The translations under genes were made by a program, and so were the position numbers. A stretch of DNA of 64,000 nucleotides from Arcanobacterium ihumii (GTDB lineage Bacteria > Actinomycetota > Actinomycetes > Actinomycetales > Actinomycetaceae), in NCBI RefSeq assembly GCF_900604515.1, contig NZ_UWOS01000003.1:124001-188000 (forward strand), written 5' to 3'. The stretch's first letter is position 1; each line of letters starts with the position of its first letter. The notes under the pieces are model-generated. The model was given only the letters and a program-made list of their open reading frames with translations, searched no databases and had not been told where the DNA came from. Positions 1 to 64,000 of the stretch are shown here, piece after piece.

Positions 1-1611
1 ACTGAGATAGTTAAGCTCCGAGAAACTGAGTCTAATACGCTTGAGGCAAAGATTAAGGTCCATAATACTGCAAAGGAAAAGTTCGACGTTCTTACCGCTC
101 AGTGGATCTCATCTACGGCGGCTAACCTCGCATTAGAGCTTGAAGTTGGCTCTCCTTGCCCTGTTTGCGGTTCTATCGATCATCCTCAAGTTGCAGAACC
201 TAGTTCCACTCATACTACTCGTGACCAAGTCGATAAGGCGCAAGCACTTCTCGTCAAAGCTGCAAAGGATGTAGAGGCAACGAGCCAACATTTAGTGGCG
301 CTTGAAAGCCAGCTCAAAACTTTACGTATTGAGCTAGGCAAGGCAAGTTTCGAATCTTTAGAAGGCACGGAAAGTAACTTAGTTGAACAGCATATCCAGG
401 CATCACAAGCCAGTGACGAGGCCATAGAACTCAGCGAAAAGATACACGAGGCGGAGCAACAATTAGTTGCGTCTGATGCACAGATTCAAGAAGCCAGGGC
501 GAAGTTTGTTCAGATTCAGACTTCGATCAATCACGAAAAATTAACGCTTGAAAACGATGTAAAGGCGGTCCAACACGCCCGTGGCAAATACTCTTCGGTT
601 CGCGAGTATTGTGGCGTTTTACAAAATGAGCAGTTAGCAATTCAGGCTGAACTCAAGTTTATTTCTGATCTCACCTATCGCGCAGAGTCATTAAATAAAG
701 CTGCAGCCAAGCTTGAAAAGGCAGTTGGTGCTTCGCCTTTTGGTTCAAGCCAAAAAGCAAAAGAAGCCCTCCTCGATAAATACAACGAAACTACCTTAAC
801 TACGAGATTAAGGGAATTTGAACGTTCTCTTAGTGAAGTAAAAACCAAACTCAGCGATCCAAAGTTCCTAGATCTTCCGAACGAGGCATCAATTGATATC
901 GAGGCCCTCGAAGGTGCCTATCATGCTTCGAGCCAAGCTCGGCAAATTAAAGATGCACAAGCCGCGCAGGCTGAGCGCCTTGCATATGATGCACAACGTC
1001 TCGCCCTCCCGGTTGCTTCTGCATCGCAAACTTGGCATCGTTTGGCCGCCGATAATGGTCCATTAGTTCGCATCGCTGATATTGCACAGGCAGGACGTGG
1101 CTCGCATACTCGAGTTCCGTTGAGTATGTGGGTTCTTTTGAAACGTTTCGAGCTTGTGGTGGAACGTGCTAATGAACACCTCGCCCAGATCTCGGGTGGT
1201 CGCTACGAATTACGACGTACCAACGAAGGCAATCGTATTCAAAAGACCGGACTTGGCCTGAGCATTATTGATCGCGATGGCTCAGCCGAAGGCGACGTAG
1301 AGCGTTCTACAGCTTCACTTTCAGGTGGAGAAACCTTCTTCACGTCTCTTTCTCTGGCACTCGCCTTAGCCGAGGTTGTTCAGGAAGAAAACGGTGGTAT
1401 TCGGATCGACACGTTGATTATTGACGAAGGTTTTGGAACCCTTTCCGACGACGTTCGTGATGCGGTGATGAAGACGCTTGCTTCCCTCACCACTCACGGA
1501 CGCAAAGTGGGAATCGTTTCTCACGTAGAAGAGCTGAAGCAGATGATACCGAATCGGATTAGCCTCTCCCCCGCTCCCAGCGGAGGATCAACCCTAACTG
1601 TTACTGCCTGA
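1..1611 (+). CDS. sbcC: Exonuclease SbcC (Rad50-like ATPase), 3' part
   Basis: The 5' end lies outside the window; the frame is open from base 1 to the TGA at 1609-1611. Near the left edge there is a CPVCG motif at 157-171 (Cys codons 157-159 and 166-168) in the context SPCPVCGSIDHP, which is the Rad50/SbcC zinc hook. Long helical, Glu/Lys/Ala-rich coiled-coil sequence follows. The C-terminal ATPase lobe has the ABC signature LSGGETFF and a Walker B strand ending LIIDEGFGTLS. SbcC pairs with the SbcD nuclease to open hairpins and trim DNA ends in double-strand-break repair. sbcD would be expected just upstream. Family assignment is firm; the N-terminal lobe cannot be inspected. Confidence 0.93.
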   Translation, partial: TEIVKLRETESNTLEAKIKVHNTAKEKFDVLTAQWISSTAANLALELEVGSPCPVCGSIDHPQVAEPSSTHTTRDQVDKAQALLVKAAKDVEATSQHLVALESQLKTLRIELGKASFESLEGTESNLVEQHIQASQASDEAIELSEKIHEAEQQLVASDAQIQEARAKFVQIQTSINHEKLTLENDVKAVQHARGKYSSVREYCGVLQNEQLAIQAELKFISDLTYRAESLNKAAAKLEKAVGASPFGSSQKAKEALLDKYNETTLTTRLREFERSLSEVKTKLSDPKFLDLPNEASIDIEALEGAYHASSQARQIKDAQAAQAERLAYDAQRLALPVASASQTWHRLAADNGPLVRIADIAQAGRGSHTRVPLSMWVLLKRFELVVERANEHLAQISGGRYELRRTNEGNRIQKTGLGLSIIDRDGSAEGDVERSTASLSGGETFFTSLSLALALAEVVQEENGGIRIDTLIIDEGFGTLSDDVRDAVMKTLASLTTHGRKVGIVSHVEELKQMIPNRISLSPAPSGGSTLTVTA

Positions 1612-2062
1612 GCATTCGAGCCACATCAGCACGTTCGACAACGTCGTACCACATCAACTCAATATCTCCGGAAGCTAAAAATGCATCCTCGTCACCCGAT
1701 AGAGCCCCTACAACAAGTTCTTCTGCGCCAGGTTCGTCTATCAAAAGTGCTTCAACCTTTTTCCAAGGCACGTATTCATTCAGATTTCGCTGAGTCGCAA
1801 GCACGTCTTTCCCTTGTGAAGGGGCATCAATGTTCTTGTCCACAATTTCAGCAACTGCGACGATACGGCGATGGTTCTGTGAATCAATAGTCATAAGACG
1901 TAACGAATCATCAGCAGCGGCTAACGTTGCCACCATTTCAAGTCCCTCTTGATCTTCGTCGGGAAAATACTCCCGGAGCTGTGGCGTCACAGCGTGCACT
2001 GGACGGCTCGAAATCGAATCAGCATCCAAGTCAGTGACTGCAAGAGGGATATAAATACGCAT
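1601..2062 (-). CDS. DUF6912-like conserved actinobacterial protein
   Basis: A protein of about 153 residues starting MRIYIPLAVTDLDAD. That N-terminus resembles a family of small uncharacterised actinobacterial proteins (DUF6912, recalled from memory, not searched). I chose the ATG at 2062 because the family-like MRIYIP sequence begins there; an in-frame ATG lies 18 bases upstream. The protein is acidic and soluble, with no signal peptide, membrane segment or metal motif that I can see. Its 3' end overlaps the sbcC stop by 11 bases in convergent orientation. It is divergent from the gene at 2283, across a gap that holds a notable inverted repeat. Function unknown. Confidence 0.7.
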   Translation of the reverse strand: MRIYIPLAVTDLDADSISSRPVHAVTPQLREYFPDEDQEGLEMVATLAAADDSLRLMTIDSQNHRRIVAVAEIVDKNIDAPSQGKDVLATQRNLNEYVPWKKVEALLIDEPGAEELVVGALSGDEDAFLASGDIELMWYDVVERADVARMLRQ

Positions 2063-2105
2063 ACCCCTATCGTACATCACGCCTCAAACTCACCGGATCG
2101 AAGTT

Positions 2106-2177
2106 TTTGTATTTTGAGTTATCCACACCGTGCAAAACAGGGTTTTATAGATTTTTTTAGAACTGTCAAAATACAAA
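2106..2177. repeat. Perfect 12-bp inverted repeat in a divergent intergenic region
   Basis: TTTGTATTTTGA at 2106-2117 recurs as its exact reverse complement at 2166-2177, 48 bases apart. The pair lies between two divergently read genes (starts at 2062 and 2283). It could be two operator sites in opposite orientation or the stem of a large RNA loop. Function is inferred only from position. Confidence 0.55.
2119..2127 (+). promoter_or_regulatory. DnaA-box-like 9-mer
   Basis: TTATCCACA matches the classical DnaA box exactly and lies inside the 12-bp inverted repeat pair. It is a single copy, so it is not an origin. It may be a DnaA-responsive promoter site or chance; a given 9-mer is expected about once in two such windows on both strands. 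Confidence 0.3.
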
Positions 2178-2282
2178 CACTCAAGGACGAGTACCTTTCG
2201 CACCTTCCAATGGATTTGCTACCAGATGTGCCATGAAGCAAATTCTCCATTTCGGTTCTAACTCGCAAGGAAATAGACAATA

Positions 2283-2924
2283 ATGGCACAGCCGGCACTA
2301 CTCTTCGCTTCACCAGAAACAGCAATTACTTCCCGTTTACCCAAGTCGCAACGATTAAAAATTGTTGCCCAGCCATCAAAAATAGCTTCCTCAAGTGAAA
2401 ATATCACCACGCAAACTTCCGTAATTCAGGCCAAACCGATGCCTCCAGAACAGCAAAGCGTTATCTCAATGCCTAATTTGGGGAGTAAACAAAGCTTTGA
2501 CCGTACTTCCTTTCACGCGCATAGACGCTCTGCCAACACCACGGGCTATTTTGCACGACCTCCCGTTGAATCTGAAAATGAACCAGCTAAACCCCTTCCA
2601 CCCGCTGAACAATTTGCGGGTTCAATTATTCTTCACGTGGTCGAGATCTTGCTGGGGCATCGGCCACCACGCCAAATCCAAACCTGGGTCACTCCAATCA
2701 TCTACGATGCCCTGGTTAGGCGTGCCAACTTAGGCAAACAGATTCAAGGAAAAGCACCCAAATGCTTACCCCCTCGAATCAGACGAATTCATACCTGCTT
2801 CATAAGCCCTACCATAGCTGAGGTATCAGTTGTACTCTTTGACGGAAACAAAACCAGAGCCGCCGCGCTTCGGCTCGAAGCACGGCGGCAAAAGTGGCAT
2901 GTTACAGCCCTAGAAATTATTTAG
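2283..2924 (+). CDS. Rv3235-like (DUF6459-type) protein next to secA
   Basis: A 213-residue protein. The first ~110 residues are low-complexity, rich in Ser/Pro/Lys/Gln and probably disordered. The conserved part is the last ~100 residues, with WVTPIIYDAL and a closing segment AALRLEARRQKWHVTALEI, which resembles the Rv3235/DUF6459 proteins found near secA in actinobacteria. This was recognised by eye, not searched. An AAGGAAA ribosome site precedes the ATG. It converges on secA with a 26-base gap holding a short hairpin. Neighbourhood with secA hints at a link to secretion or envelope functions, but no role is established. Confidence 0.65.
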   Translation: MAQPALLFASPETAITSRLPKSQRLKIVAQPSKIASSSENITTQTSVIQAKPMPPEQQSVISMPNLGSKQSFDRTSFHAHRRSANTTGYFARPPVESENEPAKPLPPAEQFAGSIILHVVEILLGHRPPRQIQTWVTPIIYDALVRRANLGKQIQGKAPKCLPPRIRRIHTCFISPTIAEVSVVLFDGNKTRAAALRLEARRQKWHVTALEII

Positions 2925-2943
2925 ACCAAGATATTCGTCTAAG
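2922..2943. terminator. Short hairpin between convergent genes
   Basis: TTAGAC at 2922-2927 pairs with GTCTAA at 2938-2943, between the stop of the Rv3235-like gene and the stop of secA. The stem is only six pairs and has no clear T-run, so it is a weak candidate for a bidirectional terminator. Confidence 0.25.
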
Positions 2944-2950
2944 TCCGAAC

Positions 2951-5788
2951 TTAACGACGCTTTTTAGCTGCTTTCTTAGCAGCTCTACGCTGTTCACGGT
3001 TCATTCCCGATGCCTGATCTGAAGATCCTGCGGATCGAGCTACTCTCCCGCCCTGATCGTTTCGCGTCTCAGTTGACTGTGAACCATCTTTCGAGGCGGA
3101 GGTGTACATCATCTTTGGAGCTTCGGTATTCTTATTAATCCCGAGTAGCTTCTCGGCCATCGCCTGAGTGGTTTGAGAAGAACCAGCAAGACGCACGGCA
3201 GCTTCAGAGTCTTGACCAACTCCTGCCGGTGTTTGTGATCCTGCTTCAACGTCAACGGCATTGGCTTCACGAGACTCAGCAGCTAGACGCTCATTTCGCT
3301 CACTTGGAAGCTCAAAATTGAAGAGGTACTGCACCGTCTCAGAACGAATTGAATCATTCATGAGCTGGAACATCTGGTAACCCTCTTGCTTATATTCGAC
3401 AAGAGGATCACGTTGAGCCATTGCACGCAGACCGATACCTTCTTTAAGGTAATCCATTTCGTAAAGGTGCTCTCGCCACTTACGATCAAGGACATTCAGT
3501 AAAACCTGACGTTCGATCTGTCGCATGGTGTCGTCACCCAACTCTTCAGCGCGCTCTTCGTAAATAGCATGCGCATCGGTATGGAATTCGTTCATAAGGT
3601 CATCACGCGAAAGATTCTTGAGATCTCCATAGTCTTCTTCAAACTCAGAAGCGCTAAACGAAGGCGTGTAATAGCTCTTCATCGCCGTCCATAGTGCATC
3701 AAGATCCCAATCTTCGGGTGCTCCCAACGTTTCAGACTGGACCACGTCATCAATAGCGAAATCAACAAAAGACTCGATCTGAGCCTCCAGATCCTCACCA
3801 TTGAGAATTCGGCGTCGCTCATCGTACACGACGGTACGCTGCTCGGACATAACGTCGTCGTATTTCAAAACATTCTTGCGAATCTCAGCGTTACGTGCTT
3901 CGATCGCCGTCTGAGCGCGTTCAATTGCCTTCGAAAGTAACTTAAAATCAAGCGCTTCGTCTTCAGGACCATTCTTAAATGGAGCGGTGGCACGTGAATT
4001 AGCAAAAAGGCGCATTAGGTCATCGTCAAGTGAAAGATAGAATCGAGATTCACCCGGATCACCCTGACGCCCCGAACGTCCGCGCAACTGATTATCGATG
4101 CGGCGCGACTCATGGCGCTCAGAGCCAAGCACGTAAAGTCCACCGAGCTCTACAACTTCGTCATGTTCGGCGGCAACGGTCGCTTTAGCCTGAGCCAAGA
4201 CCTCTGGCCAAGCCTTTTCGTATTCCTCGGCGTTCTCCTCGGGATCAAGACCCTGCTTTTCCATGGTGGCGACGGCGATATGCTCAGCATTTCCACCAAG
4301 CATAATGTCCGTTCCTCGACCAGCCATATTCGTTGCAACTGTAATTGCACCCTTACGACCAGCCATGGCGATAACAGCAGCTTCACGTTCGTGTTGTTTA
4401 GCGTTCAAAACCTCATGTGGAATATGAGCCTTCTTCAAGAGGTCAGAAAGCATCTCTGAGTTCTCAACTGAAGCGGTACCAACCAACACAGGCTGACCCG
4501 TGGCATAACGTTCCTTAATATCTTCAACAATTGCCTGGAACTTTCCACGCGCAGTTGGGAACACCAAATCTGTCTGATCAAGGCGAATCATCGGACGGTT
4601 TGTTGGAATCGGAACGACTCCGATATCATAAGTCGATGCGAATTCCTCCGCTTCGGTTTCAGCAGTACCCGTCATACCAGAGAGTTTGTCGTACAGGCGG
4701 AAGTAGTTCTGCAAAGTAATCGTCGCAAGAGTTTGGTTCTCTGCCTTGATCTCTACGTGCTCTTTAGCTTCAATTGCCTGATGCATCCCTTCGTTGTAAC
4801 GGCGACCAGCCAGAACACGGCCAGTATGTTCGTCAACGATCAATACTTCCCCATTGGCAACAATGTAATCACGATCGCGAACAAAGAGTTCTTTAGCCTT
4901 GATCGCATTGTTAAGGTAGCCGATAAGCGGGGTGTTAACGGATTCGTAGAGGTTGTCGATACCCAGCAGATCTTCAATCGCATCAATGCCAGGGGCAAGA
5001 ATACCCACGGTACGTTTCTTCTCATCAACTTCATAGTCGTGATCCTTACGCATCGACAGCACTGCCTGCGCAAAGGCGTTATACCACTTGTTAGCATCAC
5101 CTTCAGCTGGACCAGAAATAATCAATGGCGTACGCGCCTCGTCAATAAGGATCGAATCAACTTCGTCAACGATCGCGAAGAAATGATCACGCTGTACTAA
5201 GCCATCGACTTCACGCGCCATGTTGTCACGCAAGTAGTCGAAACCAAACTCGTTATTCGTTCCGTACGTAATATCGGCGGCGTATTCACGACGACGCTCT
5301 TCTGGAGTCAAAGACGAAACGATACAGCCCGTCGTCATCCCCAAGAAGCGGAATACGCGTCCCATTAGTTCCGACTGGTAGCTAGCCAAGTAATCGTTGA
5401 CCGTAACTACATGGACGCCGCGTCCTGGAATTGCATTAAGATAGGCCGCCAAGGTAGCAACGAGAGTCTTACCTTCACCAGTCTTCATTTCGGCAATATT
5501 ACCTAAGTGTAGCGCGGCACCACCCATGATCTGGACATCGTAATGACGTTGTCCAAGGGTACGGACCGAAGCTTCACGCACTGCAGCAAAGGCCTCAGGG
5601 AGCAAATCGTCAAGAGATTCACCATCAACATAGCGCTTGCGGAACTCCTCGGTAAGAGCACGCAACTCGTCGTCTGTGAGTGCTTTAAAATCATCTTCCA
5701 AAAGATTCACTTGTTGGGTGATGCTACCTAAACGCTTCAGCGTACGGCCTTCACCTGCGCGTAAAATCTTATTGAGAATCTTGCCCAC
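2951..5788 (-). CDS. secA: Protein translocase ATPase SecA (SecA1)
   Basis: A 945-residue motor ATPase that drives unfolded preproteins through SecYEG. The Walker A motif MKTGEGKT lies near residue 102. [17 protein letters not shown] and the [18 protein letters not shown] helicase motif appear in the second nucleotide-binding fold. The scaffold and wing domains follow, and the protein ends in a basic Arg/Lys/Ala tail. There is no C-terminal zinc-binding Cys cluster, as is usual for actinobacterial SecA1. Translation starts at GTG 5788 with an AGGAG site about eight bases upstream. It sits 112 bases downstream of the prenyl synthase on the same strand, so a separate promoter in that gap is plausible but not clear. 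Confidence 0.97.
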
Positions 5789-5899
5789 AACTACTCCTGA
5801 CGTTCTTCTGCCATAATCGGCACGACCGTTACTATTCTACGCTGTAAACAGTGAATTCAGAATTTCAGTTTGTGCTACTTCACTCTTGGCAAATCCGGA

Positions 5900-6910
5900 T
5901 TAAGCCATTCGATCAACCATGGCATGAGCAAAAGCCTCCAGCGCCTCACGAACCTCACCCTTAGGTACGCTCTCAAGCTCAGCGAGGGCTTCATCGATCC
6001 ACTGATCTGCCAGTGCACGAGTCTCAGCTACAACCGGGTGCACGCGCAAACGGGCGACGACGTCGGGGAGGTTTTCTTCGTTTAGGTCATCTGAATCAAG
6101 AAGAGCAAGAATTTGTGTGCCTTCTTCATCAAGCGTTCCGTCGTGTTGGCGCTTGCGCAGAAGCAGAGTCGGCATAGTCGAAACGTTTTCAAGAAGATCC
6201 GTTCCCGGGGTCTTTCCGGTGAGTTCCGGCTTCGAAACAAGGTCGATAACATCGTCTGCAAGTTGGAATGCAACGCCGACTTTTTCACCGAATTGGGCAA
6301 CGGCTTCGGCTAGTTCTTCCGAACCACCTGAAGACAGCACGCCATAACGCGCTGCCGCAGCAATCAAAGATCCCGTCTTATCAGCAAGAACCTGGATGTA
6401 GTGATCAATCGGATCATCGTTGTCACGAGGACCAACTGTTTCATGAAGCTGTCCAACACAAAGGCGCTCGAAAGTCGTGGCGTGAAGCAAAACCGCACGC
6501 GGTCCGAGCTTAGCCACAATGGAAGAAGCGCGAGCAAACAGCACGTCTCCAGCCATAATCGCCGATGAATTTCCAAAGATATATTGCGCAGACGGCACTC
6601 CGCGGCGTAACGGAGCTTCATCCATGACGTCGTCGTGATACAACGACGCAAGGTGGGTAAGTTCAACCACCAAGGATGAATCATCAACCGCTTGGTTCAG
6701 CGGATCCGGTCCAAGCTCTGAGGTAAGGAGGCAGAGCACTGGGCGCAACCGTTTACCACCGGCCACGGCAAGGTGAGACGTCGCAGCATCTACAACGAGG
6801 TCATCGATACGGACGACGTCCTGAAGTTGGGTTTCAACGCTGTCGAGTCGCTTCGATAGACGCGAACCTAATTCGCCATGGCCGGCAAGTAAATCGGAAA
6901 ATGCATTCAC
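5900..6910 (-). CDS. Long-chain polyprenyl diphosphate synthase
   Basis: A 336-residue trans-prenyltransferase that elongates isoprenoid diphosphates, here most likely making the menaquinone side chain. GGKRLRP is at 51-57, the first Asp-rich motif DDVMD at 93-97 and the second DDVID at 219-223. The residue five before the first motif is Ala (ASLYHDD). A small residue there fits long (above C20) products, whereas short-chain synthases carry an aromatic; this is a family rule, not a measurement. The start overlaps the nuoN stop (6907-6910, ATGA type), so it is translationally coupled to the complex I operon. Confidence 0.93.
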   Translation of the reverse strand: MNAFSDLLAGHGELGSRLSKRLDSVETQLQDVVRIDDLVVDAATSHLAVAGGKRLRPVLCLLTSELGPDPLNQAVDDSSLVVELTHLASLYHDDVMDEAPLRRGVPSAQYIFGNSSAIMAGDVLFARASSIVAKLGPRAVLLHATTFERLCVGQLHETVGPRDNDDPIDHYIQVLADKTGSLIAAAARYGVLSSGGSEELAEAVAQFGEKVGVAFQLADDVIDLVSKPELTGKTPGTDLLENVSTMPTLLLRKRQHDGTLDEEGTQILALLDSDDLNEENLPDVVARLRVHPVVAETRALADQWIDEALAELESVPKGEVREALEAFAHAMVDRMA

Positions 6911-8517
6911 GCGAAGGATCCTTGCATAAGGTCGAGTACTGAACCAGGAAGTAGGCCCAGCGCAATGGTTAGAACAAGCGCCACGACGATGGCAACCACC
7001 GTCATGCCCTCTGATTGTACAACCTCAACGTCCTCAGCTGGCTCGGTGAAAAACATGAGCTGCACCAAACGGAAGTAGAAGAACGCAGTTGCCGCAGAAG
7101 CAAGCACTGCGATAACTACCAAAATGGTCTCGCCAGCGGCAATTCCAGAGCGGAAGACTTCAAATTTTCCGATGAACCCACCGGTCAATGGAATACCGGC
7201 GAAGGAGAGGAGGAACACTAACATTGCAGAAGCCAAGAAAGGCGAACGCTTTCCAAGTCCGGCCCACTTTTCGAGCTTCGTAGCCTCGCCAAGGATCTTT
7301 CCTTCGACGTCTCGATCGCGAACCAAAGTGACGATAGCAAATGCACCAACCGTCGCAACTCCGTATGCGAGGAGGTAGAACAAAACAGAAGACATCGTTT
7401 GCGAGTACTGCTTTGGATCCATGTCCATGGTACGGATTGCGTTAACGGCGATGAGGATAAAGCCAGCGTGCGCAATGGAAGAATAGGCAAGGAGGCGTTT
7501 AATATCGGTTTGAACCAGACCAAGCACCGTACCTACTACGATGGTTGCGATGATTACAATCCACATGAAGACGTTCAAAGCCGCCGCGGAAGTTGCTGCA
7601 ACGTAGAGCATCACGCGCAAGAGAGCTACGAATGCCGCCGCCTTGGTTCCTGCTGCCATGAAGCCGGTGATCGGAGTAGGAGCACCTTGGTATACATCAG
7701 GAGTCCAAGAGTGGAATGGAGCAGCGCCTACCTTAAAGAGAAGGCCGATTACTACCATTGCCACACCCATGACAAGCACGGAGGTTTGAACATTCTGCCC
7801 CTGGATAGAGAGCTGGAGAACTTCGTTGAATACGAGGGTCCCAGTTGCTCCGTAGATGAAGGCTGCACCCATCAAGAAGATTGCCGAGGAAAATGCTCCC
7901 AAGAGGAAGTACTTCATAGCGGCCTCCTGTGAAAGGAGACGACGCCGGCGCGCCGTTGCCGATAGCACATAAAGCGGCAACGATAGAACTTCCAGCGCGA
8001 TGAAAAGCGTGAGGAAATCAAATGAGGACGTAAAAGCCATCATGCCACCCACTGCGAAAAGCGCAAGTGGGAATACTTCGGTCTGCTCTCGGCCTGCATT
8101 TGCAGATTCACGTTCTTCAGCTGATCCTGGGCGCGTTGCCGCAGAGGCAGCAAATGCGCCTTCACGTGTTTGAGTACGGTCAGCAATTACCAAGAAGGCA
8201 AGAAGTGAGGAAATAAGGATAATACCTTGCCCGATAAGCGAAAAACCATCTTCAACAAGCGAAATACCTGTAAAACCGTGTGCCGACTGCACTGCTGAGA
8301 GCGGGTTCGTGGCTAGGCCCTTATCGGTGTGGAGCTCAGTCCAACGCCAGACCACAGCGACCAATGCCGCAGCAAGTGCGAGCAACGTAGTTACGATTTG
8401 TACCGGACGACGAGCGCCGCGCGGAACAAACGCTTCAAATAGCGTAGATAAAACCGCTGTTCCTAAAACGATGAGCAGTGGGACAACCGCTACCCATTGA
8501 ATAACAGTAGTATTCAC
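6907..8517 (-). CDS. nuoN: NADH-quinone oxidoreductase subunit N
   Basis: A 536-residue polytopic membrane protein, one of the three antiporter-like proton-pumping subunits of complex I. The proton_antipo_M core is recognisable (LLAYSSIAHAGFILIAV; KVGAAPFHSWTPDVYQGAPTPITGFMA). A hydrophilic stretch at about 115-145 separates early helices. The start overlaps the nuoM stop by four bases. It is the last nuo gene, directly followed by the coupled prenyl synthase. Confidence 0.96.
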   Translation of the reverse strand: MNTTVIQWVAVVPLLIVLGTAVLSTLFEAFVPRGARRPVQIVTTLLALAAALVAVVWRWTELHTDKGLATNPLSAVQSAHGFTGISLVEDGFSLIGQGIILISSLLAFLVIADRTQTREGAFAASAATRPGSAEERESANAGREQTEVFPLALFAVGGMMAFTSSFDFLTLFIALEVLSLPLYVLSATARRRRLLSQEAAMKYFLLGAFSSAIFLMGAAFIYGATGTLVFNEVLQLSIQGQNVQTSVLVMGVAMVVIGLLFKVGAAPFHSWTPDVYQGAPTPITGFMAAGTKAAAFVALLRVMLYVAATSAAALNVFMWIVIIATIVVGTVLGLVQTDIKRLLAYSSIAHAGFILIAVNAIRTMDMDPKQYSQTMSSVLFYLLAYGVATVGAFAIVTLVRDRDVEGKILGEATKLEKWAGLGKRSPFLASAMLVFLLSFAGIPLTGGFIGKFEVFRSGIAAGETILVVIAVLASAATAFFYFRLVQLMFFTEPAEDVEVVQSEGMTVVAIVVALVLTIALGLLPGSVLDLMQGSFA

Positions 8518-10067
8518 TTGATATCTCCTTCGGATACAACAGCAATATCAGACGTATCGACCGAATATTGTGGCGCGGAAATCGTTTGCACTACCCCGGC
8601 ATCAAAACTCGGGTTCACAAAGTTTGTAACAGCTGCAGGATAGAAGCCAAGTGCTAACATCGCCGCAATCAGCAAGCCCATAACTAACTTTTCACGAGCA
8701 TTGAGATCGTCGGACAATAGCTCTGGACGCGGACCCGTAAAAACGCGCTGATATGGGAGCAGAATGTAGATCGCGGCAAGCACCACACCAGACACCGCAA
8801 AGACCGCTGCCACTGGGTTAACCTTGAACGTTCCTACCAAAACCATGTATTCAGGTACAAATCCGGACAAGCCTGGAAGCGCGACCGTAGCAAGACCAGA
8901 GATCAGGAATGTTCCGGCGAGCACTGGCGTTACACGCTGCCAACCGCCATAGTTCGAAATAGAGTAACTGTTTCCACGCTTTCCAAGGAACCCAACCACA
9001 AGGAACAATCCCGCGGTACCAACGCCGTGGGCAACCATGTAGAGCACTGCTCCGGTCATTGCGAGCTGTGAGCCGCTGAAAATGCCAATCACCATGAAAC
9101 CAAAGTGGGATACCGAGGTGTAGGCGATCAAACGCATAAGGTTATCGGAACCAATTGCCATCAACGCCCCCCAAATAATCGATACAATCGCCAAAACGAT
9201 AACAATTGGCGCTGCCGTCTGCGCAGATATTGGGAACAGCGGCAAACAAATGACGATCATTCCGTAGGTCCCGAGTTTATCAAGTACACCAACAAGGAGC
9301 GTTGACGTTCCCGCCGGCGCCTCTTCCGTGGTGTCTGGGAGCCACGTATGAAGTGGCCACATCGGAGCCTTGATTGCGAATGCAATGAAGAATGATAGGA
9401 AGATCCACATCTGAGCCGAGCTCGGAGCCTTCAGCCCCTGCGCAAGTACATCGATCATGTAGCCACGTGGACCACCGGTTCCGTAGGTGTAAACCGCGAT
9501 CACGCCTACCAGCATGATCAATCCACCAAGAATTGAGTAAAGCAAGAACTTCATTGCGGCTCGACGCCGATTGACTCCACCGTAGTTTCCAATCAGGAAG
9601 TACATCGGAACGATCATCAATTCGAACAGAATGTAAAAGAGGAAAACATCGCGCGCTGCGAAGAGCGAAATCATGATTGCTTCGAGGAATAGAATCCATC
9701 CGAAGTACGAACCGGTGCGATCGTCGTCGTAATCATTCCAAGCGGCAAGAATAACGATAGGTACCAAGAACGTAGCGAGCGCGATCATTACTGCGCTAAT
9801 ACCGTTGACTCCCCATGCGACCGAAACACCAATCTGCGGAATCCATCCATAGGTTTCGGAAAGCTGAACAGCATCGGCATCGGCAATGGAGAACTGAGTT
9901 ATCATTGCCGCAATAAAGATCGCCAGCACAGCCACTGAAAGTCCGAGCGTGAAAGCACGCGCGATCTTTCGTAGTGGCTTGATAACTGCGAGTGCGAATG
10001 CGCCGACGAGCGGCAAGAGAACTAACGTGGTGAGCCACGGGAATGTAGCTTCAATAACTGGTTGCAT
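8514..10067 (-). CDS. nuoM: NADH-quinone oxidoreductase subunit M
   Basis: About 517 residues from the chosen ATG; an antiporter-like proton-pumping subunit. Family motifs include FILFELMIVPMYFLIG, FAIKAPMWPLHTWLPD and LIAYTSVSHFGFMVIGIF. I chose ATG 10067 because GGAAGGAA lies at ribosome-site distance. A GTG at 10091 overlapping the nuoL stop would add eight residues and give the overlap typical of this operon, so it stays an alternative. Confidence 0.95.
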   Translation of the reverse strand: MQPVIEATFPWLTTLVLLPLVGAFALAVIKPLRKIARAFTLGLSVAVLAIFIAAMITQFSIADADAVQLSETYGWIPQIGVSVAWGVNGISAVMIALATFLVPIVILAAWNDYDDDRTGSYFGWILFLEAIMISLFAARDVFLFYILFELMIVPMYFLIGNYGGVNRRRAAMKFLLYSILGGLIMLVGVIAVYTYGTGGPRGYMIDVLAQGLKAPSSAQMWIFLSFFIAFAIKAPMWPLHTWLPDTTEEAPAGTSTLLVGVLDKLGTYGMIVICLPLFPISAQTAAPIVIVLAIVSIIWGALMAIGSDNLMRLIAYTSVSHFGFMVIGIFSGSQLAMTGAVLYMVAHGVGTAGLFLVVGFLGKRGNSYSISNYGGWQRVTPVLAGTFLISGLATVALPGLSGFVPEYMVLVGTFKVNPVAAVFAVSGVVLAAIYILLPYQRVFTGPRPELLSDDLNAREKLVMGLLIAAMLALGFYPAAVTNFVNPSFDAGVVQTISAPQYSVDTSDIAVVSEGDIK

Positions 10068-10087
10068 TACCTTAATTCCTTCCAGAC

Positions 10088-12052
10088 TCACAGCGCCGAT
10101 ACCAACGCGACCGCGAGTGCGATGACTACACCGACGACGATGTAGCTCGCATAACTACGGGCATAGCCATTTTGAAGCTTCCCGATTGCGCGACCAAACC
10201 ATGGCAACGCCTTGCCGGTTCCTTCGGCAGCACCGTCGATGACGTATCGATCGATGATTACCGTTCCTTCGGTAAGCGCAATTCCAGGTTTCATGAATAC
10301 TGATTCGTTGAATAGATCCTGATATAGATCTGCACGAGCCGCACGGGTTAGAGCGGAGCCAACTGGAGCTGCCTTTGGAGTTGGTTGCGAGACGTACATC
10401 TTCCATGCGAGTCCGACACCGATCGCCACAATTACCAAGGTGGTTACGGTGATTACTGGAACAGGAAGTACAGGAGCTTCATGCTCAGCGTGGCCGACGA
10501 CCGGTTCGAGCCAAGTTAGGAAGCCCGTGTAGTTCAAGACAGCGCCGAGTCCAAGTGATCCTATGGCGAGGATTGCCATCGGGATCCACATGAGTGGAGA
10601 TGGATCGTGCGGATGCTTAGCATCCGGTCCATCATGGTTCCAGCGCTCTTCACCAAGGAAGATCATGAATACCAGACGCGACATGTAGAACGCGGTAAGA
10701 CCGGCAACAAGGACGGTTACAGTACCGAAAATCCATGGTTGAATCCCTTCTCCGCTGAAGGCCGCCTCAATAATCTTGTCTTTTGAGTAGAAGCCGGAGA
10801 GGAATGGGAAACCGATAATTGCAAGATAACCTGCAAGGAATGTGAAGAACGTGATCTTCATATGCTTGGCAAGTCCGCCGAAGCCACGCATATTCACTTC
10901 ATCGTTCATTCCGTGCATAACCGCGCCCGCACCCAAGAACATATTTGCCTTGAAGAAACCATGGGTGACGAGGTGGAAGATTGCGAAGCCAGCACCAATG
11001 GGACCAAGCCCCGCTGCGAGCATCATGTAGCCGATCTGGGACATAGTCGAGGCCGCAAGAACCTTCTTCATATCGTCCTTAGCAGCTCCAACGATTGCGC
11101 CGAAGGTCAAGGTGATAAGACCGATGATCGAGACTGCCAGAGCCGCAGTTGGAGCTGCAACGTAAATAGCACCTGAGCGAACCATAAGGTAAACACCAGC
11201 GGTAACCATTGTAGCCGCGTGGATAAGTGCTGATACCGGCGTCGGACCTGCCATCGCGTCACCGAGCCAAGCTTGGAGCGGGAACTGAGCAGACTTACCG
11301 CAGGCTGCAACCAAGAGGAAGATTCCGATAAAGGTTAGAGTCCCTGTATTTGCGGAAGAAATTCTCTCGTTGACCGTTGTAAATTCAACTCCGCCGAAGT
11401 TCGCAACCATGGACATCATTGCGATGAGGAGTCCGAGGTCACCAACACGGTTCATAATGAATGCTTTCTTTCCTGCTGTCGCATATTCAGGAACGTGATT
11501 CCAGAACGAGATGAGGAGGTAAGAAGCGAGACCAACGCCTTCCCAACCGAAGAAGAGAGTTAGGTAGGAGTTTCCAAGAACCAGGAGAAGCATCGCTGCT
11601 ACGAAGAGGTTCAAATATGCAAAGAAACGACGGCGTGCGACGTCGTGTTCCATATAGGAAACCGAGTAGAGGTGGATAAGTGTGCCCACGAAAGTCACCA
11701 ACAAAACGAAGGTGATCGAGAGCGGATCAACGCGAGTTCCGAAATCTACGTGTAGACCTGGCGCAGCAACCCATTTATAGAGAGTTGACTCCATGATGCG
11801 CTCACCTGCATCGAGCCCAAGAAGCTGGATGAAGGTGGCTAGACCGAGTACGAACGACACCGTGGAGGCAAGAATACCAACCCAGTGTCCCCAGCGATCG
11901 GCTGATTTACCGGCAAGGAGAAGGAACCCACAACTGAGTAACGGGATTGCGACCGCGAACCACATAAGTCCAGCCGGACCCGTTGCCGTATTGACGGCAA
12001 CATCAGACATGGAAAGGAATCCAGTAGTCAAAAGGATCACACCTGCTTCCAC
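10088..12052 (-). CDS. nuoL: NADH-quinone oxidoreductase subunit L
   Basis: A 654-residue polytopic protein, the distal proton-pumping subunit with the lateral helix. Motifs such as FFGWEGVGLASYLLISFW, SAQFPLQAWLGDAMAGPTPVSALIHAATMVTAGVYL (spread over 11.2-11.4 kb) and SQIGYMMLAAG are diagnostic. The GTG at 12052 shares one base with the nuoK stop. An ATG at 12010 (before SDVAVNTATG) is a possible alternative start. The C-terminal ~150 residues contain the amphipathic lateral helix region and a last membrane segment. Confidence 0.96.
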   Translation of the reverse strand: MEAGVILLTTGFLSMSDVAVNTATGPAGLMWFAVAIPLLSCGFLLLAGKSADRWGHWVGILASTVSFVLGLATFIQLLGLDAGERIMESTLYKWVAAPGLHVDFGTRVDPLSITFVLLVTFVGTLIHLYSVSYMEHDVARRRFFAYLNLFVAAMLLLVLGNSYLTLFFGWEGVGLASYLLISFWNHVPEYATAGKKAFIMNRVGDLGLLIAMMSMVANFGGVEFTTVNERISSANTGTLTFIGIFLLVAACGKSAQFPLQAWLGDAMAGPTPVSALIHAATMVTAGVYLMVRSGAIYVAAPTAALAVSIIGLITLTFGAIVGAAKDDMKKVLAASTMSQIGYMMLAAGLGPIGAGFAIFHLVTHGFFKANMFLGAGAVMHGMNDEVNMRGFGGLAKHMKITFFTFLAGYLAIIGFPFLSGFYSKDKIIEAAFSGEGIQPWIFGTVTVLVAGLTAFYMSRLVFMIFLGEERWNHDGPDAKHPHDPSPLMWIPMAILAIGSLGLGAVLNYTGFLTWLEPVVGHAEHEAPVLPVPVITVTTLVIVAIGVGLAWKMYVSQPTPKAAPVGSALTRAARADLYQDLFNESVFMKPGIALTEGTVIIDRYVIDGAAEGTGKALPWFGRAIGKLQNGYARSYASYIVVGVVIALAVALVSAL

Positions 12053-12351
12053 TAATTTTTCATGAGGTTTGCGCCGTCAAGCGATGCAGACCTACGGGTA
12101 CGGAATACGGACACAACAATGGCTAGACCAACCACAACTTCAGCCGCGGCAACTACCATCACGAAGAAGGCAAAAACCTGTCCTTCGAGGTTTCCCCACA
12201 TACGAGAGAATGTAATAAACGCCAAGTTACAGGAGTTAAGCATTACTTCTACACCGAGAAGGGCAATAACGCCGTTTCGTCGAGTGAGAACGGTGGCACC
12301 GCCGATCACGAAGAGGACCAGTGCTAACACGATATATAGCATCAAATGCAT
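12052..12351 (-). CDS. nuoK: NADH-quinone oxidoreductase subunit K
   Basis: A 99-residue, three-helix membrane subunit, the expected family length. It carries the conserved Glu in [14 protein letters not shown] and another in [17 protein letters not shown], both part of the proton channel in the complex I membrane arm. It overlaps nuoJ and nuoL by single bases. Confidence 0.96.
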
Positions 12352-13325
12352 CAGTTCTCCTCCTGAGCGTTGTTGTCGATTTCGGCAAGTGCTGATTCAA
12401 GAGTTTCAGGAGCCGACGCGGATTCAATTCCTTCGAAACGCTTCAAAGCTGCTTCGTGGTCAGGTGCCTTTTCTCCTGGCATTCCAGCAATTGTTGCCCG
12501 ACCAATTTGACCGTAAGTGCTTGGACCTGATGGCAATTGACCACGAGTAATACGGGCAACGGTTTCAGGAGAAATCTCAGCAACTCGACGCTCTTGACCG
12601 CGAATCTTGAGGACTCGGTTAACCGAATTTTCAAGCGGCTGACCGTAAGCGGTAAGTGCCGGGTTAGTCGAAGAGTTCGATTCGGCGTATACGCCTGGGT
12701 TTGGAAGCTGGCCTGGGTGAACGCCTGCTTCGACGAAGTCTTGCATCTTCTTGTGCGCAAGTTCTTCTTGGGTCTGGCGCTCAGCAACACGATCACGGTG
12801 AGTAAGCGTCATTGCACCAAGTGCAGCCACGATCAAAAGCGTACCTGTGAGCTCAAGAGTCAAAACATGGTTGGAGAAGATTAATCGAGCAACACCCATA
12901 GGATTACCTTGAGCATTCGCCATTTCCAATCCAACCGCATCCGGCCACGTCGTCTTAAAGACAATCGCGGTCATGATCGCAAGCATTCCAAGTCCACCAA
13001 GGATCGCAACCGGACGCTGTGCTTTCAGAGTCTCGTGTCCCGAATCGGCAGAATCAACACCGATCAGCATGAGAACGAACAAGAACATCATCAAAATCGC
13101 GCCCGTGTATACAACGACTTGGGCCACTCCCATAAATGGAGCTTCGAGCATTGTATAGAGGAAGGCGAAACCAACCATCACGAAGATGACCGAAATGACG
13201 GTGTAAACCGCTCGGCGTGTAATAAGCAATCCGAAGATTGCAACAATAACCATCGACACCGCAAGGAGGGCGAACAGAATCGTCTCCCCCATTGAGATTT
13301 CGAGTGTTTCCATTGACGGCATCAT
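12351..13325 (-). CDS. nuoJ: NADH-quinone oxidoreductase subunit J with long hydrophilic tail
   Basis: A 324-residue subunit. About 175 residues form the usual five-helix NuoJ core ([33 protein letters not shown]). It is followed by about 145 residues of hydrophilic, charged, Pro/Ala/Glu-rich sequence with no recognisable domain. Actinobacterial NuoJ proteins often have extended C-termini, but this one is long. The tail should face the cytoplasm. The start region has two ATGs ([11 protein letters not shown]). It overlaps nuoI by four bases. Confidence 0.95.
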
Positions 13326-14029
13326 TGGATGTCTGCCCCCTCGAATTCATTTCCTGTTACGGCGACGCTACCGAGCGATTCGTCATCTGGACGCGTAGAA
13401 CGTACCCAATCGACCTGAGCTTCCGTTGGTCCAGTAACTCGACCCTTGTAATAATCTGCATCAGACGTGCCTTGAACCATCGGGTGAGGCGTATTTAGCA
13501 TGCCTTCAGCAAGAGGAACCAAGAGATCCTGCTTTTCGTAGATCAGTTCTTCGCGAGTCTGACCAGCGATTTCAAACTCTGTTGACATCGTCAGAGCACG
13601 AGTCGGACATGCTTGGATGCAGTATCCACAGAAGATACAACGCAAATAGTTAATCTGGTATACACGTCCATAGCGCTCACCCGGCGAGAATTGCTCGTGC
13701 GGGGTATTGGCTGCAGCTTCAACGTAGATAGCGTCCGCAGGGCAGGCCCATGCACAAAGCTCACAACCAATACACTTTTCAAGGCCATCCGCGTAGCGAT
13801 TTAACCGGTGTAAACCGTGGTAACGCGGGCGAAGTGGCACCTTGATATAAGGGTATTGCTCGGTGACCGTCGGTCGGAAAATCGTCGTAAAGGTGACACC
13901 AAATCCAGCGATAGGAGCAAGAATCTTCCCTAGTGGGCCCTTCTTGTTTGGGCTGTATAGTGCTTCATCTGGCTGCGCGAACTCAGAGTGAGTTGCCGGA
14001 AGGTTTTCGTTTTTCGTCTGTTCAGACAT
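13322..14029 (-). CDS. nuoI: NADH-quinone oxidoreductase subunit I (two 4Fe-4S clusters)
   Basis: A 235-residue ferredoxin-like subunit carrying clusters N6a and N6b. The cluster ligands are C86, C89, C92, C96 ([12 protein letters not shown]) and C131, C134, C137, C141 ([12 protein letters not shown]). It passes electrons from NuoG towards NuoB. The tail after residue 150 includes the conserved LIYEKQDLL. The start overlaps the nuoH end by eight bases. Confidence 0.97.
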
Positions 14030-15356
14030 TCTCTGCCTCCTGAGTTTGTGGCGTTACTGCGTGAGCAACTTTGCGCTCGGCACGCGGAGACGGCGGTAGA
14101 TGCTGTCCCGGAAGTGGTGGAACAGGGTATCCGTTTTCGAAACCATTAAATTCTTCGTGTTCACGAGCCTCAATTAACTCAGCTTGTGATGGCTTAACTG
14201 AGTCATCGCCGAGCGCCCAGATCAGCATGATCAAGGCAAAGCCGGTGGAAAGAATGGCAAGTACGTTCGTCATGTTGATTGGATAAACCATGTTCACACC
14301 AACAACGATCATGACGATCGTGAGCCAGATAAGGGCACTTGGGATAAGTCCTTTCCAACCCAATTTCATAAATTGATCGTAACGGAAACGCAATGCAGTT
14401 CCTCGTACCCAGACGAAGATACCCATGAAGATCCAAACCTTGATAATGAACCAAAGCATCGGGATCCAACCAACGTTTGGATCCCCACCCCAGAGGCTGT
14501 AGATCCATGTGACTATCGGACCTGCACGCCAACCACCAAAGAAAAGGGTGGTTGCGAGCATCGAGAGGTTGAGCATGTTGATGTATTCGGAGAGGTAGTA
14601 CCAACCGAACTTCATCGAGGAGTATTCAACGTGAGGACCTGCAACAATTTCGCCTTCAGCCTCTGGAAGATCGAAAGGAAGTCGGTTAGCTTCACCAAAC
14701 ATCGTCACGAAGTAAACCAAGAAGGCTGGAGCCATGATAAAGATGTTCCAGATTGACTGCTGACCGGAAATAATTCCCGATGTTGCCATCGTTTGGTTAA
14801 CGATGAAAATCGTTACTAGGGAAAGTCCCTGAGCAAGTTCATAAGAGATCATCTGGGTTGCAGAACGAACCGAACCGTAAAGCGGAAGAGTCGACTTAGC
14901 AGACCAGCCACCGAGCACCAGACCGTATTCACCAAGAGCTGCCACCGCCAATACGAAGAGCATAGCAACTGGTGAATCCGCTAGTTGCAGTGGTGTTACG
15001 TGACCGAACATCGAGACCGACGGCCCCATTGGGATTACTGCCATCAGTGTGAATGCACAGAGCGCGGAAACTGCCGGGGCAATGAAGTAAACGACTTTAT
15101 CTGCTCCCTTGAGGAAGAAGTCTTCCTTAAAAAGAAGCTTGATTGCGTCTGGGAACGACTGCAAGAGACCAAGCGGTCCAACGGTGTTTGGACCGAGACG
15201 ATTCTGCATACGTGCAAGCAAACGACGCTCGAACCATAGCGCGAAAATCACCGAAAAAATCAGGAACACAACAATGAAGACGGCCTTAATGACCCAGATC
15301 CACCATGTGTCGTTCGAGAAATCAGCTACGGCTGGATTTGCCATCATGATATTCAC
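14022..15356 (-). CDS. nuoH: NADH-quinone oxidoreductase subunit H
   Basis: A 444-residue membrane subunit that forms part of the quinone-binding site at the arm junction. The conserved loop [22 protein letters not shown] is split across 14.6-14.7 kb, and [16 protein letters not shown] is near the N-terminus. After the last helix there is a hydrophilic tail of about 55 residues rich in Glu, Pro and Arg, longer than in enteric NuoH. It overlaps nuoG by four bases. Confidence 0.96.
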
Positions 15357-17917
15357 TCGGACACCTCCGAATTAGCAATTGTTACGGTTTCGCCGTATCC
15401 ATTACCCAACATATGCAGGGATTGTCCCTTCGCATTTTGTGGAAGCCACACGACGTTATCAGGCATAGGGGCGGCGATAGCAACCTCAAAAGTCACCGTG
15501 CCGTTTGCACCAGTTACGTCCACTCGCTTCGAGATACCTGCTGCCTTTGCCGTTGAATCAGACATCACGGCTACGGCCTTACGTGCTGTGTTTGCAAGGT
15601 GCGGTTCGTGAGACTGAAGTGCACCGCCATCAAGCATTTGCTTCCACGTTGCGAGTACGACGCCGGGCTGGGGCGACTGAGCTGCAAAGTCTGGAAGCTC
15701 TGCACGGTGTCCGTCCCAAGCACGGAGCTGTGCGTATTCATTAACCGTCGCCTCAAGCGTATCCAAGCCGAGGTCTACACCCATCTCAGCTGCCAAATCA
15801 TTTAAAACTCGACGATCTGGGAGCTGATTGGAGGTGATTACCTGACCGAATGGGCGCATGCGACCTTCCCAGTTAACGAAGCTTCCTCCCTTTTCTACCG
15901 GTGGAGCAACTGGGATAAGAACATTCGCGTACTCTGACGTAGTGGTTTGACGCACTTCGAGCTGCACAACGAACGCCTTATCCAAGGCTGCTGCTGCGTG
16001 ACCCGGTAGATCGGAAACTTCTACGCCAGCAAGTAAGATCGCATCGAGTTCGCCGCTGCGTGCGGCTTCAAGGATCTCGTCAACGTTTCGTCCGCGTTCG
16101 GTTGGAAGGTTCTCCACGCCCCAAGCAGCTGCAACGTCTATTCGAGCCGAAGAATCGTTGACTAGGCGTCCTCCTGGGAGCAGATTAGGCATCGCACCGG
16201 CATCGACCGCACCGCGGTCTCCAGCTCGGCGAGGAATCCAAGCAAGCTTTGCACCTGTGCGCTTACTCAAACGAACCGCCGCGCTGAGCGCACCTGGAAC
16301 GGCTGCTGCGCGTTCGCCAACCAAGATAACTGCTCCTGGCTTCTGAAGATCGCGGTAAAGCTGGCCGTAAGAATCTTGAGCAAATTCGGAAACTGCGTCT
16401 AGAACACTGGCTTCGGTACCGGGTGCCGCAGCGATGAAACGAGCGAGCATCTTCGCAGTGCCGCGAGTTTCGTATGCAGAGATAACTGATACCGACGTCG
16501 TCTTGGCTAGTGCCCCCTTACGAAGGCGCAGGAATAAAGTTCCGCACTCATCTTCCGCTTCGAGACCAACCGTCAAAACGTGGCCGGCGTTTTCAACCTG
16601 TCCGTAAGTCACACCCAAACCACGACCCGCTACCGCGGCAGCAAGGAATTCATTTTCTTCCTCGGTTACCTTGCGGGTACGGAAATCGATGTCGTTCGTG
16701 TTTAACACGACGCGCGCAAACTTTGAATAAGCGTAAGCATCTTCGATTGGCAGGCGTCCACCGACGATCACACCGACCTTCTTATTACGTAGACCTTCGG
16801 CGGCCGTTTCCATAGCGTCAAGCCACGAAACATTCCCGACGCCCGAAATCCGAGGGAACTTCAGCCGGTCAGGACCGTTCTGCCAACGGAAGGCGAAGCG
16901 ATCCTTGTCTGTGATCCACTCTTCGTTAACGTCCATATCTTGCGCGGCAAGACGGCGTACGACCGTACCACGACGGTAATCAACTCGAATAGCTGCACCG
17001 GAAGCATCGTGTTCGGTAACCGATGGAACTGAAACGAGATCGAATGGACGAGCTCGGAATCGGTAAGAAGCCGAAGTCAATGCACCAACTGGGCAGATCT
17101 GAATAACGTTTCCAGAGAAGTAAGAAGCGAATGGACGGCCGTTTACATCGGCTTCAGCCGCTCCAACTGGACCGGCAGAGAAACCTGCTACGATCCCAGC
17201 CATTCCTTGTGGGCCAGCGTACTCGTTTGCTGCTCCGAAATCGTGCTGACCGTCGTCTCCCGCAAAATCGAGGACGTTACCGTCAAAGTTTCCGATCTGG
17301 GACCCATGCAGGCCATGGTTGCCATAACCTGGGGTTCCGCCGCCTCGTCCCTGGAGCTGAATGAATGCGTCACCCGCGATCTGGGTTGAGAAGCGCGTAC
17401 AACGCTGACAAAGGATACAGCGATCACGATCAAGCAAGATCTGCGATGAAACCGAAATTGGCTTCGGATAGGTACGTTTCACGTCGATGAAGCGGGACTT
17501 GGTACGTCCATCGGTCATTGCTTGGTTCTGGAGAGGGCATTCTCCACCCTTATCACAAACTGGGCAATCCATCGGGTGGTTGATGAGCAAGAACTCCATT
17601 ACGCCGTGCTGTGCTTTTTCGGCTACGTCAGAGCTCTTGGCACTGTAGACTTCCATATTCGGAGATACCGTAACTGCACAAGCAGGCTGAGGCTTTGGCA
17701 TCTTACGAACAACGCCCTCGCGGTCAGGTGCTGCTACTTCAACCAGGCACTGACGGCAAGCCGCAGCTGGTGCAAGCAATGGATGGTCACAGAAACGTGG
17801 GATATGGACGCCTACCTGTTCGGCGGCTCGGATGATCAAAGTTCCCTTAGGAACAGAAACATCTTTGCCGTCGATCTTCAACGAAACCATATCGACATTT
17901 GTTTCAGTCGTTGTCAT
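15353..17917 (-). CDS. nuoG: NADH-quinone oxidoreductase subunit G
   Basis: An 854-residue iron-sulfur subunit. Residues 43-80 hold the 2Fe-2S ligands (C43, C54, C57, C80). H114 with C118, C121 and C127 ([10 protein letters not shown]) binds the His-ligated 4Fe-4S cluster. C167, C170 and C173 plus a later Cys in [10 protein letters not shown] bind the next 4Fe-4S cluster. The remaining ~550 residues are a molybdopterin-oxidoreductase-like fold without obvious cofactor function, as is normal in NuoG. It overlaps nuoF and nuoH by four bases each. Confidence 0.96.
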
Positions 17918-19257
17918 TGAACACCTACTTCACTGAAAAGAGCAGACTTAGCAACCGGATAGAGCTCAGAGCAGGGGGTATGGTAGCCAGCTTCGAACTC
18001 ATCACGGAATAGATCAATCGCAGATTTAATCGGCGTTGCAGCAGCATCACCAAGAGCACAAAACGAACGACCCTGAATGTTATTAGCGATTTCGTAGAGC
18101 AAATCTACGTCGCCTTCCTTGCCCTTACCCGCTTCGAGACGATGCATGATTTGACGCATCCAGAATGTTCCTTCGCGGCAAGGCGTACACTTTCCACACG
18201 ATTCATGCTGGTAAAAATCAGTCCAGCGCGAAACGACTCGTACCACCGAAACGGTTTCATCGAAAATCTGGATTGCACGGGTTGCAAGCATCGATCCCGC
18301 TTCCATAACTTCCTCGTATCCAAGTGGAACATCGAGGTGATCTGGCGTAAAGAGCGGGGCAGAAGAACCACCAACGGCAAAAAACTTCAATTCGTGTCCA
18401 TCGCGAATACCACCGGCAAGCTCAAGAAGCTCACGCATGGTAATTCCAAATGGTGCTTCGAACTGACCAGGATTCTTGACGTGACCGGAGATTGAGAAAA
18501 TTCCGTGTCCACGTGAATTCTTGGTGTCCTTACCCATTGCGGTGAACCAATCGACACCGTGGTTGATAATTCCTGGAATCGAGGCGATCGATTCAACGTT
18601 GTTTACAACCGTTGGACGAGCATAAAGGCCGGCAACTGCAGGGAATGGCGGCTTGAGTCGAGGCTGACCACGGTAGCCTTCAAGCGAATCAAGCAAAGCC
18701 GTTTCTTCGCCACAAATGTAGGCACCTGCTCCAGCATGAACCGTAATATCGAGGTCGTAGTCTCCATTAGGACCGAGCCCCTTACCTAAGATTCCGGCTT
18801 CCTTGGCTTCGCGTACCGCTGCAAGCAAGCGGCGATATACGTGCACAACTTCACCACGCAAATAAATGAATCCGTGGTGTCCACCGATCGCCATCATACA
18901 GATAGCCATGCCTTCAACCAGAAGATGAGGATTCGCCATCAAGAACGGGATATCCTTACAGGTTCCTGGCTCAGATTCGTCGGCGTTAACCACCAAGTAA
19001 CGTGGACCACCATCTGGAGCAGGAAGGAACGACCACTTCAATCCGGTCGGGAAGCCAGCTCCTCCACGACCACGAAGACCAGATTCCTTAACCAAATTGG
19101 TAATGGAGGCATCGTCTTCAGCCTTCATGGCCCAAGCCTTCTTGATTGCCTCATAGCCACCGTTGGCACGGTAAGTATCAATTGTCCATGAGCGCTCTTT
19201 ATCCCAAGCGTCGGAAAGAACTGGTGTAAGCACACTCGGTGCAGAATATGCGGTCAC
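17914..19257 (-). CDS. nuoF: NADH-quinone oxidoreductase subunit F (NADH/FMN binding)
   Basis: About 447 residues from GTG 19257, which I prefer because AGGAGAGGAAAG precedes it and it overlaps the nuoE stop in GTGA form. A TTG at 19293 would add 12 residues of poor quality. GRGGAGFPTGLKW is the NADH/FMN motif, and GAGAYICGEETALLDSLEG contacts FMN. CGKCTPCREG plus SFCALGD supply the N3 4Fe-4S ligands. It oxidises NADH and hands electrons to NuoE and NuoG. Confidence 0.96.
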   Translation of the reverse strand: MTAYSAPSVLTPVLSDAWDKERSWTIDTYRANGGYEAIKKAWAMKAEDDASITNLVKESGLRGRGGAGFPTGLKWSFLPAPDGGPRYLVVNADESEPGTCKDIPFLMANPHLLVEGMAICMMAIGGHHGFIYLRGEVVHVYRRLLAAVREAKEAGILGKGLGPNGDYDLDITVHAGAGAYICGEETALLDSLEGYRGQPRLKPPFPAVAGLYARPTVVNNVESIASIPGIINHGVDWFTAMGKDTKNSRGHGIFSISGHVKNPGQFEAPFGITMRELLELAGGIRDGHELKFFAVGGSSAPLFTPDHLDVPLGYEEVMEAGSMLATRAIQIFDETVSVVRVVSRWTDFYQHESCGKCTPCREGTFWMRQIMHRLEAGKGKEGDVDLLYEIANNIQGRSFCALGDAAATPIKSAIDLFRDEFEAGYHTPCSELYPVAKSALFSEVGVQ

Positions 19258-19934
19258 TTGCTTTCCTCTCCTGTTGGCTGTGGAACAGTCCAATTGTTTT
19301 CACGGGCAATGCCTAGACCACGCAATGATGCTTCGCCTGCAGCAGGTCCTTCGTTGACGTGTCCGTCCTCGAAACCAGCTAAAACACGTGAAATTTCTTT
19401 GAAAGTGCCAACCTTGTCCGCACCACGGCTCGGATGAATATCCTTACCGGCACGAATATCATCTACGATCTGCTTTGCAGACTCTGGAGTCTGGTTGTCG
19501 AAGAATTCCCAGTTCACCATGACCACTGGCGCGTAGTCACAGCCAGCGTTGCATTCCAACTGCTCAAGCGTGATCTTTCCATCTTCAGTAGTTTCATCGT
19601 GGCCAACTCCCACATAATCGCTGAGTTCTTCCCAGATGATATCTCCACCCATGACGGCACACAGCGCGTTGGTGCACACGCCAACGTTGTATTCTCCATT
19701 TGGATGACGACGGTACTGTGAATAGAACGTCGCAACCGCAGAAACCTGTGCTCGCGAAAGACCAAGGATATCGGCAACAAGCACGATTCCTCGAGGTGAG
19801 CAGAATCCGTCTTCTGACTGAATAAGGTGAAGCAACGGCATGATCGCCGAACGTGACTGCGGGTAACGCGCTACTACCTTCGCAGCGTCTTCACGTAAGC
19901 GAGACTCTACTTCGGGGGTGTAATTTTCGGCCAT
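19254..19934 (-). CDS. nuoE: NADH-quinone oxidoreductase subunit E (2Fe-2S)
   Basis: A 226-residue thioredoxin-fold subunit with 2Fe-2S (N1a) ligands C87, C92, C128 and C132 (CTNALC and ECNAGC). An N-terminal helical domain precedes it. The C-terminal ~45 residues are extra, hydrophilic sequence ending in GEESK. The start abuts nuoD within one base. Confidence 0.96.
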   Translation of the reverse strand: MAENYTPEVESRLREDAAKVVARYPQSRSAIMPLLHLIQSEDGFCSPRGIVLVADILGLSRAQVSAVATFYSQYRRHPNGEYNVGVCTNALCAVMGGDIIWEELSDYVGVGHDETTEDGKITLEQLECNAGCDYAPVVMVNWEFFDNQTPESAKQIVDDIRAGKDIHPSRGADKVGTFKEISRVLAGFEDGHVNEGPAAGEASLRGLGIARENNWTVPQPTGEESK

Positions 19935-21280
19935 CAGCGGTCCACTCCTCCCATAACTGGATCGATCATTGCCAGCGCAATGATCGTATCGGCAAGCATG
20001 CCACCTTCGGCCATAACACCTAGCGACTGCAAGTTGTTGAAACCGGCATCACGGAAGTGAGCACGGTACGGACGCGTACCGCCGTCAGAAACTAGGTGAA
20101 CGCCCATAACTCCCTTTGGATGCTCAATGAGCTGGAATACCTGACCCGCAGGAACACGGAATCCTTCGGTCACCAGTTTGAAATGGTGGATAAGGGATTC
20201 CATGGACTCAGTCATAATCTCTTGAACGTGAGCTGGGGTTTGGCCCTGCCCATCGGACTGAATCGAAAGCTTGGCAGGCCAAGCGATCTTTTTATCCTCA
20301 ACCATTACTGGTTGACCAGCGGTTCTTTCGAGCTGATCGAGGACCTGGTAGATGATTCGAAGCGACTGGTAGCACTCATTGAAGCGAACTAAAACACGGT
20401 TATAGGCATCAGCCTTATCGGCTACCGGCACGTCAAACTCGTACTTTTCGTAGCCGCAGTAAGGCTGAGTCTTGCGCAGATCCCATGGCACACCAGCTGC
20501 ACGAACGGATGGACCCGTCATTGACAGAGCCATCAGCGAGGAAAGCGGTGATACCGCAACATCCACGTGACGCATCTTGAAGATCGGGTTAGCCATCGTC
20601 AGATCTTGCATTTCAGAAAGCGTGAGGCGGATCTTAGGCAGGAGTTCCTTGATGTATTCAATTCCGCCTTCTGGAAGATCTTCGAGCACACCACCTGGAC
20701 GAATGAATTCGTGGTTCATTCGAAGACCCGTAATATCCTCCATGATTCGCAAGATGTCTTCGCGAGCACGGAAACCGAGGGTAAGCATCGTAGTGGCACC
20801 CAGTTCGTTTCCGCCTGAACCGATTGCAACAACGTGAGAGTTGATGCGTCCAAGTTCCATCAAGAGAACACGAATTGCGCTCGCACGCTCTGGAATTTGA
20901 TCTGTGATGCCCAGAAGTTTCTCAACAGCTAGGCAGTAAGCAACTTCCTGGAAGATCGGGGCAACATAGTCCATACGAGTACAGAAGGCAACGCCTTGCG
21001 TCCATGTACGGTACTCCATATTCTTTTCGATTCCGGTGTGAAGGAAGCCCGTAGCTGCACGAATTTCCTTGACGTTTTCGCCGTCCATCTCAAACTGGCA
21101 ACGCAATACACCGTGGGTCGCCGGGTGAACCGGTCCAAGGTTAATGACGATGTGTTCTTCGCCCAGTTCTTCTGCTTGACGTGCGATTGAAGCCCAGTCA
21201 CCGCCGACTGCATCGAATGAGGTGTACTGAGCTGCTTCTTCATCATTGAGCGGCTTTGTTGCACGAGGTGAATCGGTCAT
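19934..21280 (-). CDS. nuoD: NADH-quinone oxidoreductase subunit D
   Basis: A 448-residue 49-kDa-type subunit at the quinone site, ancestral to hydrogenase large subunits. NLGPVHPATHGVLR near residue 50 contains the conserved His loop. FLHTGIEKNMEYRTW and the terminal LAMIDPVMGGVDR are also diagnostic. It is separate from NuoC, not fused. It shares one base with the nuoC stop. Confidence 0.97.
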   Translation of the reverse strand: MTDSPRATKPLNDEEAAQYTSFDAVGGDWASIARQAEELGEEHIVINLGPVHPATHGVLRCQFEMDGENVKEIRAATGFLHTGIEKNMEYRTWTQGVAFCTRMDYVAPIFQEVAYCLAVEKLLGITDQIPERASAIRVLLMELGRINSHVVAIGSGGNELGATTMLTLGFRAREDILRIMEDITGLRMNHEFIRPGGVLEDLPEGGIEYIKELLPKIRLTLSEMQDLTMANPIFKMRHVDVAVSPLSSLMALSMTGPSVRAAGVPWDLRKTQPYCGYEKYEFDVPVADKADAYNRVLVRFNECYQSLRIIYQVLDQLERTAGQPVMVEDKKIAWPAKLSIQSDGQGQTPAHVQEIMTESMESLIHHFKLVTEGFRVPAGQVFQLIEHPKGVMGVHLVSDGGTRPYRAHFRDAGFNNLQSLGVMAEGGMLADTIIALAMIDPVMGGVDR

Positions 21281-22005
21281 CAGTTGTACTCCCTCCGAGT
21301 GTCAGGTGGCGGAATAACAGCACCCTTGTATTCAACTGGAATACCTCCAAGTGGGTAATCTTTGCGCTGTGGATGGCCAACCCAATCATCGGGCATCGCG
21401 GACCGTGCCAAACCTGGGTGTCCATCAAAAATAATGCCCATCAAGTCAAATGCTTCGCGCTCTGGCCAGTCATCACCTGGATAAACAGGAACGATTGACG
21501 GCATATGTGGATCAGATTCCGGTGCGGTGACTTCCAAAGCGATCATGCGATTGTGAGTGATCGAGAAGAATGGGAAGTAACCGTGAAGTTCACGGCCCTT
21601 GTCCTGTGGATAGTGAACCGCTGAAACACCAAGCGACATTTCAAAGCGCAGATCCTGATCGTCGCGAAGATATCGAGCAACGTCAAGCAAGCGCTCACGT
21701 TTAATGAAGATGACTAGCTGACCGCGGTCAACTACTACTTTCTCGATGACCTCGGATTCTTCGTATCCGTCTGTCTTCGCAAGCTCAATGATCACGTCAA
21801 CGACGGCATCAAACCATCCACCGTAAGGACGAGCGGACGGTGCTGAGATCGCTACAACTTCACGCTGTCCCGAGAATCCTGTGGTGTCGCCTGAACCCTT
21901 GACGCCCCACATTCCCGAACGTGAAGTAAGAAATTCCGCTCCAACCGGTGCACCGGCGTCGGAATTTGGCTGAGGGGTTACTACCCCATCAATGTTTTCC
22001 GTCAT
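21280..22005 (-). CDS. nuoC: NADH-quinone oxidoreductase subunit C
   Basis: A 241-residue 30-kDa-type subunit. The signature [18 protein letters not shown] is present near residue 195, and the C-terminus has [18 protein letters not shown]. The N-terminal ~60 residues are a weakly conserved extension. It overlaps nuoB by four bases. Confidence 0.96.
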
Positions 22006-22559
22006 GCAAGGAGTCCCTTCTTCAACTCAACCGGCTCAGCCTTAAGTGCTGCTTCTTCAGCAGCACGGCACATATCGATGCGATCCTGGCCAATTGGTGC
22101 CTTCTCCATGAGCTGGTTACGAAGCTCAAACACGGCGTTAATCAACATATCCGGACGTGGTGGACAACCCGGAAGGTAGATGTCCACTGGAACAATGTGA
22201 TCAATTCCTTGGACCAACGCGTAGTTGTTGAACATTCCACCCGATGATGCACACGCACCCATCGAGATAACCCACTTTGGCTCCATGAGCTCGTCATAGA
22301 TATTGCGAACAACCGGTGCCATCTTATGGCTAACACGACCGGAAACAATCATGAGGTCAGCGTGACGTGGGGATGCACGGAAAACTTCCATGCCGATTCG
22401 AGAAGCGTCGTAGCGGACAGCACCGAACGCCATCATCTCGATTGCACAGCACGCAAGACCCATCGTCACAGGCCATGGAGAACGAGCGCGTGCCCAACCG
22501 AGCACGGCTTCCATGGTTGTGAGGCCAATTCCTTGAGGAATCTTTTCTTCTAGACCCAT
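22002..22559 (-). CDS. nuoB: NADH-quinone oxidoreductase subunit B (cluster N2)
   Basis: A 185-residue subunit holding the terminal 4Fe-4S cluster N2, which reduces menaquinone. The ligands are the adjacent pair C37-C38, C103 in [10 protein letters not shown] and C132 in LPGCPPRP. The N-terminus is short. It shares one base with nuoA. Confidence 0.97.
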
Positions 22560-22921
22560 TATTCACTCCATTCCAGTCCGCCACGGCGCCATTCGTAAAT
22601 GAAAGGAACCGTAATGAGGAATACAAACGTCGCCATCGCAACCAAACCGAAGAGCCCTAATTCTTCGTGGCTTACCGCCCACGGGTAGAGGAAAACAACC
22701 TCAATATCGAAGATGATGAAGGTCATTGCGGTGAGGAAGTACTTGATCGGGAAACGACCTGCTGATCCTGCATTTGGAGTTGCTTCGACTCCGCACTCGT
22801 AATTGAGGACCTTAACGCGGTTGTACTTCGTTGGACCTAAAATTGCGCTTGCGCCAAGACCGCCAAAGGCGATGACTGCAGCCGCAATAATCATCACTAA
22901 AAGTGGAATATAGGGGTTCAT
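22559..22921 (-). CDS. nuoA: NADH-quinone oxidoreductase subunit A
   Basis: A 120-residue, three-helix membrane subunit. [21 protein letters not shown] lies between helices 1 and 2, and the [13 protein letters not shown] motif follows. It is the first gene of the 14-gene operon, with a GTGGAGG ribosome site seven bases before its ATG. The 103-base gap upstream may hold the operon promoter. Confidence 0.97.
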
Positions 22922-22951
22922 TTAGCCTCCACTTGCCATTTATTGAAACAG

Positions 22952-22993
22952 TGCGTATTTCTACGCAATAAACCACCTCTAAGCGTATCGCTT
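22952..22993 (-). other. Two small hairpins in the nuoA leader
   Basis: Reading the minus strand, AAGCG/CGCTT (22993-22981) is followed by TGCGTA, a GAAA loop and TACGCA (22967-22952). They lie between the stop of the prenyl reductase gene (23025) and nuoA. They could be a weak terminator for the upstream gene or a leader structure. A TATACT hexamer (23016-23011) just upstream may be a -10 element, but I see no convincing -35. Confidence 0.25.
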
Positions 22994-23024
22994 TGGGTAG
23001 AAAAAATCTGAGTATAGGTACAAA

Positions 23025-24311
23025 TCACGCCTTTGGCACCACCTTGGTGAGGGCGGTAATCAATCGATCCATCCAGTCGCCATCGCGTCGATCGTAGGTA
23101 TCAGACAGAAGCTTCATAACCAGTTTCATCAGCGTCGGGTGAGGTAAACCGTACTTAACGCAGATGTGCATGATTTCTGGACGCTCGATAAGAGCAGCAA
23201 AAACGCGACCCAAAGTATAGTAACCGCCGAGTTCTTCACGCATTTCTTTCGGATACTCAAGCATGACGCGATCCTGTTGACGTAAGGTCGGACGGCCCAG
23301 CGCCTGCGCGATATGTTCGGCGACGACACGTCCCGATGCCAGGGCGTAAGCAATGCCTTCACCATTGAACGGGGAAATCATTCCACCGGCGTCGCCGATC
23401 AAAGCGAGACCGTTTTCATAGTGAGGCTTGCGATTAAAAGCCATCGGGAGCGCAGCTGAGCGTAGTGACCCACGCTGGTTTTCTTCGGTGAATCCCCATT
23501 CTTCAGGGACGTTGCGCATCCACGTCTGAAAAACTTTTTTATAGTCGACGCCGGTGGGCTTAGCGGTGGAAGACAGCGATCCAAGTCCCACGTTTACTAG
23601 TCCGTCACCAACCGCAAATACCCAACCGTATCCAGGCAGAAGGTCCGATTCTCCAGCTTTTCCAGACCAAAGTTCGAGGTGCGATTCCATCATTGTGGTC
23701 GATGCCAATGGCGATTCGAAGTAGGTGCGAACCGCAACACCCATCGGGCGATTCATAATCTTTTCGCGGCCAGCTGCAGTAGCTAACCGAGCAGAAACAC
23801 CGCCAGCATCAATAACAAAACGCGCTTTGAGATCGAATTCTTCGCCACGTCCACCCTCAGTGGTTTTACGTGCACGAACACCAATTATGCGACCTGAGCG
23901 TTCATCGGTGAGCGGACCGGTGACGGTTATACCTTCACGGAGCTCAACCCCTGACTTTTGTGCAAAAGTAATGAGCTTATGATCGAGATCTATGCGAGCT
24001 CGCGCCGTGCCATAATTCGGTTGCGACGCTAAATCCGGCCATGGGACTTCAATTTCGTGCCCGCCGCCATAGGCACGCACACCATAGTTTCGAACCCAGC
24101 CTTCTTCCTCAGGAATAGCAAATCCCATCCGGATGAGTTCGGAAACTGCGCGTGGAGTCAAACCATCGCCACAGACCTTATCACGCGGAAAAGCGGACTT
24201 TTCAAGCACAACTACGTGGAGTCCATATTGTCCAAGATAGTGTGCTGCTGCTGATCCGGCAGGACCCGCACCCACGATTAGCACGTCCGCTTCCTCAGCG
24301 AAGGTCATCAT
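23025..24311 (-). CDS. Geranylgeranyl-reductase-family FAD oxidoreductase (MenJ-like)
   Basis: A 428-residue flavoprotein. The N-terminal Rossmann motif is DVLIVGAGPAGSAAAHYL, followed by VVLEKSAFPRDKVCGDGLTPRAV. The second FAD motif is LALIGDAGGMISPFNGEGIAYAL. The family saturates double bonds of isoprenoid chains. Next to menG, a long-chain prenyl synthase and the nuo operon, the best inference is partial reduction of the menaquinone side chain, as for mycobacterial MenJ. A GGAAG site precedes the tandem ATGATG start. A role in archaeal-type lipid reduction is unlikely here. Confidence 0.85.
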   Translation of the reverse strand: MMTFAEEADVLIVGAGPAGSAAAHYLGQYGLHVVVLEKSAFPRDKVCGDGLTPRAVSELIRMGFAIPEEEGWVRNYGVRAYGGGHEIEVPWPDLASQPNYGTARARIDLDHKLITFAQKSGVELREGITVTGPLTDERSGRIIGVRARKTTEGGRGEEFDLKARFVIDAGGVSARLATAAGREKIMNRPMGVAVRTYFESPLASTTMMESHLELWSGKAGESDLLPGYGWVFAVGDGLVNVGLGSLSSTAKPTGVDYKKVFQTWMRNVPEEWGFTEENQRGSLRSAALPMAFNRKPHYENGLALIGDAGGMISPFNGEGIAYALASGRVVAEHIAQALGRPTLRQQDRVMLEYPKEMREELGGYYTLGRVFAALIERPEIMHICVKYGLPHPTLMKLVMKLLSDTYDRRDGDWMDRLITALTKVVPKA

Positions 24312-24525
24312 TCACCGCTTCCAATATATTTAGCAATAAAATCACGCTATTTTGAACATACTTCCTGTGGAAGTCTACGTGGTTTTGAAAAGGGATTACA
24401 CCTAGAATTAGAAAAATTACGAAACAAAAATGTATCGTAAATAGGTATTTGGTCCTTAGGTCACATCGTCCCAAAGCTCAGGACGTTTTGTACACCCTGT
24501 CTGAGCACAACCAACACACCAAAAC

Positions 24526-25230
24526 TCACAGTGGTTTACGTGCACGATGAAGAGCAACGATCCCATTTGTAAGGTTCTTGTACTCCACAGCTTCCCAACC
24601 GGCGGAAACAATTTTTTGAGCAAGTTCTTCTTGCGTTGGCCATGACAGAATCGATTCCGCCAAGTAGTCGTAAGCAACAGCGTCGGAAGAAACTAGGTCC
24701 GAGATCGCCGGCATCGCCACGCCAAGGAAGAACTTGTAAAGATTTCGGAAAACCGAGTTGGTTGGTCTGGAGAACTCGCATACCAGCAGAGTTCCACCTG
24801 GTTTCGTTACTCGACACATTTCAACCAGAGCAACTTCCGGTTTCGAAACGTTTCTCAAACCATAGGAAATTGTGGTTGCATCAAATGAAGCATCTGCGAA
24901 AGGAAGATTCGTCGCATCGCCCTCAACAAAAGCGAGTTCTGGGTAGCGCCGTTTTCCCTCTTCGATCATTCCGCGCGAAAAATCACACGCAACAACGTCA
25001 CCACCCTGACGCGCGTAGTGCGCCGATGATGTACCCGTGCCTGCTGCGAGGTCAAGAATCTTCATTCCTGGGTATATATCCAGCGCTTGCGTCGTCGTCT
25101 TGCGCCAAACATGGACCAATCCGCCGGTGAGAACGGTGTTAGTGAGGTCATAGTTTTTTGCGACTTCGTCGAACATTCCCGATACATCATCGGGATTTTT
25201 TGTAAGTGTAGCTCGCTTCATATTAAGCAT
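24526..25230 (-). CDS. menG: Demethylmenaquinone methyltransferase
   Basis: A 234-residue class I SAM methyltransferase of the UbiE/MenG family, which catalyses the last methylation to menaquinone. Motif I is ILDLAAGTGTSSAHYA. MenG-type signatures are VSGMFDEVAKNYDLTN near the N-terminus and TTISYGLRNVSKPEVALVEMCRVTKPGG. It starts at ATG 25230 (a second ATG at 25221 is possible). It is divergent from menF with only 31 bases between starts, so the two promoters must overlap coding sequence or each other. The 214-base gap to the reductase gene contains no gene and no clear terminator. Confidence 0.94.
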   Translation of the reverse strand: MLNMKRATLTKNPDDVSGMFDEVAKNYDLTNTVLTGGLVHVWRKTTTQALDIYPGMKILDLAAGTGTSSAHYARQGGDVVACDFSRGMIEEGKRRYPELAFVEGDATNLPFADASFDATTISYGLRNVSKPEVALVEMCRVTKPGGTLLVCEFSRPTNSVFRNLYKFFLGVAMPAISDLVSSDAVAYDYLAESILSWPTQEELAQKIVSAGWEAVEYKNLTNGIVALHRARKPL

Positions 25231-25261
25231 TTAACCACTATCCGACGTAACATCGTTATTT

Positions 25262-26659
25262 GTGTTGACCATTCCACATCTACGTTCGCAGACCTCTGCA
25301 CTTCCATTTCTGCCTAAGCTCGAGGACCTATTCACCTCACCTAGGCAGCAACTTGCATGGATTCATGGAGAGGACGGCTTCGTTGCGGCCGGTACCGCCG
25401 CTCGGAAAGACTACACTCCAGCGTCGTCCGATTCATCAACCGCGCGCTTCGAGGCATTGACGCAGTGGTGGCAAGCCCTTGAGGACGACGCCGAGGTACG
25501 CGACGAAGTTCGCACCATTGGTACCGGTCTTCTTGCGTTTGGATCGTTTAGTTTCGCACCTCATTCACCTGCTGGTTCATCGCTTATCGTGCCACAAGTT
25601 TTGGTTGGCCGTCGTCAAGGCAAAGCTTGGCTCACGATCATTGGTCCAATCGACGACGACGTATTCAACACTTTGGCACCGGAGGCTCAGGCTCTCTTAG
25701 ATGCAGTTTTGAAGAGAGAGCATCAAGAATATGGTGAGTTCACCGTCGATTCAGTGGAAGAAATTCCCGATGTTCTCGAGTGGCAGGCCCAGGTCGAACG
25801 TGCTTCTCAAACCATTCGCGCTGGCGAAGCAGACAAAATTGTTCTTTCCCGGACGCTTGCTTTGCACACGTCTACTCAGATTGACGAGCGGCAGATTCTT
25901 TCGCGCTTACATCAGAAGTATCCATCTACGTGGATTTTCGCAATTGATGGGCTGATTGGCGCCAGCCCAGAGATGTTGGCGGCGTCGGCAGCAATCATTG
26001 ATGATTCACCGTTATCTGGCACCGAAGGGAACAAGGTTTTTGCACGCGTCCTAGCAGGCACGTTACCGATTCAGCAAAACTCTGATCCCGCAACTGGATC
26101 TTCGCTTTCGCATAATGCCTACTCTCACGCCGAACTCGATGAGAAGTCACGTCTATTGACTGCTTCAGAAAAGGATCAGTTAGAACACCAGGTGGCCGTC
26201 GAGTCCGTGGTTTCTACTTTGACTAAAGTTGGCAAAGTAGAAACCAGTGGAACTTTCGTTCTCACCCTTCCAAATGTTTTGCACTTGGCTACAGACGTAG
26301 TTGCTGACCTCTTCGATTCGTCGTCGATCATCGACATCGCCGGTTTGCTCCACCCAACTGCTGCGCTCGGTGGATCGCCTAAAGACGCCGTGCTAGAAAT
26401 TATTGACACCATCGAAGTAACTGATCGTGACCGCTACGGAGCGCCGGTAGGTTGGATTTCTTCGGGTAACTTCGGCCAATGGTGCGTGGCGCTACGCTGT
26501 GCTCGAATAGATTCGAACAACACTGCACGCGCATGGGCTGGTGGCGGCATTATGGGAGATTCTGTCCCATCAATTGAACTCGCTGAAACAGAAGCTAAGT
26601 TCGAGCCGGTTATGGACGCCTTCCAGATTACTGACTTCTATGATTCCACACGTAAATGA
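25262..26659 (+). CDS. menF: Isochorismate synthase
   Basis: A 465-residue chorismate-binding enzyme that converts chorismate to isochorismate, the first committed step of menaquinone synthesis. Conserved parts are ELDEKSRLLTASEKDQLEHQ, HPTAALGGSPKDAVLE and DRYGAPVGWISSGNFGQWCVALRCA. The last covers the catalytic C-terminal core. The start is GTG 25262. Its stop lies inside the left arm of a strong hairpin shared with the convergent htrA gene. A siderophore or salicylate role is less likely given the men neighbours. Confidence 0.92.
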   Translation: MLTIPHLRSQTSALPFLPKLEDLFTSPRQQLAWIHGEDGFVAAGTAARKDYTPASSDSSTARFEALTQWWQALEDDAEVRDEVRTIGTGLLAFGSFSFAPHSPAGSSLIVPQVLVGRRQGKAWLTIIGPIDDDVFNTLAPEAQALLDAVLKREHQEYGEFTVDSVEEIPDVLEWQAQVERASQTIRAGEADKIVLSRTLALHTSTQIDERQILSRLHQKYPSTWIFAIDGLIGASPEMLAASAAIIDDSPLSGTEGNKVFARVLAGTLPIQQNSDPATGSSLSHNAYSHAELDEKSRLLTASEKDQLEHQVAVESVVSTLTKVGKVETSGTFVLTLPNVLHLATDVVADLFDSSSIIDIAGLLHPTAALGGSPKDAVLEIIDTIEVTDRDRYGAPVGWISSGNFGQWCVALRCARIDSNNTARAWAGGGIMGDSVPSIELAETEAKFEPVMDAFQITDFYDSTRK

Positions 26660-26701
26660 CGGTGGTAAGACTCATTCGTAAAGTGTCTCACCACCGTCAT
26701 T
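26655..26701. terminator. Bidirectional terminator between menF and htrA
   Basis: AATGACGGTGGT at 26655-26666 pairs perfectly with ACCACCGTCATT at 26690-26701, with extra partial pairing (AAGAC/GTCTC) inside. The menF stop codon overlaps the left arm. There is no strong T-run on either side, but the stem and the convergent position support termination. Confidence 0.7.
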
Positions 26702-26735
26702 AGGCATTGGCACAGGCCATGCAAACCATTAAAAT

Positions 26736-28301
26736 TTAGCGTTGCTGGCTATCTGGCCGAGTTGCCAAAGTGACATCAACTTCCTGCAAATCACCATTGC
26801 GCTCAAAGGTTACTGTGACTTTGTCTCCCGACTTGTATTGGCGGGTGTAGCCAGTAAGAGCCGCCGATGACGCAACCGGATTTCCATTAATGGCAGTAAT
26901 AACATCACCAACTTGGATATTTGCTTTTGCGGCAGGAGTCCCTTGTTCTACCGACTTAACCTCAGCGCCAAGCTTGGACGTTCCCTTAAATTCAGCAACA
27001 CCGTCCGCGATTGTTACCCCAAGGAAAGCATGCTCGGCGCTACCCTTTTCCACAAGCTGCTTAGCAACGTTTTCGGCAAGATTGATCGGAATTGCAAAAC
27101 CAAGACCAATTGAACCTGACTGGGCAGATCCACCACCCGAAAGACTTGCAATCGACGAAGCAATACCGATCACTCTACCGTTCGCATCGAACACGGGACC
27201 GCCAGAATTTCCTGGGTTTACCGCTGCATCAATCTGAATGGCATTCGTGACCACTCGAGTCTGCGCGCCGGTTTGTTCGTTTGCGCCGGACGTTTGCACT
27301 GGGCGGTTAAGAGCCGAAACAATTCCCGTGGTCATGGTTGAAGAAAGCCCAAGTGGATTACCAATTGCGGCAATATTATCCCCGACTCGTACCTTCGACG
27401 AATCGCCCAGCGTGGCAACAGTTAAGTCCTTTGGAGCATTATTCAAGGCAATCACAGCTAAGTCGGTTGCCGGATCTTTACCAACTACTTTGGCATCAAA
27501 AACACGTCCATCAGCCAAAGTAACCATTAGTTTCTCCGCGCCAGCCACCACATGGTTATTGGTAAGGATATGGCCCTTTTCATCAAAAATAACACCAGAT
27601 CCAGCGGCTTCCCCTCTCCCGGTGTTCGCATTAATGGCAACGACGGACGGGCCAACCGCGTCAGAAACCGCCTGCCAATTCGGCGCGGCACCTTTGCTAT
27701 CCACAACTGGTTTAACCTCAGGTTTGTGTTGGACCATGGAAGCTGGCCGAGAACCTTCGTAGCGGAGCGTCATAGCTCCGACACCGATACCTCCACCTGC
27801 AAGAGCAGCAATAACTGAAGCAGCTACAAGCGCTGACCACCCCGGACGCGATTTTTTTCGTGACTTCGACTCGTTTTCAACAACGCCGCCGGCGCCCGGT
27901 CCAAAAGTTGAAGGATTGCCAAAGGTATGGGTGGCTGGTTCGTTACTGAAATTATTAGTGGCTGAACCATCACCGAAGCTAGTAGTTGGAGGATTAAAAG
28001 AGCTTGAGCTTTCCGTTGGAGAACCCAGATTTCCGCCCGAGTACGAACTAGAACCAAATGGTGGCACAGCGGATTGTGGCATAACTGGTGGCCGGGGCGC
28101 ATTAGCTGGTGGCGCTGGCGCAACGGGAGTTTGCGTCGTCGGAGCTGAGGCTTCTGAACCAAATTTAACTGGCTCTGTAACCACTTCGCCGTCAGGACGG
28201 TAATTTGCAATCACTGGACGCTGTGAAACCTCACGTCGCTCACTCGGAAACTGAGGCTCGCCCTGGACGTCCTTCTCAATCATGTTCTCTTCGTTCGACA
28301 T
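26736..28301 (-). CDS. HtrA/DegP-type membrane serine protease with PDZ domain
   Basis: 521 residues. Residues 1-150 are a cytoplasmic Pro/Ser/Asn/Gly-rich tail, and a membrane segment spans about 155-178. The trypsin-like domain has the triad H250 (TNNHVVAG), D280 (ATDLAVIAL) and S366 (NPGNSGGPVF). A PDZ domain covers about 410-510 (FLGVTIADG, VGDVITAINGNPV). It is an envelope quality-control or processing protease of the S1C family, like mycobacterial HtrA-type proteins. It lies 137 bases downstream of menD on the same strand with its own GAGGAAG ribosome site, so it is probably transcribed separately. It has no known function in the surrounding menaquinone pathway. Confidence 0.93.
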   Translation of the reverse strand: MSNEENMIEKDVQGEPQFPSERREVSQRPVIANYRPDGEVVTEPVKFGSEASAPTTQTPVAPAPPANAPRPPVMPQSAVPPFGSSSYSGGNLGSPTESSSSFNPPTTSFGDGSATNNFSNEPATHTFGNPSTFGPGAGGVVENESKSRKKSRPGWSALVAASVIAALAGGGIGVGAMTLRYEGSRPASMVQHKPEVKPVVDSKGAAPNWQAVSDAVGPSVVAINANTGRGEAAGSGVIFDEKGHILTNNHVVAGAEKLMVTLADGRVFDAKVVGKDPATDLAVIALNNAPKDLTVATLGDSSKVRVGDNIAAIGNPLGLSSTMTTGIVSALNRPVQTSGANEQTGAQTRVVTNAIQIDAAVNPGNSGGPVFDANGRVIGIASSIASLSGGGSAQSGSIGLGFAIPINLAENVAKQLVEKGSAEHAFLGVTIADGVAEFKGTSKLGAEVKSVEQGTPAAKANIQVGDVITAINGNPVASSAALTGYTRQYKSGDKVTVTFERNGDLQEVDVTLATRPDSQQR

Positions 28302-28438
28302 ATCCTTACTTCCTCAAAACATTTTGTTTGCGTGGTTTGGGAAAATACCCACCACTACTAGTTTCCTGACTGATATCACTAGCAAACCATCCCTAGCTTC
28401 ACACTCCTTGGGATGTTTCTGGACATTTCCTGGAAAGA

Positions 28439-30088
28439 TTATGCTTGGAGCATATTCACGATTCGCGAACGCAGATCCGATCGCTTACCACGCATAATAC
28501 CCACTTCCTCACGTGGAAGGTTAACAACAAACACTTCAATACCGCCGGTAAACTCATCTAATTCATCATGAAGAGTGAGCGGGTCTCCTGACGCGATCCT
28601 GCACGTCATATCCACACCCAGCGCCTTGACATACTTGACGTAATCAAAGGTCTTTTCGGTACGAAATACCCGATCAAATACTTCAGTATCCCCTGCACCG
28701 TACTCCAAGGTCGCGAAAAGCGAACCACCGGCATCGTTAATCACAACAACCTGAATGTCTGGCAAGCGTGCCTGGTTGGATGTCTTTACCAAAGCACCTA
28801 AATCATGGATAAACGTCAAATCTCCTACGACGACGCGCACCGGTTCTTTTTTCGCCAGGGCCATTCCGATCGCAGTCGATACCGTTCCATCAATCCCCGC
28901 TAAACCGCGGTTTGCAGAAAACACTTTCCCCGGGCAATCTCCGTAGAGGTTCACCTCACGAATGATCGACGAAGCTCCGAGCATCGTAGTAATCGACGAC
29001 TGTGAAATTGCTCTAGCAATTGCTGGGAAACCGAGCTTCCATTCTTCTTTGTGGAGATAGCGACGCACCTTGGTCGATGCCACTTCCCACTCCCTAAACC
29101 TTTGCGGATCAATAGTGAGCCAAGCTGGAAGAGATTCGAGATCAACAACCTGAGCAGCATTTCCCGAGACATCGGTATAACTCGGCTGATCATCCATCAC
29201 AACTACTTCTACCTCTGCGTTTGCAAGGAGTCTTGAAACTTCACGGGTAAGAGTCGGATGTCCAATTACCACAGCGCGTTCAACACAGTTGCCCAGTGCA
29301 GAACTTAGCAAAATCGGGTGGGAAGTAACTGCCTGCGGAAGGCAACGAAGCGAACTCGAAGGTTCAGCCAAGACTGGAATTAAACCGATTGTTTCTCCGA
29401 ACGCTTGAGCTTGCGCAGGAGACGCAACCACTTGAGATGGACCAGCAACGATAACCGTACGCTTCGCCGGCATATCGGTTGGTTTTTGCAAGGGACCACC
29501 TTCTACATTTCCCAGTTCGTGGACCGAACCCCACTCTGATTCCGGAACCAGCGGATCACGGAACGCAAGGTTGATATGCACCGGACCACAACCGCGACCA
29601 CCGGCAAATCCCTCTCCCTTTGCAATACGGCAAGTGCGCACCAACTGATTTTTCAAAGAATTTTCGCTAGGCAGATCAGTGGGAAGGTCCACGGAGTGAA
29701 GAACCGAACCAGCTAAAACCGCACAATGATTAGTCGTCTGAGTAGCTCGAACACCTCGCATTTCATGTGGACGATCCGCCGTCAGGAACACAATTGGAAT
29801 TGCGCTGTGCAACGCTTCTTCGGCTGCCGGGTGGAGATTAGCGACGGCGGAGCCTGACGTCGTCACCACTGCCGCGGGCACACCTTCCTTACCAAATCCC
29901 AAGGCAACGAAACCTGCAACACGTTCGTCGGTCTCTATGTGGAGATCCACAACTCCGGCATGTTCCGCCTGCGCCAGTGCAATCGCAAGCGGCGCAGACC
30001 TTGAACCTGGGCACAGAATGAAAGTGGAAATACCTTCCCTGACCAAGCACTCGATCGTCGTTCTTGCAGTAACAGTTGAAGAATTCAT
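28439..30088 (-). CDS. menD: SEPHCHC synthase
   Basis: About 549 residues from ATG 30088 (MNSSTVTARTTIECLVREG). A ThDP-dependent enzyme that adds 2-oxoglutarate-derived succinic semialdehyde to isochorismate. FILCPGSRSAPLAIAL is the N-terminal signature, and GDLTFIHDLGALV contains the ThDP/metal motif. The frame is open 36 codons further upstream into menC, but that extension does not look like MenD, so the shorter start is preferred. The gap to menC is then 55 bases. Confidence 0.94.
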   Translation of the reverse strand: MNSSTVTARTTIECLVREGISTFILCPGSRSAPLAIALAQAEHAGVVDLHIETDERVAGFVALGFGKEGVPAAVVTTSGSAVANLHPAAEEALHSAIPIVFLTADRPHEMRGVRATQTTNHCAVLAGSVLHSVDLPTDLPSENSLKNQLVRTCRIAKGEGFAGGRGCGPVHINLAFRDPLVPESEWGSVHELGNVEGGPLQKPTDMPAKRTVIVAGPSQVVASPAQAQAFGETIGLIPVLAEPSSSLRCLPQAVTSHPILLSSALGNCVERAVVIGHPTLTREVSRLLANAEVEVVVMDDQPSYTDVSGNAAQVVDLESLPAWLTIDPQRFREWEVASTKVRRYLHKEEWKLGFPAIARAISQSSITTMLGASSIIREVNLYGDCPGKVFSANRGLAGIDGTVSTAIGMALAKKEPVRVVVGDLTFIHDLGALVKTSNQARLPDIQVVVINDAGGSLFATLEYGAGDTEVFDRVFRTEKTFDYVKYVKALGVDMTCRIASGDPLTLHDELDEFTGGIEVFVVNLPREEVGIMRGKRSDLRSRIVNMLQA

Positions 30089-30143
30089 TTTCTTACGTCC
30101 AATAAAATCTTTGTTCTCAATTGTCGTTCTTCCGGATGTTGTT

Positions 30144-31208
30144 TCATAAATCCGGCCACCTAATAACCGAATCTCTTGCGATAAAGCCATCGTCAACCAC
30201 TATCTGCCACATTTTCTTAATACGACCTCTCCATTTTTCGGTGGTCTCCTTGCTCGTACAAGCATGAATCCGCTCTAGGTCCGGTTCCACCTCACGAATT
30301 TTTATCGCGCCGTTTCGAGCTTTTAAGGGCTCTGAGGTCACATCAAATTTCAGCAACGAAGCAGTCCCTAAACCGCAGGCGTGATTGAGTTCGCAAAGAG
30401 CGCCAGCAAGCCCGAGTCCAGCACGCAAGCCTACCGATGATTCAAGGGCAGACGAAACCACCACCGGCATTTCAAGTTCGTGGATAAGTTCCAAAGCAGC
30501 TCGTACCCCACCAAGCGGTTGATTTTTCAATACCACCACATCTGCCGCTTCTTTTTCTTTCACCAAGAATGGATCTTCTGCGCGGCGAATTGATTCGTCG
30601 GCGGCAATAGGAACCTCGACCTTCCTCCTAACCGTGGCAAGATCATCGACATCCATCACAGGTTGTTCAACATACTCCAGCCCACACGCAGCTTCGTCAT
30701 AGCGCGGAATCAGCTCAATCGCCTGATCTAGATCCCATCTACCATTGACATCAATTCGAATTTTCGACTTTGGACCAAGTGCCTCACGTACCGCTCGCAA
30801 CCGAGCCAGATCGTCGTCGGCACTGTGACCCTGATCGGCAACTTTGACTTTTGCCGTTGTTGCCCCCAGACCTTGGGCGAAACGGTACGCCTCCTGCGGC
30901 CCAACAGCGGGCACGGTAACGTTCACTGGGATTTGCATACGCTCTGGCGCAGGTAAACCTCGCACAGCATGATCGAGTGCTCCGAATAACCAGCGTGCCG
31001 AATAGGCATCGTCGTAATCCCAAAAAGGTGAAACCTCTGCCCAACCGGCGGCACCCCTCAATAACACCCCTGAGCGGTTCGTTATCCCGCGAAATCTCGT
31101 CACTAAAGGCAACTCGTAAACGTAAGCATCAACCTCTACAGTTTCCTGACGGAGCTCATCGAAAACTTGAGGACGGAAAACTGATTCAAAGAAACGTGCG
31201 GACTTCAC
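30144..31208 (-). CDS. menC: o-Succinylbenzoate synthase
   Basis: A 354-residue enolase-superfamily enzyme that dehydrates SHCHC to OSB. TTAKVKVADQG carries the catalytic Lys pair region. Metal ligands appear in IRIDVNGRWD, LEYVEQPVMD and VPIAADESIRR, and VVVLKNQPLGG carries the second Lys. The only in-frame start at the upstream end is GTG 31208, which gives about 25 residues before the family-like VYELPLVTRFRG. It has no clear ribosome site. It is divergent from menB with a 62-base gap. Confidence 0.92.
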   Translation of the reverse strand: MKSARFFESVFRPQVFDELRQETVEVDAYVYELPLVTRFRGITNRSGVLLRGAAGWAEVSPFWDYDDAYSARWLFGALDHAVRGLPAPERMQIPVNVTVPAVGPQEAYRFAQGLGATTAKVKVADQGHSADDDLARLRAVREALGPKSKIRIDVNGRWDLDQAIELIPRYDEAACGLEYVEQPVMDVDDLATVRRKVEVPIAADESIRRAEDPFLVKEKEAADVVVLKNQPLGGVRAALELIHELEMPVVVSSALESSVGLRAGLGLAGALCELNHACGLGTASLLKFDVTSEPLKARNGAIKIREVEPDLERIHACTSKETTEKWRGRIKKMWQIVVDDGFIARDSVIRWPDL

Positions 31209-31270
31209 ATAGTCAAGGATAATTGCAACGCGATGCGAATGCGTAGCGAGTTAGGTGGCACAATGAAAGT

Positions 31271-32269
31271 ATGAGCGAATCACAAGTGACGGAATTACCG
31301 AAAAAAGTTTCAGAAATTTTTGACCCGCGCCGCTGGCGTTCTATTGAGGGCTTCCCCGATTCTGACATTACGTATCACCGTGGAGTACACCGCAAATTCG
31401 ATTCGCAGGGCAATGTTGTTTCCGAACACGATCTACCCGTGGTCCGAATTGCTTTTAACCGCCCAGAAGTGCGCAATGCTTTCCGTCCCGAAACAGTTGA
31501 TCAGCTATACAAAGCCCTTGACCACGCACGTTTGACGGGTGCCGTGGGCAGCGTGATCCTCACGGGTAACGGTCCTTCTCAACGCGACGGCGGTTGGGGG
31601 TTTTGTTCCGGAGGCGACCAGCGAATTCGTGGTCGCGACGGTTATCGTTACGACGGCGGCGGCGATGATTCTGCGATCAATCAAGCAACCCGGGAATCAG
31701 TAGACCCTGCTCGGGCTGGACGACTCCACATTCTCGAAGTTCAGCGTCTGATGAGGAATTCAGGGATGGTTATAATCGGAGCTATCTCAGGGTGGGCAGC
31801 AGGTGGCGGGCACTCGCTCAACGTAGTCTGTGATCTTTCCTTAGCTTCACTCGAGCACGCCCGTTTCATGCAAACCGATGCAAACGTAGGATCTTTCGAC
31901 GCCGGGTACGGATCAGCACTACTGGCACGCCAAATCGGAGACAAACGCGCTCGTGAAATCTTCTTCTTAGCGCGCGAATACTCAGCACAGGACGCTGAGC
32001 GATGGGGCGTTGTTAACGAAGCAGTTCCTCACGCCGATCTCGAGGAACGCGCTTTAGAATACGCTCGATTAGTATCGACAAAGTCTCCGCAGGCAATCCG
32101 TATGTTGAAGTTCGCCTTCAACTTGGCTGATGATGGATTAGCTGGTCAACAAGTATTTGCAGGCGAAGCAACTCGCCTGGCCTATATGACTGAAGAAGCC
32201 CAAGAAGGACGCGATGCCTTCTTACAAAAACGCGATCCCGATTGGTCCTGCTACCCCTATTACGCCTAG
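31271..32269 (+). CDS. menB: 1,4-Dihydroxy-2-naphthoyl-CoA synthase
   Basis: A 332-residue crotonase-fold enzyme that closes the naphthoquinone ring of OSB-CoA. FCSGGDQRIRGRDGY, ISGWAAGGGHSLNVVCDLSLAS (read over 31.78-31.85 kb) and TDANVGSFDAGYGSALLAR are MenB signatures. The C-terminus ends WSCYPYYA, close to the conserved aromatic MenB tail. The N-terminal ~50 residues form the extension usual in actinobacterial MenB. First gene of a menB-menE-menA run. Confidence 0.96.
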   Translation: MSESQVTELPKKVSEIFDPRRWRSIEGFPDSDITYHRGVHRKFDSQGNVVSEHDLPVVRIAFNRPEVRNAFRPETVDQLYKALDHARLTGAVGSVILTGNGPSQRDGGWGFCSGGDQRIRGRDGYRYDGGGDDSAINQATRESVDPARAGRLHILEVQRLMRNSGMVIIGAISGWAAGGGHSLNVVCDLSLASLEHARFMQTDANVGSFDAGYGSALLARQIGDKRAREIFFLAREYSAQDAERWGVVNEAVPHADLEERALEYARLVSTKSPQAIRMLKFAFNLADDGLAGQQVFAGEATRLAYMTEEAQEGRDAFLQKRDPDWSCYPYYA

Positions 32270-32319
32270 ATCAGCGCCTTACACCTAGGGCAGCACCAAT
32301 TTCTGTCGAAAGTGATACT

Positions 32320-33588
32320 TTGAAGGACAACAAATCTACCGCCATAACCATCGTGGAAGGCGGAGTTGGGAACGCAGCACTCACGCGGGTTACCACTGCG
32401 GTGAAAGATGCCCTTCACGCGGTTTCCAGCGGACTCTCCCCCGCCCCTCTATTCCTAGTGACTCCCGGAACCAATCCAGCTGAGATAAAAGCGGAACTTT
32501 GCCAGTTCCAGTTACCGTATGGAACAGGCGTATTAATGCGCACCTCAGGCTCAACAACTGGTCAAGGGAAAATCGTAGCGCTCTCGTGGGATTCTTTGCT
32601 GGTGTCTGGCCGGGCTACACACGACTACCTGGGCGGAGAAGGTATTTGGCTCAACACCTTACCTTTGCACCACATCGCGGGGTTTCAAACCGTGGTTCGT
32701 ACGGTTTCGAGCGGTTTCGAACCACTTAGTGTGGACTTTAACAACATCTCCACCTTGTGTGATGCTTTGAGTGCTTCTCCTGCAAACAAGCACTATCTCT
32801 CGCTAGTGCCAACTCAACTTACTCGCTTGCTTAATAGCGAAGTTGGCACAGATTCACCTCCGCCACTGCACCCAACAATTCCTCTTTTAGGGAAGCTTCC
32901 TATCGACGCAGTTGTGTTGGGCGGAGCAGCTAGCTCCACATCTCTGCTGAAGCATGCTCGCGAAACAGGATTGACGGTCGTAACTAGCTATGGAATGACG
33001 GAAACCTGTGGCGGATGCATCTACAACGGCGCACCGATTGGCGATACCCAGGTACAGATAACAGAAAACGGGCGGATCGATCTTACGGGGTCTGTCGTCG
33101 CCCTTGGATATCTGGGCGACGTTGAACCGGAGGCATTTACGTCTACCACCAACAACGAAACTGAAGTGAGTAAACTTTCCATGCGCACGCATCGAACCAA
33201 AGACGTGGGCGTGCTCCATAGCGACGGAACCCTCGAAGTCTTAGGAAGAATCGACGACGCCATCACTACTGGTGGGCTGACGATCATGCCTCGTTTGATT
33301 GAAGCTGCAATTTCCGATCTTTGTGCGATCGAATCGGTGGTCGTCGGCATGCCCGATCCAGTCTGGGGCGAAGCCGCCGTAGCAGTGATGGCTAAACCTT
33401 TCCCTACCGATGAACTCAAGAAACGCTTAGCTACCCAGCTCGAACGTGGGTGGGCGCCGTCGTACTTTATTACCCTTCAGGAGCTTTACAGTGGAAGTTC
33501 GGGTGAAACTTCGTGGCCTCTAACCGACTCAGGAAAAATCGATCGTCGCATTATACGTCACACTGTGATTGACCACTTTAATCGCTGA
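32320..33588 (+). CDS. menE: o-Succinylbenzoate-CoA ligase
   Basis: About 422 residues from TTG 32320; an adenylate-forming enzyme that activates OSB to OSB-CoA. The ATP loop is MRTSGSTTGQGKIVALS. Further motifs are VTSYGMTETCGG, RTKDVGVLHSDGTLEVLGRIDDAI and the C-terminal DSGKIDRRII. The start is uncertain: a TTG at 32242 overlaps the menB end, and the 32320 TTG has only a weak GAAAG site. The enzyme is short for the ANL superfamily, as is common for actinobacterial MenE. Confidence 0.9.
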   Translation: MKDNKSTAITIVEGGVGNAALTRVTTAVKDALHAVSSGLSPAPLFLVTPGTNPAEIKAELCQFQLPYGTGVLMRTSGSTTGQGKIVALSWDSLLVSGRATHDYLGGEGIWLNTLPLHHIAGFQTVVRTVSSGFEPLSVDFNNISTLCDALSASPANKHYLSLVPTQLTRLLNSEVGTDSPPPLHPTIPLLGKLPIDAVVLGGAASSTSLLKHARETGLTVVTSYGMTETCGGCIYNGAPIGDTQVQITENGRIDLTGSVVALGYLGDVEPEAFTSTTNNETEVSKLSMRTHRTKDVGVLHSDGTLEVLGRIDDAITTGGLTIMPRLIEAAISDLCAIESVVVGMPDPVWGEAAVAVMAKPFPTDELKKRLATQLERGWAPSYFITLQELYSGSSGETSWPLTDSGKIDRRIIRHTVIDHFNR

Positions 33589-33643
33589 TTTTGCGCCTTC
33601 GCTCAGTACAATAAAGTGAACATTTAGCTTAAAGTAGGAATTC

Positions 33644-34519
33644 ATGGCATCTTATTCGGATTGGCTCGAAGGAGCCCGTATTCGCACTCTCCCAGCCGCC
33701 GTGGCACCCGTCATCGCCGGTGCAGGAGTCGCTGTAACCGAAGGCGCATTTTCTTGGACGCGCACACTTTTAGCTGCTTTGGTAGCACTTTTCCTTCAAA
33801 TCGGCGTGAATTTCTCAAACGACTATTCAGATGGGGTCCGCGGAACCGATGAACACCGTTCCGGTCCACCACGTCTAACGGGTGGAGGGAAAGCCACCCC
33901 TTCAACCGTGCTGGCTGTAGCCTTCGGATTCTTCTTCGCGGCCGCCGTTGCTGGACTCGCTCTGGTAGCCTTGTGTGGCCAATGGTGGCTCCTCATCTGT
34001 GGCGTTGTGGCGATCCTCGCAGCTTGGTTTTATACCGGTGGTAAAAATCCTTACGGCTACTTGGGGCTCGGTGAAATCTTCGTCCTGGTATTCTTTGGCT
34101 ACATGGCAACCGTAGGTACCGTTTACACCCAGTCGGGCACAGCACCGTTACTAGCTTGGGTAATCGCAACGGCAATCGGTTTGATCGCATGTGCCTTACT
34201 GATGATTAACAACATTCGAGATATCCCTACCGATCTCCAGTCAGGTAAACGTACGCTCGCAGTTCGCTTGGGTGACCGTGTTGCACGTCTAAGTTTCGTA
34301 GCAATGCTCGTTGTTCCGCCAGTTATCACCGCGTTTATCGGATTCTTTACTTACCCACTATTGATTACAACATTGTTACTGCTGGTAGTTGTTCCGGTGA
34401 TGAGCCGTCCGGTTTTGGTGGGTGCTCGTGGCCGTGCGCTCATCGTCGTCTTAAGAAATACCGGCTTTTACGAGCTTGCTTACGCGGTTCTTATTACTCT
34501 GCTCCTAGTTTTATCCTAA
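33644..34519 (+). CDS. menA: 1,4-Dihydroxy-2-naphthoate polyprenyltransferase
   Basis: A 291-residue UbiA-family membrane prenyltransferase joining DHNA to the polyprenyl diphosphate. The first Asp-rich motif is NFSNDYSDGVRGTD, and the second is NNIRDIPTDLQSGKRTLAVRLG. It has about eight or nine hydrophobic segments. The start ATG follows AGTAGGAATTC. It shares the menB-menE direction with a 55-base gap. Confidence 0.95.
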   Translation: MASYSDWLEGARIRTLPAAVAPVIAGAGVAVTEGAFSWTRTLLAALVALFLQIGVNFSNDYSDGVRGTDEHRSGPPRLTGGGKATPSTVLAVAFGFFFAAAVAGLALVALCGQWWLLICGVVAILAAWFYTGGKNPYGYLGLGEIFVLVFFGYMATVGTVYTQSGTAPLLAWVIATAIGLIACALLMINNIRDIPTDLQSGKRTLAVRLGDRVARLSFVAMLVVPPVITAFIGFFTYPLLITTLLLLVVVPVMSRPVLVGARGRALIVVLRNTGFYELAYAVLITLLLVLS

Positions 34520-34574
34520 GAGGATAAACAGACGGCATCCAACATGATTTCCCTTGATGATTTAGGATAGTAAC

Positions 34575-34997
34575 GTGGCTCGAATATTCATTGCTCTAGT
34601 TATTATAGCTCTCACAATCTATTCCTTTATTGATTGTGCAAAGACACCCAAGGATGCTACGCCTGCGCGTATTTCACGCTCGATGTGGTTAGTCTTGATT
34701 GCAATAGTTCCATTACTCGGTCCTATACTCTGGTTGTCCTTTAAGTACCAGCATATTTTCAAGGATCCTTCGCCACTCCAGCCAAGGGACACGGGCTTTT
34801 CCGGACGCACCCGATCCTCACGTGGGAAGACGTCGTCTGGTCCGGTAGCCCCCGACGACGATCCAGACTTCCTGGCTCGCCTTGAGGCACAAAACCGTCG
34901 TCGGGCTTTCGAGCAGAAGCGTGCTGAGGACGGTCAACTTCCCGAGCGTCCTAAGAAAAACGAAGACGATGATAAACCACGCGGTCTCTACGAGTAA
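34575..34997 (+). CDS. Small membrane protein with PLDc_N-type domain
   Basis: 140 residues. Two membrane segments (about 5-20 and 37-55) carry the phospholipase D N-terminal-type pattern SMWLVLIAIVPLLGPILWLSF. The rest is a hydrophilic, charged C-terminal tail rich in Arg, Asp and Glu. No catalytic motif is present. Similar genes often follow menA in actinobacteria (recalled, not searched). It ends 14 bases before a strong terminator. Confidence 0.75.
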   Translation: MARIFIALVIIALTIYSFIDCAKTPKDATPARISRSMWLVLIAIVPLLGPILWLSFKYQHIFKDPSPLQPRDTGFSGRTRSSRGKTSSGPVAPDDDPDFLARLEAQNRRRAFEQKRAEDGQLPERPKKNEDDDKPRGLYE

Positions 34998-35011
34998 CTA
35001 TTAGCGCAATA

Positions 35012-35053
35012 ACAGAAAGCCCCCACGGCTCATTTACCGTGGGGGCTTTCTGT
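35012..35053. terminator. Strong bidirectional terminator
   Basis: Arms of 17 bases, ACAGAAAGCCCCCACGG at 35012-35028 and its reverse complement at 35037-35053, form a perfect stem with an 8-base loop. It separates the menB-E-A transcript from the convergent phosphatase gene. Confidence 0.88.
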
Positions 35054-35065
35054 AAGTAGAACCAC

Positions 35066-35740
35066 CTATTTATTCGACTTTTTAGTTTCTGCTTCCGATG
35101 TTCCTGGAACCATGTCACAAGCTTGGCTCATTAGCTCCGCAACCGGCTCCCAGTATTTCCACGAAATTAGTTGCTTGCCAAGGAAAGTCAGCGAGGTAAC
35201 TGATGCTAGGGAGCACTCACGTTTACGCGGATCATGAGCGAACGGCTTCTTTTCAAGGAAGCGACGCATCGTCCAGATAGGAAGCTGATGTGATACCAAA
35301 ACAGCTTCACCGCCGTAAGCAATATCGATAGTTTCGGAAATAACTCCGGACATTCGCTCCACAATCTCCGTATATGGTTCACCCCACGAAGGCTTGCATG
35401 GATTTGAATACCAGGACCAAAACTTTGGGTGAGCTAGGATCAGTCGATTATTGTTTACCGCAACTCCCTCGAAAAAATTATCTGCTTCGATGAGCCGAGC
35501 ATCGTGAATAACGGGAAGACCAAAAGCCTGAGCTGTTGGTGTACCTGTTTCAATAGCACGCTCCAATGGAGACGTTACAACTAGGCGAACGTCATGGCCA
35601 CGAAAGAAGGTATCTCCTATCCCACGAGCCATATTGTGGCCAAGTTCAGTAAGATGAAAGCCGGGTTTCCGACCGTATAAAATACCTTCTGGGTTGTCTA
35701 CTTCGCCGTGTCGAACAAGATGAACAGTTGTTAGTTCCAT
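35066..35740 (-). CDS. Histidine phosphatase family protein
   Basis: A 224-residue phosphoglycerate-mutase-like enzyme. The catalytic His lies in VHLVRHGEVDNPEG, the Arg in TSPLERAIETGTP, and the second His in AVLVSHQLPIWTMRRFL. The substrate cannot be told from the sequence; such proteins hydrolyse small phosphate esters. The last ~30 residues are an unconserved tail. It faces a strong terminator at its 3' end. Confidence 0.88.
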   Translation of the reverse strand: MELTTVHLVRHGEVDNPEGILYGRKPGFHLTELGHNMARGIGDTFFRGHDVRLVVTSPLERAIETGTPTAQAFGLPVIHDARLIEADNFFEGVAVNNNRLILAHPKFWSWYSNPCKPSWGEPYTEIVERMSGVISETIDIAYGGEAVLVSHQLPIWTMRRFLEKKPFAHDPRKRECSLASVTSLTFLGKQLISWKYWEPVAELMSQACDMVPGTSEAETKKSNK

Positions 35741-35782
35741 ATCTCCAGCTTGCCATAAAATTCGTCTATTATGCGGGTGAGA

Positions 35783-35797
35783 AGCATCTTCGATGCT
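35783..35797 (-). terminator. Hairpin after the marR-type gene
   Basis: AGCATC and GATGCT around a three-base loop, 18 bases past the regulator stop on the minus strand and followed by TTCTC. A smaller AAGCTT repeat precedes it. Plausible but short. Confidence 0.35.
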
Positions 35798-35814
35798 AAG
35801 CTTAAAGCTTCAAT

Positions 35815-36297
35815 CTAGTCTTCTTCGGTTTCCTTGTGTTCGACGATAAACTTTGAGTTAATGCGTCCCAACTCCACAAGCTCTTCCTTCGATATCAGAT
35901 CGATGAAATGACGGCGCACCGATTCTACGTGCGATGGCGCAGATTTCTGAAGCTTCTTAAACCCAGCTTTTGTGAGCTTGCAGTTAATTCCACGTCGATC
36001 ATCAGCACAACGGAATCGCTCAACGTAGCCTTCGCTCTCGAGGCGACGAACCGTATGGGTAAGTCGCGAGCGCGAGTGGACTAGGTTTTCCGCGAGGTGC
36101 GACATTCGCAAAACATGCCCCTCAGCCTCACTTAGATGTACGAGAACCTCATATTCATTCAATGCAAGACCGTTATCATCTTCCATATCCTTATTAATGA
36201 GGTCAAGCAGAGTCGCCGTTCCGCGCAAAAATGCCCGCCATGACATCTGTTCGTCGTCATCTAGCCAACGAGGCTCGTCACATGCTGTCGTCTTCAT
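35815..36297 (-). CDS. MarR-family transcriptional regulator
   Basis: About 160 residues from ATG 36297; a TTG 18 bases upstream is possible. The winged helix spans roughly residues 45-115 with LRMSHLAENLVHSRSRLTHTVRRLESEGYVERF and the wing DRRGINCKLTKAG. It has no obvious sensor domain; family members usually bind phenolic or oxidant signals at the dimer interface. It follows the pilus operon on the same strand. A perfect inverted repeat lies 26 bases upstream of its start, suggesting autoregulation. It is a candidate regulator of the pilus genes, by position only. Confidence 0.88.
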   Translation of the reverse strand: MKTTACDEPRWLDDDEQMSWRAFLRGTATLLDLINKDMEDDNGLALNEYEVLVHLSEAEGHVLRMSHLAENLVHSRSRLTHTVRRLESEGYVERFRCADDRRGINCKLTKAGFKKLQKSAPSHVESVRRHFIDLISKEELVELGRINSKFIVEHKETEED

Positions 36298-36322
36298 CGG
36301 TATTCTCAACTCCAATAATCAT

Positions 36323-36351
36323 TGAAAATTCCACTATTTATAGAATTTTCA
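36323..36351. promoter_or_regulatory. Inverted repeat upstream of the MarR gene (operator candidate)
   Basis: TGAAAATTC at 36323-36331 and GAATTTTCA at 36343-36351 form a perfect 9-base inverted repeat whose half-site centres are 20 bases apart, about two helical turns. It lies between the sortase stop (36372) and the MarR start (36297). The A+T-only centre makes a terminator less likely than an operator. Confidence 0.5.
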
Positions 36352-36371
36352 TCCAATCTGGTGATTGATAC

Positions 36372-37289
36372 TTACGGCATGCTTTCCTTCTTCGGAGCGG
36401 CTAACAACGGCTCTGAACTGCTATTATCGCGCTTTTTCCGACGCAATGCGCGGATCAACAAAAATAATAATACAAGACATACCAAGATGATATCTAGGAT
36501 CATCCACCAACTCAGACTCGGCGTCCATCCACTTTCACTTGATCCACTGTCTGCAGGAACCCTAATCGCTTCGACCAACAGGCGATCTGTATTAATCCCA
36601 TACGGAGTACAAGTGACCAAAACCACCTTATCTTTATCAGTCTCATAGGTAATTGCTCGATAGTCATCAGGACCAACCACTTTACGAGACTTAACCTTAT
36701 AATGCAGAGTTTCATCGAGAATATCGATATAGACGTCGGCGCCTTCTTTAATGAAAACAAGATTATCGAACATGGAGGCATTGACCATACCCGTATGGGC
36801 AGAAATAACCGACGTGGTTCCTAATCCACCTACTGGAAGATCTGAACCAAACATATGCCCTGCTCCACGGTACAAAACTTCTGACGACGTTGTATGAAAT
36901 ACAGGTAAATCGATTTTACTTTGAGGAATTCTGATACGCGCCATAACATCTGCGGTCTGTGGCACCTGCAGAGTATTCATGTATCTTTCATAACCCGGAT
37001 CGCTTGAAACCGGAGGACGTGCATGATGCCCTTCTTTCGCAAGCTGCTCATTGTATAATCGCGCCTCTGTCCAATATTTCTGCAACTGCGACTTTGGCCT
37101 GATGTTATCTACAGCTCGAGAGTACATCTGTGCTTGTTGCACGATCTGGTAATCGTTATAGAGAGTCGCTACAACCGGATATAGAAGAATCAACAAACCA
37201 ATAAGAATCCAGGTAAACCCAGTTTTACGTTGATTTTGATTCTTTCTTTTTCGATCACTCAAAGCATCAGCATCCACTACTGCAAACAC
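36372..37289 (-). CDS. Class C (pilus) sortase, distal copy
   Basis: A 305-residue transpeptidase. An N-terminal membrane anchor spans about 27-43, followed by an extracytoplasmic sortase fold and a second membrane segment near the C-terminus with a basic tail. The catalytic His is in ISAHTGMVNASMFDNL, the Cys in VLVTCTPYG and the Arg in INTDRLLVEA. A DP element (SSDPGYERYM) matches the class C lid position, but the usual aromatic after DP is Gly here. The GTG or ATG start region overlaps the end of the giant surface-protein gene. It is the last gene of the pilus operon. Confidence 0.9.
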   Translation of the reverse strand: MFAVVDADALSDRKRKNQNQRKTGFTWILIGLLILLYPVVATLYNDYQIVQQAQMYSRAVDNIRPKSQLQKYWTEARLYNEQLAKEGHHARPPVSSDPGYERYMNTLQVPQTADVMARIRIPQSKIDLPVFHTTSSEVLYRGAGHMFGSDLPVGGLGTTSVISAHTGMVNASMFDNLVFIKEGADVYIDILDETLHYKVKSRKVVGPDDYRAITYETDKDKVVLVTCTPYGINTDRLLVEAIRVPADSGSSESGWTPSLSWWMILDIILVCLVLLFLLIRALRRKKRDNSSSEPLLAAPKKESMP

Positions 37290-40200
37290 CTATAGGTCTG
37301 AAGTTGTAGCTGAATCATCATCGTCGTCATCACGGTTCTTCCACAAACCATAAACAACCACCCCAACACCGGTTAAGATCACAACTACCAGTGAAATAGC
37401 TCCAGCTTGCGGCAACGACATCCACACTCTTTGTGCACCAAAACTATCAGAATCAGAAACCGGCAAACCGTTTGCAAAAGCCGAAACAGTAACCGCACCT
37501 TTAACATCAACGAGTGATTGCTGAGGTTCGTCCAATTGAACAGTAAACGTACATGTTAGCGCCTCGTTCGGCTGCATCGTATAGCCGTTGGCATTATCGA
37601 TACCACAGAACATCGGATCAATCGTACCGTCAGAGCCGACGACAAGCGTTTGCCCGTCTTTCGTAATTGTCCTTCCCGCTAAGGATGGATCCTTTAAAGA
37701 GAAAGTATCAACTGGCAGTCCACCATTATTTGTCAAAGCATAATGCACCACCATTGACGTCGCATAAGGATTCAATACAACGCTGTCTCCTGCAGGAAGC
37801 AAAGCGCCGTCAATCGTTTTTTCGATATCAATTGCGGGATACCGGTTAGCAAGGGTTAACGACCAATATGATCCGGACTGCGACAAATCATTTGGGTCTG
37901 TAACCGGCGCGACGGTGAATTGAGAATAGTGCTTTGCTGGCTCCGTATCAGTAGCAGGAGTATTCGTAGCCACGGCATCGACTATTCCATCCCCTTGTGC
38001 ATCAACTCCAAGTTGAGGGGCAACAGAAGCCGTTTGTGATATCTCATTAATGATACAAACACGGTTAACTGGAACACCCTTAATGGTAAATGACTCTCCC
38101 GCCTTAATTGTGTGCGTTATTCCATCAGCCAAGCAGTCAGAACCAAATGTAAACGAGGACCCATCGGCAACTGCTCCATAAGATGTCTTTGTAACGGACA
38201 CGTCTACTGTATCTTGCAGATATACAGCTTGAGCGCCAACAGTCATTGCTACATCGGAAGTCGTAGTTAAATCGGGAGCGATTGTAAATGATCGCGAATA
38301 CGACTTCATATCCGTCGTGACCGAATTTGGCGCTATATCACGCCAGTTTTGAGTTGGGTTCGAGGCATCTGGTCCCGTGGCTGTCCATGTTCCAAATCGC
38401 ATGAACGGAGAACGACTTCCTGCTGTGACTTCAAGTTGGGCGCTAGGGGCAAGTGAAGCACTTCCTCCATAGTTAATAGAGCAATCACTACCAGCCGGCA
38501 ACTGCAAGACCTCTCCAGAACCTGGAGCTCCTTGACTGGCCACCGAGGAAACCACCAAAGCGTTATTAAACAAGACCGTATTTGTTATTGAAGTCTTTGC
38601 CGGATCATTACAAGTCACTGTGTAGGTATATCCTAGGCCAGATGAATCTTTGATGGCTCCTTCAATATATCCCGCGTGCATCGTAGAAACCCTAACAGGA
38701 ACCATCCTGCGCGTATAGTGATTGACGAAATCCCACGACTGCGTAGCCGTAGTATTCTCAACTCGCTTGGTAATAGTTTGCTGGTCCACTTTCCATTCAA
38801 GCTGGCTTGGAGTTCCCACCGGAGCGCTCTCTTTAACTGTGCAAAGAGATCCGGCAGGTACCATTGCTTGATCAGAGACAAAAGAATTCGTCTGTTTTCC
38901 TGGGGTGTCCGAAGTAGAGATGCTAAGTTGCGAGTAATTCAATAGCGTTGGAAGCGTGGCACCGGGTTGTCCCATTGATGATGAGGAATAACCCACTGCT
39001 TGGCACTGGTACGAGAACTCAAATTGCTGGTTCTCGGACAATAAAGCCAGATCTTCGATTGAGCCTTCAACAGCCTTACTCATTTTCACAGGAGTCATGA
39101 TGTATTCGTAGGTATTTTCAATATCTACAATATTCGAAATCGATCCATCAGAACCGTTATCGAGTGTATTGAAATAATTTGACTCAGTAACATCATTAGG
39201 AAAAGTTGTATCAATTACAGCAGTACCATCATTTTTATCAACAACCCACTTAACCTGTTTAGGTTTTAAGTAAGCTTGCAACTGGGTTCCATCTGGATTA
39301 GTAAGATTAAGATTTAGTGGGCCAAAATGGTCACCCGCGATATGGCAATCTACGCCAACTGGAATCGAATCAAATTGGTATGTTCCTTCACCAGTAATCG
39401 TGCCATTAAAGGTTCCTAACAATGCACCCGCAGAGCCATCCCCTGTTTCCGGATCGTGACAATCCATAGAAAATTGGTGAGTATGGAGTGGAATCTCGAC
39501 GCCACTTGCCGAATACTGGTCACGAATTGAACCCGGAAGAACAGCGCGTTTATTCAACACAACCGGAGCCAAGCGACGCGAATAAGTATTTGTAATAACT
39601 GCCGAATTGGAATCTTTTTGAACGGTAAAGTTCGCCGTCACATCACTAACTGACCCGTTATTAACGGATATCTGTTGCTTGACGTCAATCCCAGTCGCGG
39701 TTGTTGTTGCACCTTCAGAAATTGAGCAGGTAGATCCTACAGGTAGTTCACCAAGGTTAATTGCAGGTTTCGTGGAAACAATTGTTCCAGATGCAGTGAA
39801 TTCTGTAACGCCGTCTGGATATAGACACTCAAGGGAAACTGAGAATTCACGATTCCGTTTTATTTCTTTCCTCGCATCAGAAATATATTGTTGAGTTGCA
39901 GGATCAAACGCAACCACTTTCGAAGCGGAAATTGAACTTGAAACGTATGCATAGTAGAAGTTCATCTCGACGACGGTTGCACTACCAATTTTAATTGACG
40001 AGGCATTTATCTGCGCCAAATTTCCGTACATCAGGTTTAGTTCAGGATCCGTTTGGGTGGCTGCAACATGCATGCCAACGCTTCGAGATATTGGGTAGGT
40101 ATTACCACTGGTTGCTTGCCGCGTGCCTGGATCGGCAGAAGGCTCAACAACCGTGCAAGAACTCCCTTCTGGAATTTGTGAAGCAGGAATTGTTACAGAA

Positions 40201-43142
40201 GGAGTTGTTTTACTTAACGAGACCGTGGAATATCGAGGTTCAAGAACCAGCGGTGTTCCATTTGAATCTTTACAAGCAACATTTAAATTAACCGGAAGAG
40301 CTAGATTATTCCACGATACTACGCGACTTTGAATTGTTAAACCATTTCCTGCAGCAGTGAACGTATTGGTAATCGTCTTCGCAGTATTAGGTGCAGAAAC
40401 AGTAAACTTCTGCGCTTCGACATCCGAACTCCACAAAACCCCCGAAGTTGATATCTGTGGCACATCTTCGCTAAAAGTACAGGTATTGGCATATGGTACT
40501 CCCATGTATCCACTTTGGTCATTAACCTTAGGATCGAGCACCGAGTCCGTAACCTGAGCCTTTAGTTTAAGAGTCTGTCCTTCTGAGATCGCCACATTTC
40601 CTACCAGGGGAACAGAAGAAGTACTACCATCCGAATTCACTACTGTTCGTGTTCCGCAATCAAAATTAATAGAGAAGGACGTAGGCAAACTGACGGTTAT
40701 TCCGTTTTTATTCACAATCTTGGAGAGATCAACCGTACCGAGCTTGTAATCATAGGTATTCGTAACTAATACACGGTTTTGGCTACTATCGAGAGCCGCT
40801 GAGACCTTCATTATAGGTTGTGTTTTAGCATCATCGTTAGTCTTCACAACGGTAACATCATTAGCATCGGTAAACGCCAACTTTGTTCCAGTCAATATGG
40901 TATTTGGATTTTCCGGAACAGCATCTTCATAAATAAGGCAGCTAGCGTCAACCGGTACCCCTTTTATAAGTGAAGGGTTACTTGTATCAGTTGTTATGTT
41001 GAGCGAACCGGCAAGAGAATACTGCCCGCTTGATCCCCAGGTGCATTTATACTGAACAGGAAATGTTTTCCCAATTAAATCGTTTGAACCTGCTGCTGGT
41101 CCCGCATACTGCTTGATAACTTTAACATCGCGAAGTTGGTATGCGTAAGTTGCGTCAATGTGCATCGCGCTAGCAGTGGGAGTTCCACCTTGCGGATAGT
41201 CAGCCAATTTAAAAGAATATGATCCATCAGAGTTTTTAGTCACCGAAGTTCCGTCAATGGTTACAGTGCGCCCCACAAACGTGTACTTTTTCGATTCCGC
41301 ACTTGATAAACCTGTCAGGGGTGTTAGTTGACACTCATGCTCCACAGGTATATCCGTAATGTTCACTGACCCAGAATAGACCGTGCCACTAGGATTTATG
41401 TCAAAACCAATTGTTTTATTTTGTACGGTGGTTCCCACACACGTCAATGAAAAATCGTAGTGGCGTGGGTAGGCAAACTCAGATACTGGATCACCCAAAA
41501 GGCTCTTACTCAAAGACAGGCTACCTGCTCGGTACGTATAGTTATTATTAGCACTCACATCTGAGGTGGTAGCCAGCGTGGTATTGAGGTTAGGCAACGT
41601 GGCAGTATCTTGAGTTCCGCCTTTCCACGTTAAATTTAAATTGATTCCGGGAGGTGTAGCCTGAATTCCACTAGGAAACGTTTCGCTCATTTTACACGAT
41701 GTTCCAAATGGAAGATTGGTGATGCTTTTCGATTCTCCAGCCTTAACAGTCGCTTTCCCACTCAGAGGAATCGAAGGATATGCTTGTGCAAAACTATCAT
41801 TGCTGCACACATAATTGAGTTCAAATGTACGTCCCGAGATCTCATTAAAACTAGCAGCATTACCGTCAAGGGTTTTTCGTAGATTTAATACCGACGGTTG
41901 GAATCGACTCTTCCAATCCACCGAGCAATCAAGTGGTTCATCGTTGATATTAACTGCCCTTAAAATTGACCTATGCGTTGCGGAGTCATAAGTTAAATCG
42001 TACCCAGACGGAAACGGTTTGCCTTCCTCAATTGTTACAGGAGCATTGTTTCCAGCATTACACGTCCACACGGGATTATACCGATCATGCGCGTATTGAG
42101 CATCAGCACCCGAAGCAGTTGATGTAAATACTTGGGTGTCTTGTGGGGTAAGTGTACTGGAATACGGACGATTATAGACACTAAAAGTGCCATCGTTCGT
42201 CTTGGGGATAAGAGTATCCGTTGTACCAACACGACTAAACATTTGATGGTCAAAACTTGTAGCTTGGCCCGTCTCAGCCATTTCATACGAAGTGTCAGCG
42301 GTTGCTTTTCCTGCCACGCGACCAATAGAAATTGCAAGTGCAAACCCGTTCCAAGCACCAACACCTGCATATTTTTCGATTTGAAACTGTGTAGGAGAAT
42401 CTATAGTCGCAACCGCGATACCTTTGATAGTTTCAGAAGTTCTATAACCCTGGCAGTAAAAGTCTCGATTTGAATAGCGCGTATAATTACAAGGATCCGC
42501 AAATCCTGGTTGCACTACTTTATTCAAGGTAGTTTTATTCGTGGTTGTGTCATTATCTGTGATTGACCATGACTCTGTACCTGGAGAAATCTCCGCATCG
42601 AGCACGTTCAGCTTGAAGTAAGATAATTGCTTCCCTGATGAGTCCGTTAGTTTAATGTTCGAAAAATTAAAATAATAATTTGTTGGCCAATGCGATGTCT
42701 TCACGATTGGACTCTGCGCATCTCCTGAGTATGGTATGAAAGTTCGGTAACCGTTTGTTTGTCCAAAAGATGCAGTGCTATCCCACTGAGATGAAACCGC
42801 TGTCACACTCGGCGAACCAAGCCCTGAAGTAGTCCAGCTCAAATCAAACTGTAAAGTCATATCGCCAATTTTGCGAGTATATGTTTTTGTTTGGTTCGGT
42901 GCAGAAATCAAACCCGTAAAATCGATAAAACAAAAACTGTTTGCTTCATCAATCGCTGCGCCGTTACCGATACGCATAGCACAGTCACCGAGATCGTAAG
43001 TTATCGCGGCAGCAGCTTCAGCCTTTTCGTTATTTGGACTCCACGGAGATACGGGTAATAACAGAACGATGACGAATACGAAACTTAAAAAGGTCGCCCA
43101 AGCTTTCACTCTCAGCGATTGAATTTTATTGCGTTTTAGCAT
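37290..43142 (-). CDS. Giant LPQAG-anchored modular surface protein, probable pilus tip adhesin
   Basis: About 1950 residues from ATG 43142, chosen for its GAGGTGA ribosome site; the open frame runs 47 codons further up. A signal segment spans 11-31. A unique N-terminal head (about 45-415) has three Cys pairs. Ten tandem modules follow, each about 140 residues (418-1770). Each starts with a K-containing strand (LRK, LSK, VIK), has a Cys, then a second Cys in a C-x-x-x-E segment, and ends in an NTY-like strand; this is a DUF5979/CnaB-like pattern. A final conserved-repeat-type domain (1771-1900), LPQAG at 1910-1914, a membrane segment and a tail with six Asp complete it. Module names are recalled, not searched. 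Its start overlaps the preceding pilin gene by 17 bases. Confidence 0.88.
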   Translation of the reverse strand: MLKRNKIQSLRVKAWATFLSFVFVIVLLLPVSPWSPNNEKAEAAAAITYDLGDCAMRIGNGAAIDEANSFCFIDFTGLISAPNQTKTYTRKIGDMTLQFDLSWTTSGLGSPSVTAVSSQWDSTASFGQTNGYRTFIPYSGDAQSPIVKTSHWPTNYYFNFSNIKLTDSSGKQLSYFKLNVLDAEISPGTESWSITDNDTTTNKTTLNKVVQPGFADPCNYTRYSNRDFYCQGYRTSETIKGIAVATIDSPTQFQIEKYAGVGAWNGFALAISIGRVAGKATADTSYEMAETGQATSFDHQMFSRVGTTDTLIPKTNDGTFSVYNRPYSSTLTPQDTQVFTSTASGADAQYAHDRYNPVWTCNAGNNAPVTIEEGKPFPSGYDLTYDSATHRSILRAVNINDEPLDCSVDWKSRFQPSVLNLRKTLDGNAASFNEISGRTFELNYVCSNDSFAQAYPSIPLSGKATVKAGESKSITNLPFGTSCKMSETFPSGIQATPPGINLNLTWKGGTQDTATLPNLNTTLATTSDVSANNNYTYRAGSLSLSKSLLGDPVSEFAYPRHYDFSLTCVGTTVQNKTIGFDINPSGTVYSGSVNITDIPVEHECQLTPLTGLSSAESKKYTFVGRTVTIDGTSVTKNSDGSYSFKLADYPQGGTPTASAMHIDATYAYQLRDVKVIKQYAGPAAGSNDLIGKTFPVQYKCTWGSSGQYSLAGSLNITTDTSNPSLIKGVPVDASCLIYEDAVPENPNTILTGTKLAFTDANDVTVVKTNDDAKTQPIMKVSAALDSSQNRVLVTNTYDYKLGTVDLSKIVNKNGITVSLPTSFSINFDCGTRTVVNSDGSTSSVPLVGNVAISEGQTLKLKAQVTDSVLDPKVNDQSGYMGVPYANTCTFSEDVPQISTSGVLWSSDVEAQKFTVSAPNTAKTITNTFTAAGNGLTIQSRVVSWNNLALPVNLNVACKDSNGTPLVLEPRYSTVSLSKTTPSVTIPASQIPEGSSCTVVEPSADPGTRQATSGNTYPISRSVGMHVAATQTDPELNLMYGNLAQINASSIKIGSATVVEMNFYYAYVSSSISASKVVAFDPATQQYISDARKEIKRNREFSVSLECLYPDGVTEFTASGTIVSTKPAINLGELPVGSTCSISEGATTTATGIDVKQQISVNNGSVSDVTANFTVQKDSNSAVITNTYSRRLAPVVLNKRAVLPGSIRDQYSASGVEIPLHTHQFSMDCHDPETGDGSAGALLGTFNGTITGEGTYQFDSIPVGVDCHIAGDHFGPLNLNLTNPDGTQLQAYLKPKQVKWVVDKNDGTAVIDTTFPNDVTESNYFNTLDNGSDGSISNIVDIENTYEYIMTPVKMSKAVEGSIEDLALLSENQQFEFSYQCQAVGYSSSSMGQPGATLPTLLNYSQLSISTSDTPGKQTNSFVSDQAMVPAGSLCTVKESAPVGTPSQLEWKVDQQTITKRVENTTATQSWDFVNHYTRRMVPVRVSTMHAGYIEGAIKDSSGLGYTYTVTCNDPAKTSITNTVLFNNALVVSSVASQGAPGSGEVLQLPAGSDCSINYGGSASLAPSAQLEVTAGSRSPFMRFGTWTATGPDASNPTQNWRDIAPNSVTTDMKSYSRSFTIAPDLTTTSDVAMTVGAQAVYLQDTVDVSVTKTSYGAVADGSSFTFGSDCLADGITHTIKAGESFTIKGVPVNRVCIINEISQTASVAPQLGVDAQGDGIVDAVATNTPATDTEPAKHYSQFTVAPVTDPNDLSQSGSYWSLTLANRYPAIDIEKTIDGALLPAGDSVVLNPYATSMVVHYALTNNGGLPVDTFSLKDPSLAGRTITKDGQTLVVGSDGTIDPMFCGIDNANGYTMQPNEALTCTFTVQLDEPQQSLVDVKGAVTVSAFANGLPVSDSDSFGAQRVWMSLPQAGAISLVVVILTGVGVVVYGLWKNRDDDDDDSATTSDL

Positions 43143-44379
43143 TTCCGTCACCTCTTTCTTCTGTCGTTTCCTCATTGACAATTTGTAATTCCCTATCAGA
43201 TTGAATGCGCTGCGCCTCATTATCACGTTTTCTTCGAGCCACAATGAAAAAGAGCGCTCCAATCGCCACGAGTATTGCTGCACACATAAGTATTTCTTTT
43301 ATGTATGCTCCGGTTTTAGCCAAGATTACAGAAATGGCCGACGACGTGCACCCAGTGGGCGGGCACACACAACCTTCCTCTGGGCACTGTGGTGATGTAA
43401 CCACTGGTTGTGAGACCACTGAAATATTCGCCACATCTGTAGCAGTACCTGCTGCTCCCACGACATTGGCAGTGTCCGCCCAACCATCTGGGAACAGCTG
43501 AGCAGTATTTTTAATTATTTGCTCATCTGAAACATTGCTATCCACTATCGATTGCAATTTAATATGCACTGCAGTTTGTGGGGCGGATAAACGCATTCGA
43601 GCGAGCTTCGCTAAGCCTTGGTTAGTTAACTTGATCGTCACGGTATTCAAATTCGGATCAAATACCACAATGTAGTCTATGTTTTCCGTTAATGTTTCCG
43701 AAGAATTTCCATCTGAAATTACAACGCTAGAAACGCCTTGATATTTGAGCGCAGAATCAAGTTTGCTCGTAACTATATAAGTATGCAGGCTACCGTTCAC
43801 ATCCGGAGCCGGAACATTTGCCTGGATATCCCATTGCACTGGTTCACCTGGAGTGACTCGAGAACTTGGATACGGCGTAATTTTGATCGATAACGGCTGA
43901 TTTTTCGCGTACACTCTTAGGGATTTGTTTCCATCGTCGCGAGTAATAGCCATGTCAGGCACTTCGATAAGAAATGGGCTGATAACCGTATAAGCAACAT
44001 CTCCAACACGCGACGGAATTTCCCTCACTAAATATGTAGCGTCGGGTAACCGCGAAAACAGTGCATCACCTTGGGAATTTGACACTGCTTTTATGGGCGT
44101 TCCCAGCTGATACCCATGAAGGTACGGATTCGTTTTCATCTCTGCTACGAGCGCATCATGATCCGAAGCACGTGAATCTAATACCGGGATAGCTTCAAAA
44201 GAAATCCCTTCCAATGGAGTGCCAGGCGTGTCCCCTTCACCAAGCGTTTTATGGATTGAAACGTCAGTTCCACCATCCGCAAACGATAATGTGGCCGGAA
44301 AAGCAACAAAGAGAAACGCAAATAAAAAACAGCTAAAAGCAAAGGCAATAACTCGTATTGAGCCTGCTCTGTTATACAT
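43126..44379 (-). CDS. LPXTG-type pilin with LAKTG signal (second pilin)
   Basis: About 417 residues from ATG 44379, which has a perfect AAGGAGG site; the frame is open 21 codons further up. A signal peptide ends near SFADGG. A CnaB-like N-terminal domain (VSIHKTLGEG ... LEGISFEAIPV) carries a Lys and a later VREIP Glu of isopeptide type. A pilin-motif-like LRVYAKNQ is present, with Ala where shaft pilins have Pro. An isopeptide-forming shaft-like domain follows. A Cys-rich segment (CPEEGCVCPPTGC) precedes LAKTG, a membrane helix and a basic tail. It may be a minor or basal pilin; its position between a sortase and the giant protein supports that. Confidence 0.85.
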   Translation of the reverse strand: MYNRAGSIRVIAFAFSCFLFAFLFVAFPATLSFADGGTDVSIHKTLGEGDTPGTPLEGISFEAIPVLDSRASDHDALVAEMKTNPYLHGYQLGTPIKAVSNSQGDALFSRLPDATYLVREIPSRVGDVAYTVISPFLIEVPDMAITRDDGNKSLRVYAKNQPLSIKITPYPSSRVTPGEPVQWDIQANVPAPDVNGSLHTYIVTSKLDSALKYQGVSSVVISDGNSSETLTENIDYIVVFDPNLNTVTIKLTNQGLAKLARMRLSAPQTAVHIKLQSIVDSNVSDEQIIKNTAQLFPDGWADTANVVGAAGTATDVANISVVSQPVVTSPQCPEEGCVCPPTGCTSSAISVILAKTGAYIKEILMCAAILVAIGALFFIVARRKRDNEAQRIQSDRELQIVNEETTEERGDGNAKTQ

Positions 44380-45277
44380 TTTCCGCCTCCTTCTTTCTAA
44401 CCACATTTTCTTCTTCAGTGTCTCGATCTTTTTTCTTTCCAAACATCCACCACAAAATGTAGAGCAAGGTCAAAATTGAGATGGTTAAGGCCGCGATCAT
44501 CCATGGCTGCCAAGGACTTGAATAGACTTGCTCAATCGGTCCTTTAGGCAGTTCAACTCGCTCTCCACGAACCAATAGCCTGTGACTATTGATTCCATAA
44601 GGCGTACAAGTCACGAGTGTAATCAAATCTCGGCCATTTTCTGGACGAACATTTTGGATGTCGTTTGGGAGCACTTTTTTGATCTGATCTACTTTATATG
44701 CGTGCTGTTCCCCTAAGATTTCCACAATGAAAATCTCACCCTCTTTTATATGGGTCAGATTATCAAACATCGTGAGCGTTGCAAGGCCAGTATGACCGGT
44801 AAGCACGGAGTGAGTTCCTGCACCGCCGACTGGCAACGCTGTTCCATAGAGATGACCGATACCGTGAGCAAGTGTAGCTTGAGACGTTCCGTGGTAAATC
44901 GGTAAATCAATCCCCACCGAAGGAACCTTTAACCGACCCATCACCGATTCAACATTAAGCTGCGCCAAATATTTTTTATACGCATCCGTACTAGTGTCTA
45001 TTCCATTTACCCAAGGATCAGGAGAGCCTACAGGAGGAAGTTGAGCGTTATACGCTTTAGCTTCCTCCATAAGAGCAGTTTTTTGCTCTGGCAACATCTT
45101 TTTGACGTTTTCCGAATAGCGTTGGGAAATTTGGTTTTGCTCTACATTTTTTACGTGTGTGATGACAACCGGTGAAAGAAGAACCAGAACTCCGAGTAGC
45201 AAGTAAATAACAGATCTCGGGTTACGACGACGGTTACCCACCTTCGTCTTTGTTCTTGTTTTCTTGTCCACCAACAT
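44372..45277 (-). CDS. Class C (pilus) sortase, proximal copy
   Basis: About 301 residues from ATG 45277. The frame is open to 45331, but that would place the start inside an intergenic hairpin, so a start after the hairpin is more sensible. It has an N-terminal membrane segment (VIYLLLGVLVLLSPVVITHV), a class C lid motif DPW (GSPDPWVNG), catalytic His in VLTGHTGLATLTMFDNL, Cys in TLVTCTPYG and Arg in NSHRLLVRG, then a C-terminal membrane segment. It would polymerise the shaft pilin encoded just upstream. It overlaps the next pilin gene by eight bases. Confidence 0.92.
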   Translation of the reverse strand: MLVDKKTRTKTKVGNRRRNPRSVIYLLLGVLVLLSPVVITHVKNVEQNQISQRYSENVKKMLPEQKTALMEEAKAYNAQLPPVGSPDPWVNGIDTSTDAYKKYLAQLNVESVMGRLKVPSVGIDLPIYHGTSQATLAHGIGHLYGTALPVGGAGTHSVLTGHTGLATLTMFDNLTHIKEGEIFIVEILGEQHAYKVDQIKKVLPNDIQNVRPENGRDLITLVTCTPYGINSHRLLVRGERVELPKGPIEQVYSSPWQPWMIAALTISILTLLYILWWMFGKKKDRDTEEENVVRKKEAENV

Positions 45278-45293
45278 CACCAGATTAAGGAGA

Positions 45294-45328
45294 TGTGGTT
45301 GGGGCACCACGTGTACGCCCCAACCACA
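45294..45328 (-). terminator. Intra-operon hairpin between shaft pilin and sortase
   Basis: TGTGGTTGGGG (45294-45304) pairs perfectly with CCCCAACCACA (45318-45328), an 11-pair GC-rich stem beginning eight bases past the shaft pilin stop. The following minus-strand sequence (TCTCCTTAAT) is only mildly T-rich. It fits a leaky terminator or RNA-processing site that would make shaft pilin more abundant than the sortase and minor subunits. Confidence 0.6.
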
Positions 45329-45335
45329 CAATTAA

Positions 45336-46847
45336 CTACGCAGTGGCAGTTTTATTATCACGACGGCTCGTGTAGAAACCACGCGCAAGTAGGGCAAGAC
45401 CGATCAAGAAAATAATGACGATCCCGAAAGCACCTGTTGCTGGTAGTTGACCGAATAATGAGTTCTTCACATTATCTACACTAAGCGAATAGGTGTGCGT
45501 AGCGGCATCCCACGTCTTAATAGGAAGAACTTCTGGGTTTCGAACAAATCCAGTTGGAGCTTTGGTCTCCAAAGCACAGAATTGATTCACAACTGGAGCA
45601 CCATCTGAACCAGCAGAGCTGTATGGAAGACCGTAACCGGTGATGGTGGAATCAGTTGCATTGTCTGCAGTTCCACCAGCGGTTATCAATGTGGCATTCG
45701 TGGTCTGAGGATCCTGCGCTGTTGTGGTTGCAACATTCGAGACAACAAGTGGCGATCCTTGAAGGTCATACTTCCCATCAGAATTTGCATCAGAACACCG
45801 GTAGATTTCAAACGTTGCTCCGTTGAGCTGATCCTTGGTAACACCTGAGGCTGTACTTGTCTTGGTGATCTTGAGATTAGCCAGAATAGTTGCAGTTGCA
45901 CCTGTTTGAACAGAACCGGAGTTTGGAAGCTCAACAGTAGCAGTGTTCTTTACAGTTGCATCAGCAGTCGGAACACTTAAAACCTTAGCCTCAAAGACAA
46001 CTTGGACAGCAAGCGTTGAGTCGCTAACGCGAGCGGTCTGGAGCTTTTGCAAACCCATGGCGGAGAAATTTACACGAAGGGTGTTGGCATCGTAAGTAAG
46101 AGCATAATCCGCTACAGGATCTAGTGTCACAGGACTGGTACCTGTTACCGTCACCTTTGCTGCGGGGGAATTCTGCAACGCTAACTCAGAAATGAGTTGA
46201 TCAACTACGTTGAATCGATCAAGTGTTCCTGCAGGCACAGGAGCTTTAATTGTGTAGGTAAGGTTCTTACCCACGGTAGCCACCGAATCGTTCACCGTTT
46301 TGGTTGGTGTAACATTTTGGTTCTTAGGATAAACGTTAAGATCATACGTCCACGTACCGTTTGCCGGATCAGAATACGGAAGAGTTACGTAAAAAGGTGG
46401 AGCAACTGTATAACCAGTTTTCTGGAGTTCTGTTACACGATACATTGCAACTTTAAAGTTGGTGTTGGTTGCCGTAGAAATCGTCGCTTTACCACCAGCT
46501 GTAGTTACTGTATCGATGTTTGTATAGGTAACGGCAGGGTCATTACCTTTGTCCGCATCCGTCAGCAGTGATGCCGTAGTCCAACCAGCTTGGGTTGAAA
46601 GATCAACCTCATTTACTTTCTCAATCTTAAATTGAGCACCGTCAAGAGGTTTTGCCCCATTCGTAGGAGCAGTCGGAACAGTGTTCGGTGCCGTAGTTTG
46701 GGGATCACCTTCGTACTTATTTATGGTGAGAGAGACGTTATGGTTTACATCCACAACATCAGCGGCAGTCGCCACCTGGATACCAGCCATCGAAAAAGTC
46801 ACAATAAACGCAACAGCGCCAGCAACCCTTTTCTTTAATGTTTTCAT
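45336..46847 (-). CDS. Major (shaft) pilin, SpaH/EbpB-like, LPATG-anchored
   Basis: About 503 residues from ATG 46847, which has a GAAGGA site; the frame extends five codons further. A signal peptide ends near VATAADVV. A CnaB-type N-terminal domain is followed by the pilin motif YDLNVYPKNQ, whose Lys would be the polymerisation residue. Isopeptide-forming middle domains follow, then the E-box CALETKAPTGFV and the sorting signal LPATG with a membrane helix and basic tail. This is the standard set for a sortase-assembled fimbrial shaft. It is the first gene of the pilus operon. Confidence 0.93.
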   Translation of the reverse strand: MKTLKKRVAGAVAFIVTFSMAGIQVATAADVVDVNHNVSLTINKYEGDPQTTAPNTVPTAPTNGAKPLDGAQFKIEKVNEVDLSTQAGWTTASLLTDADKGNDPAVTYTNIDTVTTAGGKATISTATNTNFKVAMYRVTELQKTGYTVAPPFYVTLPYSDPANGTWTYDLNVYPKNQNVTPTKTVNDSVATVGKNLTYTIKAPVPAGTLDRFNVVDQLISELALQNSPAAKVTVTGTSPVTLDPVADYALTYDANTLRVNFSAMGLQKLQTARVSDSTLAVQVVFEAKVLSVPTADATVKNTATVELPNSGSVQTGATATILANLKITKTSTASGVTKDQLNGATFEIYRCSDANSDGKYDLQGSPLVVSNVATTTAQDPQTTNATLITAGGTADNATDSTITGYGLPYSSAGSDGAPVVNQFCALETKAPTGFVRNPEVLPIKTWDAATHTYSLSVDNVKNSLFGQLPATGAFGIVIIFLIGLALLARGFYTSRRDNKTATA

Positions 46848-47392
46848 TTTAGTTTCCTTCACGTGGAATTATTTTGTTCCCTAAGACGATGCCTAAGCAG
46901 AGTGACACCGGCAAACAAAATGCTGTTCGGAAGCATTGAAGCCTAAAAACTCCAATTAACTACGTTTGTAATTTCGTCTTCACTATACAGTCATGATAAC
47001 TAGGGCGCTATACGAATTGGGCTTGTTTTTCACTATATTTACACCAAGAATATTTTAGACAGGTATCCAAAGCGCCCCTCCAAATCGGCATATCTGCATA
47101 TTTTTCCAAAAGGCATCTATCAACAATATATTCATGAACACAAACTTCTCGAGCGTCATATCCATGCTTTAATATATATTTACAGGATGTTTAATTTTTT
47201 ATTATGCATTTTCCTAAAAATGACATAAAGACTATGTAACCAAAAGGTAAAATCAACATTTAAATTTACAACTAAAAACTAATATTTTTTCACCGTTTAA
47301 CTTTTCATGAAGTTTTCAATAATCTTCATGTTTTTCGTGTCACATTTCAAATCTAATGACTCGTCAGTCTTCCTAATCTGCAGACGAAATAC
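46848..47392. other. A+T-rich gene-free region upstream of the pilus operon
   Basis: About 545 bases with no convincing open frame. It must contain the pilus promoter (reading left). A TATAGT hexamer on the minus strand near 46985 could be a -10, but no good -35 pairs with it. CATGAAG (47306-47312) and CTTCATG (47324-47330) form a 7-base inverted repeat, and poly-A/T runs are frequent. The composition differs clearly from the nuo region. Confidence 0.5.
47306..47330. repeat. 7-bp inverted repeat in the pilus upstream region
   Basis: CATGAAG and CTTCATG, 11 bases apart. This is the same half-site spacing as the repeat before the MarR gene, but the sequence differs. Possible regulator site or chance in A+T-rich DNA. 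Confidence 0.3.
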
Positions 47393-47434
47393 AAACAAGT
47401 GGGGACTCCCATTTTTGAGAGTCGCCACTTGTTT
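47393..47434 (-). terminator. Terminator after the bS22-like gene
   Basis: AAACAAGTGG with GACTC (47393-47408) pairs with GAGTC and CCACTTGTTT (47418-47434), giving a stem of about 15 pairs with one mismatch and a T-rich loop. It lies 19 bases past the small gene stop, in the right place to end the regulator/bS22-like transcript. Confidence 0.8.
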
Positions 47435-47452
47435 AAAACGCTTATTCGAAGG

Positions 47453-47551
47453 TCACTTTTTGTTACGACGCTGGTGACGAGTCTTGCGAAGCAATTTACG
47501 ATGCTTCTTTTTCGACATGCGCTTACGACGCTTCTTGATGACGGAACCCAC
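47453..47551 (-). CDS. Tiny basic AURKAIN/bS22-type ribosome-associated protein
   Basis: A 32-residue protein beginning [12 protein letters not shown] and continuing [20 protein letters not shown]. It starts at GTG 47551, five bases after a GGAGG site, and stops with TGA at 47453-47455. More than half of the residues are Lys or Arg. It matches the short actinobacterial AURKAIN-motif proteins identified as ribosomal protein bS22 in mycobacterial ribosomes (recalled). It typically lies beside a BldC-like helix-turn-helix gene, as here. It is easily missed because of its size. Confidence 0.85.
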
Positions 47552-47622
47552 TGGCTACCTCCGGAAGTAATGATGTGAACGGAAAATCCGCTTCGTTTAA
47601 CAAATAAATAATACCCTAAAGC

Positions 47623-47838
47623 CTACGCTCCGGAAACTTCACGGCGCTCGTCCTCAGCGCCACCAGCCAATAGCTGATCGAGAGCGGAACGAGGTACGCG
47701 ATAAGAGCTACCAACACGCACGGCAGGCAGTTCGCCAGCATGAACCATGCGATACACAGTCATCCGAGAAACTCGCGTAATCTCGGCAACTTCAGCCACA
47801 GTAAAAAACTGCGGAGCAGAAGGAGGAAACTGAGCCAT
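47623..47838 (-). CDS. BldC-like MerR-type helix-turn-helix protein
   Basis: About 71 residues from ATG 47838; a TTG 18 bases upstream is possible. It is essentially one winged helix-turn-helix: FFTVAEVAEITRVSRMTVYRM, then AGELPAVRVGSSYRVPRSALDQLL. This is the excisionase/BldC family, which in Streptomyces binds A+T-rich direct repeats cooperatively. It is upstream of and probably cotranscribed with the bS22-like gene, with 71 bases between them. There are no phage genes nearby, so a developmental or housekeeping regulator is more likely than an excisionase. Confidence 0.85.
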   Translation of the reverse strand: MAQFPPSAPQFFTVAEVAEITRVSRMTVYRMVHAGELPAVRVGSSYRVPRSALDQLLAGGAEDERREVSGA

Positions 47839-47932
47839 CCTATTCCGTCCTACCAAGTAAACCAGAGGAATTCTCTAGCAATCCGATGCGTGAAAAGAGC
47901 CCCGTGCCAAAAACCGTGGTGTGTTCCACAGC

Positions 47933-47952
47933 AAATCTCAAAATAAATCTCA
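47933..47952. repeat. Direct repeat upstream of the BldC-like gene
   Basis: AAATCTCA occurs at 47933-47940 and again at 47945-47952, a 12-base period, about 95 bases before the regulator start. BldC of Streptomyces binds head-to-tail A+T-rich repeats, so autoregulation is possible; the period here is slightly longer than described for BldC. Confidence 0.35.
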
Positions 47953-48084
47953 GATTCAATTTCAAGCACGGAAATTCTTTAGCCAGTTTATCCTAATTTT
48001 TCAAAATGCACATAATCCCCATGAAATTCACAAACAACATGGTTCACAGATTTCTCATAACATTGCATTCACCTGAGAAAACAA

Positions 48085-48113
48085 TTGGCACAGTAACGTC
48101 TAAACTTTAAACT
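48085..48113 (+). promoter_or_regulatory. Promoter candidate for trkH
   Basis: TTGGCA (48085-48090), a 17-base spacer, then TAAACT (48108-48113). The first hexamer matches TTGACA at five of six positions and the second matches TATAAT at four of six. It lies 81 bases before the start codon. Confidence 0.4.
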
Positions 48114-48194
48114 AGTTTTCAAGTACCAAAAATCTACACGAGACAACAATAGCTATTTATTTACTTCACTCAATAACAAAGGTATCCAGACTCC

Positions 48195-49562
48195 GTGAAT
48201 ATGCTCCGTACCCCCACGCAAGTACGCGACAATATCGATGCAATCGCACAACGCTCTCCTGCGCGACTCACGCTCGGCGTCTTTGCTCTCATCATTCTTG
48301 GGTTCACGTTGCTCCTTTTATTGCCTCAAGCACGCCCCGGAAATCAAAGTACACCTTTTCTCACTGCTCTTTTTACCGCGACTTCCGCTACCTGCGTAAC
48401 AGGTCTCACAGTGGTGGATACCGCAACATACTGGTCTGGATTCGGGCACGTCGTCATCGCATTTTCAATGCAAATTGGCGCCCTAGGTGTAATGACTCTC
48501 GCATCACTACTTGGGCTCATGGTGTCGCGTCGCATTGGACTCACCCAACGCATCTTGACCGCCAACGAAACAAAGAGCCGCTTAGGTGAAGTTGGAGGAT
48601 TGCTCCGAACCGTAGTCGTAACCTCGGCTATTGCGGAATTCATCCTTGCTTTGGCACTCCTTCCCTCAAGTCTCAAAATCTCACCGTCTCCCCTGAGTGC
48701 GGTTGGCAATTCGGTATTCATGGCAATTTCCATCTTCAACAACGGTGGGTTCGTCATTTACGATGCGGGACTCACCGGTTTCGTTGGAAACTGGCTGTTT
48801 TGCGTTCCAGTTATCCTAGGAACAATGATTGGTTCCCTCGGTTTCCCAGTTATCTTGAATATCTCACGTACCTGGCGCAATCCGCGTCGCTGGTCTTTAA
48901 CCTCGAAAATTACGGTAACGACGTCGGTAACTCTTTTCATCATCGGTGCAGCCGGAATCTTCTTCCTCGAATTCGGAAACAGTAGCACCTTCGGAAAACT
49001 TGCCTTGGACGAACAGTTTCTGGCTTCACTATTTCACTCTGCCACTCCACGGTCTTCAGGCCTGAGCACACTCAACATTGGCAATATGCACGAATCTACT
49101 TGGTTCATCATGGACATTCTCATGTTCATCGGAGGTGGCTCAGGTGGTACAGGTGGCGGGATTAAAGTCACTACCTTCGCAATTCTTTTCCTTGCAATTC
49201 TTTCCGAAGCACGCGGCGATCGCGATGTTGAGGTCTTTGGTAAACGTGTTCCTGTAAGTATTTTGCGCCTTGCGATTTCGGTAACGTTCGTCGGTGCTGC
49301 TCTTGTGGGTTTCTCTACTTTGGCAATTCTCCAAATCACCGATCTTCCGCTATCAGAGGTGCTTTTTGAAACAATTTCCGCCTTCGCCACAACCGGACTG
49401 AGTACGGGAATCACATCTGGTCTTCCTCCCACTGCCCAATGTATCTTGATTGCTCTAATGTATTTTGGCCGCGTTGGCACAATGACGACGGCCGCCGCGC
49501 TAGCACTCCGCGATCGCCAGCGAGTAATACGTATGCCTGAGGAACACCCAATGGTTGGTTAA
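48195..49562 (+). CDS. trkH: Potassium uptake membrane subunit TrkH/KtrB
   Basis: A 455-residue K+ translocating protein with four pseudo-repeated M1-P-M2 units. The four filter segments are recognisable: TSATCVTGLTV, IFNNGGFVIYD, SATPRSSGLSTLN and SAFATTGLSTGIT, each with the expected central Gly. It starts at GTG 48195. It works with the cytosolic TrkA/KtrA subunit encoded next. Its length is nearer KtrB than enteric TrkH. Confidence 0.93.
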   Translation: MNMLRTPTQVRDNIDAIAQRSPARLTLGVFALIILGFTLLLLLPQARPGNQSTPFLTALFTATSATCVTGLTVVDTATYWSGFGHVVIAFSMQIGALGVMTLASLLGLMVSRRIGLTQRILTANETKSRLGEVGGLLRTVVVTSAIAEFILALALLPSSLKISPSPLSAVGNSVFMAISIFNNGGFVIYDAGLTGFVGNWLFCVPVILGTMIGSLGFPVILNISRTWRNPRRWSLTSKITVTTSVTLFIIGAAGIFFLEFGNSSTFGKLALDEQFLASLFHSATPRSSGLSTLNIGNMHESTWFIMDILMFIGGGSGGTGGGIKVTTFAILFLAILSEARGDRDVEVFGKRVPVSILRLAISVTFVGAALVGFSTLAILQITDLPLSEVLFETISAFATTGLSTGITSGLPPTAQCILIALMYFGRVGTMTTAAALALRDRQRVIRMPEEHPMVG

Positions 49563-49574
49563 ACACGTTGACTA

Positions 49575-49603
49575 TTAACAGGTCATCTGGTTTTCAGTAT
49601 AGA
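49575..49603 (+). promoter_or_regulatory. Promoter candidate for trkA
   Basis: TTAACA (49575-49580), a 17-base spacer, then TATAGA (49598-49603), about 92 bases before the trkA start. It would allow trkA expression apart from trkH. Confidence 0.4.
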
Positions 49604-49695
49604 AATAGCGAAATTGCCTGTGGCGTTATAGTCGGCAACGAAATCCGGCAGGAGGCCCTCGATATGCTTGATAATAATTAGGAATGGAGGCTGTT

Positions 49696-50358
49696 ATGGC
49701 TCGTGAAAAACGCTCTGAAGCTGTACTTGTGATTGGTTTAGGTAGATTTGGAGCTTCGATTGCAACGACGTTAACTACCCTGGGGCGTGAAGTCCTTGCC
49801 GTTGAATCCGATCCGGCAGTTGCACAACAGTGGGCATCTCATTTTCGTGTAATTGAGGCAGATGCAACCTCCATTGATGCGCTTGAACAGCTCGGTGTCC
49901 ACGATTTCCCCTTTGCTGTAGTTGCGGTTGGATCGTCAATTGAAGCTTCCGTTTTGATTGCTACCAACTTGGTGGATCTTGGCCTGAAACAAGTTTGGGC
50001 AAAAGCTACATCACACGCCCATGGAACGATTCTTTCTCGAATCGGAACACATCACGTCATTTACCCTGAGCATGATGCTGGGGAACGCGTCGCCCACATG
50101 GTATCGGGAAAGATGCTTGACTATATCGAAATCGAAGATGATTTCGCAGTAGTAAAGATGTTTGCACCAAGGGACTTACTAAATCGGAGTATCAATATCT
50201 CAGATTTGCAGGAAAAATTTGGAATCACGCTAATAGGTATAAAGGAGCCTTCTCGACCGTTCCGCTATGCCACAGGTACTGCAACTTTTAGCGAAGGAGA
50301 TATTCTTATCGTCTCTGGAGCATCGGATGCGGTTGAGAGCTTCGTAAACCGCATTTAG
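49696..50358 (+). CDS. trkA: Potassium uptake regulatory subunit TrkA/KtrA
   Basis: About 220 residues from ATG 49696, five bases after GGAGG; an ATG at 49684 is too close to that site. It has one RCK unit: the N-terminal Rossmann fold LVIGLGRFGASIATTL for NAD(H)/ATP, then a C-terminal RCK_C domain (about 135-220). One RCK unit fits the KtrA type rather than the duplicated enteric TrkA. It gates the TrkH/KtrB pore encoded upstream. Confidence 0.93.
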   Translation: MAREKRSEAVLVIGLGRFGASIATTLTTLGREVLAVESDPAVAQQWASHFRVIEADATSIDALEQLGVHDFPFAVVAVGSSIEASVLIATNLVDLGLKQVWAKATSHAHGTILSRIGTHHVIYPEHDAGERVAHMVSGKMLDYIEIEDDFAVVKMFAPRDLLNRSINISDLQEKFGITLIGIKEPSRPFRYATGTATFSEGDILIVSGASDAVESFVNRI

Positions 50359-50379
50359 GAAGAATTTAAAGGACGCTCA

Positions 50380-51774
50380 ATGGCTACTAAATCTAAATCT
50401 TTAGGATTCCGCTGTACCGAATGTGGTTGGACCACCGCTAAATGGGTGGGAAGATGCGGCGAATGCCAAGCCTGGGGGACTGTCGTTGAGGCATCCTCAT
50501 CTGGCGGAACCTCCTTGAGCCAAGTTCCTGTACTCGTTCCTCATTCACCTGCTCAGCCAATTACGGACGTATCTTCTCAAGCCTCAATTAAAACTCCGAC
50601 TGGCGTTTCCGAGCTTGATCGAGTCCTCGGTGGAGGAATCGTTCCCGGAGTCGTAGTACTTCTCGCAGGTGAACCAGGAGTCGGTAAATCTACCTTACTT
50701 CTTGATGTTGCAGCAAAAGCTGCTCAAGAAGCCCAGGTAAATTCACGATCTTCTGTTTTATATGTAACTGGTGAAGAGTCAGCTGCCCAAGTACGAGCAC
50801 GCGCAGAAAGAATCGGAGCACTTCAGCAAAACCTTTTACTCACCGCTGAAGCAGATCTTTCGCGAATTCTCGGTCACATTGAGTCAAGCAAACCATCTCT
50901 TCTTATTGTTGATTCGGTTCAAACAGTTATTGATCCCACGGTCGACGGCGCTGCCGGCGGTGTGGCCCAAGTTCGTGCTGTTACGGCGGGACTTGTGAAT
51001 ATTGCAAAATCAACGAATTTACCGGTTATCGTGGTTGGCCATGTAACAAAAGATGGCTCCATCGCTGGTCCACGAGTATTGGAACACCTCGTAGACGTCG
51101 TTTGCCAGTTCGAAGGTGACCGCCACTCACGCTTGCGAATGGTTCGCGCAGTTAAAAACCGCTATGGTCCAACAGACGAAGTGGGTTGTTTTGAATTAAT
51201 CGATTCCGGAATCCGCGGATTAGCAGATCCTTCCGGTCTTTTCCTATCCGCCCGTAATCTCACTGTACCTGGCACCTGTGTAACAGTAACTCTTGAAGGC
51301 CGACGCCCTATGCCCGTTGAAGTACAAGCACTATCTGTAACAGCCGCTGGTCCGCCACGCCGAACTACGGCCGGTGTAGATAGTTCACGAGTGTCAATGA
51401 TGCTGGCAGTAATTCAATCGCGGCTAGGAGTTGCCTTTGAACGAAATGACATCTTCGTATCCACAGTGGGTGGAGCGCGAGCACAAGAACCTTCAGCTGA
51501 TTTAGCGATCGCACTATCCCTAATCTCCACGGCAACCAATATGCCTCTTGCCCCTGGAGTCGCCGCCTTTGGAGAAGTGTCCTTAACAGGTGAGTTGCGC
51601 CCAATCGTCGGAGTCCAACAACGTTTGAATGAAGCTGCTCGGTTAGGCTTCAAAATCGCGATTGTTCCGCCACTCAATGATGAAATAAAAATCCCCGCCG
51701 GGATGGATATTCGCCCAGTTTCCGATGTAGTTGCAGCTGCAAATTCAGTTTTGCCACTTAATGCCATCAGCTAG
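50380..51774 (+). CDS. radA: DNA repair protein RadA
   Basis: A 464-residue RecA-like branch-migration ATPase. A zinc finger has C12, C15, C26 and C29 (CTECGW ... CGECQAW). Walker A GEPGVGKST is at 97-105, and the RadA-specific KNRYG is at 259-263. A Lon-protease-like C-terminal domain runs from about 290. All key elements are intact. It is 21 bases after trkA on the same strand but functionally unrelated. Confidence 0.97.
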   Translation: MATKSKSLGFRCTECGWTTAKWVGRCGECQAWGTVVEASSSGGTSLSQVPVLVPHSPAQPITDVSSQASIKTPTGVSELDRVLGGGIVPGVVVLLAGEPGVGKSTLLLDVAAKAAQEAQVNSRSSVLYVTGEESAAQVRARAERIGALQQNLLLTAEADLSRILGHIESSKPSLLIVDSVQTVIDPTVDGAAGGVAQVRAVTAGLVNIAKSTNLPVIVVGHVTKDGSIAGPRVLEHLVDVVCQFEGDRHSRLRMVRAVKNRYGPTDEVGCFELIDSGIRGLADPSGLFLSARNLTVPGTCVTVTLEGRRPMPVEVQALSVTAAGPPRRTTAGVDSSRVSMMLAVIQSRLGVAFERNDIFVSTVGGARAQEPSADLAIALSLISTATNMPLAPGVAAFGEVSLTGELRPIVGVQQRLNEAARLGFKIAIVPPLNDEIKIPAGMDIRPVSDVVAAANSVLPLNAIS

Positions 51775-51816
51775 TAACGGTCCTAGGCAATTGATAAAGT
51801 ATCTGTTTACCTGAAA

Positions 51817-53109
51817 TTACGGAGCAGTCACATCGCTAGGAGCATCGCTCTTGTATATGTTGGGATCTGCTTTATCTACAGCCGAACCATTCCCATCTAC
51901 GTCAGACTTAACTGAAGGGTCGGGTGCTGGTTGGACAGTCTTTTCGTTCGGGTGAGGAGCAGTCTGTTGCTCAGCAACCTTTGCATTCTTTCCACTGGGA
52001 TCCAGAGCAAACCCAAGCTTATTTCCAAATGGGCTATCCCCGATCATGAATTGAGCCTGGTAGGAACCAGTTTTCGCCGGATATTGCTTTACGCAGTTAG
52101 CTCCATAAACGTTGCCATCCCAGGTAATGATATGTGAGCTTTCTAGATTTTTATCGAGCAAAAGTACTTTGCTAGCTTCTCCCACACCACAGGCTCGCGA
52201 ATCCCAAACCTGCTGGTCACCACTCCAGATCTTAATTCCTGCCTGCTTCTTTCCCACATCCACAAAACATGGCCGATCCCCGCGGTCATTCTTCACCTTA
52301 ATCGTGAAATTTACTGGTTGTCCCGTCCGACCGCCCTCTCGCTCCATCGAAATTTGCAACATTTCCGATGTGCACTTAACAGGGTCGAAATTAGCTTCCG
52401 GAGATGGAGCACTGTTACTTTCATCCATCTTCATCAGTGCCTTTGTAAGCACCGAGTAAATTCCAAAGAAAAGCACAAGCGCTACTAGCACCACAACCCC
52501 GGTAACAATAAATTTCTTTTGCAAAACAAAAGCTTGAAATCCTCCACGCTTTGTTCTACCTCGTTGCTCCCTGATTGAGCGTGGAAGAGCACCGTGAGAT
52601 TCAGTCGTATTAGCAACGGAACCTTGCCCACGTTTCAAACTCGTGACCCGAGTCGTCGATGTGCCGGCACCACGGAAATTCTTTGCGGACGCACCCTCGT
52701 TACGTGCATTGGCACTCGCGCGTCCAGTGCGAATAGCATCCGCCTGCTTTTCTTTTGATGCCGTTAAGCGAGTTCGAGAACGAGCAGGATCCATTCCCCT
52801 CATATTCTTCGGAACTGCTGCTCCACGCGGCGAATCTGCGTTTTGCCGAAGAGAACTTAAACCTTTAACTCGACCAGAAGTTTTTACATTCCTAGTTGGA
52901 CGCTGAGCCTTTCCAGCTTTCGTACCAGCACCTTCACGTCCAGAGCTTCTTTGAGTATGTTGCGATGAGTCTTGACGACCACCGTGCAAAGTCTTTTTTC
53001 CACGTGGTGTGCCTTCACGTCCGGGCTCAACTGCACTACGCAAACGATTAGGCATCAAGCCATTATTGCGCGAGGATTTTCCCGACCGTCGTCTATCATC
53101 ATGTACCAC
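51817..53109 (-). CDS. Single-pass membrane protein with long basic N-terminal tail
   Basis: 430 residues from GTG 53109; an ATG at 53055 is an alternative, and neither has a clear ribosome site. Residues 1-195 are strongly basic low-complexity sequence (Arg, Lys, Gly, Ser, Ala, Asn). One membrane segment follows (KKFIVTGVVVLVALVLFFGIY). The extracytoplasmic domain of about 130 residues has four Cys, probably two disulfides. A Pro/Asp/Lys-rich C-terminus ends it. The positive tail before the helix predicts N-in topology. I do not recognise the outer domain. It is convergent with radA and divergent from mutY. Confidence 0.75.
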   Translation of the reverse strand: MVHDDRRRSGKSSRNNGLMPNRLRSAVEPGREGTPRGKKTLHGGRQDSSQHTQRSSGREGAGTKAGKAQRPTRNVKTSGRVKGLSSLRQNADSPRGAAVPKNMRGMDPARSRTRLTASKEKQADAIRTGRASANARNEGASAKNFRGAGTSTTRVTSLKRGQGSVANTTESHGALPRSIREQRGRTKRGGFQAFVLQKKFIVTGVVVLVALVLFFGIYSVLTKALMKMDESNSAPSPEANFDPVKCTSEMLQISMEREGGRTGQPVNFTIKVKNDRGDRPCFVDVGKKQAGIKIWSGDQQVWDSRACGVGEASKVLLLDKNLESSHIITWDGNVYGANCVKQYPAKTGSYQAQFMIGDSPFGNKLGFALDPSGKNAKVAEQQTAPHPNEKTVQPAPDPSVKSDVDGNGSAVDKADPNIYKSDAPSDVTAP

Positions 53110-53262
53110 GTATTAAAGGTAACGTGAAACGGAGCTGAGATGCCATATTCCACGCCGATAAGCACGTTTCAACTCTCCACCCGACCCATGTTTCTGGCAA
53201 ACTTAAATCAATGAAAAGAAACTATTCCCTCTCACTAGATTTCAGCGATTGGCGATATCTCA

Positions 53263-54156
53263 ATGGCTACCTCTTTAGAAAACCAAGAGCTGAAACCCGA
53301 GCTCTTTCACAATGCAATCATCACTTGGTATGAGTTAAGCGCACGTGACTTGCCTTGGCGGCACCCCCAGTCATCTGCCTGGTCGATATTGGTCTGCGAA
53401 GTGATGAGCCAGCAAACACCGGTAAATCGAGTTCTACCCGCGTGGGAGCGCTGGATGGAGCGTTGGCCTACTCCCGATAGCCTCGCCCAAGCGTCACCGG
53501 CCGAAGTACTGATTGCATGGGACCGCCTAGGTTACCCGCGGCGAGCTCTACGTCTCCAAGAATGCGCAAAAGCTGTCGTTGCCAAATACCACGGCGAACT
53601 TCCACGTACACGAGAAGAGCTTTTGACCTTGCCGGGCGTCGGTGAATACACAGCAGACGCAGTCCTTGCCTTTGCCTTCCATCTCCACTCAGTTGTTCTC
53701 GATACGAATATCCGTCGCGTCCTTGCCCGGTGGAATGGGCAGGCATTACCGGCCGTTCATCAAACCAAAGCGGAGCGGAGCCACGCGGCGAAATTTGTTC
53801 CCAAGGTTCCTGACCGTGCGTGGCTTTGGAATGCCTCAATCATGGAATTTGGTGCTTTGATATGTACTGCACGGGATCCTAAATGCGAACAATGCCCAGT
53901 CCAGCAGTCCTGCACATGGTTCCAAACCGGAAAACCCAAAGACTCTTTTGCTCATATGCGAAAGACGCAAAAATTTATTGGTACCCAGCGAGAAGCACGT
54001 GGCAAAATCATGGCTCAGTTACGTCTACACCAATCGCTTACCGAATTAGAGTTGCTAGAGTTAAGCACACTTTCGAAGGAGCGCTTCACAGCTGCAGTTG
54101 ATTCACTGTGCCAAGACGGACTTATTCGCAAAAACAATGACCGCTATTCGCTTTAG
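53263..54156 (+). CDS. mutY: A/G-specific adenine glycosylase
   Basis: A 297-residue base-excision enzyme that removes A mispaired with 8-oxoG. The catalytic Glu is E46 in CEVMSQQT. The helix-hairpin-helix is LPGVGEYTA at 123-131 with catalytic D147 (VLDTNIRRVLAR). The 4Fe-4S ligands are C201, C208, C211 and C217. The C-terminal region is short and helix-rich, lacking an obvious full MutT-like 8-oxoG recognition domain, as in several actinobacterial homologues. Confidence 0.94.
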   Translation: MATSLENQELKPELFHNAIITWYELSARDLPWRHPQSSAWSILVCEVMSQQTPVNRVLPAWERWMERWPTPDSLAQASPAEVLIAWDRLGYPRRALRLQECAKAVVAKYHGELPRTREELLTLPGVGEYTADAVLAFAFHLHSVVLDTNIRRVLARWNGQALPAVHQTKAERSHAAKFVPKVPDRAWLWNASIMEFGALICTARDPKCEQCPVQQSCTWFQTGKPKDSFAHMRKTQKFIGTQREARGKIMAQLRLHQSLTELELLELSTLSKERFTAAVDSLCQDGLIRKNNDRYSL

Positions 54157-54192
54157 CAATACGTCGGTCAGCATTTGCTAGAATTGCCAACG

Positions 54193-54588
54193 ATGACCCC
54201 TCTACAACACAAATACCTTGGTGCCGCAATTTTCTTGGCTTTTACCGCACTCGCCATGCTTCTTGTCTCATACGCAATCATATCGATGACCTCCGACGAC
54301 GCCGTAGCATCAAGCACAATTGCCCTCACCTACCTACCCGTTATCATTGCAGCAATCTTCCTTTTGGTTGGAAGCGCACAGAATTTCATTTCAGCGATAA
54401 AAGGTCCAATGGAAGGTTCAAGGCAACGAAACAGAATCATCGCCGTCAGTGCGATGTGTATCGTTATCGCCGCTCTAATTTCAGGAATTGGCTTGCGCAA
54501 TTTCTTCTTGACCTTTGTTTTCACGCTCATTGCGCTCGAAACACCATTTGCGCTCTACTTTTCGAGTCGGTTCGCTTCAGCACGCTGA
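54193..54588 (+). CDS. Small four-helix membrane protein, unknown function
   Basis: About 131 residues from ATG 54193; a TTG at 54175 is an alternative. Hydrophobic segments at roughly 10-33, 46-68, 83-100 and 102-122 suggest four helices with short loops. No catalytic or binding motif is evident. It follows mutY by 36 bases. The 95 bases after it, before the SorC-type gene stop, hold no clear terminator. Confidence 0.65.
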   Translation: MTPLQHKYLGAAIFLAFTALAMLLVSYAIISMTSDDAVASSTIALTYLPVIIAAIFLLVGSAQNFISAIKGPMEGSRQRNRIIAVSAMCIVIAALISGIGLRNFFLTFVFTLIALETPFALYFSSRFASAR

Positions 54589-54683
54589 CTACGTAGTAGT
54601 TACGCTGGTTTCCCGCTGTTCACGTTTTCTACCTCGTTGCACCGTGCCGAGTTATCGGAGTTTTTCTTAGACGCAGACGCGTT

Positions 54684-55664
54684 TTAACGGAGACCACGCA
54701 CGGATTCATTTTGCTTACTAAGTTCTTGCAATCTTGCAGCGGAATCCTCATCGATAACCAAATCGGTGATAACACCTGCCCTGAGCGCGGCAAGTAGTGG
54801 CACTACTTTTTCAACACCAGACACAATACAAATTCGGCGTGGAATCTGGCGCAAGGCATCCGGCGTCGGTCCTGATGCCCGTTGGTTGAGCTCAAGGTCT
54901 TCCCACGAGCCGTCAGCACGTAGGAGAACAGTGCAAACGTCTCCAACAACGCCTTCTGCGGCGAGTCCACTCAGCTCTTCAGGTGTGAGATAACCACCCG
55001 AATAAACTTGGGACGGAACGGCTCCCACCATTGCTCCAATTCCAAAGATCGCGATATCTGCTTGAGATTGGAGTTTACGAACTGAAGCGATGGAACGTTC
55101 CTGCCAGAGTAGGCTACGCGTTTCGGGATAATCAAAGAAGGCTGGAACTGGGAAGTGAGTGACGGCGGCACCATAAGCTTGGCCGAACGCCTCCATGATT
55201 TCTCCTGCATAAGGGATTCCGGTGCTGATCTGATTAGCAGCGCCGTTGAGTTGAACCACTACGGAACCCGATGCAGGCTTTGGAATCAGATGATCCATCA
55301 CTGCAGAGAGCGTATTTCCCCAGGCCACGCCTACCACATTATTAGGCTGAACGGTTTCCGAAATGAGGATTCCTGCCATTGTAGCCACAGCAGTGAGTCG
55401 ACGGGCATCATTTGCACCAAAAGGTACCGGAACAACGTGGGTGCGAACTCCGAAACGTTGGGAAATTCTTGACCCCAAAGTGTCCACCAATTCCTGAGGT
55501 GGGTGGAGTGAAATCTGGACATAGCCAAGTTCGCGAGCTGTTTTGACAAGCCTCGATACGGTCGATCGCGACACTCCTAGCCGGCGCGCAATCGACTCCA
55601 TGGTTTCTCCCTGAACAAAGTGCATCACCGCAGCTTCATACGCGAGATTAAAACGCTCATCCAT
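54684..55664 (-). CDS. SorC/DeoR-type sugar-binding transcriptional regulator
   Basis: About 326 residues from ATG 55664; an ATG at 55688 is an alternative. The N-terminal helix-turn-helix is MESIARRLGVSRSTVSRLVKTA. The C-terminal effector domain is of the SorC sugar-binding type (VVGVAWGNTLSAV; GSVVVQLNGAANQ; IFGIGAMVGA). Family members are tetramers that sense phosphorylated sugars. It is divergent from glpABC, so glycerol-3-phosphate or a related metabolite is a reasonable effector, by inference. Confidence 0.9.
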   Translation of the reverse strand: MDERFNLAYEAAVMHFVQGETMESIARRLGVSRSTVSRLVKTARELGYVQISLHPPQELVDTLGSRISQRFGVRTHVVPVPFGANDARRLTAVATMAGILISETVQPNNVVGVAWGNTLSAVMDHLIPKPASGSVVVQLNGAANQISTGIPYAGEIMEAFGQAYGAAVTHFPVPAFFDYPETRSLLWQERSIASVRKLQSQADIAIFGIGAMVGAVPSQVYSGGYLTPEELSGLAAEGVVGDVCTVLLRADGSWEDLELNQRASGPTPDALRQIPRRICIVSGVEKVVPLLAALRAGVITDLVIDEDSAARLQELSKQNESVRGLR

Positions 55665-55734
55665 GACTGTCCTACCTGTCAAAGTCATTGTACTGAACTA
55701 AATTACCATACTTGAACATTCGACCATCACTTCT

Positions 55735-55749
55735 GGGCGTTCGTGCACA
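55735..55749 (+). promoter_or_regulatory. glp-associated regulatory element, glpA copy
   Basis: GGGCGTTCGTGCACA lies between the SorC-type gene and glpA. Its first 13 bases recur exactly, inverted, before glpF (60865-60877). The CGTTCGTGCACA part recurs in direct orientation at 60900-60911. A shared site in two glycerol promoters suggests a common regulator, most simply the SorC-type protein. Confidence 0.65.
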
Positions 55750-55824
55750 TCTGCCCAAGATCATTTCAGATTCCCATTATGTTCGATGTATAGGAACAAA
55801 AACGCTTACTCTATATAACTAGAA

Positions 55825-55842
55825 CTTCTCGAAATCGAGAAG
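55825..55842. promoter_or_regulatory. 8-bp palindrome in the glpA leader
   Basis: CTTCTCGA, two bases, then TCGAGAAG. It lies just downstream of a TATAAC hexamer (55814-55819) that could be the glpA -10 and 37 bases before the start codon, a typical repressor position. It differs from the shared glp element. Confidence 0.45.
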
Positions 55843-55878
55843 CGTAATTATCAACCAACTTCAGAGTGGAAGACGGTT

Positions 55879-57612
55879 ATGCAAAAAATCGAAACAGATG
55901 TAGTTGTTATTGGTGGCGGAGCTACCGGTGCTGGAACAGTTCGAGACCTCGCCATGCGTGGGTTCCGAGCTGTTCTAGTTGAGCGCGCTGATCTCGCACA
56001 AGGGACCACTGGCCGCTTCCACGGTTTGCTCCACTCGGGCGGTCGTTACGTTGTGTCCGATCCTGGTTCAGCAACCGAGTGTGCGGAAGAAAATGCGATT
56101 ATTCGCCGTATTCATTCCGACGCCGTTGAAGAAACTGGCGGACTTTTCGTCGTCACCCCTATGGATACCGAAGAACACGCTGATAAGTTCCTTCAAGCCG
56201 CCCGAGACACTCGAGTTCCCGCTGCGGAAATCTCGATTGCCGAGGCACTTCGCCGTGAACCTCGACTCAACCCGGGAATTAAACGCGCGTTCGAAGTTGA
56301 AGATGGCGCGGTGGACGGTTGGCGTATGACTTGGGGCGCAGCAGAATCAGCTAAGGCACACGGTGCAACGATTCTCAGCTACCACCGCGTTACCAAAATT
56401 GTGGTGGAAGACGGCGCTGTTCAAGCTGTACTTTGCCGTGCGGAGAAGACCGGTGAAGACGTACGCATCGACTGCCGCTTTGTGATTAACGCTGGCGGTC
56501 CTTGGGCAGGTCAGATCGCGGAAATGGCAGGAGCTCCTGAAGTTGACGTAGTTCCTGGTCGTGGCATCATGGTGGCGATGAACCATCGCCTCGTCAACTC
56601 GGTTGTTAACCGATGCATCTACCCTGCCGACGGCGATATCATCGTTCCTGCGCATACCGTCTGTATCATTGGCACAACTGACGAAGCAGCCAAGGATCCT
56701 GACTTCCTTGAAATCAAGGACTCCGAAGTCCAACACATGCTTGACTCAGGTGAAGCCTTGATTCCTGGATTCCGTAAAGCGCGAGCCGTGCATGTCTGGG
56801 CTGGTGCTCGCCCACTGGTTAAGGATCGTCGCGTTAGCGCGTCCGATACTCGCCACATGTCGCGCGGAATGTCGATTATCGATCACGAATCGCGTGATGG
56901 AATCTCCGGCATGTTAACCATCGCCGGTGGAAAGCTCACCACTTACCGTTTGATGGCTAAGAATGTTGTAGACGCAATGTGTGAGCAGCTCGGTGATCCT
57001 CGTGAGTGCACAACTGATCAAGAAGCAGTTCCAAGCGCAAAGGGCCACCCAACCCACCGGGTCACAGACCGCCTCAAGGAACGTGAAGCAGATCGTTTGG
57101 ACGATCAAATCGTTTGTGAATGTGAGCTAGTTACTCGATCTATGATCGAGAAGGAGCTCGAGAAGCAGCCAGATGCTAACCTTGACGACATTCGCCGTCA
57201 GTTACGCGTAGGCATGGGACCATGCCAAGGCGGATTCTGCTCTTTGCGCGCGGCAGGGATTATGCACGACTTTGCTCGCAAGAACGTTGAGTCCTCTCCT
57301 GTTTTCCAAGGTAAGACTCCTGCAGAGCTAGCTGATCGCACTTCAACGATGCTTCGACTCTTCGTTGGAAACCGCGCTCAAGGCATCCGAAACCTCCTTT
57401 ATGGTCAGCAGCTTCGCGAAGCCACCTTGGATAAGTGGATTCTTTCGGGTGCACTCGATATTGATCACCTACCTGCACCGCTTGAGGATTCGCGCCGAGC
57501 AACCGGAGATCTTGCGCTTCTCCACGGTAGACACGACGGTGTTCGCCCTACTCACCTTGAGCCCGAACTTGCAGCCGTCAGCACTTCCTCGACCACTGTG
57601 AAGGAGTCATGA
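55879..57612 (+). CDS. glpA: Anaerobic glycerol-3-phosphate dehydrogenase subunit A
   Basis: A 577-residue FAD protein that oxidises glycerol-3-phosphate to DHAP. The N-terminal Rossmann motif VVVIGGGATGAGTVRDLAMRG is split by the FAD loop, and TTGRFHGLLHSGGRYV is the family signature. A C-terminal BFD-like 2Fe-2S domain has CECE ... CQGGFCSLR (about 412-460). The tail is long and unconserved. A GTGGAAG site precedes the ATG. First gene of glpABC. Confidence 0.94.
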   Translation: MQKIETDVVVIGGGATGAGTVRDLAMRGFRAVLVERADLAQGTTGRFHGLLHSGGRYVVSDPGSATECAEENAIIRRIHSDAVEETGGLFVVTPMDTEEHADKFLQAARDTRVPAAEISIAEALRREPRLNPGIKRAFEVEDGAVDGWRMTWGAAESAKAHGATILSYHRVTKIVVEDGAVQAVLCRAEKTGEDVRIDCRFVINAGGPWAGQIAEMAGAPEVDVVPGRGIMVAMNHRLVNSVVNRCIYPADGDIIVPAHTVCIIGTTDEAAKDPDFLEIKDSEVQHMLDSGEALIPGFRKARAVHVWAGARPLVKDRRVSASDTRHMSRGMSIIDHESRDGISGMLTIAGGKLTTYRLMAKNVVDAMCEQLGDPRECTTDQEAVPSAKGHPTHRVTDRLKEREADRLDDQIVCECELVTRSMIEKELEKQPDANLDDIRRQLRVGMGPCQGGFCSLRAAGIMHDFARKNVESSPVFQGKTPAELADRTSTMLRLFVGNRAQGIRNLLYGQQLREATLDKWILSGALDIDHLPAPLEDSRRATGDLALLHGRHDGVRPTHLEPELAAVSTSSTTVKES

Positions 57613-57613
57613 A

Positions 57614-58888
57614 ATGAGCCGAATTCTAATTATTGGCGCAGGTCTTGCGGGACTATCCAGCGCATTGATGCTTCATGAACAAGGGCACACTGTAACTATC
57701 GTGAGCCGTGGAATCGGAGGATTGCTCCTTTCCAACGGAACAATCGACATCCTTGGTTGGGAAGAAGGCACAAAAAACACTTCGCCGGTACACAACCTAC
57801 CGTCTTCGCTGAGTGCATTCATCGCAAACAACCCGAACCACCCGTATGCGAGTATCGGCACTCAAAATGTTTTCGACGGCGTCAAGTGGCTCGTCAACAA
57901 TGTTGAGCTCTTCAAGTGTACTGATAAGGACCCCGAGTTCTTGAACACAAATGTTTTGATGCCGACGGCGGTTGGCGCAGTTCGCCCAACCGCTGCGGTT
58001 CCGCTCTCAATGAAGTCTTCGGTTCTCGAAGATGGCAAGAAGTACCTGGTGGTTGGTCTCAACCGCCTCAAGGACTTCCCAGTCCAGCTCATTGCAGACA
58101 ACCTTTCACGCTCACCGTTCGTTGATATTTCCGCTCGTGCGATCTCCATTGATCTCCCCATACGTGGAGGAAAAGAACACGATGCGACCGGTACCACCCA
58201 TGCTCGGTCCTTCGACGAAGGTTTAAATTCGCACGAGCGCTCCGCCTTAATTGAAGCCATTAAACGTGAACTCAAAGACGACGAATGTGTACTTATCCCA
58301 GCTATTTTAGGACTCGATCCTCACACCTTTGTTGAGATGGAAGCAGAAATCAGAACCTCAGTTGGGGAAATTCCGCTTCCACCTCCTTCAGTACCGGGCC
58401 GACGCATCAACGATATCTTGACAGTCGCATGCCGGGAAGCGCGAATCGATATCCAGCTCAACGCTGTCGCTACCGGTTTCATCTCCGACGGCAATAAAGT
58501 CACTGCTGTTAAGGTTCAGCGTGCTGGCCGAGTCTCCGAGGTAAAGGCAGACTTCATTGTTGATGCCGCGGGTGGATACGAATCAGGAAATCTAGCACGT
58601 GATTCCTACGGTGTAATCAAGGAATCGATATTCGATCTCCCAATTTTCACCCCCGAAGTTTCGGACAAGGATTTCCACGCTGAAGCTATCTACCGAACCG
58701 GTGTTCGCGTCAACGAAACTATGAATCCTGTCGATAGCGAAGGTAACGTGCTTTTTTCCAACCTTTACTGTTTGGGTGACTGCATCGGAGGAGCTCTTCC
58801 CTGGGAAGAGAAATCCGGTGAAGGAATCACGCTCGGCTCCGCTTGGGCGGCAACACAGGCAATCAAGACGGGAAATGAGGAACTCTAA
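57614..58888 (+). CDS. glpB: Anaerobic glycerol-3-phosphate dehydrogenase subunit B
   Basis: A 424-residue flavoprotein with N-terminal LIIGAGLAGLSSALMLHEQGH and C-terminal YCLGDCIGGALPWEEKSGEGITLGSAWAA (58.77-58.86 kb). It transfers electrons from GlpA to the membrane-associated GlpC. Its start follows the glpA stop after one base, and its stop overlaps the glpC start by one base. Confidence 0.92.
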   Translation: MSRILIIGAGLAGLSSALMLHEQGHTVTIVSRGIGGLLLSNGTIDILGWEEGTKNTSPVHNLPSSLSAFIANNPNHPYASIGTQNVFDGVKWLVNNVELFKCTDKDPEFLNTNVLMPTAVGAVRPTAAVPLSMKSSVLEDGKKYLVVGLNRLKDFPVQLIADNLSRSPFVDISARAISIDLPIRGGKEHDATGTTHARSFDEGLNSHERSALIEAIKRELKDDECVLIPAILGLDPHTFVEMEAEIRTSVGEIPLPPPSVPGRRINDILTVACREARIDIQLNAVATGFISDGNKVTAVKVQRAGRVSEVKADFIVDAAGGYESGNLARDSYGVIKESIFDLPIFTPEVSDKDFHAEAIYRTGVRVNETMNPVDSEGNVLFSNLYCLGDCIGGALPWEEKSGEGITLGSAWAATQAIKTGNEEL

Positions 58889-60168
58889 TGGGTAAGAACC
58901 CGATGGAAAATGCCAAGATCTCACTAGCTCGCGTTTCACTTGATTCGTGTGTTAAATGTACGATTTGTGAAACCCAGTGTCCAGTTGCGAAAGCAACTCC
59001 GCTCTTCTCCGGTCCAAAGTTTGTTGGTCCGCAAGCAGAGCGCTACCGCAATGGCGCTTCGGTAGACCATTCCTTGGATTACTGTTCAGGCTGTGGTATC
59101 TGTACAACCGTCTGTCCACAAGGCGTGAAGATTGCAGAAATGAACGGCCAGGCCCGTGCGGTAATGAAGGCAGATCATATGCCTCTACGCGATCGCCTCA
59201 TCACTCAAACCGAGCTCGAAGGTCGCCTTATGACTCCGTTCGCTCCTATCGCCAACGTGGCTTTGGCGAATAAGCCAATCCGCAAGGTTGTGGAAAAGGT
59301 TGTAGGCGTACACCACGAAGCCCCAGTTCCTAAAGCGAAGTCCCGTACCTTTATGGGATGGTTCCGCAAGCACGAAAAGACTCGCCGTGGTCCGTTCCCT
59401 AAGGGGCCAATCGTCTTCTTCCATGGTTGCGCAGGTGGCTACTTTGAAGTAGCAACCTCAATCGCCACGGTCGAAGTTCTTGAGCACCTCGGCTACGAAG
59501 TTATCGTTCCAAAGCAGGGTTGCTGCGGTCTAGCCCAGCAATCTAACGGACTTTTCGACGAAGCCGCCAAGGCAGTACGTAAACTCTGTGGTCAACTACG
59601 TAGCGCAGGTAAGGAACTAACAATTGTTTCGTCGTCGGGATCCTGTGCGGGTATGTTACGTCACGAGGCACATGAAATCATGGGTATCGACGATCCTGAG
59701 CTCATCGACGTCGGCTCACGCATGGTTGAAACCTCCGAATTCATTCTGGAACTTATCGACAACGGTGAATTCCCAGTCGAGGAACTTGGACGCCGCAATG
59801 TAACTATCCCTTATCACCAGCCATGCCAGGTGAAGTCACAGGGCATTGGAAAGCCAGCGATCCGGATGATGGAAACGATTCCGGGAGTTAAGGTTATCGA
59901 ATCCGGCGAGCAGTGCTGCGGTATCGCAGGAACCTACGGCTTGAAGAAGGAAAAGTACGAGGTTGCACAGAAGGTTGGAAAGCCTCTGTTCGATATGGTG
60001 AAGCGCACTAACCCTGACCTGGCAGCTTGTGAAACCGAAACTTGCCGTTGGCAGATCCGTAAAGGCTCAGGTGCTGAGGTTATTCACCCAATTCAGCTAG
60101 TTCATCACGCGCTTGGATTAGCAGGCACGAGTGAGCTACACGGTATGCCGTGGGAAGAATTGAGCTAA
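58888..60168 (+). CDS. glpC: Anaerobic glycerol-3-phosphate dehydrogenase subunit C
   Basis: A 426-residue iron-sulfur subunit anchoring the complex and reducing menaquinone. Two 4Fe-4S motifs have C21, C24, C27, C31 and C66, C69, C72, C76. Two CCG-type domains follow (GCCGLAQQSNG and QCCGIAGTYG), as in heterodisulfide-reductase-like subunits. Its electron acceptor would be the menaquinone made by the men genes elsewhere in this window. Confidence 0.94.
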   Translation: MGKNPMENAKISLARVSLDSCVKCTICETQCPVAKATPLFSGPKFVGPQAERYRNGASVDHSLDYCSGCGICTTVCPQGVKIAEMNGQARAVMKADHMPLRDRLITQTELEGRLMTPFAPIANVALANKPIRKVVEKVVGVHHEAPVPKAKSRTFMGWFRKHEKTRRGPFPKGPIVFFHGCAGGYFEVATSIATVEVLEHLGYEVIVPKQGCCGLAQQSNGLFDEAAKAVRKLCGQLRSAGKELTIVSSSGSCAGMLRHEAHEIMGIDDPELIDVGSRMVETSEFILELIDNGEFPVEELGRRNVTIPYHQPCQVKSQGIGKPAIRMMETIPGVKVIESGEQCCGIAGTYGLKKEKYEVAQKVGKPLFDMVKRTNPDLAACETETCRWQIRKGSGAEVIHPIQLVHHALGLAGTSELHGMPWEELS

Positions 60169-60178
60169 GCTAGAACGC

Positions 60179-60832
60179 ATGTCTATCCCGCTTTCCGATG
60201 AAGGTCTTTTTGATTTACCGGACGGCTATCAACGCCGTCCAAATGCACGAGTTATTTTGATAACCGGACCATCGGGAAGCGGGAAGACGCGTTTTGTATC
60301 AAGGACCGGTCTGCCCGTCGTCTCCCTTGATGATTTCTATTACGACGGCGATCACCCAGGTCTCCCCCATCGCCACGGTATGGTGGACTGGGACAGCATC
60401 AAGACGTGGAACAAACCTGGTGCAATTAATGCGCTAGTGGAGTTATGTACCACCGGCTCTACCACGATTCCGATTTACGATATTCCACTCAATAAACGCA
60501 TCTCTGACCGCGTTCTTGATATGGATGGTCGACGAATCGTTCTAGCTGAAGGAATCTTCGCAGCCGATATTATCGATGACCTGAAAAAAGAAGGAATTCT
60601 TGCTGAGGCGCTGTGTATTAGCCGCCCCCGCGTCCAGACTTTCTGGTTCCGGCTTATGCGAGATTTAGATGAAGCTCGCAAGCCGCTTCCAAACCTTCTT
60701 CGACGCGGATTCGCTCATTTCCGCCGTGAACCTAAGATGTACATTGAACTTGAGCAAAAGGGGGCACGGAGAGTTTCTTATTTAGAGGCTCATGAAGTGC
60801 TTACACAGATCCTTGCGAAGCAGCGTTGGTAG
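60179..60832 (+). CDS. Uridine-kinase-like P-loop kinase
   Basis: 217 residues. Walker A GPSGSGKT is at 30-37; VVSLDDFYYDGD and a DWDSIKTWNKPGA segment resemble uridine kinase/phosphoribulokinase folds. IVLAEGIFAADI is the Walker-B-like strand. The substrate is not clear: uridine/cytidine or another small hydroxyl compound. It lies 10 bases after glpC and may be cotranscribed, but it separates glpABC from glpFK. Its ribosome site is weak. Confidence 0.82.
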   Translation: MSIPLSDEGLFDLPDGYQRRPNARVILITGPSGSGKTRFVSRTGLPVVSLDDFYYDGDHPGLPHRHGMVDWDSIKTWNKPGAINALVELCTTGSTTIPIYDIPLNKRISDRVLDMDGRRIVLAEGIFAADIIDDLKKEGILAEALCISRPRVQTFWFRLMRDLDEARKPLPNLLRRGFAHFRREPKMYIELEQKGARRVSYLEAHEVLTQILAKQRW

Positions 60833-60864
60833 TCGATAAATTTCGACGTTTCCCACGGTAAAAT

Positions 60865-60877
60865 TGCACGAACGCCC
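60865..60877 (-). promoter_or_regulatory. glp-associated regulatory element, glpF copy 1
   Basis: TGCACGAACGCCC, the exact reverse complement of 13 bases before glpA (55735-55747). It is paired with the inverted copy at 60900-60911, centres about 35 bases apart, roughly 200 bases before the glpF start. Confidence 0.65.
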
Positions 60878-60895
60878 TTAATGTAGATTCCAAAA

Positions 60896-60911
60896 TGCAC
60901 GTTCGTGCACA
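60896..60911 (+). promoter_or_regulatory. glp-associated regulatory element, glpF copy 2
   Basis: CGTTCGTGCACA at 60900-60911 matches the glpA copy over 12 bases. With the preceding bases it makes a palindrome, TGCACG, two bases, CGTGCA (60896-60909). No clear -35/-10 pair is seen downstream, so the transcription start is uncertain. The 243-base gap 60833-61075 holds no gene. Confidence 0.6.
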
Positions 60912-61075
60912 AGCCTCCCACAAGTGTCCACGTAACGTAATTTGTGTCATAGTTTTACTAGCCTGAAATTAATGCAATGAAGCACAGTTACTAAGAATTT
61001 AGTCATCAATTTCAGAGCACCCTATCCATCCATTAACTTCATAGAGTTATTTATTCGGAAAGCACAGGTCCAAGA

Positions 61076-61822
61076 ATGCCTCTTGCACAAGTCTTTTTAT
61101 CTGAATTTATCGGCACAACATTCCTTCTTCTCCTTGGCGCGGGCGTAGTAGCAACCAACCTTCTCAAACACTCTAAAGGTCAGGGTGGCGGTTGGCTCCT
61201 CATCAACTTTGGATGGGGTTTCGCAGTATTCGTCGGCGTCTACATGGCATACAAGACTGGTGGACACCTTAACCCAGCAGTAACACTCGGCGTTATTGCA
61301 TCTGGCGCAACAGAGTTCATGCCAGGTATTCCAATCACCGCAGCAACCACGCTCACCTACATAGCAGCACAGTTCCTAGGCGCATTTGTTGGTGCCGTTC
61401 TTGCTTGGGCTACCTTCAAACAACACTACGACGCGCACGAAGACCAGGCAGAAATCCTCGGTACGTTCGCAACCGGCCCAGCAATTCGCAACGCATTCTG
61501 GAACACCCTCACAGAAATTATCGGAACCTTTGTTCTCGTTTCATGGGTACTCGTATCCGCTGGCACCAAGTCTGGACTTGGACCACTTGGAGTTGCAATC
61601 GTCATCGTTGCGATCGGTGCATCGCTCGGTGGACCAACTGGATACGCTATTAACCCTGCTCGTGATCTTGGTCCACGTATCGCACACGCTGTCCTGCCAA
61701 TCAAGGGCAAGGGCGGCTCGGACTGGGGCTACGCTTGGGTTCCAGTTGTAGGTCCAATCATCGGTGGCGTTCTTGCCGGCCTAATCTTCGGCTCTGGAGC
61801 AATGAACATCTTCCAAATGTGA
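61076..61822 (+). CDS. glpF: Glycerol facilitator (aquaglyceroporin)
   Basis: A 248-residue MIP-family channel. The two pore motifs are N66-P67-A68 (GGHLNPAVTLG) and N193-P194-A195 (YAINPARDLGPR). The Asp after NPAR and small residues near the filter favour a glycerol channel over a strict aquaporin. It has six membrane segments and two half-helices. It precedes glpK by 55 bases and is probably cotranscribed. Confidence 0.95.
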   Translation: MPLAQVFLSEFIGTTFLLLLGAGVVATNLLKHSKGQGGGWLLINFGWGFAVFVGVYMAYKTGGHLNPAVTLGVIASGATEFMPGIPITAATTLTYIAAQFLGAFVGAVLAWATFKQHYDAHEDQAEILGTFATGPAIRNAFWNTLTEIIGTFVLVSWVLVSAGTKSGLGPLGVAIVIVAIGASLGGPTGYAINPARDLGPRIAHAVLPIKGKGGSDWGYAWVPVVGPIIGGVLAGLIFGSGAMNIFQM

Positions 61823-61877
61823 TTTTCACGAACCGGAATTTAAACAAATTCCATAACTTCTGAAAGGAAAAACAAAA

Positions 61878-63398
61878 ATGACCGAGAAGAAGTATATTCT
61901 TTCCATCGATCAGGGAACCACCTCATCCCGTGCGATTCTCTTTAACCACTCCGGAGAAATCGTTTCCGTTGGTCAGCTCGAGCACGAGCAGATCTTCCCG
62001 AAGGCGGGTTGGGTAGAACATGACCCAATCGAAATCCGTGACAACGTTCGTGAAGTCATCGGCCAAGCACTTTCGAAAGCGGACGTAAACCGCCACGAAA
62101 TCGCAGCTGTGGGCGTTACCAACCAGCGTGAAACCGCTGTAGTTTGGGACAAGAACACCGGCGAACCAGTTTACAACGCAATCGTTTGGCAAGATACCCG
62201 TACCGACAAGCTCGTCCGTGAGCTTGCTGGTGACGAAGGAGCAGACAGGTACAAGGACGTTTGTGGACTCCCACTTGCAACCTACTTCTCCGGTCCAAAG
62301 ATCAAGTGGATTTTGGACAACGTAGAAGGAGCACGCGAGAAGGCTGAAGCTGGAGATCTCATTTTCGGTAATACCGACACCTGGGTAATTTGGAACCTCA
62401 CCGGTGGTCCAGACGGCGGCGCACACGTTACCGACGTAACCAACGCTTCACGTACCATGCTCATGGACGTTCGCAAGCTCGAGTGGGACGCAGATATCTG
62501 CGCAGATATGGGCATCCCAATGTCTATGCTTCCAGAAATCAAGTCCTCCTCCGAAATCTACGGATATGGATCAAAGAACTCGCTTATCATTGACACCCCA
62601 ATTTCTGGTGACCTTGGTGATCAGCAGGCAGCAACGTTTGGCCAGGCATGTTTCGAAAAGGGAATGGCTAAGAACACCTACGGTACCGGTTGCTTTATGC
62701 TCATCAACACCGGAAACGAAGCTGTTAGCTCCGAAAACGGTCTTCTTACCACCGTTTGCTACAAGATCGGCGATCAAGAAGCCGTCTATGCACTCGAAGG
62801 TTCGATTGCTGTCACCGGTTCACTCGTCCAGTGGATCCGCGACCAGCTTGGTCTGATCTCCTCCGCCCCAGAGATTGAAACCCTTGCGTCTTCGGTTGAA
62901 GATAACGGCGGTGTTTATGTTGTCCCGGCGTTCTCCGGTCTGTTCGCTCCTTACTGGAAGGACGATGCTCGTGGCGCAATCGTTGGACTTACTCGTTACA
63001 ATAACCGTGGGCACATTGCACGTGCAGTTCTTGAGGCAACCGCTTTCCAGACTGCCGAAGTTCTCGAGGCTATGAATGCCGATTCCGGTGTAGATCTTGC
63101 TGAGCTTCGTGTTGACGGTGGAATGACTGCTAACTCTGCACTCATGCAGTTCCAGGCAGATATCTTAGGCGTTCCAGTTGTGAAGCCAAAGGTTGCTGAG
63201 ACCACCGCACTCGGTGCAGCTTACGCAGCTGGTATCGCAGTCGGCTTCTGGGAAGGCGAGCAGGACGTCATCAACAACTGGCAAGAAGATCAGCGTTGGG
63301 AGCCAAAGATGGAAACCGACGAACGAGATCGTCAGATGCGCCTCTGGAAGAAGGCTGTTACACGCACCTTCGACTGGGTTGACGAAGACGTTCTATAA
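61878..63398 (+). CDS. glpK: Glycerol kinase
   Basis: A 506-residue FGGY kinase that phosphorylates glycerol to glycerol-3-phosphate, trapping it for Glp[17 protein letters not shown] is at the N-terminus. [32 protein letters not shown] and [19 protein letters not shown] are FGGY motifs. An AAAGGA site precedes the ATG. It ends before a tandem hairpin region. Confidence 0.97.
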
Positions 63399-63406
63399 CT
63401 GCGTCG

Positions 63407-63438
63407 TGCTGAGTTAACCATAACCGGTTAATTCAGCA
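63407..63438. terminator. First hairpin after glpK
   Basis: TGCTGAGTTAACC (63407-63419) pairs with GGTTAATTCAGCA (63426-63438) with one mismatch, starting eight bases past the glpK stop. Confidence 0.5.
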
Positions 63439-63452
63439 TCACAAACAGCAAA

Positions 63453-63495
63453 GTTGGGTGGGGTTGCAAGATTTAATCTTGCAACCCCACCCAAC
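63453..63495. terminator. Strong bidirectional terminator between glpK and lysS
   Basis: The 21-base arm at 63453-63473, beginning GTTGGGTGGGGTTGC, is the exact reverse complement of 63475-63495. The stem is very stable, serves both convergent genes and is the longest perfect inverted repeat I noticed here. Confidence 0.88.
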
Positions 63496-63551
63496 TAGTT
63501 GTGAGAACCCTGAGGTGTTCGTATTCGTTCCCCTAAGGTCCCCTTTCAGCT

Positions 63552-64000
63552 TTAGGAGTTGGTTGGTTTAACGAACGGGAATGCAATAGTTTCCCGAATA
63601 CCAAGGCCAGTAAGTACCATCAGCAAACGATCGATGCCCATTCCCATACCACCAGACGGCGGGAAGCCTTGCTCCATCGCCTCAATGAAGTCCTCATCAA
63701 GTTGCATTGCCTCTGGATCGCCATTTGCAGCCTCGAGTGATTGCTGGGTGAGGCGTTCACGCTGAACAACCGGATCGGCTAACTCTGAGTAAGCGGTAGC
63801 CGTTTCCATTCCGCGGATATAGAGATCCCACTTCTCAGTGAGACCGGGCTTAGTGCGGTGGTAACGAGTAAGTGGAGAAGTATCTTCTGGGAAGTCACGA
63901 ACGAAAGTCGGCTTGTAGAGGTAATTTCCTACCAGTTCTTCCCAGATATATTCAACGATCTTGCCGTTGACGGCGTATTCCTTAACCTTAATATCGTGTT
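63552..64000 (-). CDS. lysS: Lysyl-tRNA synthetase, 3' part
   Basis: The frame is open from the right edge to the stop at 63552; the N-terminal part lies outside. Visible class II motifs are [20 protein letters not shown], the [19 protein letters not shown] segment that binds lysine and ATP, and motif 3 [17 protein letters not shown]. The C-terminus [12 protein letters not shown] is typical. It charges tRNA-Lys. A fusion to an upstream membrane domain (LysX type) cannot be excluded from this fragment. Confidence 0.94.

Follow-up and report, generated by a model that had tools for sequence, protein, structure and literature searches.

The locus considered here raises the question of whether a very long surface protein, assembled from repeated modules that seem to carry two kinds of internal cross-link, places these cross-links in the same modules in its relatives, and what such a placement would mean for its mechanical behaviour. 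The analysis covered a stretch of 64,000 nucleotides from Arcanobacterium ihumii (contig NZ_UWOS01000003.1, positions 124,001 to 188,000), hereafter referred to as the window. A gene on the minus strand at 37290-43142 encodes a protein of 1950 amino acids within an open frame extending over 37290..43283. The start is likely to be the ATG at 43142, corresponding to residue 48 of the frame that opens with GTG at 43283. On our own reading of the sequence, on which the choice of the start also rests, the N-terminus appears to resemble a signal peptide. The product is a long protein with a stalk, probably located at a pilus tip.

The protein consists of an N-terminal head (residues 42-418, 41889..43019), an array of repeated modules and a C-terminal domain (37401..37841), all encoded on the minus strand. 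Six Cys residues of the head are conserved in all 24 proteins of the set described below, as is Cys1864 of the C-terminal domain; Cys1846 is conserved in 23. The C-terminal sorting motif LPQAG (residues 1910-1914, 37401..37415), followed by a hydrophobic stretch and a charged tail, is shared with both Arcanobacterium relatives and departs from the LPXTG form. Pfam searches matched nine stretches of the protein to DUF5979 (PF19407) with an E-value of 1.6e-63 and 212 bits against a curated cut-off of 25; the initial annotation had proposed such a profile search as a check. Modules 7 and 9 had no DUF5979 match of their own in the genome-wide search, and DUF7601 matched below the cut-off (E 0.0084) at residues 1710-1751 of the GTG frame, inside module 10. 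The head and the C-terminal domain had no Pfam match over the cut-off in the six sequences tested. CLIPPER_2/DUF7507 reached 14.4 bits against a cut-off of 27 on the C-terminal domain of one of three proteins, the window protein itself being unmatched. The giant protein matched no NCBIfam family up to an E-value of 1 and nothing in the plasmid collection up to 1e-5, and a search of the PDB with a head profile was empty up to an E-value of 10. A phmmer search of the PDB with the whole protein gave only 7on8 (a 26-residue stretch, E 6e-6) and 4it7 (E 0.74), both judged to be unrelated.

Ten DUF5979/CnaB-like modules were recognised, their sites spanning K423 to N1766. In each of them the first strand offers a Lys site and the closing strand an Asn site, with two Cys residues (C1 and C2) and a Glu site at C2+4 in between. 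No module lacks the Cys pair (10/10). The Lys/Glu/Asn set is complete in module 1 (41526..41900; K423, C446, C483, E487, N533), module 3 (40740..41138; K677, C700, C735, E739, N795), module 4 (40347..40745; K808, C829, C888, E892, N926), module 6 (39570..39944; K1075, C1106, C1139, E1143, N1185), module 8 (38703..39101; K1356, C1380, C1434, E1438, N1474) and module 10 (37827..38213; K1652, C1670, C1696, E1700, N1766). It is incomplete in the remaining four. In module 2 (41133..41531; K546, C568, C604, P608, A664) Glu and Asn are replaced; module 5 (39939..40352; S939, C957, C996, E1000, F1062) keeps the Glu and lacks the Lys and the Asn; module 7 (39096..39575; K1198, C1228, C1266, G1270, N1343) has Gly at the Glu site, followed by Asp; and in module 9 (38211..38708; T1487, C1511, C1554, Y1558, Q1638) all three residues are replaced.

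The initial annotation had described ten repeats between about residues 418 and 1770, with the full set in modules 1, 3, 4, 6 and 8, the Glu lost in 2, 7 and 9, the Lys lost in 5 and the Cys pair kept in nearly all. The site residues bear out this description and extend it: module 10 is complete too, modules 2 and 5 also lack the Asn, module 9 lacks all three residues and every module has its Cys pair. Its view of the modules as CnaB-like units combining isopeptide positions with a Cys pair agrees with the DUF5979 match, with the 5u5o profile match given below and with the available text of two reports (PMC10619420, PMC12617251), and the mixing of complete and incomplete modules along the array is upheld by the site residues and by the relatives. 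An internal repeat alignment, also proposed there, was made with MAFFT from 170 modules of 17 proteins, independently of the orthologue alignment; the C1 and C2 columns hold Cys in 170/170 modules, with Lys in 122, Glu in 113, and Asn in 110 plus Asp in 8 at the other sites, and these counts agree with the orthologue alignment.

Misregister of the Lys as the cause of its apparent loss was considered and rejected, with a Lys lying within two residues of the site in only 2/24 proteins for module 5 and 2/24 for module 9. An acid occurs within two residues of the Glu site in 21, 20 and 19 of the 24 proteins for modules 5, 7 and 9, respectively, and in 5/24 for module 2, and Asn or Asp lies within two residues of the Asn site of modules 2, 5, 7 and 9 in 8, 12, 18 and 10 of 24, respectively. 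These nearby residues in the incomplete modules speak against a simple picture. In all three Arcanobacterium rows the Lys and Asn sites of module 9 (38211-38708) are occupied by Thr and Gln, respectively, the residue pair cross-linked in ester-bond domains according to the accessible text of PMC10619420. An ester bond in the incomplete modules was rejected, as the HxDxxDxxQ motif is absent and the Thr/Gln pair of module 9 is not kept in the Corynebacterium rows.

Relatives of the protein were found in three of ten Arcanobacterium genomes searched, that of the window included and A. bovis (L015) among the others, and in 42 of 201 genomes of a Corynebacterium sample. A search of a phylum sample with a Corynebacterium protein as the query gave 2 matches in 396 genomes, one of them being the genome of the window. 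A record labelled Corynebacterium jeikeium also carries the same operon together with a full relative. Thirty Corynebacterium loci were fetched, and the 21 with frames longer than 1900 amino acids and no stop inside the match were kept; nine were excluded, namely L028 and L044 with internal stops, L038, L040, L043 and L048 with shorter frames, and L050, L052 and L053, which were not used. The giant gene itself is thus interrupted by an internal stop in two Corynebacterium relatives, L028 and L044. Together with the window protein and the two Arcanobacterium relatives these constitute a set of 24 proteins. Identity to the window protein ranges over 22-67% among the relatives (22-41% for the Corynebacterium ones), and 17 of the 24 proteins share less than 80% identity with each other.

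Not one of the 240 module Cys pairs is lost across the set, and 27 of the 28 Cys residues of the window protein are Cys in 24/24 proteins, the exception being C1846 with one gap. Complete sets of Lys, Glu and Asn or Asp were counted for modules 1 to 10 in 23, 1, 14, 23, 0, 23, 0, 24, 0 and 24 of the 24 proteins, respectively, the Glu of module 7 being present in none. The pattern of the window protein is found in 14/24 proteins, comprising the three from Arcanobacterium and 11 of the 21 from Corynebacterium. Eight more of the 21 deviate at module 3 alone, and two deviate further, L051 at modules 2 and 3 and L054 with complete sets in modules 8 and 10 only. The observed concentration of complete modules was reached in 0 of 20,000 within-row shuffles, a count that gives no probability as the rows are related. 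That complete and incomplete modules occupy fixed places over two genera, as read from the sequences, appears to be new; in the literature searched, largely without subscription papers and in the text available, no conserved pattern of this kind was found described for corynebacterial tip proteins.

Phylogenetic analysis placed the Arcanobacterium proteins next to L025 and L026, within the Corynebacterium rows (support 96/96), in a tree rooted at the midpoint in which the long branches L051 and L054 are placed uncertainly. This nested position suggests a transfer between Arcanobacterium and Corynebacterium. The G+C content is 0.44-0.45 over the pilus operon (window 36001-48000) and 0.48-0.53 in the remaining 4-kb bins of the window; the low value in combination with the tree position suggests that the operon is acquired DNA.

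The genomic surroundings bear on the location of the protein. Upstream of the giant gene, on the same strand, lie genes for a SpaH/EbpB-family major pilin (NF033902) with VYPKN and LPATG motifs (45336..46862), a class C sortase (NF033745; 44372..45331) and a minor pilin-like protein with an isopeptide-forming fimbrial domain (TIGR04226) and an LAKTG motif (43126..44442). A second class C sortase (NF033745; 36372..37289, minus strand) and a MarR-type regulator (35815-36315) lie downstream. The gene is thus part of a Spa-type operon with a major pilin, a minor pilin and two class C sortases. The YPKN pilin motif has no match across the 1950 residues of the giant protein. BLAST comparison of neighbouring genes with the five proteins of the window detected a major-pilin relative in 18/18 loci and a sortase relative in 17/18, the exception (L067) being a locus cut off by the contig end, and the five-gene order of the window is reproduced in 8/18. 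In papers on C. ulcerans and C. resistens, as far as their available text goes, the third Spa subunit of such clusters is the tip protein. The suggestion of the initial annotation that the protein is a probable pilus tip is supported by the operon, with its pilins and class C sortases, and by the neighbours in the 18 loci, and we infer such a location.

An alternative reading denies the protein the tip position and sees in it an ancillary pilin or a fibrillar adhesin anchored to the cell wall; it draws on the departure of LPQAG from LPXTG in the three Arcanobacterium proteins and on the description of a Mobiluncus giant with such modules as a wall-anchored adhesin (accessible text of PMC10619420). 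It is considered improbable against the position of the gene between a minor pilin and a class C sortase, the major-pilin relatives in all 18 loci examined and the tip role given to the third subunit in the C. ulcerans and C. resistens papers. A weightier alternative concerns the incomplete modules, which may have simply decayed, their sites being lost by drift where the disulfide alone suffices, so that their positions would have no function. Conserved absence alone would be no proof of function, since a loss that preceded the common ancestor and was never regained gives the same pattern. Module 3 is lost in two Corynebacterium groups and in two distant single rows, and the non-adjacent spacing of the four incomplete modules among ten is expected one time in six by simple counting; strict alternation is therefore not claimed. 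Other arrays also contain incomplete modules. As a control, 13 other arrays (one from the same genome) taken from strong DUF5979 hits were scanned with a profile of the modules studied here. They yielded 190 units, of which 15 without a Cys pair were set aside. Among the 175 with a Cys pair, the Lys or Glu was unaligned in 13; of the 162 in which both could be read, 153 keep both (with Asn or Asp in 129, another residue in 4 and an unaligned site in 20) and nine do not, seven of these in L105. Fisher's test of 4/10 against 9/162 gives a p value of 0.003, modules within one protein not being independent. Incomplete modules thus seem uncommon in the control arrays compared with 4/10 here, in a sample of strong hits and with a profile that may miss altered modules. 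Decay is opposed by the recurrence of the same incomplete modules at 29-41% identity, with modules 1, 4, 6, 8 and 10 complete in 23, 23, 23, 24 and 24 of 24 proteins, and by the Glu site of module 2, which is Pro in 22/24. We regard it as less likely than not. L105 (G682) is a second mosaic array, with the Lys or Glu missing in 7 of 24 Cys-pair modules. The genome of the window encodes on another contig (C4, L071:5867-13945) a DUF5979 array of 2692 amino acids with a C-terminal LAKTG, in which Lys and Glu are kept in 11 of 12 readable Cys-pair modules.

Module 7 calls for separate consideration: 17/24 proteins have both its Lys and its Asn, 7/24 have neither, and none has one alone; modules 2, 5 and 9 are without such joint retention. 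If the ancestor had both residues, joint loss falls on three or more different branches of the tree formed by the 22 less distant rows (L025, L042 and L046/L047/L049). The earlier proposal that modules such as this are locked by a disulfide alone is too simple for module 7, since its Lys and Asn are retained or lost together; it may still bond or pair and could represent a variant of the CnaB type in which the acid is displaced. No description of the joint retention was found in the literature searched, in the text available. It is conceivable, at a likelihood comparable to that of decay, that module 7 closes its Lys-Asn bond with another acid, such as the Asp after the Glu site, which would make seven locked modules and not six; the co-retention and the repeated joint loss are in its favour, and so is the Gly-Asp that begins at the Glu site in 16 of the 17 rows with both residues. 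However, in L045 the Asp is replaced by Thr although the Lys and Asn persist, and in L025 the Asp persists although the Lys and Asn are gone; as these two rows break the association, a role for the Asp is not demonstrated. CnaB domains moreover typically use Glu, according to the accessible text of PMC12617251, and adjacent positions of the first and last strands may persist together without a covalent bond.

Considering these data jointly, the protein is probably a Spa-type pilus tip adhesin with an outward head and ten disulfide-bonded modules, of which 1, 3, 4, 6, 8 and 10 would be closed by an isopeptide, 2, 5 and 9 would not and 7 is uncertain. The formation of each isopeptide and disulfide bond is a prediction from the sequence. 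The head would face outward on a stalk of the ten DUF5979/CnaB modules, with the class C sortases of the operon presumably joining the C-terminal sorting signal to the major pilin. The disulfides would form outside the cell; the host genome encodes VKOR and Thioredoxin_4 proteins, and C. diphtheriae pilins are reported, in the available text of PMC9974433, to be substrates of the MdbA oxidoreductase. In the complete modules a Lys-Asn bond, with the Glu as catalyst, would link the first and last strands such that a pulling force by-passes the module. The topology implies that the disulfide of such a module would lie inside a closed loop and bear little load; extensibility would thus be set by the isopeptide, the disulfide being merely limiting. 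In modules 2, 5 and 9 the force would pass through the fold, and the disulfide loops of 36, 39 and 43 residues would stay shut, permitting a partial opening only. Stiff modules would accordingly be interspersed with yielding ones, whose extension the disulfide would limit.

A further and rather doubtful proposal is that the module order is a conserved mechanical programme, in which modules 2, 5, 9 and perhaps 7 yield within the limit of their disulfides and the stalk, under load, pays out a fixed length unbroken. Should modules 2, 5, 7 and 9 all give way, the part outside the disulfide loops that becomes free would amount to 381 residues, or about 137 nm at a length of 0.36 nm per residue, the folded length not yet being subtracted. 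Isopeptides have been found to make CnaB pilin domains such as those of Spy0128 inextensible (PMC12617251, in its accessible text). The same modules being free of the bond over two genera would suggest selection on the placement of the cross-links itself. The pattern predicts which modules open, and how far, in single-molecule pulling. It also offers a natural set of CnaB-like modules seemingly folding with a disulfide and without an isopeptide, which would help separate the share of each bond in stability.

A profile of 30 modules from the window protein, L014 and L015 finds PDB 5u5o with an E-value of 5.3e-11, and the Lys, both Cys, the Glu and the Asn sites pair with identical Mobiluncus residues. 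Counted on the alignment, the Lys-Asn spacing of 113 corresponds to Lys6842-Asn6955 and the second Cys to Cys6895, and the first Cys would be 6867. The accessible text of PMC10619420 gives Cys6887 as the partner of Cys6895, which, on our reading of the alignment, is taken as a misprint for 6867. Module 9, the only module modelled, was modelled singly (alignment A4) because the module-pair alignment A3 had no invariant columns. The AF2 model (pLDDT 62.4) consists largely of beta structure and has one short helical segment; its best VIA matches were 5u5o and domains of Cpa and Spy0128, with modest Z, and Foldseek alone gave nothing at an E-value of 0.001. The AF2 model of the head (pLDDT 62.0) matched best, and weakly, the N-terminal region of S. 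gordonii Sgo0707 (4igb), with a TM-score of 0.27 by query and an rmsd of 10.4 over 245 residues at 7% identity.

Several elements of this architecture are already known. DUF5979 is a published isopeptide family (accessible text of PMC12617251), isopeptide and disulfide bonds are combined in a solved Mobiluncus domain (available text of PMC10619420), Spa tips are established, and pilin domains without an isopeptide occur, SpaA D1 being one according to the accessible text of PMC4014117. The S. pyogenes Cpa/Spy0125 template of DUF5979 (4bug, Lys610/Glu680/Asn715) shares the Pfam match and the Lys/Glu/Asn arrangement; unlike it, the window protein has four incomplete modules out of ten and a Cys pair in every module. 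Domain 47I of the Mobiluncus mulieris giant adhesin (PDB 5u5o, 5u6f) has, as here, a Lys-Asn isopeptide and a disulfide in one module, whereas that giant differs in its ester-bond domains and predicted thioester head (described in the available text of PMC10619420), the HxDxxDxxQ motif being absent from the window protein. Further close counterparts are the Corynebacterium Spa tips, SpaC of SpaABC and SpaF of SpaDEF (names as given in the available text of the papers), which share the operon make-up and a large sorted protein without the pilin motif, the 21 Corynebacterium homologues being 22-41% identical over most of their length. They differ in their LPXTG motif, the Corynebacterium relatives having LP[DE]TG in 19/21, LPESG in L045 and LPNTG in L051, in contrast to the LPQAG of the window protein.
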